A stretch of DNA of 35,424 nucleotides from an uncultured Silvanigrella sp. (lineage in GTDB: Bacteria > Bdellovibrionota_B > Oligoflexia > Silvanigrellales > Silvanigrellaceae): assembly GCA_903933385.1 (NCBI GenBank), contig CAIZJW010000294.1, forward strand, positions 1 through 35,424, given 5' to 3'. Below, piece after piece: positions 1 to 35,424 of the stretch. Each line of letters starts with the position of its first letter. The first letter of the stretch is position 1. The notes below the pieces were generated by a model, which worked only from the letters and a program-made list of their open reading frames with translations, made no database searches and had not been told where the DNA came from. The position numbers and the translations under genes were made by a program.

Positions 1-446
1 ACATCGCGAACGCTATCGGCGATGAGTGTTTTCTCTGGAAGATGTCTCAGTTCAGTTTGAACATTTTGGATTCTTCCTTTGGGAGAGCTGTTTGCACGCT
101 TCACGCTCCATCGAGCACGGTACAATTGGCGATCTATACCTACAAAATCAACCTCAGCCCAACCGTGCACCGCACCGCGGCGGAGAAGATTGCGAGGATC
201 GCTCACACTGATGTTTTTTTCTTCGCCATCAGGAACACTCACATCTCTTGTAGGAGCGGAAATGAGTCTTGGAGTCGTGTGATAAAGTGCAAGACAAATT
301 GAATCGAGAAGAGTGCTTTTACCAGCCCCTGTAGGACCACTGATTGCAAAGAGTCCAGCACTGGCTAAGGGCTCGCGAGTGAAATCGACTTCAAAAAATG
401 CTTGGAGCGAGGAAATATTTTCGCCGCGCACAGCAAGAATTTTCAC
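1..446 (-). CDS. sbcC: Exonuclease subunit SbcC, N-terminal part (runs off left edge)
   Basis: Reading from a GTG at 446 toward the left edge gives an uninterrupted frame of about 148 codons. It begins MKILAVRGENISSLQAFFEV and contains a Walker A loop, GPTGAGKST, at about residues 37-45, followed by LLDSICLALY. This is the N-terminal ATPase half of SbcC/Rad50, the SMC-like partner of the SbcD nuclease, which processes hairpins and protein-blocked DNA ends. The start is set by a GTGA overlap with the sbcD stop, a usual sign of translational coupling in sbcDC operons. The coiled coil, zinc hook and C-terminal ATPase half lie outside the window. Confidence 0.92.
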   Translation of the reverse strand, partial: MKILAVRGENISSLQAFFEVDFTREPLASAGLFAISGPTGAGKSTLLDSICLALYHTTPRLISAPTRDVSVPDGEEKNISVSDPRNLLRRGAVHGWAEVDFVGIDRQLYRARWSVKRANSSPKGRIQNVQTELRHLPEKTLIADSVRD

Positions 447-1690
447 TGTTCACCCCCGCTATTCACTTCTCTCAAGGCCTGCGAAAAATCTTTGAGTAAA
501 TCATCTACAGGTGCACAAGAATACTTTCGCTCATGAAGATTCAGAAACACAGCGAGAGGATCAATTCTGCGGAGTGCATCCAGACCCAAAAGTTCGGGTT
601 GTTGGCTTTTACCAATGTTCTTGCTTTCACGCGAAACAACAATACGTCCGAGTCGCACAGGAATATTTTTTAATATTTCCTCAATGCGAATACGCATGTC
701 TGGAGTTGGCCCCTTGAGGGTGACAGGAATCTCCAAAAACGGCTGCTCACTCAAAGGACAATTGGGAAGCTTCAGCAAAGAGAGTTCCGAAAGAACAACC
801 TCTAACGATTGAGAAGCTGCGGGGCAGCGGATCATTTCAACTGCGCGCGGAACCCGAATCGGATCAATTTGAGAATTTCCGTTTTCTTTCAGCTCAATCA
901 AAACAACCTGATGGGGATAATTGATTTCAGAAAACGACATGGGAATAGGTGAACCACTATAGCGTATGTGTTCAAACTCAGCGACACGCTGCGCAAGATG
1001 CAAATGTCCCAGTGCAACATAGGCAAAGTCTTTTGCAAGTTTTGCCAGAGGAACAGCCTCTTCGCCGCCGATCACAAGCTTGCGCTCGGAATCTTCGGAG
1101 GTCACTCCCCCACGAGCGTGCATGTGCCCCATAGCAATCAAAGGTATTTCAGAACCGTATTGAGCGCGCGCATGATTCATAGCTTGCTCATAGGCACGAA
1201 CAACTGCGTCAGTGTACGAGGTTGCATCGGAGGGCCATTGAACGTCGGCTGTTCTTAAGAATGGAAGTGCCACACAGATTGCCTTTGGCTCTTTGCTTCC
1301 GCGCGCGCACAATGGCAAGAGAAAAGACTCGGGCGACTCCATCCCCTGGGGTGTGCTTGTCACTCTGCCAATCACATTGACTGAAAATTCCTTCAGCAGC
1401 TCAGCTGGAGCTTCCATGCGCGCGGGGGAGTCGTGATTTCCAGCAATCACAACGATTTGAAGATGCTCAAAGGAAGCGTGCGCGAGCCTCAAAAAATCGA
1501 AAAACATTCTCTGAGCCGAGGCTGGCGGATTGGCTGTATCGAAGACATCGCCAGCAATCAGGAGCGCATCAATTCTTTGTTCTTCAACGACTTTGAGCAG
1601 CCATTCTAAAAATTTTCGGTGTTCAAATTGTCTGTCGTGTCGGTGGAGATCTTGGCCAAGGTGCCAATCCGACGTGTGAAGCAGACGCAT
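443..1690 (-). CDS. sbcD: Exonuclease subunit SbcD
   Basis: Calcineurin-like metallophosphoesterase of 415 residues. The nuclease motifs are in order: HTSDWHLGQ near the N-terminus, GDVFDTANPP, then GNHDSP, and the later GHMH and GHLHLAQ motifs, which together supply the two-metal site. SbcD is the Mn-dependent nuclease of the SbcCD complex. The frame is open seven codons further upstream, but ATG 1690 is preferred: AAGGGG lies a few bases before it, and MRLLHTSDWHLG is the normal N-terminus of the family. It overlaps sbcC by 4 bp and is the first gene of the pair. The C-terminal 60 or so residues are the less conserved capping region. Confidence 0.95.
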   Translation of the reverse strand: MRLLHTSDWHLGQDLHRHDRQFEHRKFLEWLLKVVEEQRIDALLIAGDVFDTANPPASAQRMFFDFLRLAHASFEHLQIVVIAGNHDSPARMEAPAELLKEFSVNVIGRVTSTPQGMESPESFLLPLCARGSKEPKAICVALPFLRTADVQWPSDATSYTDAVVRAYEQAMNHARAQYGSEIPLIAMGHMHARGGVTSEDSERKLVIGGEEAVPLAKLAKDFAYVALGHLHLAQRVAEFEHIRYSGSPIPMSFSEINYPHQVVLIELKENGNSQIDPIRVPRAVEMIRCPAASQSLEVVLSELSLLKLPNCPLSEQPFLEIPVTLKGPTPDMRIRIEEILKNIPVRLGRIVVSRESKNIGKSQQPELLGLDALRRIDPLAVFLNLHERKYSCAPVDDLLKDFSQALREVNSGGEQ

Positions 1691-1834
1691 GGAGTTCCCC
1701 TTGGGTGTCAAAACGACGTGACCGAGAATCGCCCCAAACTACACAACTCACGCAATTTGGTAAAATAAATGAATCGTCTTTGCATTACCCCAGGCTCACA
1801 CACTGCGCAGCAGTTGAAAAGAGGTTTTTCCACT

Positions 1835-2728
1835 ATGACTTCAAATCATCCAACAGCAACGCATCTTCAAGGGCAGATCTTCCTTGTCACCGGCGCCAAT
1901 TCTGGAATTGGTCGGGAAACGGCATTGGGTTTGGCGCGCCTTGGAGCCACGGTTCTCATTGTGTGTCGCGACCGCTCGAAAGGCGAAGTGACTGTCTCGG
2001 AAGTAAAAAAAGCATCGGGCAACAAAAGCATTGCCTTGTTTACAGCTGATTTAACTCAAATGGGCGACATGCAGACGCTGCATTCAGATATCAAAGAAAA
2101 ATATGGTCACATAAACGTTTTGGTAAACAATGCGGGTGCGATATTTGGTGAACGAAAAACGACTGAAGACGGACTTGAACTCACCTTTGCTACAAATCAT
2201 CTCAATTACTTCATCATGAGCCATCTCTTTCTCGATTTGCTCAAAAAAGGCGCATCAGAGAGCAAACACCCTTCACGCATAGTGAATGTTGCTTCAGAAG
2301 CTCACAGACAAGTGCGCAGTGAAACTTTTGATTGGCAATTTGAAAACACTGCCTTCAAGCCCATGAATGTTTATGGCCTGAGCAAGCTTGCAAACATCCT
2401 CTTCACTCGTGAACTGGCGAAGCGTCTCAACCCCAGTGAAGTCACTACCAACTGCCTTCATCCCGGAGTTGTGCGCACTGCCTTTGGCACACAAAACGAT
2501 TGGGGGATTTTGGGTGTTCTGTTCAACGCAGCAAGGCCCTTTTTCCTCACTCCAGAAAAAGGTGCACGCACATCTCTTTATCTTTCCGCAAACGCCGAAG
2601 TTTCTCAGGCTCATGGGAGTTACTTCAAGAATTGCCGCGAAACGAAACCATCCTCACTCGCATTCAACGAAAAGATGGCTAAAAACTTGTGGGAGACAAG
2701 TGTTCGTTTGACCGGATTGGGCGGATGA
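1835..2728 (+). CDS. SDR family NAD(P)-dependent oxidoreductase, retinol-dehydrogenase-like
   Basis: A 297-residue classical short-chain dehydrogenase with a Rossmann fold. The cofactor loop TGANSGIG is at residues 19-26, the structural NNAG at 98-101, the catalytic Ser in NVASEAH at about 154, and the YxxxK pair at Y180/K184. The spacing and the string NHLNYFIMSHLF resemble the retinol dehydrogenase/WWOX-like group, whose substrates in bacteria are mostly unknown. An Arg in CRDRSKG after the second strand suggests NADPH preference (inference). Start: ATG 1835 has GAGG ten bases upstream; the frame extends to 1769 without a good ribosome site. Its 3' end overlaps the convergent ABC gene by 50 bp, so there is no room for a terminator between them. 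Confidence 0.88.
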   Translation: MTSNHPTATHLQGQIFLVTGANSGIGRETALGLARLGATVLIVCRDRSKGEVTVSEVKKASGNKSIALFTADLTQMGDMQTLHSDIKEKYGHINVLVNNAGAIFGERKTTEDGLELTFATNHLNYFIMSHLFLDLLKKGASESKHPSRIVNVASEAHRQVRSETFDWQFENTAFKPMNVYGLSKLANILFTRELAKRLNPSEVTTNCLHPGVVRTAFGTQNDWGILGVLFNAARPFFLTPEKGARTSLYLSANAEVSQAHGSYFKNCRETKPSSLAFNEKMAKNLWETSVRLTGLGG

Positions 2729-4451
2729 GTGTGTTTTCAGCAGGAGGACCCTGCTCAACAACCCTCCCCGCTTCAAGCCTCACTAACCAATCGGCACGCG
2801 CAATGAGAGCCGGGCTGTGAGTGACTACAACCCTCGTTTTGTTGGCCCATAGCCCGCAGATAAGCCCCGCCATCAGTGCTTCAGAAGTAGCCGCATCGAG
2901 AGCTGCGAGCGGATCATCTAAAAGTAGAGCATCGGCATCACTAAAATACGAAAGCTGCGCAAGGCCTACTCGCAAGCGCTGACCGCCAGACAAGGTCACA
3001 CCCCGTTCACCAACAGCCGTAGACAAGCCTGCAGGGAGGGATTCCAAATCTTGAGCGAATTCTGCAAGCTCGAGCAATTCGCCAAGGCGTATGTCATCGT
3101 GTCCCAAATTCTCGAACTCATAGCGAAGAACATCGCGCAAACTTGCCGATGGAAGAGCAACATCCTGCGCGAGGTATGCAACTTTTAAGGGAGTGCGCCG
3201 CAACACCCTCCCATGAGAGGGCGAGAGTTCGCCGAGTAAAGTGCGCAGAAGGGTCGATTTCCCAGAACCAACTGGTCCAACTATCACGGTCAGCTTGCCA
3301 CGCAATGCGTTCATACTTGCATTTTGCAACGCCCATTGTCCGGTCCGCGTGGGATAGTCAACTGTCACATCCTCAACCGCGAGGTCAACTTCTTCTGTTC
3401 GAGGAAGAAAAAATTGTGCGCGCGCAGAAGGACGATCAAGAAACTGATCGAGACGCAAAGCAGATACTGCCCCGACCTGAATGAAACTGAGGTAGGTGCC
3501 AACAAAAAGAAAGGAGTCTTGCAACAGACTGGAATACCAGTTGACCGAAAAAACCAATCCAACAAGTACAACTGGGACAAGCGGTTCGCCAAAAAAAATA
3601 GGTGCATAAACGACCCACAGCAACAGCCCTGCCCAACCCAGCCAACGCAAAGAAGCAAACACCGGCACATAAGCACAGCTAATAGCATTCGCCTGGAGTT
3701 TCATGTCTTGTTCAAGTTCAGCTTGCTTGGCAACCCGATGCTCAAATTCTTCTTCAGCGGTCAGTGACTTCACTAGAGAAATAGAACGCACAGACTCTTG
3801 AATGACAGATAAGCGCAGTGCTGAATACTCGGCTCGCTTTTGCAGTGTTGGTGCGGTGCGACGAGCAAAGCGCTGTGCCAAAATCACCAGAACAAAGAGA
3901 ACAAGAAAAAAGGCGAGTCCTGAAACACCCACCTGCAGGGTTAAAAAGATAGAAACTCCGAGTGTCAATACAAGCGTTGCAACGAAGGACAGGATCCCTT
4001 CTGCCCAAACTCCGGCTAGCTGAGATGCATCTGATGCATGCAGCTGCGCGACATCTCCTGAGGAAATGAGTTGCAAGTCAGCATAGCGCATTTCGCTATA
4101 TTTATTGGAAATATTTCTGCGCAGAGTACCAGTGATAGCAACAGAGATTCTATTTTGAAGCGACCGCCTGCCCCATTGCAGAGATTCAAAAGCAACCTGA
4201 GCAAATACAAAAAACGAAAACATGCTGGGAAGATCGGACCAATCGTGAGCGCCCGAGCCTCCCAGATAAACAAGAAGATCCGCTTGCGCATCAATAGCAA
4301 CCAACCCAACCACAGTTGCGAGCAGCAGCACAAGAGAAGCAACTGCCAATGGCCATTTTACCGTTCGTGTTGCAATTCGAAATGCGGTCGAATTTTTGAG
4401 AATACGAAGAGCAGAAATAAGATCCGGCGAATTCGAACGAGAGTTTTTCAT
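2679..4451 (-). CDS. ABC exporter half with a degenerate, ABCC NBD1-like nucleotide-binding domain
   Basis: A 590-residue half transporter: a type IV ABC exporter membrane domain (about residues 30-335, six hydrophobic segments), then an ATPase domain. Walker A is GPVGSGKST (392-400), the signature LSGGQ is at 487-491, Walker B ends LLLDDP, and the switch His is in VVTHSP at about 545. The residue after the Walker B Asp is Asp513 instead of the catalytic Glu. This, with the DDPLAALDA string, is typical of the first, weakly hydrolysing ATPase domain of MRP/ABCC proteins. The gene starts inside the stop of the upstream half transporter (ATGA overlap), so a heterodimer is likely. Substrate is unknown. 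Confidence 0.88.
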   Translation of the reverse strand: MKNSRSNSPDLISALRILKNSTAFRIATRTVKWPLAVASLVLLLATVVGLVAIDAQADLLVYLGGSGAHDWSDLPSMFSFFVFAQVAFESLQWGRRSLQNRISVAITGTLRRNISNKYSEMRYADLQLISSGDVAQLHASDASQLAGVWAEGILSFVATLVLTLGVSIFLTLQVGVSGLAFFLVLFVLVILAQRFARRTAPTLQKRAEYSALRLSVIQESVRSISLVKSLTAEEEFEHRVAKQAELEQDMKLQANAISCAYVPVFASLRWLGWAGLLLWVVYAPIFFGEPLVPVVLVGLVFSVNWYSSLLQDSFLFVGTYLSFIQVGAVSALRLDQFLDRPSARAQFFLPRTEEVDLAVEDVTVDYPTRTGQWALQNASMNALRGKLTVIVGPVGSGKSTLLRTLLGELSPSHGRVLRRTPLKVAYLAQDVALPSASLRDVLRYEFENLGHDDIRLGELLELAEFAQDLESLPAGLSTAVGERGVTLSGGQRLRVGLAQLSYFSDADALLLDDPLAALDAATSEALMAGLICGLWANKTRVVVTHSPALIARADWLVRLEAGRVVEQGPPAENTLIRPIRSNEHLSPTSF

Positions 4452-6205
4452 TGCAACAACTCCTCGGCAAAGACTTGCTGAGGAGAGCCGATCCGTGAAA
4501 TGCGCCCTTCTGACAACACCCAAACTTCATCGCATGAGCGAATTGTTACAGGTCTGTGTGCAATCAGCAGAATAGGTATCTGCGTCTTAATTTTCTGAAG
4601 TGCTGAGCTCACTAAACGCTCTGTTTCAATATCTACGGCACTCGTAGCTTCATCGAGAACCAGGATTTCTGGAGACTGTGCCAATGCACGAGCGAGGCAA
4701 AGCAATTGCCGTTGACCTTGACTCAGATTGGCACCACGTTCAAGAAGATGCGTCCGAAGCCCTGCTGGAAGTTGTGCTACCCATTCACCAAGACCAACCA
4801 AAGAGAGCAAATTGTATATTTCTTCATGAGCTTTCTTTTTAGAAAAAGAACCACCTGGAACAATATTTTCCAAAATCGTGCCGGAAAATAAAACGGGATC
4901 TTGCGGAACTAAAGCGACTTTTCGACGGGCCTCTTTGATAGTCAGAGACGCCAAGTCAACACCGCGCAAAATGATTCGCCCTTCATCCAGAGGCGTAAAT
5001 CGGAGCAAAGCAGAGATGAGTGTGCTTTTTCCTGCTCCAGTTCGCCCCACTACACCAATCATTTTGCAAGAATCTATTTCTGCAGTGAGACCTTTTAAAA
5101 TGAGGGGTTCGTTGGGGGAATAGCGGAGAGCAACGTTCTCAAATTTTAGAAGTGCGCTTTCGGATTCTTGTGCCAGACTCGTCTGTTGAATATCTTTTTC
5201 TGCGGGTAACAGTGAAAATTCAACCATTCGTTCAATACTGACGAAACCAACTTCTATCGTATTAAAAAGTTCAATCACAAGAACAAAGTTACGCAGAATG
5301 AGCATAAGAAGAGTAATAACTGCGCCCGCCTGCCCAAGCGTCAGTGCACCTGCTTTATGTGCTTCGGCGGATACAAAAAAAGCAATTGCAATCAGACACA
5401 ATGCCAAAACCGACTGCACGTATGCGCGCAAATTACTTGTTTCAGCCGTGGCCAACGAAAGGCGGGCTGAATTGCTTTGAAGTGTGTTCATTCGCGCCTC
5501 GAGACGCTGAGCCAAGCCCAACGCGCGCGCAGACACTCCGACATTCCCAGTTTCGTTCACATGAGCAAGCACCAAGGCTGCAGCGCGGCTGGCTGCCCTT
5601 TGTTGATCGCGAGCGCGCCGTCCAAAAAAACGACTCACAAAAAATATCGCGAGCGCAAAAGGAACTGCAACCCCAAGAACAAGAGGCTGATTGCGGAGGA
5701 TGCCAATAGAACTAAAAAACATTGTAAAGCAGGCGTATATAAACGTTGCCATTGTGCGATCGAGGGATTGAGATGCATTGTGAAAATCATTCGAAAAACG
5801 AGAGACAATCCGACCACTCGGAGTTGAATGAAAAAAAGACATTGGAGCCGCCAAAACAGCATTCATTGCACGCGCATGAAGATCAGTCAGTGCGCGAATC
5901 AGAGTTTGGTTGAGATACAATCGCCCATAGCGGTTGCCCAAGTACATCAGGTACAGCAAACCGATGACGATAAGAAAAAGTGACGCCAAGCGCTGATCGC
6001 GATGCACCACAGCTCCACTGCGGCCAAGATCCATGAGCCTGTCGGCGAGTTCACCGCAATACAAACTGACAGCCGACCAACCCGCCGAAGCGAATACTAA
6101 CGCAAAAAGCCCAGTCAAAAGCGGAGATTTTTGCTTGAGCGCAGCTTGGAAAAACGCTCTTACGGTCGACCACCGAATACGCCCCTGAAGCTCTGATTCA
6201 AACAT
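4448..6205 (-). CDS. ABC exporter half with a canonical, ABCC NBD2-like nucleotide-binding domain
   Basis: A 585-residue half transporter with a membrane domain (about residues 25-325) and an ATPase domain: Walker A GRTGAGKST (387-395), Q-loop in VPQDPVLFSG, signature LSQGQ (494-498), Walker B ILVLDEA with catalytic Glu519, and switch His550 in LIAHRP. The strings LSQGQRQLLCLARAL and LDEATSAVD are those of the second, hydrolytically active ATPase domain of MRP/ABCC exporters. Together with the next gene it would form an asymmetric heterodimer with one competent and one degenerate ATP site. It lies 36 bp downstream of the deacetylase gene and is probably in the same operon. The ribosome site before ATG 6205 is weak. 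Confidence 0.9.
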   Translation of the reverse strand: MFESELQGRIRWSTVRAFFQAALKQKSPLLTGLFALVFASAGWSAVSLYCGELADRLMDLGRSGAVVHRDQRLASLFLIVIGLLYLMYLGNRYGRLYLNQTLIRALTDLHARAMNAVLAAPMSFFHSTPSGRIVSRFSNDFHNASQSLDRTMATFIYACFTMFFSSIGILRNQPLVLGVAVPFALAIFFVSRFFGRRARDQQRAASRAAALVLAHVNETGNVGVSARALGLAQRLEARMNTLQSNSARLSLATAETSNLRAYVQSVLALCLIAIAFFVSAEAHKAGALTLGQAGAVITLLMLILRNFVLVIELFNTIEVGFVSIERMVEFSLLPAEKDIQQTSLAQESESALLKFENVALRYSPNEPLILKGLTAEIDSCKMIGVVGRTGAGKSTLISALLRFTPLDEGRIILRGVDLASLTIKEARRKVALVPQDPVLFSGTILENIVPGGSFSKKKAHEEIYNLLSLVGLGEWVAQLPAGLRTHLLERGANLSQGQRQLLCLARALAQSPEILVLDEATSAVDIETERLVSSALQKIKTQIPILLIAHRPVTIRSCDEVWVLSEGRISRIGSPQQVFAEELLQ

Positions 6206-6241
6206 GGGAAGTCATGACCTTTCATAGTTGATTCCTAGAAG

Positions 6242-7276
6242 CTATAGCGAACTTGGGGCCATTCGTGCGGGCATAACTTCAAGAAGAAAACCGGCATGCA
6301 CGCGCCAATTGTCAGGGCCATAGCCGCCTGCCATCACATAGGCCTGCGGCACATCTTTAGCTTTGAGCCAAGAATACACAAGCTTTGTGCGCTCAATGCA
6401 CTGCTCGAGACTCAACTTTAACAACGCTGCACTTTTGAGAACATCTTTCTCAAACGGGTCGCTGCCATCGACAACCAACACAATATCAGGTTTCTCTCCG
6501 CCTGAGAGAATTTCCAGCTGGCGCAGGCCATTTTTCAAGAGTTCGAGATAGAAGGATTCAGCACCCTCTGGCACAGGAATATCAACAGTACTCGGCCAAT
6601 AGCTGCGCTTCAGCTGCCCCTGCTCGTTGAGTGCAGAGTCTTCATCAAGGGGCCAACCCTTTTGCATATGAATGCTGAGCGTCAGAATATGTTTATCATC
6701 TTGGGTTATTTCGGCCGTTCCATCGCCTTTGTGTGCATCGAGATCAATGATCCATGCCTTTTTAATTTTATTGCGAGATTGGAGATCGCGCACTGAAACC
6801 AAAAGATCATTCACCACACAAAAGCCACGCCCCCCATGGCGCATCGCATGATGAGCCCCACCACCCAGAAAATAACAAAAATCCTCTTCGAGAGCTGTTT
6901 CGCACGCAATAAGAGTGCCGGCAGCGTGGGCAAGTCGCTTTTCAACCAACTCTTTCATAGGTCTGTTGGCAGTGGTTTCAATATAACGCTCATTAAAATT
7001 CCCATCGGCATCGACGAACTCAAAAACTTCGCCCAAAACTTCCAGAGGATTTTCTGAGAGAAGCGCATCGATATATTTCGCATCATGCACACGAAGAAGT
7101 TGTTCGCGACTGAAAGCAAGCGGATCGGCGACCTTGAGCCAGCGCTCTGTGCAACGTGAAAGTTCCGGATGCGCTCTCACAGCGGCGAGCGTGTTGGTAT
7201 AGCGATCTGCTAGCAATGGAATTTGAATGCCATAATCTTGCAGGGGAGCATTGGAGTTTTCGATGGAAAGTATCAC
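6242..7276 (-). CDS. Histone-deacetylase-fold amidohydrolase
   Basis: A 344-residue member of the arginase/HDAC fold. The general-base His pair is in GGGAHHAM (H142-H143), the zinc site in WIIDLDAHKGDG (D180, H182) with a likely third ligand at D273 in GSDP, and the transition-state Tyr in AGGYG (Y319). Bacterial relatives deacetylate acetylpolyamines, acetoin-pathway proteins or other N-acyl amides; the sequence alone does not give the substrate. The start is GTG 7276, with AAGGA nine bases upstream. It lies 44 bp after the ceramidase-like gene and 36 bp before the ABC pair, so it probably belongs to one minus-strand operon. Two amide-hydrolase folds followed by an exporter suggest a shared small-molecule or lipid task (inference). 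Confidence 0.88.
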   Translation of the reverse strand: MILSIENSNAPLQDYGIQIPLLADRYTNTLAAVRAHPELSRCTERWLKVADPLAFSREQLLRVHDAKYIDALLSENPLEVLGEVFEFVDADGNFNERYIETTANRPMKELVEKRLAHAAGTLIACETALEEDFCYFLGGGAHHAMRHGGRGFCVVNDLLVSVRDLQSRNKIKKAWIIDLDAHKGDGTAEITQDDKHILTLSIHMQKGWPLDEDSALNEQGQLKRSYWPSTVDIPVPEGAESFYLELLKNGLRQLEILSGGEKPDIVLVVDGSDPFEKDVLKSAALLKLSLEQCIERTKLVYSWLKAKDVPQAYVMAGGYGPDNWRVHAGFLLEVMPARMAPSSL

Positions 7277-7320
7277 AGCCGGGTTCCTTCTTGCTTAAAC
7301 CGTGGTGATATTTCTGTGCT

Positions 7321-8730
7321 TCATTCTTCTTCGTCTGTCCACTCCGCGCACTCTTTTGCCGCGAGAGCATTGCCAATTCCATCTAGCAATATCTTCGAAG
7401 CATCCTTATGAACGGAAAGATCTGTCCAGTATTTGAGTTTCGGATTCTGATAATCAGCTTCATCGACAAAATATCCAAGCCAATCTTGACCCATTCCTAG
7501 CCAAATTGGCTGGCGTCCCGCCAAACGGTCGGCAGATAGTTTCGAGAACAATTTTGGAAACGCCTCGCCCGGAATAGAGACAAACGAGATGTCTCCAAGA
7601 GTCAGCGATGAGATCCGTGAGCGAATGTGTTTGTTTTTGATACGGGTTTCAACAACTCGAAGATTACTTGCGAGCTTAAATAGGGAGTTGTCGACTGGAA
7701 AAAGGACCGGCACATGACATATCCCCATCATCGGCTCTTGCAGAAATTTGAGGCTTTTCAAAGGTGCATTTCTCACCGCCTCTGCAAGACGATGCCCCAC
7801 TGTTGAAACTCTCTGATATGAGTCTTTGACATCAATATCGCGATCGCCATTAGGAAAAAGGTCATCGATCAGATCTGCATCATGAGCGCCAGGAATCAGC
7901 GGATAAACCTTGCCAATTGCGCCATTAAAATACAAATGCGTCGCTGGTTCAGTTCTGTACATGGATTCGCGAAATGCTCCGATAAAATCTGCAGAAAGTG
8001 CGTTATTTTCCATCCCGAGAATTGTTGGGTGTGCGGCCCATTGAGTGAGGGTTCCAAGCAAGCGTCCATCATTCTCAGCATGAAAAGAAAGTGAAACAAA
8101 TTGATCTTGAATATCCTCAGGTGACGCAGAATTTGTAGAATCGTTGGCATGCCGACCTGTTTTTTGAGTGACCTTAGCCTCAGTGCGAATTGCATAAGCA
8201 TCGCGCACGGCTTGAATTATGGCTGTTTCAAGCTGTTCGCTGTAGCGAGAATTTCGCCCAGAACGCGGCAGCGATCCCCACAATCCCAGAGTGTCGGGAG
8301 AATGATGGGTGTGGGTGGCTGCAACAATGAGATGAATTTTAGGGTCGACAATTTCTCGCACTTTGGCCTCTATGCGGCTCACTTGTGCGCCCGACAAACC
8401 TACGGCATCAACACTGACAAGCGCAGCAACTTCGCCCAAAGATGATTCAACCACCAGTGCCCCCGCGTAAAGCGGATCGTGGATTCCGGCGCCGTTCAGA
8501 CGAGGCGTTTTCAGAAAAAATGTTCCGTATCCACCCATAGGAAGTTGCAGTCGGGTGCTGATATCAATATTCGCCAATCCCGCTTTGAACGTCCCAGCTT
8601 CGGCGCTGCCCACCCAGGCTGACAGCGAGCCTACAAGTGTGAGCAGAGCGCAGCATGCGAATCCCAATCTGGCATCTTGTGAGCGTTCGGGTATGCTCTT
8701 GTGCATCTTTGCTTTCAGGGAGAACCACAT
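7321..8730 (-). CDS. Secreted neutral-ceramidase-fold hydrolase, paralogue A
   Basis: A 469-residue protein with a likely signal peptide (hydrophobic about 22-40, cleavage near GSAEA). The body resembles the N-terminal catalytic domain of neutral/alkaline ceramidase (Pfam PF04734). Candidate zinc ligands are the His residues of ATHTHHSP (about 138-145), the His in WAAHPT, the Glu in IPGE and the Tyr in LGYFVDEADY. An Asn-Ser (NDSTNSAS) sits where ceramidase has its catalytic Ser region, but I cannot align it reliably. Known family members cleave N-acyl sphingosine; many bacterial relatives have unknown amide substrates. ATG 8730 is chosen for its upstream GGAG; an ATG at 8706 is the alternative. 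The gene is divergent from a paralogue starting at the next base. Confidence 0.82.
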   Translation of the reverse strand: MWFSLKAKMHKSIPERSQDARLGFACCALLTLVGSLSAWVGSAEAGTFKAGLANIDISTRLQLPMGGYGTFFLKTPRLNGAGIHDPLYAGALVVESSLGEVAALVSVDAVGLSGAQVSRIEAKVREIVDPKIHLIVAATHTHHSPDTLGLWGSLPRSGRNSRYSEQLETAIIQAVRDAYAIRTEAKVTQKTGRHANDSTNSASPEDIQDQFVSLSFHAENDGRLLGTLTQWAAHPTILGMENNALSADFIGAFRESMYRTEPATHLYFNGAIGKVYPLIPGAHDADLIDDLFPNGDRDIDVKDSYQRVSTVGHRLAEAVRNAPLKSLKFLQEPMMGICHVPVLFPVDNSLFKLASNLRVVETRIKNKHIRSRISSLTLGDISFVSIPGEAFPKLFSKLSADRLAGRQPIWLGMGQDWLGYFVDEADYQNPKLKYWTDLSVHKDASKILLDGIGNALAAKECAEWTDEEE

Positions 8731-10215
8731 ATGTCCATCTCCGAACTGTTGATTGGTTGTAAATTCAGATTCAGTCAAACGCCAAAGCCTCTGGTCAAAA
8801 CATTGCTCTGTTTTTTGATACTAGCGGGAATTGAAGCACGCCAGCAAAAGGCTCATGCCAACACTACAACTCTCGAAGCTGGATTTGCCAAAGAAAGTAT
8901 CACTCCTGACATCACCGACCCTAAGCGACCCATTTGGATTGCGGGTTTCGGTCAAAAACGACAAGCACGCTCCATCCACGACAACCTCTGGGTGCGCGCG
9001 GTTGCTCTTAGCAACGGCAGTCGCAGGGGAGTCATCGTTTCACTCGATGCGATCGGATTTATGCACAACGACATTCTCGACGTGAGAAATGCTGTGCAAA
9101 AAGAACTCAAACTCGATTTCGTTATCATAGCATCAACCCACAATCACGAAGCTCCCGACCTCATTGGAATCTGGGGACCAAGCCTTCTGAAAACGGGCGT
9201 TGACTCGCGATATCTGGGTTTGGTGAAGAGTCAAACTGTCAAAGCAATTCAGGCATCTGTTGCAGCGCTTGAACCTGCACGATTGCAACGCATGGAATTA
9301 CCAAACGTAGGCGCAGATGTTCTCGTCGATACGCGCATGCCGCAAGTTTTTGATTCCAACGTGCGAGCGCTCCGATTCATCAGCGCCGCATCGAACCAAA
9401 ATCTCGGCATTCTGCTCACCTGGGCCAATCATCCTGAAGTCCTCTGGAACGCCAACACAGCCATTACCTCTGACTTCGTCCACTACCTGCGCGAAGGTAT
9501 TGAAAGTGGAATTCAGTATGCCGACACAACCGTGCAGCCAGGACTCGGTGGAACGGCCGTTTTCATCAATGGCGCGGTGGGAGGTCTCATGACAACTCTC
9601 GATTCAACTCCTGTTGTTGACGCTGTTCTAAATGAAACTCTCCTCACACCAAGTTTCGAAAAAGCGAGAGCTGTGGGCTACCGAGTCGCCGAAGCTGTCC
9701 TAGGAGGTGTTGCTGCCGGCGCAGAAACAGAAGTCACTGACAACACCTTTCATTGGACCTCAAAATCACTGCTGTTGCCGGTAGACAATGGCAAATTCAG
9801 GGCTGCGGCAATGCTGCGAATCATCCGCCGCAAATTCGAATCGGGCTTCAAAACTCGAAGTGAAGTTGGCCTATTGCAATTGGGAGACACTTGGATTGGC
9901 ACGATTCCGGGCGAACTGTATCCGGAAATTGCGAACGGTGGAGTGGAAGCACCCACAGGAAATGATTTCAATATGACAACACCCGTTGAAGTTCCCGCCC
10001 TGCGAACCGTCATGAAAGGGCAAATGAACATGCTCCTTGGCTTAGCCAACGACCAAATTGGTTACATCATTCCAAAGAGCCAATGGGATGAGAAAGCCCC
10101 ATTCACCTACAACGATGAACCCTATGGTGAGGAGAATTCGCTCGGGCCAAACACAGCACCTCTGATTCACAAGGCACTTCTTGAAGTATTTGCAAGCGCG
10201 CAAGCAGAACAATAA
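8731..10215 (+). CDS. Secreted neutral-ceramidase-fold hydrolase, paralogue B
   Basis: A 494-residue protein with a hydrophobic segment at about 21-34 and a likely cleavage near AHA-NT. It has the same fold as the divergent neighbour: STHNHEAPDLIG (H137, H139) matches THTHH of paralogue A, WANHPEVLW matches WAAHPT, IPGELYPE keeps the zinc-ligand Glu, and IGYIIPKSQW the Tyr. The Asn-Ser region around the family's catalytic Ser is not recognisable here, so this copy may act on another substrate or be altered (inference). ATG 8731 has AGGGAGA upstream. The stop overlaps the next gene by one base (TAATG), so it is co-transcribed with the phytase-like lipoprotein. Confidence 0.8.
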   Translation: MSISELLIGCKFRFSQTPKPLVKTLLCFLILAGIEARQQKAHANTTTLEAGFAKESITPDITDPKRPIWIAGFGQKRQARSIHDNLWVRAVALSNGSRRGVIVSLDAIGFMHNDILDVRNAVQKELKLDFVIIASTHNHEAPDLIGIWGPSLLKTGVDSRYLGLVKSQTVKAIQASVAALEPARLQRMELPNVGADVLVDTRMPQVFDSNVRALRFISAASNQNLGILLTWANHPEVLWNANTAITSDFVHYLREGIESGIQYADTTVQPGLGGTAVFINGAVGGLMTTLDSTPVVDAVLNETLLTPSFEKARAVGYRVAEAVLGGVAAGAETEVTDNTFHWTSKSLLLPVDNGKFRAAAMLRIIRRKFESGFKTRSEVGLLQLGDTWIGTIPGELYPEIANGGVEAPTGNDFNMTTPVEVPALRTVMKGQMNMLLGLANDQIGYIIPKSQWDEKAPFTYNDEPYGEENSLGPNTAPLIHKALLEVFASAQAEQ

Positions 10216-11645
10216 TGAGCAATAAATACTTATCGAGGTTTCAAATGCACACTTCTTTTTTTGTGCTGCCAGTACTCGCAGCAACAACCTATCTTTCAAG
10301 TTGCACTACAACAAGAGCAACAACTGAAGCTCAAAAATCACCCTCTCCCGATGCAGCGCGCTTATCGGTCACTGAGGCCGTTGCGACAAGCAGCCTTCCC
10401 AAAGTGCAAGTGCATACTTTCAAAAACTTGCCGCAAGTGAGTACGGCCTATTTTCCCAAAGAGTTTAATTATGCCGAGGGTGGTTGGAGTGGAGCGAGTC
10501 AAGTACAAACTCAACCTGGTCTTTTTAACGCAGAAGAACTTTGGACAGTGAACGACCGTGGTCTCAATCTTTACCTTGAAGCCAAGGATTCGCGCGACAA
10601 TCTTCAATTTAAAAATGGCGATCGCTACTTCCCACATCCGAACTTCAATCAAACCCTTTTTCGCATCAAACTTTCTTCCACAGGAGAAGGGCGAGTCTTG
10701 GAGCAAATAGGTTTGAAGGCTCTCGGCGCCCCCACGAATGGCCTCCCATCAGCCATCGCCGAACTTTCAACAGGAGAAAAACCTTTTGAAATGAAATCGT
10801 CCAAAGGCCCCTTTGCTCGCTTGCCACTGTCGCCCCGCGGATTCGATTTTGAGGGTGTTGCACAAACCTTCGATAAAAATGGTCAGCGCGAATTCTGGTT
10901 GGTGGAAGAATACGGGCCATCGGTTCTGCGTGCCGACGCATTGGGCAACATCACTCAGCATTGGAAGCCTTCGAAAAATCATCAAATCCTTCAAAACTCA
11001 CTCCCCTGGATTTTTCGACACCGGGCCGACAATCGCGGATTTGAGGGTCTCACTGTTTCCGGAGCTCACGTCATTGCTGCCTTGCAGTCACCGCTCGATG
11101 AAAAAGGCGGAGCTTCGGGCGAGCCAGGTCATGGCAATAAAAATACTCCGCTCCACCGCCTGGTTCGCATCCACCGAGACACCGGCGAGGTTGAACAATT
11201 CGCTTACAATCATAGCGAAAATGCAACAAGCACTGGAGGAAAGCACAAAGACGTTAAGATAGGCGACCTTGCAGCGCTAGATGAGTCAGGGAACCGCTTT
11301 CTTGTCCTTGAGCACTCAAACGCTCGCAAGCACATGGTTTTGATTGAAGCTCGTATCACTCCACAAACAACCCGACTCCAAGACACCAACTCATACGAGG
11401 CAGGAAAAACGTCGTATACGCCAGTTGAAACAAAGATTGTCGCAGACTTGAGCCCTTTGCTCGCAGGCTTAGAACTTCCGGAAAAGGCAGAGGGCATTAT
11501 GTTGCTCGATGATAAAACATTGGTCGTCGTTTTCGATAACGACCACTGCATTGAACCTCTCCTCGCCGGGAAATCTGCACCAAAAGAATGCGAAAACCTC
11601 ATGGTCACCATTGGATTTCCATCACCTCTCTTCGCCTCGAAGTGA
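10215..11645 (+). CDS. Lipoprotein with esterase-like/phytase-like beta-propeller domain
   Basis: A 476-residue protein with a lipobox, YLSSC, at Cys30, so it is probably lipidated and periplasm- or outer-membrane-anchored. The strings RGFDFEGVAQTF, WLVEEYGPSVLRAD, NRGFEGLTVSG and AEGIMLLDDKTLVVVFDND match the 'esterase-like activity of phytase' family (Pfam PF13449), a propeller with acidic metal-binding loops. True phytase activity is not established for most members. It overlaps the upstream paralogue B stop by one base. A second start at 10245 has a better ribosome site (GAGG) but would remove the basic residues of the signal peptide, so 10215 is used with some doubt. Confidence 0.78.
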   Translation: MSNKYLSRFQMHTSFFVLPVLAATTYLSSCTTTRATTEAQKSPSPDAARLSVTEAVATSSLPKVQVHTFKNLPQVSTAYFPKEFNYAEGGWSGASQVQTQPGLFNAEELWTVNDRGLNLYLEAKDSRDNLQFKNGDRYFPHPNFNQTLFRIKLSSTGEGRVLEQIGLKALGAPTNGLPSAIAELSTGEKPFEMKSSKGPFARLPLSPRGFDFEGVAQTFDKNGQREFWLVEEYGPSVLRADALGNITQHWKPSKNHQILQNSLPWIFRHRADNRGFEGLTVSGAHVIAALQSPLDEKGGASGEPGHGNKNTPLHRLVRIHRDTGEVEQFAYNHSENATSTGGKHKDVKIGDLAALDESGNRFLVLEHSNARKHMVLIEARITPQTTRLQDTNSYEAGKTSYTPVETKIVADLSPLLAGLELPEKAEGIMLLDDKTLVVVFDNDHCIEPLLAGKSAPKECENLMVTIGFPSPLFASK

Positions 11646-11726
11646 ATGCGAGCATTTGAATTGAGACAAGTGACAAAATGGAACACCTCTGCTAAGCAAA
11701 TGCAGTCTTCAGAGAGAGGTTTTCCC

Positions 11727-11990
11727 ATGAAAAAGGTCACCGTGTATTCAACGCGTGTTTGCCCCTACTGTGTTGCGGCAAAAACACTGCTGACAAACCT
11801 CCAGGTTGGATACGAAGAAGTTTTTCTCGACCAGCAGCCAGAATTGTGGAGTCGGCTCAGCGCCGAAAATAATGGCTGGCGCACTGTGCCCATGATTTTT
11901 ATTGGCGGTGAATTTCTCGGTGGGTACACCGACATCAGAGCACTCCACGAGGCCGGGCTACTCCTGCCTAAAATTTACTCTCCGGTTTGA
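11727..11990 (+). CDS. grxC: Glutaredoxin (GrxC-like)
   Basis: An 87-residue thioredoxin-fold protein with the dithiol active site CPYC at residues 12-15, the cis-proline motif TVP at 53-55 and the glutathione-binding GGYTD at 65-69, all at standard spacing for bacterial glutaredoxin 3. It reduces disulfides and protein-glutathione adducts in the cytoplasm. ATG 11727 has AGAGAGG seven bases upstream. It sits 81 bp after the phytase-like gene and 13 bp before the LptE-like gene; the latter spacing suggests co-transcription. Confidence 0.93.
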   Translation: MKKVTVYSTRVCPYCVAAKTLLTNLQVGYEEVFLDQQPELWSRLSAENNGWRTVPMIFIGGEFLGGYTDIRALHEAGLLLPKIYSPV

Positions 11991-12003
11991 AAGGGAGTCA
12001 CTC

Positions 12004-12678
12004 GTGCGTGCGTCCAGGCCATTCAATTGTGTTCAATTCCCGCTCTTTGTTCTGGCTCTGATTCTTCTCGCACCCGCTTGTGTCTATCGGTTCGCCAATA
12101 GCGAACGCTATCTCTCGCCACAGCCACGCACCCTCTTCATTTCATCAGTGATCGACACCACCTCACGTGCTGGTCAGTCGGCACGACTCATGGCCGCACT
12201 CAAACGCCTCCTCGCCCAGGATCGTTCTTTTATCATCACCGATTTAAAAACAGCGCGCTGGGGTTTGGAGCTACAAATAACCGCAGCAAGCCGAGCAATC
12301 ACTCGTGTTGAAAAATGCGATCAAGGCAATGAAGTTCTTGCCAGTGGTTCGGCAAACTGCGCACAAATTCGCGCAAACGGAAAACTTCCCGACATTTCGG
12401 CTGAAGAAGAAATTGCACAAATCACTGTGCAAGCGCGCGCCATTGATCTTGAAACTGGTGCTGTTCTTTTTCAATCGAACCTCCCGAACCTCACAACCGG
12501 CCCCTACCCCGTTGTCGGCGATGGTTCAGTGCGCGCATCATTAAGCAACAAACAAAGCCTTCACACTTTGCGCTATCTCGAAAACAGCGAAAACGCATCT
12601 GAGGCTCTTGCACAAATCGCAGCCCAAAGAATTTACGAACAACTTATTGGTATTCCTCCCCCGGCACCTTCTTACTGA
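12004..12678 (+). CDS. LptE-like lipoprotein
   Basis: A 224-residue protein with a short basic N-terminus, a hydrophobic core and Cys26 in LLAPAC, an acceptable but not canonical lipobox. The body follows the LptE/LPS-assembly pattern: PRTLFISSVIDTT, then an amphipathic helix (ARLMAALKRLLAQ), a strand (RWGLELQITA), a later strand pair (QITVQARAIDLETGAVLFQ) and a C-terminal helix (EALAQIAAQRIYEQLI). LptE plugs the LptD barrel and delivers lipopolysaccharide to the surface. Start: GTG 12004 with AAGGGAGT upstream. No lptD or holA is adjacent, so the assignment rests on pattern similarity alone; an unrelated lipoprotein is possible. Confidence 0.5.
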   Translation: MRASRPFNCVQFPLFVLALILLAPACVYRFANSERYLSPQPRTLFISSVIDTTSRAGQSARLMAALKRLLAQDRSFIITDLKTARWGLELQITAASRAITRVEKCDQGNEVLASGSANCAQIRANGKLPDISAEEEIAQITVQARAIDLETGAVLFQSNLPNLTTGPYPVVGDGSVRASLSNKQSLHTLRYLENSENASEALAQIAAQRIYEQLIGIPPPAPSY

Positions 12679-12693
12679 AAACCAGGAGCATTC

Positions 12694-14802
12694 ATGTTTG
12701 TTGAACGGGTCAAAAGTCACGAAGCACAACTTAAAACGATCGCAACGGCAGTGCGTTGCCTCGGCATGGATGCAGTTCTCAAGGCCAAATCAGGACACGT
12801 TGGTTTGCCATTAGGCGGAGCCGATATTGGTACTTTTCTTTACTTCGCCGCAATGAACCACTCGCCACAAAATTCTCACTGGTTCAATCGTGACCGCTTT
12901 GTGTTGTCGGCTGGTCATGGTTCGATGCTGCAATACGCTCTTCTGCATTTGGCAGGCTACGACGTAAGTTTAAATGACATCAAAGAATTTCGTCAGTGGG
13001 GCAGCAAAACGCCTGGTCATCCAGAGTTCGGTCACACCGAAGGAGTTGAAGTCACAACTGGCCCCCTTGGCCAGGGCATCGCAAATGGTGTTGGCATGGC
13101 ACTCGCAGAACGCATGCTTGCAGCCCGCCTGAACCACTCAAGCCAAGAGACACCAATCAACCACAAAACTTATGTGATTGTTGGCGACGGATGCCTTATG
13201 GAAGGAATTTCGAGCGAGGCCTGCAGCCTCGCGGGGCATCTTAAGCTCGAAAAACTGATCGCATTTTATGATGCAAACAACATCACCATTGATGGAACTA
13301 TCGACATTTCATTCAGCGAAGACGCTGGAAAAAGATTTGAGGCGTTCGGCTGGCGCGTTCTGAGAGCCGATTCACACAATTTCGTTTCATTGGCTGAGGC
13401 ACTCGACACTGCTGATCGTGAAAATTTAAATTCTCCCCGCCCAACTCTTGTGGTGTGCACTGGAGTGGCTGGAAAAGGCTCACCAAAATGGGAAGGCAAA
13501 CCGAAAATTCACGGCAACCCCATGAGCGCCGAAGACGTCATTGAGGCCAAGAAACATCTTGGAATTAACAACACCGAACCCTTTTCCGTTGACTCCTCGG
13601 CATACTCTGCAGCGACCTCGTGCCTCGCGGCATTTGCACTGCCCGAATACGAAAGGTGGAACAAGCAAGCCGAAGGAATGCTCCAAAAGTGGCGCACTCA
13701 AAATCCAACAGCATTAAAGCAATGGGAAGCGCACACAACAGAGTTTTCCAACATCGATGCTGCTGATGCACTTTGGGATTCTTTGGGAACAAAAATGGCA
13801 ACTCGTGTTGCGAGCGGAAAGGCTCTTGCATGCCTTGCAGAAGCCAACCCAACTCTCGTGGGCGGAAGCGCCGATCTTGCCGGGAGCAACAACACAACTT
13901 TGCCTGGTTCATCTTTTGTGATGCCAGGTGAATATGCCGGAAGAAATATTCACTTTGGTGTGCGTGAACATGCGATGGCAGCGATATCCAACGGCATGGC
14001 GTTGCATGGGGGCTTCCGACCTTACTGCGCGACATTTGCTGTTTTCTCTGACTACATGCGTCCGAGCATCCGACTCGCTGCTCTCATGAAAGTTCCAACT
14101 ATTTTTATTCTCACACACGACAGCTATGCCGTGGGAGAAGATGGTCCAACACACCAACCTGTTGAGCACGCTGCAAGCATGCGCTGCATTCCCAACCTAG
14201 AAGTCTTGCGCCCGGCTGATGCACGCGAAACTCTCATGGCTTGGGAACTCGCACTTTCGCACACAAAAACACCAACCGCTCTTCTTCTCACGCGTCAGGA
14301 TGTTCCTTCACTCGACGACCTGTTGCATACCCCACGCAGTCCGAAGGATGTCGCAGAAGGTTTGCGCGCTGGAGCATACCTTCTCAAGGATTTTGATGCG
14401 CCAACACATGCGCAAAAACTCACCATGGTTGCATCTGGTTCCGAGGTCTCTGCGGCGCTGAAAGCTGCACTTTGGCTGCAAGAGCAAAAGTTCGAAACTC
14501 TCTCGGGTGAAGGAATTCAACTCAACGTGCGCGTTGTCAGCTGTCCTGCGCCTCAGAAGCTTGCGCGCGACCCCATTGCACTCAATCGTCTCGTTCCAGA
14601 TGGCATTCCAACCGTGGCGGTGGAAGCTGGAGCTCCACAAGGATGGGCTGACATCGTGGGCCGCTCCGGAGCGATTTTCGCCATGACCGATTTCGGCGCC
14701 TCGGCGCCTGCTGAAACACTGACCCAAAAGTTTGGTTTCACGCCTGAGGCAATTGCCGAGCGGTCTTTGAATTATCTGAACCTGCGTGTTCGCGCCCACT
14801 GA
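12694..14802 (+). CDS. tkt: Transketolase
   Basis: A 702-residue thiamine-diphosphate enzyme of the non-oxidative pentose phosphate pathway, transferring two-carbon units between ketose and aldose phosphates. Landmarks are KSGHVGLPLGGADI near the N-terminus, the cofactor motif GDGCLMEGISSEA with the downstream NNITIDG, FGVREHAMAAISNGMA in the pyrimidine domain, and HDSYAVGEDGPTHQPVE, the typical transketolase Glu/His stretch. Length is slightly above the usual 660-680. ATG 12694 follows AGGAG. It is 15 bp after the LptE-like gene and the last gene of this run, followed by a strong hairpin. Confidence 0.95.
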   Translation: MFVERVKSHEAQLKTIATAVRCLGMDAVLKAKSGHVGLPLGGADIGTFLYFAAMNHSPQNSHWFNRDRFVLSAGHGSMLQYALLHLAGYDVSLNDIKEFRQWGSKTPGHPEFGHTEGVEVTTGPLGQGIANGVGMALAERMLAARLNHSSQETPINHKTYVIVGDGCLMEGISSEACSLAGHLKLEKLIAFYDANNITIDGTIDISFSEDAGKRFEAFGWRVLRADSHNFVSLAEALDTADRENLNSPRPTLVVCTGVAGKGSPKWEGKPKIHGNPMSAEDVIEAKKHLGINNTEPFSVDSSAYSAATSCLAAFALPEYERWNKQAEGMLQKWRTQNPTALKQWEAHTTEFSNIDAADALWDSLGTKMATRVASGKALACLAEANPTLVGGSADLAGSNNTTLPGSSFVMPGEYAGRNIHFGVREHAMAAISNGMALHGGFRPYCATFAVFSDYMRPSIRLAALMKVPTIFILTHDSYAVGEDGPTHQPVEHAASMRCIPNLEVLRPADARETLMAWELALSHTKTPTALLLTRQDVPSLDDLLHTPRSPKDVAEGLRAGAYLLKDFDAPTHAQKLTMVASGSEVSAALKAALWLQEQKFETLSGEGIQLNVRVVSCPAPQKLARDPIALNRLVPDGIPTVAVEAGAPQGWADIVGRSGAIFAMTDFGASAPAETLTQKFGFTPEAIAERSLNYLNLRVRAH

Positions 14803-14813
14803 AAAACATTCTG

Positions 14814-14865
14814 CCTTCCCTCAGTGTCGAATCCTTAGACACTGAAGGAAGGGTTAAACACCCTT
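14814..14865 (+). terminator. Hairpin pair after tkt; probable terminator
   Basis: An inverted repeat pairs 14814-14828 with 14838-14852, with one mismatch: outer arms CCTTCC/GGAAGG, inner arms TCAGTGTC/GACACTGA, loop of nine. There is no T-run, so if it terminates it may do so weakly or with Rho. The right arm overlaps a second perfect 6-bp hairpin (AAGGGT/ACCCTT, 14849-14865), so the two cannot form together. The perfect 8-bp inner dyad lies 50-75 bp upstream of the sigma-54-like promoter at 14894 and could instead be an activator site. Confidence 0.5.
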
Positions 14866-14893
14866 AATTCATCCACCATTCATAGCTGGACAT

Positions 14894-14910
14894 CTGGCAT
14901 GTGGTTTGCT
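14894..14910 (+). promoter_or_regulatory. Sigma-54 (-24/-12) promoter candidate
   Basis: CTGGCATGTGGTTTGCT fits the RpoN consensus: YTGGCA at -24, TTGCW at -12, and the invariant GG and GC exactly ten bases apart (14896-14897 and 14908-14909). The expected transcription start is near 14921, leaving about 40 bases of leader before the ATG at 14963 of the 3D-domain lipoprotein. An RpoN activator gene lies about 3 kb downstream on the same strand. Confidence 0.6.
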
Positions 14911-14962
14911 CGTCTTCTCTCAGGAGTGGAATTGAAATTCAATGCCACGAGGGAGGCTTCCC

Positions 14963-15799
14963 ATGACCCTTCAAATCAAAAGCATTCAAACAGTGATTGG
15001 TTTGGTGGCACTCACACTCTTCAGTGGATGCGAGCTCCCCCCAGTAAAAACATTCGAAATACGCCCGAGCAACCCAAGTGCACCGGGCAGAGCAACACAG
15101 GCCGCAGATAGAAATACGGTTGAAGCAGGAAATCGCCCCGACAGCGCCCCACATTGGATTCAAATTATCTCCGCAAGCGATACCGTTTTTAAAGCTGAGA
15201 ACACAGATTCCTCTGCTCTCGCGAAAGAAGAAAAATGTGCGTTGCCGCGCGGAACAAGGCACTCATTAGCAAGCTCGCCGGAATGGATTGGTTCCCATGC
15301 AAAAGTGAGGCTCAAACAGCCCATGGTGGGATGCTCGTTCACTACCGGCTGGATATTTGCGGCTCACATTGGTTCATCTAGCGACGAACCACCGGTTCAA
15401 GGCACTGAGACCCGCACAACCGTAACCACACTCTACACGACTGAAAACACTGCCATGGAAGGTGGACCGAAAGATCGTTGCGGCAGAAAACTCAACACAC
15501 TCGACGACTACATGAACTGGCGAGCAGAAGAGGTGAGTGTCGCAATGGATCGCACGGCACTCCCATATGGAACCCTGATTCGAATTCCAGAGATTGAAAA
15601 GCGACTGAAAGTGAAAGATCCCATTCCCTTTAAGGTGGTCGATACCGGGAGTGCCTTTGTTGGAAAAGGTTTTACTCGAATGGATATCTGTGTTGGCCAT
15701 AGTCAATCTACAATATTTTCATCACAGTATGTCTGGATGAGCCATGGATCATTTGATTTTGAAGTCATCAGCATGGGTAAATCGTTCGACTGCTACTAA
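14963..15799 (+). CDS. Lipoprotein with C-terminal 3D domain
   Basis: A 278-residue protein with a lipobox, LFSGC (Cys23). Residues 60-135 look SH3-like (ALPRGTRH, GSHAKVRL, GCSFTTGWIF). The C-terminus holds a 3D domain (Pfam PF06725), the double-psi barrel shared with the end of MltA: MDRTALPYGTLIRIP, FKVVDTGSAFVGKGF, RMDICV, with its three defining Asp at 196, 227 and 241. 3D domains are linked to peptidoglycan lytic transglycosylases, although the MltA catalytic part is missing here. It is probably an outer-membrane-anchored cell-wall enzyme or binder. GGGAGG lies before ATG 14963, and a sigma-54-like promoter lies upstream. Confidence 0.75.
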   Translation: MTLQIKSIQTVIGLVALTLFSGCELPPVKTFEIRPSNPSAPGRATQAADRNTVEAGNRPDSAPHWIQIISASDTVFKAENTDSSALAKEEKCALPRGTRHSLASSPEWIGSHAKVRLKQPMVGCSFTTGWIFAAHIGSSSDEPPVQGTETRTTVTTLYTTENTAMEGGPKDRCGRKLNTLDDYMNWRAEEVSVAMDRTALPYGTLIRIPEIEKRLKVKDPIPFKVVDTGSAFVGKGFTRMDICVGHSQSTIFSSQYVWMSHGSFDFEVISMGKSFDCY

Positions 15800-15833
15800 G
15801 CACCTTAGGCAATCTTCGTGCACCTCTGTGCAC
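15796..15833. repeat. Two small hairpins including a duplicated GTGCAC palindrome
   Basis: CTAAG-CAC-CTTAG (15796-15808) overlaps the stop region of the 3D lipoprotein and can form a 5-bp stem. It is followed by GTGCAC-CTCT-GTGCAC (15818-15833), two copies of a 6-base palindrome that also form a hairpin. They could end the upstream transcript or act as an operator for the TIGR02147 gene 120 bp downstream. No T-run follows. Confidence 0.4.
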
Positions 15834-15952
15834 TTAGAATCTTTATTAATACAGTTATTTACAGGTACACCAGCCAGACCTTTGTCACAGAAACTGTATA
15901 TTTTAGCCGTGTTGCCGATACGCTCCTTAATAGGATTGGCCGGAGCGTCGCG

Positions 15953-16825
15953 ATGGGTGAAAAAAAGCTTCAAGACAACATCATTAAAGACGTGGTCGAG
16001 AAAATCGATGTTTTTAAATATTTGTCCATCCAAGACATTCTGTCAGCGATCTATGCTGAATTAAAGCAACAGACCCTGCGCTATTCCTACCGCGCATTCT
16101 CGCGCGATCTGGGGTTCGGCGAAACAAACTACCTTCATCTAATTTGCACTCACCGGCGTCAACTCTCTCCGCGCAGTGCCCAACAGGTTGTCAGTCACCT
16201 CGGTTTGCATGGCGATAGGCGCATGTGGTTTCTTTCGCTCGTTGAACACAACGGCGCCCGTGATACCGCACAACGCACCGCAGGTATCAAAAAAGCATTT
16301 GAGGTGCGGCAAAAATCAATTCAAAATGAACTCACGCGCGATGAAATGGAGTTCTTTGGAAAGTGGTATCACCCCGTTGTGCGAGAGCTCGTCGGTAGCA
16401 CTGAATTTTCACCCGACCCCCGCTGGATAGCAGCACATTTGCGGCCCCGAATCACCGCAGAGCAAGCCAAGCAAAGCCTCGAGTTGTTGTTACGTCTTGG
16501 CTACGTGGAAATGGACGAAAATAATCAAATTCGCCCTTCATATTCACTCATCCGTGTGCCTGAAGGAGCAAATCACCTTTCTATCCACAAGTACCACCAA
16601 GAAATGCTGCAACTGAGTGAGCGAAGCCTCAGCGAAATTGATGCCGAAGAACGTGACTTGAGCGCTCTCACTGTTGTGCTTGGGAGCGAACATGTAGCCC
16701 AAGTGAAACAGATGCTGCGCGACGTGCGCAAGAAGATCATAGCACTCAGCGAACAACAGACAGACGATATGCAGGTTTACCAAATGAACATGCAACTTTT
16801 CCCGGTGACAGGACGCAGCAAATGA
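15953..16825 (+). CDS. TIGR02147 family protein (putative regulator)
   Basis: A 290-residue protein with the features of TIGR02147 (DUF4423-type): an N-terminal helical part beginning with FKYLSIQDILSAIYAELK, then YSYRAFSRDLGFGETNYLHLI, which looks like a helix-turn-helix, a middle FGKWYHPVVRELV and a winged-helix-like stretch ending LLRLGYVEMDENNQIRPS, and the closing block LSALTVVLGSEHVAQVKQMLRDVRKKI. The family is largely restricted to Bdellovibrio relatives and Fibrobacter and is generally taken to be transcriptional regulators; no ligand is known. ATG 15953 has GGAG eight bases upstream. The stop overlaps the start of a small lipoprotein gene (ATGA). Confidence 0.82.
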   Translation: MGEKKLQDNIIKDVVEKIDVFKYLSIQDILSAIYAELKQQTLRYSYRAFSRDLGFGETNYLHLICTHRRQLSPRSAQQVVSHLGLHGDRRMWFLSLVEHNGARDTAQRTAGIKKAFEVRQKSIQNELTRDEMEFFGKWYHPVVRELVGSTEFSPDPRWIAAHLRPRITAEQAKQSLELLLRLGYVEMDENNQIRPSYSLIRVPEGANHLSIHKYHQEMLQLSERSLSEIDAEERDLSALTVVLGSEHVAQVKQMLRDVRKKIIALSEQQTDDMQVYQMNMQLFPVTGRSK

Positions 16826-17343
16826 AGAAACAATTCGGAAAACAGAGTTATTTTCTGAGAGTTGTGTTGGCAGCGTATATTTTCGTTCTTCCCGTTGCAT
16901 GCGCAGTGGAGGTTGAAAATCCAGATAACCCAAATCCAATTTCACCCAAACCCAGTGCCGGCAGCAATAAAACAGTTGGTGATTCAGGTTCAGCTTCGGG
17001 AGCGTCTGGAAAATCGACAACTTCAGTTCCCATTCCCACGCTCACATGCACCGTGAACATTTCACGCGGTGCTGCAAATAGCTCAGGAAAAGATGGGGCT
17101 GTGATTGCTCTTCCAGAAACTGATACTTATCAAAACTCTGATCTTCTCTTTCGTACATACACAACGGCTAGCTTTCTTGAAGTCAAAGAGCAGGTCTTTA
17201 ATTCGGGTACTTTCTCAACAGGTGAATACTCATTTGAGTTCAGAAAACCTGATGGCAATGCCTGCAAGGTTCCAGTGACAATCACCAGCGATGATATTCT
17301 CAACAAGGTGAAATTGACTCTCCAAATTGACTTCCCGAACTGA
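16822..17343 (+). CDS. Small secreted lipoprotein, hypothetical
   Basis: A 173-residue protein with a signal sequence ending VLPVAC (Cys27), a low-complexity Asn/Pro then Gly/Ser-rich linker (about 32-68), and a C-terminal domain of about 100 residues with two Cys (TLTCTVNI and NACKVPV) that could pair across a beta-sandwich. I recognise no family. The C-terminal part has the strand-rich look of a small extracellular Ig-like domain (inference). It starts in the stop of the TIGR02147 gene (ATGA), so the two are translationally coupled, and may be that regulator's cognate surface protein. Confidence 0.7.
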   Translation: MKKQFGKQSYFLRVVLAAYIFVLPVACAVEVENPDNPNPISPKPSAGSNKTVGDSGSASGASGKSTTSVPIPTLTCTVNISRGAANSSGKDGAVIALPETDTYQNSDLLFRTYTTASFLEVKEQVFNSGTFSTGEYSFEFRKPDGNACKVPVTITSDDILNKVKLTLQIDFPN

Positions 17344-17357
17344 AAGGCAGCACGACT

Positions 17358-17711
17358 ATGACCCTGACGTTAGTGCGGCAGTCCGAGCACGCTCACGTTC
17401 TCATTTGTAGCTCTTGTGGTGAAGGCTGCAAGCGCTCGTGCACCGACATCGAGAAGCCGGAAAACTCAAATCCGAGCCGCCAATTAAAAATTGAGATTGA
17501 AAAATCTCTTCTCGGTGGCCAAAAACCAGGTTGGCTCGTACGTGTTGTTGAAAGCAGTTGCCTTGATGTTTGTCCTGTTGGTGCAATCAGTGTGCGCCTT
17601 GTGGGAGCTGAGGGTGTGCAGAATAGAGTTCTCACCTGGACAGTCAAACCAGAACAAGACACTGAGCACATCATTGAAGAATTAAAGAAACATTTACAAC
17701 GAACGGCATAA
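17358..17711 (+). CDS. Thioredoxin-like [2Fe-2S] ferredoxin domain protein
   Basis: A 117-residue protein with Cys at 17, 20, 24, 28, 68 and 72. C17-X10-C28-X39-C68-X3-C72 fits the ligand spacing of thioredoxin-fold [2Fe-2S] ferredoxins, and the CLDVCPVGAISV block matches their second Cys pair (CLGCCxxGP-like). C20 and C24 are extra. The C-terminal HIIEELKKHLQ is the usual final helix. The redox partner is unknown. It follows the small lipoprotein by 14 bp with AAAGGCAG before ATG 17358, so it may be in the same transcript despite the different location of its product (cytoplasm). Confidence 0.6.
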   Translation: MTLTLVRQSEHAHVLICSSCGEGCKRSCTDIEKPENSNPSRQLKIEIEKSLLGGQKPGWLVRVVESSCLDVCPVGAISVRLVGAEGVQNRVLTWTVKPEQDTEHIIEELKKHLQRTA

Positions 17712-17752
17712 CAATAAAGAGTTTGCTGACCCCTTCTGGATTGAGTTCATCT

Positions 17753-19240
17753 ATGACTAATATCGCACCAAAGACACTTGAATTTCTCTCCTTGGTTTCT
17801 TCTGCCGCACTTGCCAATCCCTTCAGTGAAGCTCGAGATCTCTTCGATACTCAAATTGTCCAAAACTATCTTGGCCAAAAAGCAAATCGCGAGAACACGG
17901 CAGAACTTGTAGCTCGAGAGGCTCAGCGAGTGGTTCAAGAAATTATTCACCCTCTCGGACTCAAAAAGTTTGAGTCACCTCCGAAAATCAAGCAAATTGT
18001 CGCAGACGCTGCTCTTTTTGCTGTGTTCCACAAATTTATAGATGAATTCGATAAATATATAGAGCTACAAAATTCAACCTCAGGAAAGTGTTTGCCTCTG
18101 CCATTCGCAGAGAAAATTCTCACGGATCTGAAACAATTAAACCTCGATTTTCCAAACGCACATGTCGTTGCTCTCTTCTTTCAAATGCGCCGAGCTTTTT
18201 TCTTTATCAATCGCTATGTGAGCGGCCAATCAGCGCCCGTGCGATCGCTTCGAGAACGTCTCTGGCGCAGCTTGTTCACACATGATTTGCGCGCCTACTT
18301 AAAGACGCTTCATCGAAACATGGAATCTTTTCCAATTCTTTTACTCGGAGAAACGGGTGTAGGAAAAAGCCAAGCCGCAGCTGCATTGGGCCGCAGCGCT
18401 TATATTCCATTCGACGAGAAAAGCGGGCAATTTGAGGCAAGTTTTCTCGACATCTATCTTTCAGCCAACATTTCAGAATACCCCGAGACACTCGTCGAGA
18501 GTGAATTATTCGGCCACAAAAAAGGTTCATTCACCGGCGCTGTTGAAAATTATGCTGGTTTATTGGGTCGCACCCACTTGAATGGCGTGTTGTTTCTTGA
18601 TGAAATTGGCGAACTATCATTACCAGTTCAGGTAAAACTTCTCCGTGTTCTACAAGAGCGCATGTATTCACCCGTGGGTAGCCATGAGCAAAGGCGCTTT
18701 TCGGGTCGATTGGTGTCGGCCACAAATGCGAACATGTTCAACCGAATTGCCCAAGGGGAATTTCGCGCCGATCTGTATTATAGATTGGCCTCTGACATCA
18801 TAGAAATCCCCTCACTTCGAGAACGTTTTGCCGCTGCTCCCGCTGAAAAGCGTCTGCTGACCGAGCGCATTCTGAATCGCCTTTTGGGAGAAACATCACC
18901 AGAGCAAATTGAAAACAGTCTCGAGCTTGTTTTGCAGAGCATACCTGAAAACTATAATTGGCCCGGAAATTTGCGAGAGTTTGAGCAGCGAGTTCGGAGT
19001 GTCATTCTTCACGGGCCCGATTCAATTGCGATGACCCCACTTACAGGGCGCTCACAAAATGCAGACCACGATGACACACTCAAAACCGCATGGGAATCCG
19101 TGCGGTGGACGGCTGATGAATTGTTGGCCCACTATGCTCGCAGTGCTTACGCCAAATTGGGGTCGTTCGAAAAAGTGGCTCAACGCCTTGAGCTCGATTG
19201 GCGGACTGTGAAAAAATGGGTGCACGTGGAAAAAATGTAG
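17753..19240 (+). CDS. Sigma-54-dependent transcriptional activator with a novel N-terminal domain
   Basis: A 495-residue bacterial enhancer-binding protein. The AAA+ domain (about 190-420) has Walker A GETGVGKS (199-206), the sigma-54 contact loop as GSFTGA (258-263; Ser for the usual Ala), Walker B GVLFLDEIGE (279-284 core), the arginine-finger region FRADLYYRL and sensor II YNWPGNLREFEQ. The C-terminal LGSFEKVAQRLELDWRTVKKWV is a Fis-like helix-turn-helix. The 190-residue N-terminal region is all-helical and is not a receiver, GAF, PAS or V4R domain that I recognise, so the input signal is unknown. A TTG at 17723 is an alternative start. A sigma-54-like promoter lies 75 bp past the stop. 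Confidence 0.88.
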   Translation: MTNIAPKTLEFLSLVSSAALANPFSEARDLFDTQIVQNYLGQKANRENTAELVAREAQRVVQEIIHPLGLKKFESPPKIKQIVADAALFAVFHKFIDEFDKYIELQNSTSGKCLPLPFAEKILTDLKQLNLDFPNAHVVALFFQMRRAFFFINRYVSGQSAPVRSLRERLWRSLFTHDLRAYLKTLHRNMESFPILLLGETGVGKSQAAAALGRSAYIPFDEKSGQFEASFLDIYLSANISEYPETLVESELFGHKKGSFTGAVENYAGLLGRTHLNGVLFLDEIGELSLPVQVKLLRVLQERMYSPVGSHEQRRFSGRLVSATNANMFNRIAQGEFRADLYYRLASDIIEIPSLRERFAAAPAEKRLLTERILNRLLGETSPEQIENSLELVLQSIPENYNWPGNLREFEQRVRSVILHGPDSIAMTPLTGRSQNADHDDTLKTAWESVRWTADELLAHYARSAYAKLGSFEKVAQRLELDWRTVKKWVHVEKM

Positions 19241-19314
19241 GAGTTGACATACAATTTTTGCATCCTTATCACGAACAGTGGATCTTATATACCTAAAAAT
19301 ATGAAACTATTTAT

Positions 19315-19331
19315 TTGGCATTCGAATTGCA
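19315..19331 (+). promoter_or_regulatory. Sigma-54 (-24/-12) promoter candidate
   Basis: TTGGCATTCGAATTGCA matches the RpoN consensus with TGGCA and TTGCA separated by six bases, and the invariant GG (19317-19318) and GC (19329-19330) exactly ten apart. Transcription would start near 19342, leaving about 24 bases of leader that carry an excellent Shine-Dalgarno (AGGAGGGTG) before ATG 19366. It lies directly between the activator gene and its probable target. Confidence 0.68.
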
Positions 19332-19365
19332 GTAGCCATTACAGAACAACCTAGGAGGGTGTCTC

Positions 19366-20139
19366 ATGAAAGCTTCACTCATGAATTCAATGTGCGTTTT
19401 TTCGATTCTTTCCTTGGCCCCTTTCGCTAGCGCAGAGGCTCGTCAAACGCGCTTAATCGCAGATTCGAGCTCTCAAGAAAAGAATGAGCGCGATGAACAG
19501 CTGGATGTAGATGAAGACACTGACGCCGAAACAAAAAAATCAAAATCGAAAAGGAAAGCCAACGTCCGTCAAGCGCCTCAGCAGAAGCCTTCCAACACAG
19601 GCTACTGGTACATGCGAGTGCAACAACTTCCATTGCTAGGCATGGCAGCAGTTTCCGACACAGGCGTTGCCGACGTTGAATTCATGAAAGTCATCAATCC
19701 TAATTTCCATATCGGCCCAACGGTTGTTTACCACTTTGGCAAGATGCAAGACACAAAAATGCAATCGTTCAATCTGGGAGTGCGTGCCGACCTCATCTTG
19801 AACGAATTCGGCAATGTTGGTGATGTTTATGTTTCAAGCGCTTTCATGCTTGGAGCATTTCAAAGTAAAACAAAGTCGGTTTTGCCAAGCTGGGGCGAAC
19901 AACCTGAACGAATCACTTGTGACTTCACATCGAAAGGTTTTCACCGCGTAGGTGCGTTTGTCGCAGGAAAATTATGGACATTGTCCGATACCTTGCACGT
20001 CACAACCGGGTTGGGCGTCGTGAAAAGCAAAATATCTGGCAAGGACACTCAGTCTGGATTTTGTGAAGATAAGGCTGTCCGGGAGTCAGATGGGGTGACA
20101 TTGCCATGGTTCGACCTCGGAGTTGGCTTCAAGATCTAA
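19366..20139 (+). CDS. Secreted, probable outer-membrane beta-barrel protein, hypothetical
   Basis: A 257-residue protein with a signal peptide cleaved near ASA-EA (residue 23). Next come a highly charged stretch rich in Asp/Glu and then Lys (about 35-70), and a C-terminal part of about 175 residues with alternating hydrophobic/polar strands, aromatic girdles (GYWYMRVQQLPLLGM, VVYHFGKMQ) and a final LPWFDLGVGFKI, consistent with a small barrel. Two Cys (TCDFTS, GFCEDK) could form a loop disulfide. No family recognised. The ribosome site AGGAGGGTG is near perfect, a sigma-54-like promoter is upstream and a good terminator downstream, so this is a strongly expressed single-gene unit. Confidence 0.72.
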   Translation: MKASLMNSMCVFSILSLAPFASAEARQTRLIADSSSQEKNERDEQLDVDEDTDAETKKSKSKRKANVRQAPQQKPSNTGYWYMRVQQLPLLGMAAVSDTGVADVEFMKVINPNFHIGPTVVYHFGKMQDTKMQSFNLGVRADLILNEFGNVGDVYVSSAFMLGAFQSKTKSVLPSWGEQPERITCDFTSKGFHRVGAFVAGKLWTLSDTLHVTTGLGVVKSKISGKDTQSGFCEDKAVRESDGVTLPWFDLGVGFKI

Positions 20140-20201
20140 CCCACTCAGGCTTCTTAAAGAGTGCTCGCGAGTAGAGTCAGACATTCAGAATTGCCTGTAC
20201 A

Positions 20202-20241
20202 CCCCTTGCAGAGACAAACTCTTCAAGGGGCTGTATTTTTT
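20202..20241 (+). terminator. Rho-independent terminator
   Basis: CCCCTTG (20202-20208) pairs with CAAGGGG (20224-20230); inside, AGAG pairs with CTCT across a five-base ACAAA loop, giving an 11-bp stem with one mismatch. A T-rich tract ending in six T follows, to 20241. It lies about 60 bp after the barrel-like gene and separates it from the prepilin genes. Confidence 0.85.
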
Positions 20242-20281
20242 GGGAAAACATCTCCCGATTCGACCAAATTCCTGATTGAAG

Positions 20282-20308
20282 TCAAATTTTCTACTTTTTC
20301 TCCGATAT
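20282..20308 (+). promoter_or_regulatory. Possible sigma-28 (FliA-like) promoter
   Basis: TCAAATTT-N11-TCCGATAT resembles the flagellar sigma-28 consensus (TAAAGTTT-N11-GCCGATAA): six of eight positions match in each box and the spacer is exact. It is 47 bp before the first prepilin ATG and downstream of the terminator, where a promoter is required. No good sigma-70 -35/-10 pair is visible here. Confidence 0.35.
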
Positions 20309-20355
20309 CACTACCAGGGAAGGTGCATGAGGCATGCACGTTAACAGGGTGGTCT

Positions 20356-21522
20356 ATGTCGAGATTGTCTCAACAATCGGGTTTCTCACTCGTCGAGCTT
20401 ATGATCGGCGCAGCCATTCTTGTCGCTGTTTTCGGCGGATCGTTCATGTTGCTTCAAAAAACCCGAGCCGGCGTGAATGCAAGAAACTCCTCTGGGCCAC
20501 ATCTCTATTTCGAGTCGTTCGCATCGAGTCGTTTGAAACTCTATTTTTCGAAGCTCATGCAATGGACAACCCATATGGGCGCTTCCCCCGGGCAGTCAGC
20601 AAACGTAGACAATTTTTGCCAGGACACTAAGAACTTTGCATATGCATCAGGGGCGTTAGATTTTGGTTTTGCCCCGAGAGCGACCGCACAGCGAACCTTG
20701 GGTGCGGATATGCGCATGTCACTCAGTACACTTGAATTCGTTCAAGTGAGCAATCGGCCTTTGACGGGTCGAGTTGCCGAGAACGGCTTTCCTTGGGGAG
20801 CAATGGTTCCCTTCAGCAACCGAACAGGTGCAATTTCCGGAATTGATACCGTTAATTTTAATCTCGACGCCCTGTGCCGTGGAGATAAGCTCCCGACATC
20901 TGGAATAGGCGCGGAGATGTGTGCTTGGGTGGACGTTTGCTCTGGCCAAGAGGGAAACAGATCTCCCAATCCTGTGCCAAACCCAAATCCCACGGCCGAT
21001 GGCGTGCCAATTTTGGCCTACACTTCGGTGGGTGGTGGAGATGTCATGGGTTTGGATGGGAGAAACAATTTTCGCATGTGCTTTGCATTTGTTGGCAATT
21101 TATTTTCGCGTGTGGGTGATTTTACGAACGCTGCAGCTGCGTCTTCAACAGGGCTCAACGCAGTTGATAACCCTGCAGTGCTTGGCTTGGCAGTTGCCAC
21201 CGCACAATTTACCAACACAAGCACGGGAGCAACTATCACGTGCGATCAAGCAAGGTATGAAATGAATCGAAGCCTGAAAGTGAGGCTCGACCTCTATACG
21301 ACACTCAACGCAGACAAATCATTTCGCAGCGGACTTCAACAACATTTTCGGACTCGTAAGGAAATTACGAGTGAAAAGCTTGGGGTTGCAATTCCGAATT
21401 GCGACAACCCATCACGCGACGCGCCCATTGATGCAGCCGGCAACAGTGTTTGTATAGCAGATCCTACGTGGATTTATAGATGCGCGAACACCTGTGCAGA
21501 TCCTATTCAAGTCGGAAATTAA
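20356..21522 (+). CDS. PilW/GspJ-like prepilin protein
   Basis: A 388-residue protein with a class III prepilin signal: basic leader MSRLSQQSG, peptidase site G9/F10 and Glu14 at mature +5, then FSLVELMIGAAILVAVFGGS as the pilin helix. The soluble part has several Cys (CQDTK, LCRG, MCAWVDVC, TCDQ, NCDN, RCANTC) that probably form disulfides, and an Asn-Pro-rich linker (about residues 266-275). Length suggests a minor pilin of the PilW/GspJ type and not a major subunit. ATG 20356 has AGGGTGG upstream; the frame is open further upstream, but that stretch contains the terminator. It is followed after 25 bp by the Hint protein. Confidence 0.82.
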   Translation: MSRLSQQSGFSLVELMIGAAILVAVFGGSFMLLQKTRAGVNARNSSGPHLYFESFASSRLKLYFSKLMQWTTHMGASPGQSANVDNFCQDTKNFAYASGALDFGFAPRATAQRTLGADMRMSLSTLEFVQVSNRPLTGRVAENGFPWGAMVPFSNRTGAISGIDTVNFNLDALCRGDKLPTSGIGAEMCAWVDVCSGQEGNRSPNPVPNPNPTADGVPILAYTSVGGGDVMGLDGRNNFRMCFAFVGNLFSRVGDFTNAAAASSTGLNAVDNPAVLGLAVATAQFTNTSTGATITCDQARYEMNRSLKVRLDLYTTLNADKSFRSGLQQHFRTRKEITSEKLGVAIPNCDNPSRDAPIDAAGNSVCIADPTWIYRCANTCADPIQVGN

Positions 21523-21547
21523 AAATTTTCTGAAAAGGAGAATTGTG

Positions 21548-23944
21548 ATGAAATGCCAATTGAACCGAAAAAGAAATGAGAGAGGATCAAGCACAACGAC
21601 AGTGCTTATCTTCGCTTCAGCAATTGCGGTGTCGTCGGGTGTGCTCATTTCGCAGTTACGGGATAACAAAAAGTCGGCAAAACAAGAAACCGAAGCCGAC
21701 ATCGAACGTCGCGTGAATGAAGCAGCATTGCAGTCAGTCACTCAACTGATCACGAACGGCTCTCTTTACTTCAACTCAGCGTGTGGAATTGCAGAACCAC
21801 AGATCAACGGTAGCGTCGCTGGCTACGAGAAACCAGGGGGCTGCGGAACAGTTCGGCCCAACTTTGCGCTTTCGTGCAACGGTGGCCCAGTTGCATGGAG
21901 ATACGAGCGCCGCGATCCTTCGCCCACAGTTGTTTGCAAGGCGGCGAAATGTGAAACTGTGGACGTTTGTGTTCCCATCACTCGCAAAGATGCTGCGGGA
22001 AAGCCTATCCAAGAAAAAGTACAAGTGACAGTTACATTTGTAGAATATAAGCCCGAAAAAACCGCAAATGGCAGTGGTTTGGCTGTTGAGCGAAGCTTTG
22101 GATATTTAAGGGCACAGCGCGGCGGTCGCACGACCACTGGACAATTTTTCTCAACGCTCAACGCAAAGGTCAACTTCGGTGCTAAGCAAGATGCGAACAA
22201 AGGCCTTATTGGCAAGCACGGAGGTGCTGACACTTGTTTTTATATGAGGCCAGCGACAGTCGCTCAAGATTCTGGAAATTTGGGTTTTGCCGCGCGCGCC
22301 AATACAGGCAAGTATTCTTTGACTCAGCTCGAACCTCGCCCCGATGGAAAATTGGCCGACGAATTCGAGCGTCCGTTTTACCCAGATAAATTAGCGGCAA
22401 CTGTGACAGATGCCGACTACGCCGTGCTCTCAACGTATCGAGATAACCTTATTAACACCTACTATAAAAGCGCAGAGAAATATCGCGGCGCAAGACCCGC
22501 CAACGAAAAGTGGAGCACAAACGCAAACCGCTGGCAACCCGCTTCCCGCGGCCGCTACGCTAGCCAGAATCAAGTCATTACAAACCATCTTTATTCGGGA
22601 ACCCGTGCGAACGAATACTTTGTTGGCGTGATGCCGGAAAAGGGGGCTGAGGGAGGTCCTGATTTTCAATATTTTCTGACCGGATCGAAATCGAGACCAA
22701 CTAAATGGAATTCTGCAAGCACAGGAGACTATAGGAGTGGCTGCGGATCAGCAGGCACCAATGCAGACTTTTGCACAAAGGTTTACATTCCCTACAAGGA
22801 ACACAAAGCGACCTTGAATAGAAAGTGCATCAAAGAGCCTGTTTCTCTCGAATCGGTTGCAGCCGATTCCGAAGAGGGGGCGAATAATCCACTGCCACAA
22901 GTTTTTTATGCCGACCGCGCAGTGCAGGTGAGCTGCAGCGCGACATGGGTCGATAAAGTTCAAGCACTTCTGGCCGAGGAGAAGATCGCGCTCGATGGTC
23001 GCGCAGCTCAAGACAAAGTCGGACGAGAGACAACAGCCGAAATGGCTATTGCAGCACTCGAAGTTGATGACGATTTTCTCGACGGCAAAGGCAAGTGGGC
23101 AGTGAATCCGAGCGGTAAAGGAGGCATTCATCCTCTGCGCGCTGCCTACGATTCTTTTGTATCTGAGACTATGACGGGAATTGGGTACCAAGCAGTCGAT
23201 AGGTACACAGTAAAATATGTCAGTGACAAAGACGTTGCAAATTGGGAAACTCAAACAACAAAAAATGCCGACGGAACAGAGACTTCAACACGTGTCAGAG
23301 TGAGTGTGACTCCCGGAAAGAAGCGAGATTTCTCAATCTATAAAATCGAGAACTTAGGAAGCCCAATTGTTGCAAACCGTCACACATCAATGACATGTGC
23401 GTATTTTTCATACTTCAACGCAGAAACACCCACGAAGTGTAGTTATTCGTACACAACCAAGGACGAAGCTGGATTTGTTTGCCGAAACAATGATGGATGT
23501 TTCGACGAAACAACACTCATTCGAATGTCAGATGGCAGCGACAGACTCATCACTGAGCTCAAAATGGGAGAGTTCGTTTACAATCCTGTCACCAAAATGC
23601 CAGCGCGTATTACAAAACTCACCATTGGGCCGGAACTCAAACCCCTCATCAATGTGAGCGTTGGAGGTCGTGTTGTGAAGGTCACAGATACGCATCCCTT
23701 CATGACTCGCCGAGGATGGATTCAAGCTAAAAATCTTAAGACAAGCGATCAAGTTCTCAGCGGTAGCAAGGTTTATCTGCCGGTCACTGCTGTTGAGCTC
23801 GGCGCTTCCGGCCGAACCGTGGCAAACTTGGCTCTCGAAGGGCCCGCGAGTCAAGCCGAACTTCACTATGTCTTGGCCAATGGCGTTGTCACAGGTGATC
23901 TCGTCATTCAAAACATGCTTGAACTTAAAGCCTCGAGCAAGTGA
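21548..23944 (+). CDS. Large PilX/GspK-like protein with C-terminal Hint (Hedgehog/intein) domain
   Basis: A 798-residue protein. The N-terminus MKCQLNRKRNERG followed by a hydrophobic helix (SSTTTVLIFASAIAVSSG) looks like a prepilin-type anchor, but mature +5 is Thr (residue 18) instead of Glu, as in PilX/GspK-type tip pilins. Residues 60-640 are a Cys-containing extracellular region with no family I recognise. From Cys651 to the end is a Hint domain: CFDETTLIRMSDGS with a nucleophile-type Cys, LKMGEFVYNP, TxxH as TDTH (713-716) in VTDTHPF, GWIQAKNLKTSDQVL, and VANLALEG...HYVLANGVVTGD. The intein C-terminal His-Asn is replaced (TGD). AAGGAG precedes ATG 21548. It is flanked on both sides by prepilin genes in one operon. 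Confidence 0.82.
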   Translation: MKCQLNRKRNERGSSTTTVLIFASAIAVSSGVLISQLRDNKKSAKQETEADIERRVNEAALQSVTQLITNGSLYFNSACGIAEPQINGSVAGYEKPGGCGTVRPNFALSCNGGPVAWRYERRDPSPTVVCKAAKCETVDVCVPITRKDAAGKPIQEKVQVTVTFVEYKPEKTANGSGLAVERSFGYLRAQRGGRTTTGQFFSTLNAKVNFGAKQDANKGLIGKHGGADTCFYMRPATVAQDSGNLGFAARANTGKYSLTQLEPRPDGKLADEFERPFYPDKLAATVTDADYAVLSTYRDNLINTYYKSAEKYRGARPANEKWSTNANRWQPASRGRYASQNQVITNHLYSGTRANEYFVGVMPEKGAEGGPDFQYFLTGSKSRPTKWNSASTGDYRSGCGSAGTNADFCTKVYIPYKEHKATLNRKCIKEPVSLESVAADSEEGANNPLPQVFYADRAVQVSCSATWVDKVQALLAEEKIALDGRAAQDKVGRETTAEMAIAALEVDDDFLDGKGKWAVNPSGKGGIHPLRAAYDSFVSETMTGIGYQAVDRYTVKYVSDKDVANWETQTTKNADGTETSTRVRVSVTPGKKRDFSIYKIENLGSPIVANRHTSMTCAYFSYFNAETPTKCSYSYTTKDEAGFVCRNNDGCFDETTLIRMSDGSDRLITELKMGEFVYNPVTKMPARITKLTIGPELKPLINVSVGGRVVKVTDTHPFMTRRGWIQAKNLKTSDQVLSGSKVYLPVTAVELGASGRTVANLALEGPASQAELHYVLANGVVTGDLVIQNMLELKASSK

Positions 23945-23950
23945 ATTAGA

Positions 23951-24889
23951 ATGAAAGTCACACCCAGCAATAAAAAACGCGCAAGCCACCAGGGTGGTTT
24001 CACCCTGGTGGAACTCATGCTGAGTGTTTCCTTTCTCTTGGTCATCGCGACTGCTGGAAGTTCTCTCCTGCGAGACTACATGGCCACAGCGAAAACTCTA
24101 CGCATTGCAGGTGATGCAAACACAGAGTTAATGAGAGTGCTGCGTGATTTGCGAGGCTCCTTTCAAACCGCTCAGCCGCGCGGAAGTTTAGAACGTGGCT
24201 GCGTTTTGCAATACAATGGTGTTGCCAACGGCAGAGCTAACCTGAACAACTACAGGTGTAATTTCACTGCTGCCGGCCAGGGTGGTGGCCCTCTGCGCAC
24301 CGATGGAGTTGGTTTCGCAATTAATGCGGCAGGCAACCCAGGAACTGCTTTCGTCAACGCCTGCGAAGCAATTCCTGCGGGTGTAAATTTGCCAACCGGG
24401 CGTGGAGGCTTCCTTGTGCCGCCCATTTCTCCAGATGCTTTGAATAATTGGGGTGCAGCGAACCAAGTGTGTCCTGCTGCATGCGCTGCAGGACAACGCC
24501 CTGTGATTAAATTTCTAACTTCGGATGCAAACGGCGCGAATCCTCGGGAAATTGTGCAAAGGCAAATTCCCAAAATAATAGCTTCATCAAGCGACTTAAA
24601 TCTCTGGGGTGGAGTTATTTGCGCATCGTATTTTCGCGACACCGTAAGAAGACTTCAAGGCCTTTTTGGAGAGAACACGGGCGCCTTTGCGCCAAACTAT
24701 TTGAGTGTCACAACATTCATTGCACGCGGTCGTTTCGATGTTTTGCCGCCACTCGATCCCACTGCCCCACCCGACGCACCTCGTCGGCTCAGCAATTATA
24801 TTTGGGTTCATGGAGGAATGATCTTGGAATTCAATGATGCCCAGGAGATGAGCACATATAAATGTACCGCTGGGGCGCTTGGCTGCTAG
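23951..24889 (+). CDS. Type IV prepilin-like protein (PilW/GspJ-type)
   Basis: A 312-residue protein with a basic leader and prepilin peptidase site HQGG16/F17, Glu21 at mature +5, and FTLVELMLSVSFLLVIATAGSSLL as the pilin helix. The exposed domain contains Cys pairs (GCVLQ/YRC, NACEA, QVCPAACAAG, ICASYF, YKCTAGALGC) suited to disulfides. It starts six bases after the Hint protein stop with only a weak ribosome site, so translation is probably coupled to it. It would be a minor pilin of the same tip complex. No PilY1, PilV or pilus motor gene is in the window. Confidence 0.8.
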   Translation: MKVTPSNKKRASHQGGFTLVELMLSVSFLLVIATAGSSLLRDYMATAKTLRIAGDANTELMRVLRDLRGSFQTAQPRGSLERGCVLQYNGVANGRANLNNYRCNFTAAGQGGGPLRTDGVGFAINAAGNPGTAFVNACEAIPAGVNLPTGRGGFLVPPISPDALNNWGAANQVCPAACAAGQRPVIKFLTSDANGANPREIVQRQIPKIIASSSDLNLWGGVICASYFRDTVRRLQGLFGENTGAFAPNYLSVTTFIARGRFDVLPPLDPTAPPDAPRRLSNYIWVHGGMILEFNDAQEMSTYKCTAGALGC

Positions 24890-25010
24890 ACTCTCCCAAC
24901 ACTTTCATTTCTCATTTTCCAAACCCGCACAAATGATTCTCGCAGGGCTTTCTGAGGGCGAAAGGGTGGTTCGCTTCCCAACAGAGGACCTTAAGGAAGG
25001 TCAAAGAATT
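24890..25010. other. Convergent intergenic region with small hairpin
   Basis: Between the ends of the prepilin operon and the opposite-strand block. It holds a perfect 6-bp hairpin GACCTT-AAGG-AAGGTC (24987-25002) and a weaker one just before it (GCGAA/TTCGC). Neither has a convincing T-run on either strand, so this is at best a weak bidirectional terminator. Confidence 0.35.
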
Positions 25011-25409
25011 TCAGCTGGCATTTGAGCCGGGCTTAGGTTGGTTTGTGATCTTTGAAATAATCTTCAGACAGAACAACGTGAGCTCAGGAGTCCGCTCACT
25101 GACATTCAAAAGTGAGCCCAAACGATGCGCCATGACCGCGGAAAGCTCTTCCACTGGGATATGCTTTTCAAGCACCGCTTTGCGGATGAGTTCATCGAAT
25201 TCCTGCGAAATCCACCAGAGTTTTATACTCTCCGCATTCATTGTCTCTTTTTTCTTTGCTGGACGTTTGGTTGCCGACAAAGGCTGTGTGCTCTTACTTT
25301 GGGGAGTCTTTTCATTTGCCGGGCTCTTTGTGCCGGACTTAGCTTTCGCTGGTTTTGTTTTCATTCCAGGAGCAGTTTTGTTTTTCTTGAAAGAAAGCAC
25401 TTCACCCAT
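25011..25409 (-). CDS. Small Lys/Ala/Pro-rich protein, hypothetical
   Basis: A 132-residue protein. Residues 1-65 are a basic, low-complexity Lys/Pro/Ala/Ser/Thr tail with histone-H1-like composition. Residues 68-125 are a helical domain (IKLWWISQEFDELIRKAVLEKHIPVEELSAVMAH is one region of it) ending in LFCLKIISKI. No signal peptide, so probably cytoplasmic; the tail could bind nucleic acid (inference). ATG 25409 has GAGG eight bases upstream and is preferred over the longer frame from 25460. It follows the helical-repeat protein by 57 bp. No family recognised. Confidence 0.6.
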   Translation of the reverse strand: MGEVLSFKKNKTAPGMKTKPAKAKSGTKSPANEKTPQSKSTQPLSATKRPAKKKETMNAESIKLWWISQEFDELIRKAVLEKHIPVEELSAVMAHRLGSLLNVSERTPELTLFCLKIISKITNQPKPGSNAS

Positions 25410-25466
25410 GACACGCCTCACTTCACAGAAGAGATGCTGGTTGGACACTGCGTCTCTCAACCAACA

Positions 25467-28295
25467 CTACCACAGACCACCGGGTTTGTTCGACTCCCGC
25501 CAAGCTCTTGCGGCCTGCTTTACAGACGGGATATCGGCCTCTTTTTCGAGTGTCTTAAAGAGTTCTTCAAGCTCCTGTTTTGACACACTTCCTTCCCTCG
25601 CCCAGCGCGTTCCCAAGGCCAGCCAAGCTTCCTGTTCCTTCAACGCTCCCTGAGATTTCAGCCAGGGCCACAAAATGTGTCTATCACGAGCGAGTGTGGG
25701 TTGGCTCTGTGCCAGCCGCAATGCTTCCTCGGCCGAGCGTTGAGCACAAATTGAGGAGTTTCCTGGGGATTTGAGGATTTCCATCCACCGTTCGCTTGGC
25801 ACTGCCAAAACAAAGGTATCCCACTCTCGTCGGCTCAGAGTCGAAGATTCAAGTAAAAAACGATCACAGAGTTCTTTGCGTTGCAAAGTCCGATCTGGAC
25901 GGCGGAGAACTTCTGAACGCATGCTGCGGCGTAAAAGTTTTTTATTCTTCTCGGGCTGCTCCAAATCCCATTGCATCACGCGCACAGATGCCAATTGAGG
26001 CCAGAAATCTGTGTCGTCTATCGATTGAGACTGCTTCTTTTCGAGACTCTGAACGTGTGACCAAAGGTCATCTTGTCCGCTCCTGCGCAATTCTGAAAAG
26101 AGCGCTTCAGCACGCTTATCATTTGGCGACACCGTCATTTCCAGCGCCAAACGCGTGAGTCGGTTGGGTGATGATTCCTTCATATTTGACGCTAATTTGC
26201 GCGAAGGCTTGATCTTTTGTTGTCGCAAAATTTCTGGCGCCAACTTCGCAAGCATTTCGTTCGAAGCAAAGAGAGCTGCACAACGTAACAGGCGTTCCTG
26301 ATCGTCTTTGCTCCATTTTAACATCGGTAGAAATTTTCCACTGTTCTTCTTTAATGCGACAATCTTCACTTCATTCGCTTTAAAGAAATCGATTGCATCG
26401 CCGCATTGCTTGTAGGCTAACAAGTATGGTCCGAGAGCACTTTGCAGCGTAACTTTTCTCTCTTCAAGAAATTTTAAATATGAACTTTGTGGAAATTTCT
26501 TTGAAAATTCTTCGATGAGATCGAGTTGAACAGCTGCATCGTCGGGAAGAGTTTTGAGACTATTTCCTGCCATATTGCCAGCATCATTCACAAGCCCGTT
26601 GAGATGACAGGCACGAATCTGTTCAATTTCTCCTTCTTCCATCTTTCCAAACTGCTCTTTGAGGGCCTGATATTCCAGATACCGAACCTTAGGACCTGTT
26701 TGTCCGGCAGTGATGCAAAACAAACGACGGCGAGCAATCAATCCGGCAGGATGTTTCTCCTGACGTCGATTTAATTCTTCATAAAGAAGTGTGGCTTTTT
26801 CAGGACCCTCACTCAAATGAGCAATTTCAGCAAGGCGAAGACGAGCCCAAGGGCCGTAGACTTTGTCGCCCGCTGCAAGGAGAAATTTTTCAAATGCTTT
26901 TTTAGCAATTGTGAGATCGCCTGCCCAAAATGCGTTCTCACCGCCACCAACAAGAAAATAGGGATTCTGCTGATACCATTCAACATCAGCAAAAGCTTCG
27001 GCAAACGCGTGAAAACGGCGGGCGTAATTCGGATAGCCCAGATCATCATAAATATTTGCAGTTTGTGCAAAGCCTATTGTTTTAAACGCAGGTGTTTCCG
27101 AGCTTAGAATGACCTTTGACGACTCCTTGAGGGCCATCAGCGGATCCTCAGCAATGAATTGTGCATTTACCTTGAGCATCTGAATGATCGTTTTGAGTTG
27201 ATGTGGTGTGCGAGGCCACATCATAATCGGGTGAGTGCTCTTCACTCCGGGGGGAGTGGTGAAATTGAGTTCCTGATTCTTTTGTGTCACAAATCTCTTG
27301 TCGAGTCGGGCATAAACCTCTTCGAATTTCTGACTTGCCTCATAGACTCTCGTCCAGTTCTTAGACTTCACACTCAGCGATGCCACATTAAACAGAACCG
27401 GCAGAGACATTGTCCTTACAAAGCGAATCATATCCATCGAGCGAGGAGATAATTTTGGGGGCGCGAGCCGCGGCGGATAAATTCCGTCTTCTGAAAAGAT
27501 CGCTGGCTCAGCAAGCGCAGATTTAAAGATTGTGTCATCAACCGTGTTGTCGATGTTGGTCAGATAAACTGAAAGTTCAGTGCCTCCTAAACTATCCCAG
27601 AATGAACCCTGTGCGGGCCCGTAGCGCGCCAAAGGCATTTTGAGTTCAGCTGCTGCCTGCAGATCAAGGAAGCCAGAAATAATTGCGACCGTTGTGCGTT
27701 CGAGTGTTCCGCGTGGGAGTGATTTTTTATCTTTTTGCAGCTTCTCACGAAGAGCAAGTGCTGCTTCAGTTCGCCCCAAAGTCCACAATCGAACCACTTC
27801 GTTGAGTGCGCGGACAAACTCAGAGTCTCCGTTAATATAGGGAACCTCGCGCAGGCGCAGCATCGGAACTTCGATGGTTAACTCAGGACGAGTGAAATGA
27901 CGGGTTGGGCCGAGAGTCAGAGCCTTCATTCCCTGTTGATCGGCACTCCACCAACCTGGCGGCGCGATCAATGGGTCACGCATCGTCATCACGGCAGGCA
28001 ATCCATAGCTGTCGTTGATTCGCTTGCGGAGCGCAGCATCTGCATAATCGGGTTGCTGCCTTAAACCAGGAAGATCGTCCAGCTTGAACAAACTCAAACG
28101 CAACCAATCACGCATGAGTAATTCATCCGCCGGTGAACGCTTTTTAATATTCAAGTTGTCAGGACGAGGAATTTCGGTGGGCTCAGGGGTGGGTTCGGGT
28201 GTAGGTTCGGGCGGCTTACTTGCAGCCGCAGACGCCACGAGAGTGACCAGCGCAGCAACCGAAATTGCAGCGAGGCCACTCTTGAATCGATTCAC
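25467..28295 (-). CDS. Large periplasmic helical-repeat (TPR-like) protein, hypothetical
   Basis: A 942-residue protein with a signal peptide (RFKSGLAAISVAALVTLVASAAA) followed by a Pro-Glu-Pro-Thr repeat linker at about residues 26-41. The rest is almost entirely helical with TPR-like patterns, for example AKKAFEKFLLAAGDKVYGPWARLRLAEIAHLSEGPEKA, which would suit a scaffold in the periplasm (the family itself is not recognised). GTG 28295 is chosen because it overlaps the protease stop as GTGA and gives a clean signal peptide; an earlier GTG at 28322 is possible. It is translationally coupled to the metalloprotease upstream and followed by the small Lys-rich gene. Confidence 0.72.
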   Translation of the reverse strand: MNRFKSGLAAISVAALVTLVASAAASKPPEPTPEPTPEPTEIPRPDNLNIKKRSPADELLMRDWLRLSLFKLDDLPGLRQQPDYADAALRKRINDSYGLPAVMTMRDPLIAPPGWWSADQQGMKALTLGPTRHFTRPELTIEVPMLRLREVPYINGDSEFVRALNEVVRLWTLGRTEAALALREKLQKDKKSLPRGTLERTTVAIISGFLDLQAAAELKMPLARYGPAQGSFWDSLGGTELSVYLTNIDNTVDDTIFKSALAEPAIFSEDGIYPPRLAPPKLSPRSMDMIRFVRTMSLPVLFNVASLSVKSKNWTRVYEASQKFEEVYARLDKRFVTQKNQELNFTTPPGVKSTHPIMMWPRTPHQLKTIIQMLKVNAQFIAEDPLMALKESSKVILSSETPAFKTIGFAQTANIYDDLGYPNYARRFHAFAEAFADVEWYQQNPYFLVGGGENAFWAGDLTIAKKAFEKFLLAAGDKVYGPWARLRLAEIAHLSEGPEKATLLYEELNRRQEKHPAGLIARRRLFCITAGQTGPKVRYLEYQALKEQFGKMEEGEIEQIRACHLNGLVNDAGNMAGNSLKTLPDDAAVQLDLIEEFSKKFPQSSYLKFLEERKVTLQSALGPYLLAYKQCGDAIDFFKANEVKIVALKKNSGKFLPMLKWSKDDQERLLRCAALFASNEMLAKLAPEILRQQKIKPSRKLASNMKESSPNRLTRLALEMTVSPNDKRAEALFSELRRSGQDDLWSHVQSLEKKQSQSIDDTDFWPQLASVRVMQWDLEQPEKNKKLLRRSMRSEVLRRPDRTLQRKELCDRFLLESSTLSRREWDTFVLAVPSERWMEILKSPGNSSICAQRSAEEALRLAQSQPTLARDRHILWPWLKSQGALKEQEAWLALGTRWAREGSVSKQELEELFKTLEKEADIPSVKQAARAWRESNKPGGLW
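28177..28212. repeat. Three 12-bp tandem repeats in the Pro-Thr linker
   Basis: Three imperfect units of the type GTGGGTTCGGGT run in tandem inside the helical-repeat gene and encode its Pro-Glu-Pro-Thr linker. The unit is four codons, so slippage would alter linker length without breaking the frame. Confidence 0.6.
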
Positions 28296-30028
28296 TGGTT
28301 GCGAGCTTTGCGAGATGCCCACTTGGTTGATCCATCACACTGGTTTTTGGCTGCCGTCACACCCCAGCTGATCAAGGTACCCACGTCGCGCGCAGCAACA
28401 TCTTTTACCTTGAGCTTCCAGGTTCCACTCAGTTTCTCTACTCGCGAGTTTACCGCAATAGATTCATGAATGCCTGTGTCAGAACGACCGTCATTTTTGC
28501 TTGAACGACGTCCTTTGAGGGAGTTCGCATCCGGATAGACCCGTAATTCTTTGCCGTCTGGAGAAACAAGGCTCACACGCAAATCACGCACATAGGGATG
28601 ATCAATGTCCAAACGCACGCTCAATGAGCTTGCTGACCCTTGGTCTTGGCTTTCAAGGGCCGATTCAATTCCCTTAGGATCGTTGTCTGGAATTGAGGCC
28701 TGCGACGACACCGTTCCTTGTTCAGCTTGTTCGACACGCCCCAGCTGCAATTCACGCGCCAGATCCGCAGTGCCCTGATCGCTTGAAGCTTTCAGAGACA
28801 GTCCAACTTTCTCACCGCACAATGCATTTTGTGCAACTTTGAAAACAACGGGCGATTTTGCCTCTGTGGTTTCTCCTGCATTCATATCCGAAAACGAAGT
28901 TGAGTTTTCGATAATTTGAACCAGGCTCGAAACACTGCTCAAGACACCTTGAATGTTTGTTGTCGACTTCACAGCTTTGTTTGCAAGCTTGAAATAGGCT
29001 TCAACCGTTTCGCCTGGTTCGATGTAGCCGTTACCGTTGCCAATTTGCTCTTGATACCGAACATCAGAATACTGAATTGCAAGGAATTCGAGTTTGGGTT
29101 TGAACCAACACAACGGACGCACACCCGCATTGTACCCGGCAGCGGTCATGCACGATTGGTTGGAAGCAGAAAGCTCTGCGTTCTGACTCGTCTGACCACC
29201 TGAGGAACTACGCCCTGGAATTTGATTTTTGTCGAAGGTCACAGGACAAAGTGCACCACTGAAATATGTATCAAGCCGGCACTGAGCTTCAGGGTGAGCT
29301 GTGTAGGTTGTTGCAACTTTGCGTTGATCAGGGGTATCGAAACGCGGCAAATTTGTGCTCGAACGCAGCGCGCCTAGGAGTGTCGCGAGACTATGACCTG
29401 CCGCCGCAGTGCGGTAACACAGATCTTGATCTTCAACCTTGCTCCATGCTGCATCGCACTTCTTCTTTTCAAAATCACCCACCAAAGTGCGGAATTGAGC
29501 ATTTTCGTTTGTTTGGCCGCGCCAAATTTCACGTGCGCAAGACTGGGTTGCAAAATAGTCGGATTGCCCTTCAGAGGCTGCCCAATCGGTATCACCATAG
29601 AAAGGGAAGCCTGCCAAATGATGACCGAGCTCATGACAAACAACCATTGCAAAGCCATCTGGTGTCACTTCAGGACGGCGAGCCAAACCGCCATACATAT
29701 TGATGATCCAGTTGTTACCGCTTTGTTGTGCGCTCGCATTCACCGTTGTATCGGTCCAAAGATTATTCGATGTGAGACGCGCACCGCGTGCCGTAACGAT
29801 GGGCCGATACAAATTCATGATGTTGTTGATGATGGTGTTGAACTCTTGCTCGCTCATATTAGCAATAGAATTGATGTTGTCCTGCAGATGCAGACTGTTT
29901 GGCGGAAGTATGGAGCCATGCGCGCCATGTGCAAAAAAAGTTCCGGCAATCATGCAAGCAGAAATGCCCCATTGACGCCATCCTGCTGCATTCTTAACGC
30001 CGCTCCTAGCCCACTTCGTTGCCACCAT
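28292..30028 (-). CDS. Secreted HExxH metalloprotease with C-terminal P-domain
   Basis: A 578-residue protein with a hydrophobic N-terminal segment (about 20-38). The zinc site is HELGHH (132-137), and 16 residues on, E153 in SEGQSD forms an ExxxD motif like the third ligand of gluzincins. Next comes a region with several Cys (ATQSC, KKCDAAW, DQDLC), then a beta-rich adhesive-type module (NGNGYIEPGETVEAYF). The end is a proprotein-convertase P-domain (Pfam PF01483): IPDNDPKG, LDIDHPYVRDLRVSLVSPDG, SGTWKLKVKDVAARDVGTL. P-domains are common on exported proteases of predatory and myxobacterial-type bacteria. ATG 30028 follows AAGGAGGATG. The stop overlaps the next gene. Confidence 0.85.
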   Translation of the reverse strand: MVATKWARSGVKNAAGWRQWGISACMIAGTFFAHGAHGSILPPNSLHLQDNINSIANMSEQEFNTIINNIMNLYRPIVTARGARLTSNNLWTDTTVNASAQQSGNNWIINMYGGLARRPEVTPDGFAMVVCHELGHHLAGFPFYGDTDWAASEGQSDYFATQSCAREIWRGQTNENAQFRTLVGDFEKKKCDAAWSKVEDQDLCYRTAAAGHSLATLLGALRSSTNLPRFDTPDQRKVATTYTAHPEAQCRLDTYFSGALCPVTFDKNQIPGRSSSGGQTSQNAELSASNQSCMTAAGYNAGVRPLCWFKPKLEFLAIQYSDVRYQEQIGNGNGYIEPGETVEAYFKLANKAVKSTTNIQGVLSSVSSLVQIIENSTSFSDMNAGETTEAKSPVVFKVAQNALCGEKVGLSLKASSDQGTADLARELQLGRVEQAEQGTVSSQASIPDNDPKGIESALESQDQGSASSLSVRLDIDHPYVRDLRVSLVSPDGKELRVYPDANSLKGRRSSKNDGRSDTGIHESIAVNSRVEKLSGTWKLKVKDVAARDVGTLISWGVTAAKNQCDGSTKWASRKARNQ

Positions 30029-30091
30029 CTTGTCATCCTCCTTGGGTGCTTGTGCACCTCGCAAGATGATAATCTGGCCAGCTGGTCGACC

Positions 30092-30115
30092 GTGTGTGAC
30101 GTTTCCGTCACACAC
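30092..30115. repeat. Perfect 24-bp dyad, GNRA-type hairpin or operator
   Basis: GTGTGTGACG-TTTC-CGTCACACAC is a flawless 10-bp inverted repeat between flbD and the metalloprotease. Read on the minus strand the loop is GAAA, a stable tetraloop. There is no T-run, so it is either a structured leader/processing element or an operator for the protease; it lies 64 bp before that gene's ATG. TGTGA and TCACA half-sites are present but eight apart, not the six of CRP. Confidence 0.5.
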
Positions 30116-30135
30116 ATCCAAAGTTTGACGATCTG

Positions 30136-30372
30136 CTAGGAGTTTGACGCGCTCTGTTCCGAAGTGGTCGATTCTTGAGGCGAGTTGGCAGCCTTTCCAC
30201 TTTTAAAGACAAGCTGATTCACCTTGCGTGCGATGTCTTCGGGCGAGTCGCGTACAATCATTCTTGCGCCACTTAAAAATGTGATGGCTGTGTCAGGTAG
30301 CTTTTCAATCCACTGAATGTTGGTTTCATTGATGAATACAACAGCTCCATCGAGGCGGGTGACCTGGATCAT
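30136..30372 (-). CDS. flbD: FlbD family protein
   Basis: A 78-residue protein of the FlbD family (Pfam PF06289): MIQVTRLDGAVVFINETNI, then IEKLPDTAITFLSGARMIV and the DSPEDIARKV helix, followed by a Ser-rich tail. FlbD is usually encoded among flagellar basal-body/motor genes and its molecular role is unclear; no other flagellar gene is adjacent here. ATG 30372 has GAGG nine bases upstream and is preferred over a start five codons earlier. It follows yajQ by 47 bp on the same strand and may be co-transcribed with it. Confidence 0.85.
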   Translation of the reverse strand: MIQVTRLDGAVVFINETNIQWIEKLPDTAITFLSGARMIVRDSPEDIARKVNQLVFKSGKAANSPQESTTSEQSASNS

Positions 30373-30419
30373 TTTCAAACACCTCACTAAACATTGAACG
30401 AGTTTTCAATGACACTTTC

Positions 30420-30917
30420 TCAACTGCGCATGTTGATAAACTGCAATGGAATTTTGAGCTGTGACTGTTGAACTTTGAGAAGCGCAATAACTTCCTGAAG
30501 GTCATCAATTTTTTTGCCGGTGACGCGCACCTGTTTTTCCTGAATTTGCGCCTCAACCTTGAGTTTTGAATCTTTGATGGTTTTGATGACCAATTTCGCT
30601 TTGTCCTGCTCTAAACCCTGCTTTACTTTGAGGCTCTGCTTAAGCATCATGCCTCCCGCAGCCTCCCTTTTGCTCACTTCAACAGCACCTAGTTCAATAC
30701 CTCTTTTTAGAAGCTTACTATTGATGATGTCGAGCATACTGTCGAGCCGGCTTTCAGCGTCAGCGTTGAGTTTAATTTCACAAGCAGCTTTGTCGAAACT
30801 CAAGTCAAACTTCGTCCCCTTAAAATCGTAACGGGATTGAATTTCTTTCTGCGCCTGATTGACTGCATTGTCGACTTCTTGAACATTGACTTCAGAGACG
30901 ATGTCGAAGCTGGGCAT
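30420..30917 (-). CDS. yajQ: YajQ family nucleotide (c-di-GMP)-binding protein
   Basis: A 165-residue protein, the standard YajQ length: MPSFDIVSEVNVQEVDNAVNQ, SRYDFKGTKFDLSFD, GIELGAVEVSKREAAGG, and the closing KVRVTGKK-like block (EKQVRVTGKKIDDLQEVI) followed by PLQFINMR. YajQ proteins bind nucleotides; Xanthomonas and Pseudomonas members bind cyclic di-GMP and act on transcription. ATG 30917 has AAGGAGG six bases upstream. It is divergent from the MFS gene, with only 51 bp between the two starts. Confidence 0.94.
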   Translation of the reverse strand: MPSFDIVSEVNVQEVDNAVNQAQKEIQSRYDFKGTKFDLSFDKAACEIKLNADAESRLDSMLDIINSKLLKRGIELGAVEVSKREAAGGMMLKQSLKVKQGLEQDKAKLVIKTIKDSKLKVEAQIQEKQVRVTGKKIDDLQEVIALLKVQQSQLKIPLQFINMRS

Positions 30918-30968
30918 GATGCCTCCTTTGCTCAATCACAAAATCTCACCAAGGGCCAAATTCAAAAA

Positions 30969-32288
30969 ATGACAGAAGTAATTTCTAAAACAACTGATGG
31001 CCCAGAAAAATCCATCAGGCGTTATACTCTCCTTGCAGTCTTTCTGACAATCTTTCTCGACCTTGTTGGATTTGGCATGTTCATTCCCATCATGCCTTCC
31101 ATTGCCCGTGAATTAAACGCCAGTAATTCACAAGCAGCCTATCTTTCTGCCCTCTTTTCTCTCGGAACCTTATTGGCGGTTATGGTACTCGGGCGAATCT
31201 CCGATTCAGTGGGCCGACGTAAAATCCTCATCTTCACAATCACCCTGTCTATCGCAGCTCAAGCAGCAACAGGATTTGCAACACAAATCGGCAGCTATGC
31301 AGTTCTTGCTTTCATTCGATTCATTGCAGGTGTGGCTGCCGGGAATATTTCGGTGGCTCAAGCTGCCATCGCCGACATCACCCCTATTCACGAACGCTCG
31401 CGTTCAATGGTTGTCATTGGCCTTGCTTTCGGTGCGGGGTTTGCTTTTGGACCAGCATTGGGTGCGGCAATCACACTTTTCTTTCCGGAAAATCCACTTT
31501 TCCCAATTGCAATGGCAGCGGTGATCATCAATGCCGTGAACCTTCTTCTCGTGATCTTCAAATTCAGAGAAACCCACCACCGCTTCGCACCGCAAGAGCT
31601 CGCATCTGTTGTCGCAGCCGCGCGCGTTGGCTCGGAGGAGGCCGGAGCACAACTCAGCACAAAAGCAGAAACCTTAAAGCTTCTCAAAAGGCCCTACTTC
31701 AAAACCATACTGCTGATGCAGTTCATTCAAGTCTTCGGATTCGTGGGGGTCGAAACCATTCTGCCACTCGCGCTCGCCGATGCTTTTACAATGAATCAAT
31801 CATCCATTTACAAGGCATTCTTGTTTCTCGGTTGCGCTGTACTCATTCTCAATGGTGGCCTCTCCCGACCTCTCCTCAAGAAATTAGGTGAAACAAAAAC
31901 CCTCAACATTGGCCAACTTTTTCTCACTCTCGGGGTGTTTCTCATTCCTTGGGTTGCACCCGATCGCAGCTCCCTTTACGCCGCATTGGCCTGCCTTTCG
32001 CTCGGAAGTGCACTTTCGAACCCAGCTTTAAGCGGTTTGGTGAGCAGACTCAGCCCCAACGATCGGCAAGGAATGGCTCTTGGCATGGCGCAAAGTTTAT
32101 CTGCCGGAGCCCGAATCCTCGGACCAGCGTTCATGGGACTCCTCTATGAATTTCTCAATGGTGCGGCATCACTGTACATTTCCAGTGCGCTCTTGCTCAT
32201 TGTAACGGTCATCGGTATGGCCGGACTCAGGGGACTGCCCCGCATGAATACCAGATTGCAATCCCAAGCGACCGGAGAATCCCCATGA
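30969..32288 (+). CDS. MFS transporter, DHA1 (drug:H+ antiporter/Tet-like) type
   Basis: A 439-residue membrane protein with about 12 hydrophobic helices. Family landmarks are LDLVGFGMFIPIMPSIAREL in helix 1, the loop 2-3 motif GRISDSVGRRKIL, IRFIAGVAAGNISVAQAAIAD in helix 4, and FAFGPALGAAI (motif C) in helix 5, as in TetA-like multidrug exporters. Substrate unknown. The frame is open back to 30837, but that stretch overlaps yajQ on the other strand; ATG 30969 fits the family start, although its Shine-Dalgarno is poorly spaced. It overlaps the YceD-like gene by an ATGA. Confidence 0.85.
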   Translation: MTEVISKTTDGPEKSIRRYTLLAVFLTIFLDLVGFGMFIPIMPSIARELNASNSQAAYLSALFSLGTLLAVMVLGRISDSVGRRKILIFTITLSIAAQAATGFATQIGSYAVLAFIRFIAGVAAGNISVAQAAIADITPIHERSRSMVVIGLAFGAGFAFGPALGAAITLFFPENPLFPIAMAAVIINAVNLLLVIFKFRETHHRFAPQELASVVAAARVGSEEAGAQLSTKAETLKLLKRPYFKTILLMQFIQVFGFVGVETILPLALADAFTMNQSSIYKAFLFLGCAVLILNGGLSRPLLKKLGETKTLNIGQLFLTLGVFLIPWVAPDRSSLYAALACLSLGSALSNPALSGLVSRLSPNDRQGMALGMAQSLSAGARILGPAFMGLLYEFLNGAASLYISSALLLIVTVIGMAGLRGLPRMNTRLQSQATGESP

Positions 32289-32866
32289 GCTGGAAACTTC
32301 CCCTGAACCAAATTGGCAGCGGCACGACCTTCGTTTTAGGCAAACAAATTCAGAATTCACGTTTTCGTGAAATCGCACTCGATTTGAAGCAGCACGTTTG
32401 GCTTTCTGAAATTCTTAAGGAGCTCGAGTGCTCCCCCGACAACAGTCAATCTCATTTCAATCTGCAACTGAACGTAGAAAAACAAAGTGAAGCCTACCGA
32501 GTGAAGGCTCATTTGCAGATGATTCCCAAACTCGAGTGTGTGCGCAGCCTAACGCAGTTTCACAGTGAAGTTGAAACTGAGGCAGAAGCTCTGTTTTTTC
32601 GGGCTGAAGAAAACAAGGGGGGCGGCGAACACGAAATCAGTGAAAGCGAAATGGAATCATATGAGCATGATGGTGCGGGACTCGTTCTTTCAGATTTTGT
32701 CACCGACCTCATTTATACAAGCCTGCCAGATTTCCCTTTGTGCCAACCGCAATGCAGAGGCCTCTGCTCGGAGTGTGGCTGTAATTTGAACGACGCTCAG
32801 TCGTGCGGATTAGCTGAAGAAACATCAGCAACGTCCGATTGCCCAAACATCCACTTCTTTCAATGA
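32285..32866 (+). CDS. YceD/DUF177 family protein
   Basis: A 193-residue protein with the DUF177 (YceD, ribosomal L32-linked) signature: a beta-rich N-terminal half, then the acidic stretch, DLIYTSLPDFPLC and the Cys cluster CQPQCRGLCSECGCNLND, a probable zinc site, plus a further Cys near the end. YceD genes normally precede rpmF (L32) and affect 23S rRNA maturation in plants and E. coli. Here it is instead coupled to an MFS gene (ATGA overlap), and rpmF is not downstream. It ends one base before the opposite-strand membrane-protein gene. Confidence 0.78.
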   Translation: MSWKLPLNQIGSGTTFVLGKQIQNSRFREIALDLKQHVWLSEILKELECSPDNSQSHFNLQLNVEKQSEAYRVKAHLQMIPKLECVRSLTQFHSEVETEAEALFFRAEENKGGGEHEISESEMESYEHDGAGLVLSDFVTDLIYTSLPDFPLCQPQCRGLCSECGCNLNDAQSCGLAEETSATSDCPNIHFFQ

Positions 32867-32867
32867 A

Positions 32868-33464
32868 TTATAAGCCCGTTGTGAGCGAGCGAGTGAAAAC
32901 AAGTGCCATCGCGATTGCAATAATGCTCGACACCACGAGAACGGCAGTGGGGAGAGACCTCAAAAAAACGTCTTTCCCAAGAGAGTCACGCTGCTCGCGG
33001 TAGGAATCCCGCAACAAAAGCGACAATCCATCAACCCCGCCGAGCTTCCCTACGAGACTCTCTAAATATTGCGAACTCGTTGTTCGCATACGGTTCCAAC
33101 TTTGGGATTGTTCGAAAACTTGTTGAATGGAAATTTGTGAGAGCACGAACTCAACAAGAAGGACGTCGCGCTTGCTTGCATCGAGATCACGACGCAACAA
33201 CTGAGCAAACCTTTCAAATCCCAGCCACAAAACAAAACACTTCGAAAGCTGGCTGAAGCCGAGCGCTGCGCGAAGCTCTTCGCGGATCGCAGAATCAATT
33301 TGAGCCTTGAGAGTCTCTGATGGTTCCGACAGAGCACTCACGCACCCCAACCGAGCCAAAAGAAGAAATGAGTCTTCGAGTGAACTCGACGGAACAACAG
33401 ACTCCGCTGCCATCGTGCCAACAGCAGACACCTCTCCCACGAGCTCAGGTGAATAAAGAGTCAC
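32868..33464 (-). CDS. C-terminally anchored membrane protein, hypothetical
   Basis: A 198-residue protein: an acidic, Ser-rich N-terminus, a largely helical middle (EELRAALGFSQLSKCFVLWLGFERFAQLLRRDL and IQQVFEQSQSW) and one hydrophobic segment at the very end (AVLVVSSIIAIAMALVF) followed by RSLTTGL. There is no signal peptide, so it is a candidate tail-anchored inner-membrane protein facing the cytoplasm. GTG 33464 has GGAGG five to six bases upstream. It follows the Cys-rich gene by 24 bp, a likely two-gene operon. Family not recognised. Confidence 0.65.
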   Translation of the reverse strand: MTLYSPELVGEVSAVGTMAAESVVPSSSLEDSFLLLARLGCVSALSEPSETLKAQIDSAIREELRAALGFSQLSKCFVLWLGFERFAQLLRRDLDASKRDVLLVEFVLSQISIQQVFEQSQSWNRMRTTSSQYLESLVGKLGGVDGLSLLLRDSYREQRDSLGKDVFLRSLPTAVLVVSSIIAIAMALVFTRSLTTGL

Positions 33465-33488
33465 CCTGGCCTCCCTCAGTAGGTTGTT

Positions 33489-33764
33489 TTACATCAGCTC
33501 CATTTCACTGAAGCTGGCAAAACCACCAAATTCGGGCATGTACTCAACGTCGTTTTTAGGGATGAGAATTTGTCGTTCACCAGTTCCGCCACGCTGATAC
33601 GCAGCGAATCGCGGACAAGCCTTGAACGCAGAATCGTCGAATGGTGCGTATGTGCAAGCGGCTCCGCATGCAGATTTCACACCACAAACATCACTCAAAA
33701 CCAGCTGGCCTTCCGAATCTACCACGCCCTGTTTAACGTGATACGGACAACGCTGTGCTTTCAT
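33489..33764 (-). CDS. Small Cys-rich protein, hypothetical
   Basis: A 91-residue protein with Cys at 6, 27, 33, 37 and 50, plus His9 (CPYHV, DVCGVKSACGAACTYAPF, KACPRF), suggesting a metal or Fe-S site; I cannot name the family. No signal peptide or membrane segment. The start is firm: AAGGAGGATAG precedes ATG 33764. It is the first gene of the minus-strand pair with the anchored membrane protein. Confidence 0.65.
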   Translation of the reverse strand: MKAQRCPYHVKQGVVDSEGQLVLSDVCGVKSACGAACTYAPFDDSAFKACPRFAAYQRGGTGERQILIPKNDVEYMPEFGGFASFSEMELM

Positions 33765-34104
33765 CGCCTATCCTCCTTGATGGCAAAGTGGGCACCTGAG
33801 CAGTAAAACTGCTGCTGATATACAAACTTTTGTTGTGATTTACGCCTGCAGTAAACCACGCGCACTTTTGTGTGTCAACCCGCCGGCCAGTCAAGCTGCG
33901 AGTTTGAGTCAACTTTTCGCCACTTCGTCACATAACGTAACTGCGTCGTTTCTTAACAATGAAGACTTTTAGGCAAAGTGAATAAAAATTTTCGATCACC
34001 TCGCGGTGAGTTCGATCCGTTGCAACGAATGTGTCATCGCCTGCTTCACCACATGTGAGGCAGGCGACATTAAATTTTCACACCCATCTCATTGAGAGCG
34101 TTGC
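33765..34104. other. Structured divergent intergenic region upstream of dprA
   Basis: No convincing gene in these 340 bases. Contents: three GTCAA words (33874, 33890, 33908) 16-18 bases apart; two TTCGATC direct repeats at 33991 and 34011, exactly 20 bases apart, flanking a small TCACC/GGTGA dyad; the palindrome CGTTGCAACG (34018-34027); and a strong hairpin at 34038-34066. It may carry promoters for both directions, an operator and possibly a small RNA ending at the hairpin. Confidence 0.5.
34038..34066 (+). terminator. Strong hairpin in the dprA leader; possible sRNA terminator or attenuator
   Basis: CGCCTGC (34038-34044) pairs with GCAGGCG (34060-34066), continued by one T-G wobble and TCAC/GTGA around a CACAT loop: 12 bp of near-continuous stem. 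It is followed by ACATTAAATTTTC, a modest T-rich tail. No protein-coding gene ends upstream on this strand, so it would terminate a leader or a non-coding RNA. Confidence 0.4.
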
Positions 34105-34839
34105 ATGAATGAAACAAACACTTTGCAAAAGAATGTTGTTGAACAAATTATAATGAAACCTCTTCCAAAATCCTTTCCAGAAATTTTGCGGTATGCAGGT
34201 GAACCAGCACTGCTGGCCCGCAAGCGCGTTGCCCTCATTGGCTCTCGTCATCCAACATTCTATGGGCGTGAGCAGGCGGCCCACTTTGCGAAGGTACTTG
34301 CACAAAACGGAATCTGCGTGGTCTCGGGCGCAGCCATAGGAATTGATACCGTTGCCAACACCACAGCCTTCAACCACGGCTGCAGTGTTGCCGTACTAGG
34401 CAGTGGGTTGGCGGTTCCCTACCCCCGCTCCAATCGTTTTTTATTCGAGCACATGGCTCAGTCGAAAAATGGATTAATCCTGAGTGAGTTCGATGACTGG
34501 GAGGTCGCCGCGCGCTGGAATTTCCCCCGCCGCAACAGAGTGATCGCCGCCTTGGTTGACTTTGTTCTTGTCATTGAGGCGGCCGTTGCAAGTGGGTCAA
34601 TGATCACGGCAACTTTGGCAGCAGATTTTGGGGTCGACGTCGGAGCTTTGCCCGGCCCAGTCAACAGTCCCACAAGTCAGGGAAGCAACCTACTCATCAA
34701 AGAAGGAGCCTTTTGTATCGAGAGACCAGAGGAAATCCTTGAAAGATTGGCTTTTTTGGGTCATCAGAGGGGCAACCTGATGGAGACCGCAAGGCATGCA
34801 GGGACAACAGACCCCAAGCAATCAACACTTCTTTTCTAA
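34105..34839 (+). CDS. dprA: DprA/Smf-like DNA-processing protein, minimal form
   Basis: A 244-residue Rossmann-fold protein matching the DprA core: VALIGSRHPTFYGREQA, VVSGAAIGIDTVANTTAF, VAVLGSGLAVPYPRSN, GLILSEF, FPRRNRVIAALVDFVLVIEA and ALPGPVNSPTSQGSNLLIKEGA. DprA loads RecA on incoming single-stranded DNA in natural transformation. This one lacks the usual N-terminal SAM-like domain and the C-terminal winged helix, so it is about 100 residues shorter than typical. ATG 34105 has only a weak upstream site; an internal ATG at residue 17 is possible. It overlaps dusB by about 44 bp. Confidence 0.85.
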   Translation: MNETNTLQKNVVEQIIMKPLPKSFPEILRYAGEPALLARKRVALIGSRHPTFYGREQAAHFAKVLAQNGICVVSGAAIGIDTVANTTAFNHGCSVAVLGSGLAVPYPRSNRFLFEHMAQSKNGLILSEFDDWEVAARWNFPRRNRVIAALVDFVLVIEAAVASGSMITATLAADFGVDVGALPGPVNSPTSQGSNLLIKEGAFCIERPEEILERLAFLGHQRGNLMETARHAGTTDPKQSTLLF

Positions 34840-35424
34840 GCCACTGACCTTAGGAAAGTTGCAAATCAAGAATCGAGTGCTGCTCGCACCTTTGGCTGGT
34901 GTTTCCGACGTTCCATTCCGACGCATTTGTCAGGAACAGGGCGCGGGCCTCACATATGTAGAGATGCTTTCTTCAACAGCCATCCGCTACAAGAATCGTC
35001 GCACCTTTGAAATGATGGCCAGGCACCCGAGCGAACAACTCCTCGGAGTGCAAGTGACCGGGTCGTCAGCCGAAGACGTTGCTCACGCAATTGAACAGCT
35101 CGACGCTGCGGGCTTTGAAACCATCGACATCAACATGGGATGTCCCGTGAAGAAGGTCACCGGAGCTGGATGTGGAAGTGCGATTCTCAAAGATCCCGAT
35201 CGTGTTCAAAGAACGGTTGAACTCGCACGTGCCAGTACTTCATTGCCGCTGAGCGCAAAAATCCGTCTTGGCTTCACCCGCGAAAATGTGAATGTTGCCG
35301 ACACCACGAGCCGAATCACGCTTTCGGCCGCCGACATGGTCACCATCCATGGGCGCACGCGCTCTGAATCTTATTCAACTCCCGTTGATTGCGCCGGCGT
35401 CCGAGCAGGGATTCAATCTGCCCT
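34796..35424 (+). CDS. dusB: tRNA-dihydrouridine synthase, DusB-type (runs off right edge)
   Basis: The first 209 or so residues of a flavin-dependent tRNA U-to-dihydrouridine synthase: VLLAPLAGVSDVPFRRI binding FMN, YVEMLSSTAIRY, LGVQVTGS, INMGCPVKKVTGAGCGSAI with the catalytic Cys at about 116, SAKIRLGF and MVTIHGRTRSESY. ATG 34796 lies inside the end of dprA with AAGG close upstream; it gives about 15 residues more than the usual N-terminus, so a later start is possible. The C-terminal tRNA-binding domain lies outside the window. Confidence 0.9.
   Translation, partial: MQGQQTPSNQHFFSKPLTLGKLQIKNRVLLAPLAGVSDVPFRRICQEQGAGLTYVEMLSSTAIRYKNRRTFEMMARHPSEQLLGVQVTGSSAEDVAHAIEQLDAAGFETIDINMGCPVKKVTGAGCGSAILKDPDRVQRTVELARASTSLPLSAKIRLGFTRENVNVADTTSRITLSAADMVTIHGRTRSESYSTPVDCAGVRAGIQSA

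Follow-up and report, generated by a model that had tools for sequence, protein, structure and literature searches.

In inteins and Hedgehog proteins, a first-position Cys (Cys1) acts with a TxxH motif to form a thioester at the upstream junction; in the Hedgehog Hog domain this junction reads Gly-Cys-Phe, as it does at Gly650-Cys651-Phe652 of the protein analysed here. B-type BIL domains possess the intein motifs apart from the C-terminal one, and N-terminal self-cleavage has been reported for them (Amitai 2003; Dassa 2004; reviewed in PMC7765530). A new BIL type comes from Bdellovibrio bacteriovorus (Dori-Bachash 2009, cited in PMC2797640), placing Hint in Bdellovibrio-type predators; it is possibly the same domain type as the one described below, or a related one. 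The chemistry class of BIL domains is already known, and the setting in a pilin seems not to have been described, the literature searched giving no account of Hint-bearing pilins; the main doubt as to novelty is that the 2009 Bdellovibrio study might cover the same domain type. Nor does the searchable literature appear to describe an intein-type domain that autoprocesses the tip of a type IV pilus or of a pseudopilus.

The window, i.e. the whole stretch of DNA that was analysed, measures 35,424 nt and originates from an uncultured Silvanigrella sp. (contig CAIZJW010000294.1 of GCA_903933385.1, positions 1 to 35,424, forward strand). The host is a freshwater Oligoflexia-type bacterium, with Fluviispira (Silvanigrellaceae, Oligoflexia) as nearest named isolate, and its group is related to predators whose attack requires pili. 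Its own genome encodes PilB/PilT/GspE-type ATPases, secretins and a prepilin peptidase. The genes and protein regions considered are the following:

17723..19240, plus strand: sigma-54 activator, upstream neighbour (PF00158, 148.7 bits)
20356..21522, plus strand: upstream prepilin, MSRLSQQSG/FSLVELM (PF07963, 22.2 bits, above the cut-off)
21548..23944, plus strand: coding sequence of a 798-aa prepilin-type protein with a C-terminal Hint domain (ORF translation; AGGAG at 21536-21540, before the ATG)
21548..21586, plus strand: class III (prepilin-type) leader MKCQLNRKRNERG, predicted cut after Gly13 (sequence; start type shared by most long relatives)
21587..21658, plus strand: hydrophobic start of the pilin-type helix, Thr at position 5 (sequence; AlphaFold2 helix 16-69 in a low-confidence full-length model)
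21659..23479, plus strand: large, genus-specific tip region that belongs to no known family and contains many conserved Cys (Pfam; profile of residues 1-615 matches the genus only)
23498..23941, plus strand: Hint domain, residues 651-798 (Pfam, AlphaFold2, Foldseek)
23951..24889, plus strand: downstream prepilin, SHQGG/FTLVELM (PF07963, 17.4 bits, below the cut-off of 21.2; Glu5 motif)

A preliminary description of this DNA had presented the 798-aa protein as the middle one of three prepilin-like genes, and both neighbours are indeed prepilin-like: the N_methyl score is above the cut-off upstream and, downstream, the GFTLVE motif is intact despite the sub-threshold score. For the upstream prepilin, the ATG at 20356 is a likelier start than the GTG at 20161, the longer start retained by the ORF caller. 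Only 25 bases separate the end of this gene from the start of the Hint-protein gene, which is followed by the downstream prepilin after 6 bases. The sigma-54 activator is a possible regulator. Close to the end of the prepilin cluster, a proprotein convertase P-domain protein is encoded on the minus strand (28292-30121). As for RNA elements, an Rfam scan of the window gave no match.

At the N-terminus of the 798-aa protein, the leader MKCQLNRKRNERG is followed by SSTTTVLIFASAIAVSSGVLISQL, with Thr at mature position 5 and the usual Glu absent. A polar-Gly-hydrophobic class III start, scored in the relatives by our own hydropathy rule, was found in nearly all the long members of clade P (see below) with a complete N-terminus. 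The protein had been called PilX/GspK-like, a label that holds in part: like GspK/PilX tip minor pilins, it has a class III signal without Glu5, is the largest minor pilin and adjoins two Glu5 prepilins in its operon, whereas it differs from them by its C-terminal Hint domain and by sequence family, the Pfam GspK/PilX models giving no match. The full-length AlphaFold2 model is poor (mean pLDDT of 44) and only its Hint domain is usable, so that the pilin fold of the protein remains putative. Searches with the tip-region profile (residues 1-615) returned nothing outside the genus, Hint-less versions included, and a single further, marginal fragment in the own genome. This fragment (L139, G000:C44:11535-11843; E 0.001) contains two stop codons and is possibly a remnant.

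Concerning the C-terminal part, a 148-residue Hint domain with Cys651 and T713xxH716 had been read from the ORF, and the Pfam, PDB and AlphaFold2/Foldseek results agree with that reading. PT-HINT is the best single Pfam match, scoring 25.2 bits on the full protein and 28.6 bits on the isolated domain (cut-off of 27.7), while Hint_2 reached 14-20 bits on some members, below its cut-off; a PDB sequence search matched 2lwy, a bacterial intein-like domain. AlphaFold2 predicted a confident all-beta structure from Cys651 on (mean pLDDT per block of about 83-97 for the greater part of it), and Foldseek placed the model among Hint structures, including BIL2 of Tetrahymena (E 7e-11) and 2lwy, with TM-scores of 0.89 (on target) for the gp41-1 intein and 0.75 for Hedgehog 1at0. 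As a whole, the sequence profiles are weakly supportive of the Hint assignment and the predicted fold is clear, its best match being a bacterial-type intein-like domain. The lack of a Hint fold, which the preliminary description had named as a refuting outcome, is not what the prediction gave. The ORF also bears out the earlier statement that the intein His-Asn is absent, the domain ending in TGD with no C-terminal cargo.

Compared with the described systems, A-type BIL and pretoxin Hint domains share the fold (2lwy and 6y75 being the nearest solved structures), but they end in His-Asn followed by more sequence or a toxin, whereas the window domain has Gly-Asp and no cargo. The Hedgehog Hog domain (1at0) has in common the Hint fold, the C-terminal position and the absence of a His-Asn step; in contrast, the window domain is without a sterol-recognition region and its cargo is of bacterial pilin type. 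B-type BIL domains are similar by the presence of blocks A, B and F, the absence of His-Asn and their occurrence in variable bacterial proteins. The window domain is set apart from their descriptions by its GPE and GD-x3-Q motifs, its fixed C-terminal place, the lack of a flanking domain and the fusion to a prepilin.

Of the 58 genomes that represent the phylum (phylum and class coincide in this set), 37 were matched by the Hint profile, at up to 11 places per genome, and of the 325 genomes sampled outside the phylum only 4 at E <= 1e-6. With a support of 100/98, the tree separates a short Sec-secreted clade from clade P, in which the long proteins are joined by a few lipoproteins and fragments. 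A search of related genomes for the same fusion, suggested by the preliminary description, showed that it recurs in several families, in some cases beside prepilins, the same architecture being present in a Hint clade that spans six or more families of the phylum. Glu5 prepilins are found near 16 of the 45 long members vs. none of the 34 short or other ones (Fisher p = 3e-5, relatedness ignored). Within the genus, the triad as in the window occurs in G000, G005 and one of the three G004 copies; in other families, the Hint gene has one or two prepilins, on either side. Many long relatives are devoid of prepilin neighbours, as is the case, in the sister genome, for two paralogues out of three.

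Conservation was counted over 53 P-clade rows, of which 51-52 were readable per position, for the following residues:

23480..23482, plus strand: Cys645, six residues ahead of the Hint nucleophile (an upstream Cys is common to 51/51 Cys1-keeping members)
23498..23500, plus strand: Cys651, Hint nucleophile, in Gly650-Cys651-Phe652 (Cys 51/52, Gly-1 51/52)
23627..23635, plus strand: Gly694-Pro695-Glu696 motif, subfamily signature (Glu 48/52)
23684..23695, plus strand: block B, T713-D-T-H716 (His 51/51, Thr 50/52)
23864..23866, plus strand: block F His773 (His 51/52)
23894..23899, plus strand: Gly783-Asp784, replacing the intein His-Asn (GD 51/52)

The preliminary description had made its proposed chemistry depend on a Cys conserved among homologues, and Cys1 is kept in all but one of the readable P-clade members. 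The Gln of the GD-x3-Q signature is present in 52/52 members, and His-Asn is absent from all 85 aligned sequences; judged on the alignment, Gly-Asp is a conserved replacement of His-Asn and not a product of decay. The Hint domain always occupies the extreme C-terminus, with a tail of 6-31 residues after its last motif. The lone exception in clade P, L124, has lost Cys1, Glu, the block-F His and Gly-Asp together, and such coordinated losses in a degenerate member would count toward a reading of the domain as catalytically competent. A Hint subfamily is defined in this way by GPE ... GD-x3-Q and an upstream Cys.

The same data bear on three other readings. That PT-HINT is the top Pfam match, and that Hint-bearing polymorphic toxins occur among the plasmid matches, would suit a cargo-less pretoxin-Hint remnant of a polymorphic toxin. 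This origin is so improbable, with cargo absent throughout the clade and the ending conserved instead of eroded, that we have discarded it. An origin from phages or plasmids was also rejected: phage records and viral contigs gave no match, and plasmids one weak polymorphic-toxin match for the whole protein. Secondly, Asp784 stands at the place of the terminal Asn of inteins, is conserved in 51/52 members, and a few inteins use Asp or Gln at that position, so a C-terminal cleavage via Asp784 could be imagined, which would take off the short tail whether or not the N-terminal junction is cut as well; it seems improbable, the assisting penultimate His being replaced by Gly in nearly all members. 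Thirdly, the domain might be folded but without catalysis and serve as a cap or assembly module, a view to which the loss of His-Asn everywhere in the C-terminal half and a Cys1 that may sit locked in a disulfide lend themselves. We regard it as rather unlikely, considering that Gly-1, Cys1 and both His are near-universal while the tip region is unrecognisable between families.

Across 53 members, which come from six or more families, Gly-1, Cys1 and the two His are nearly invariant, and this suggests that a pilus tip may process itself after export. The reading that we favour, with a confidence somewhat above even, is that of a minor-pilin tip protein with a catalytically competent, cargo-less Hint domain which, once exported, would form a thioester at Cys651 and be cut at Gly650/Cys651, possibly under redox control. 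One-sided autoprocessing after export is favoured on account of the known intein/Hedgehog and B-type BIL chemistry and of the pilus machinery encoded in the genome. The class III signal would direct the protein to the inner membrane, where the prepilin peptidase would cut after Gly13. Judging from the operon and the analogy with GspI-J-K, it would then join the minor prepilins encoded on its two sides in capping a type IV pilus or pseudopilus, a position in which its C-terminus would face outward. In the periplasm or outside the cell, Cys651 would attack the Gly650 carbonyl with the aid of T713xxH716, residues that are all conserved, to give the thioester. On its resolution, residues 14-650 would either be released from the Hint domain, with water taking the acyl group, or be passed to a nucleophile, and only the N-terminal junction would be resolved because the Asn chemistry is absent. 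Should this work, minor-pilin tips would undergo a step, of maturation or of attachment, for which no one has yet searched.

The second of these outcomes, in which the thioester is handed to a lipid, to an amine or hydroxyl at a surface or to a further pilin and the tip becomes covalently attached, as Hedgehog does with cholesterol, was weighed separately and is possible although unlikely. The preliminary description had also named a glycan and a prey surface as conceivable targets. The same thioester is attacked by cholesterol in Hedgehog (PMC7906309), covalent thioester adhesins exist in other bacteria (PMC4450167), those of Gram-positive pili being an analogy only, and the activation of a nucleophile could fall to the conserved Glu of GPE (48/52) and the GD near the active site. 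However, the Glu in question (Glu696, domain residue 46) is offset from Hedgehog Asp46 when counted back from the next strand, and the 6-31 residues after the last Hint motif hold no adduct-recognition region; covalent attachment is therefore a possibility and not a finding.

Returning to one-sided autoprocessing, its possible redox control concerns the Cys upstream of the nucleophile. All 51 members with Cys1 have an extra Cys at -2 to -18, the commonest positions being -2 (21 members) and -6 (11 members), and Cys are denser in the 16 residues immediately preceding Cys1 (0.096 per residue) than further upstream (0.027). A disulfide on the catalytic Cys is known to halt an intein reversibly (PMC6195587). 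In the window protein, the Cys at -6 would probably keep Cys651 under a redox lock while in the envelope, an oxidising compartment where Cys651 could also stay inactive for good. The Cys count of the mature protein is odd (15 or 17) in the window protein and four close relatives, which is consistent with, and no proof of, a free Cys651. A more speculative extension, to which we give little credence, is that the redox-locked Hint cap makes the thioester at the tip end, or hands it to Cys645, and that release on contact leads to covalent binding by the type IV pilus.

Outside the phylum, a comparable arrangement was found in a second one (G176 and its genus relatives), where two prepilin genes precede a gene for a PilX/GspK-like protein of ~1000 aa with a Hint domain. 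This domain retains His-Asn and has a Gly/Ser-rich tail. The full triad is present in three genomes (L153, 133-4120; L167, 3162-7373; L168, 1825-5947), a fourth, partial locus being truncated at the contig start, and it looks like an independent pairing of a Hint domain with a tip pilin. Domains of GD type are also carried at the C-terminus of three lipoproteins (L149, L150 and L151, ~655-1152 aa) of G246, from a phylum sampled by only two genomes, and by Sec-secreted proteins of Pseudoalteromonas. One of the latter (L141, 4567-6549), with a GD-type Hint end, has neighbours annotated as PKD, internalin and GEVED.

Among the short members, L086, L087, L083 and others are Sec-secreted proteins of ~260-330 aa in which a small Cys-rich domain precedes the Hint domain, an architecture that resembles that of Hedgehog. 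Many copies of family f12 have, instead of prepilins, a one-TM protein of about 290 aa downstream. At the loci L063, L067, L099, L058, L071, L112, L100 and L066 of this family, a protein of ~280-325 aa with one N-terminal TM is encoded downstream of the Hint gene, and the two form a recurrent two-gene unit across paralogous loci. Finally, two or three tandem Hint domains with HNKG junctions were observed in L169 (1192-3765) and L171 (3-2195).
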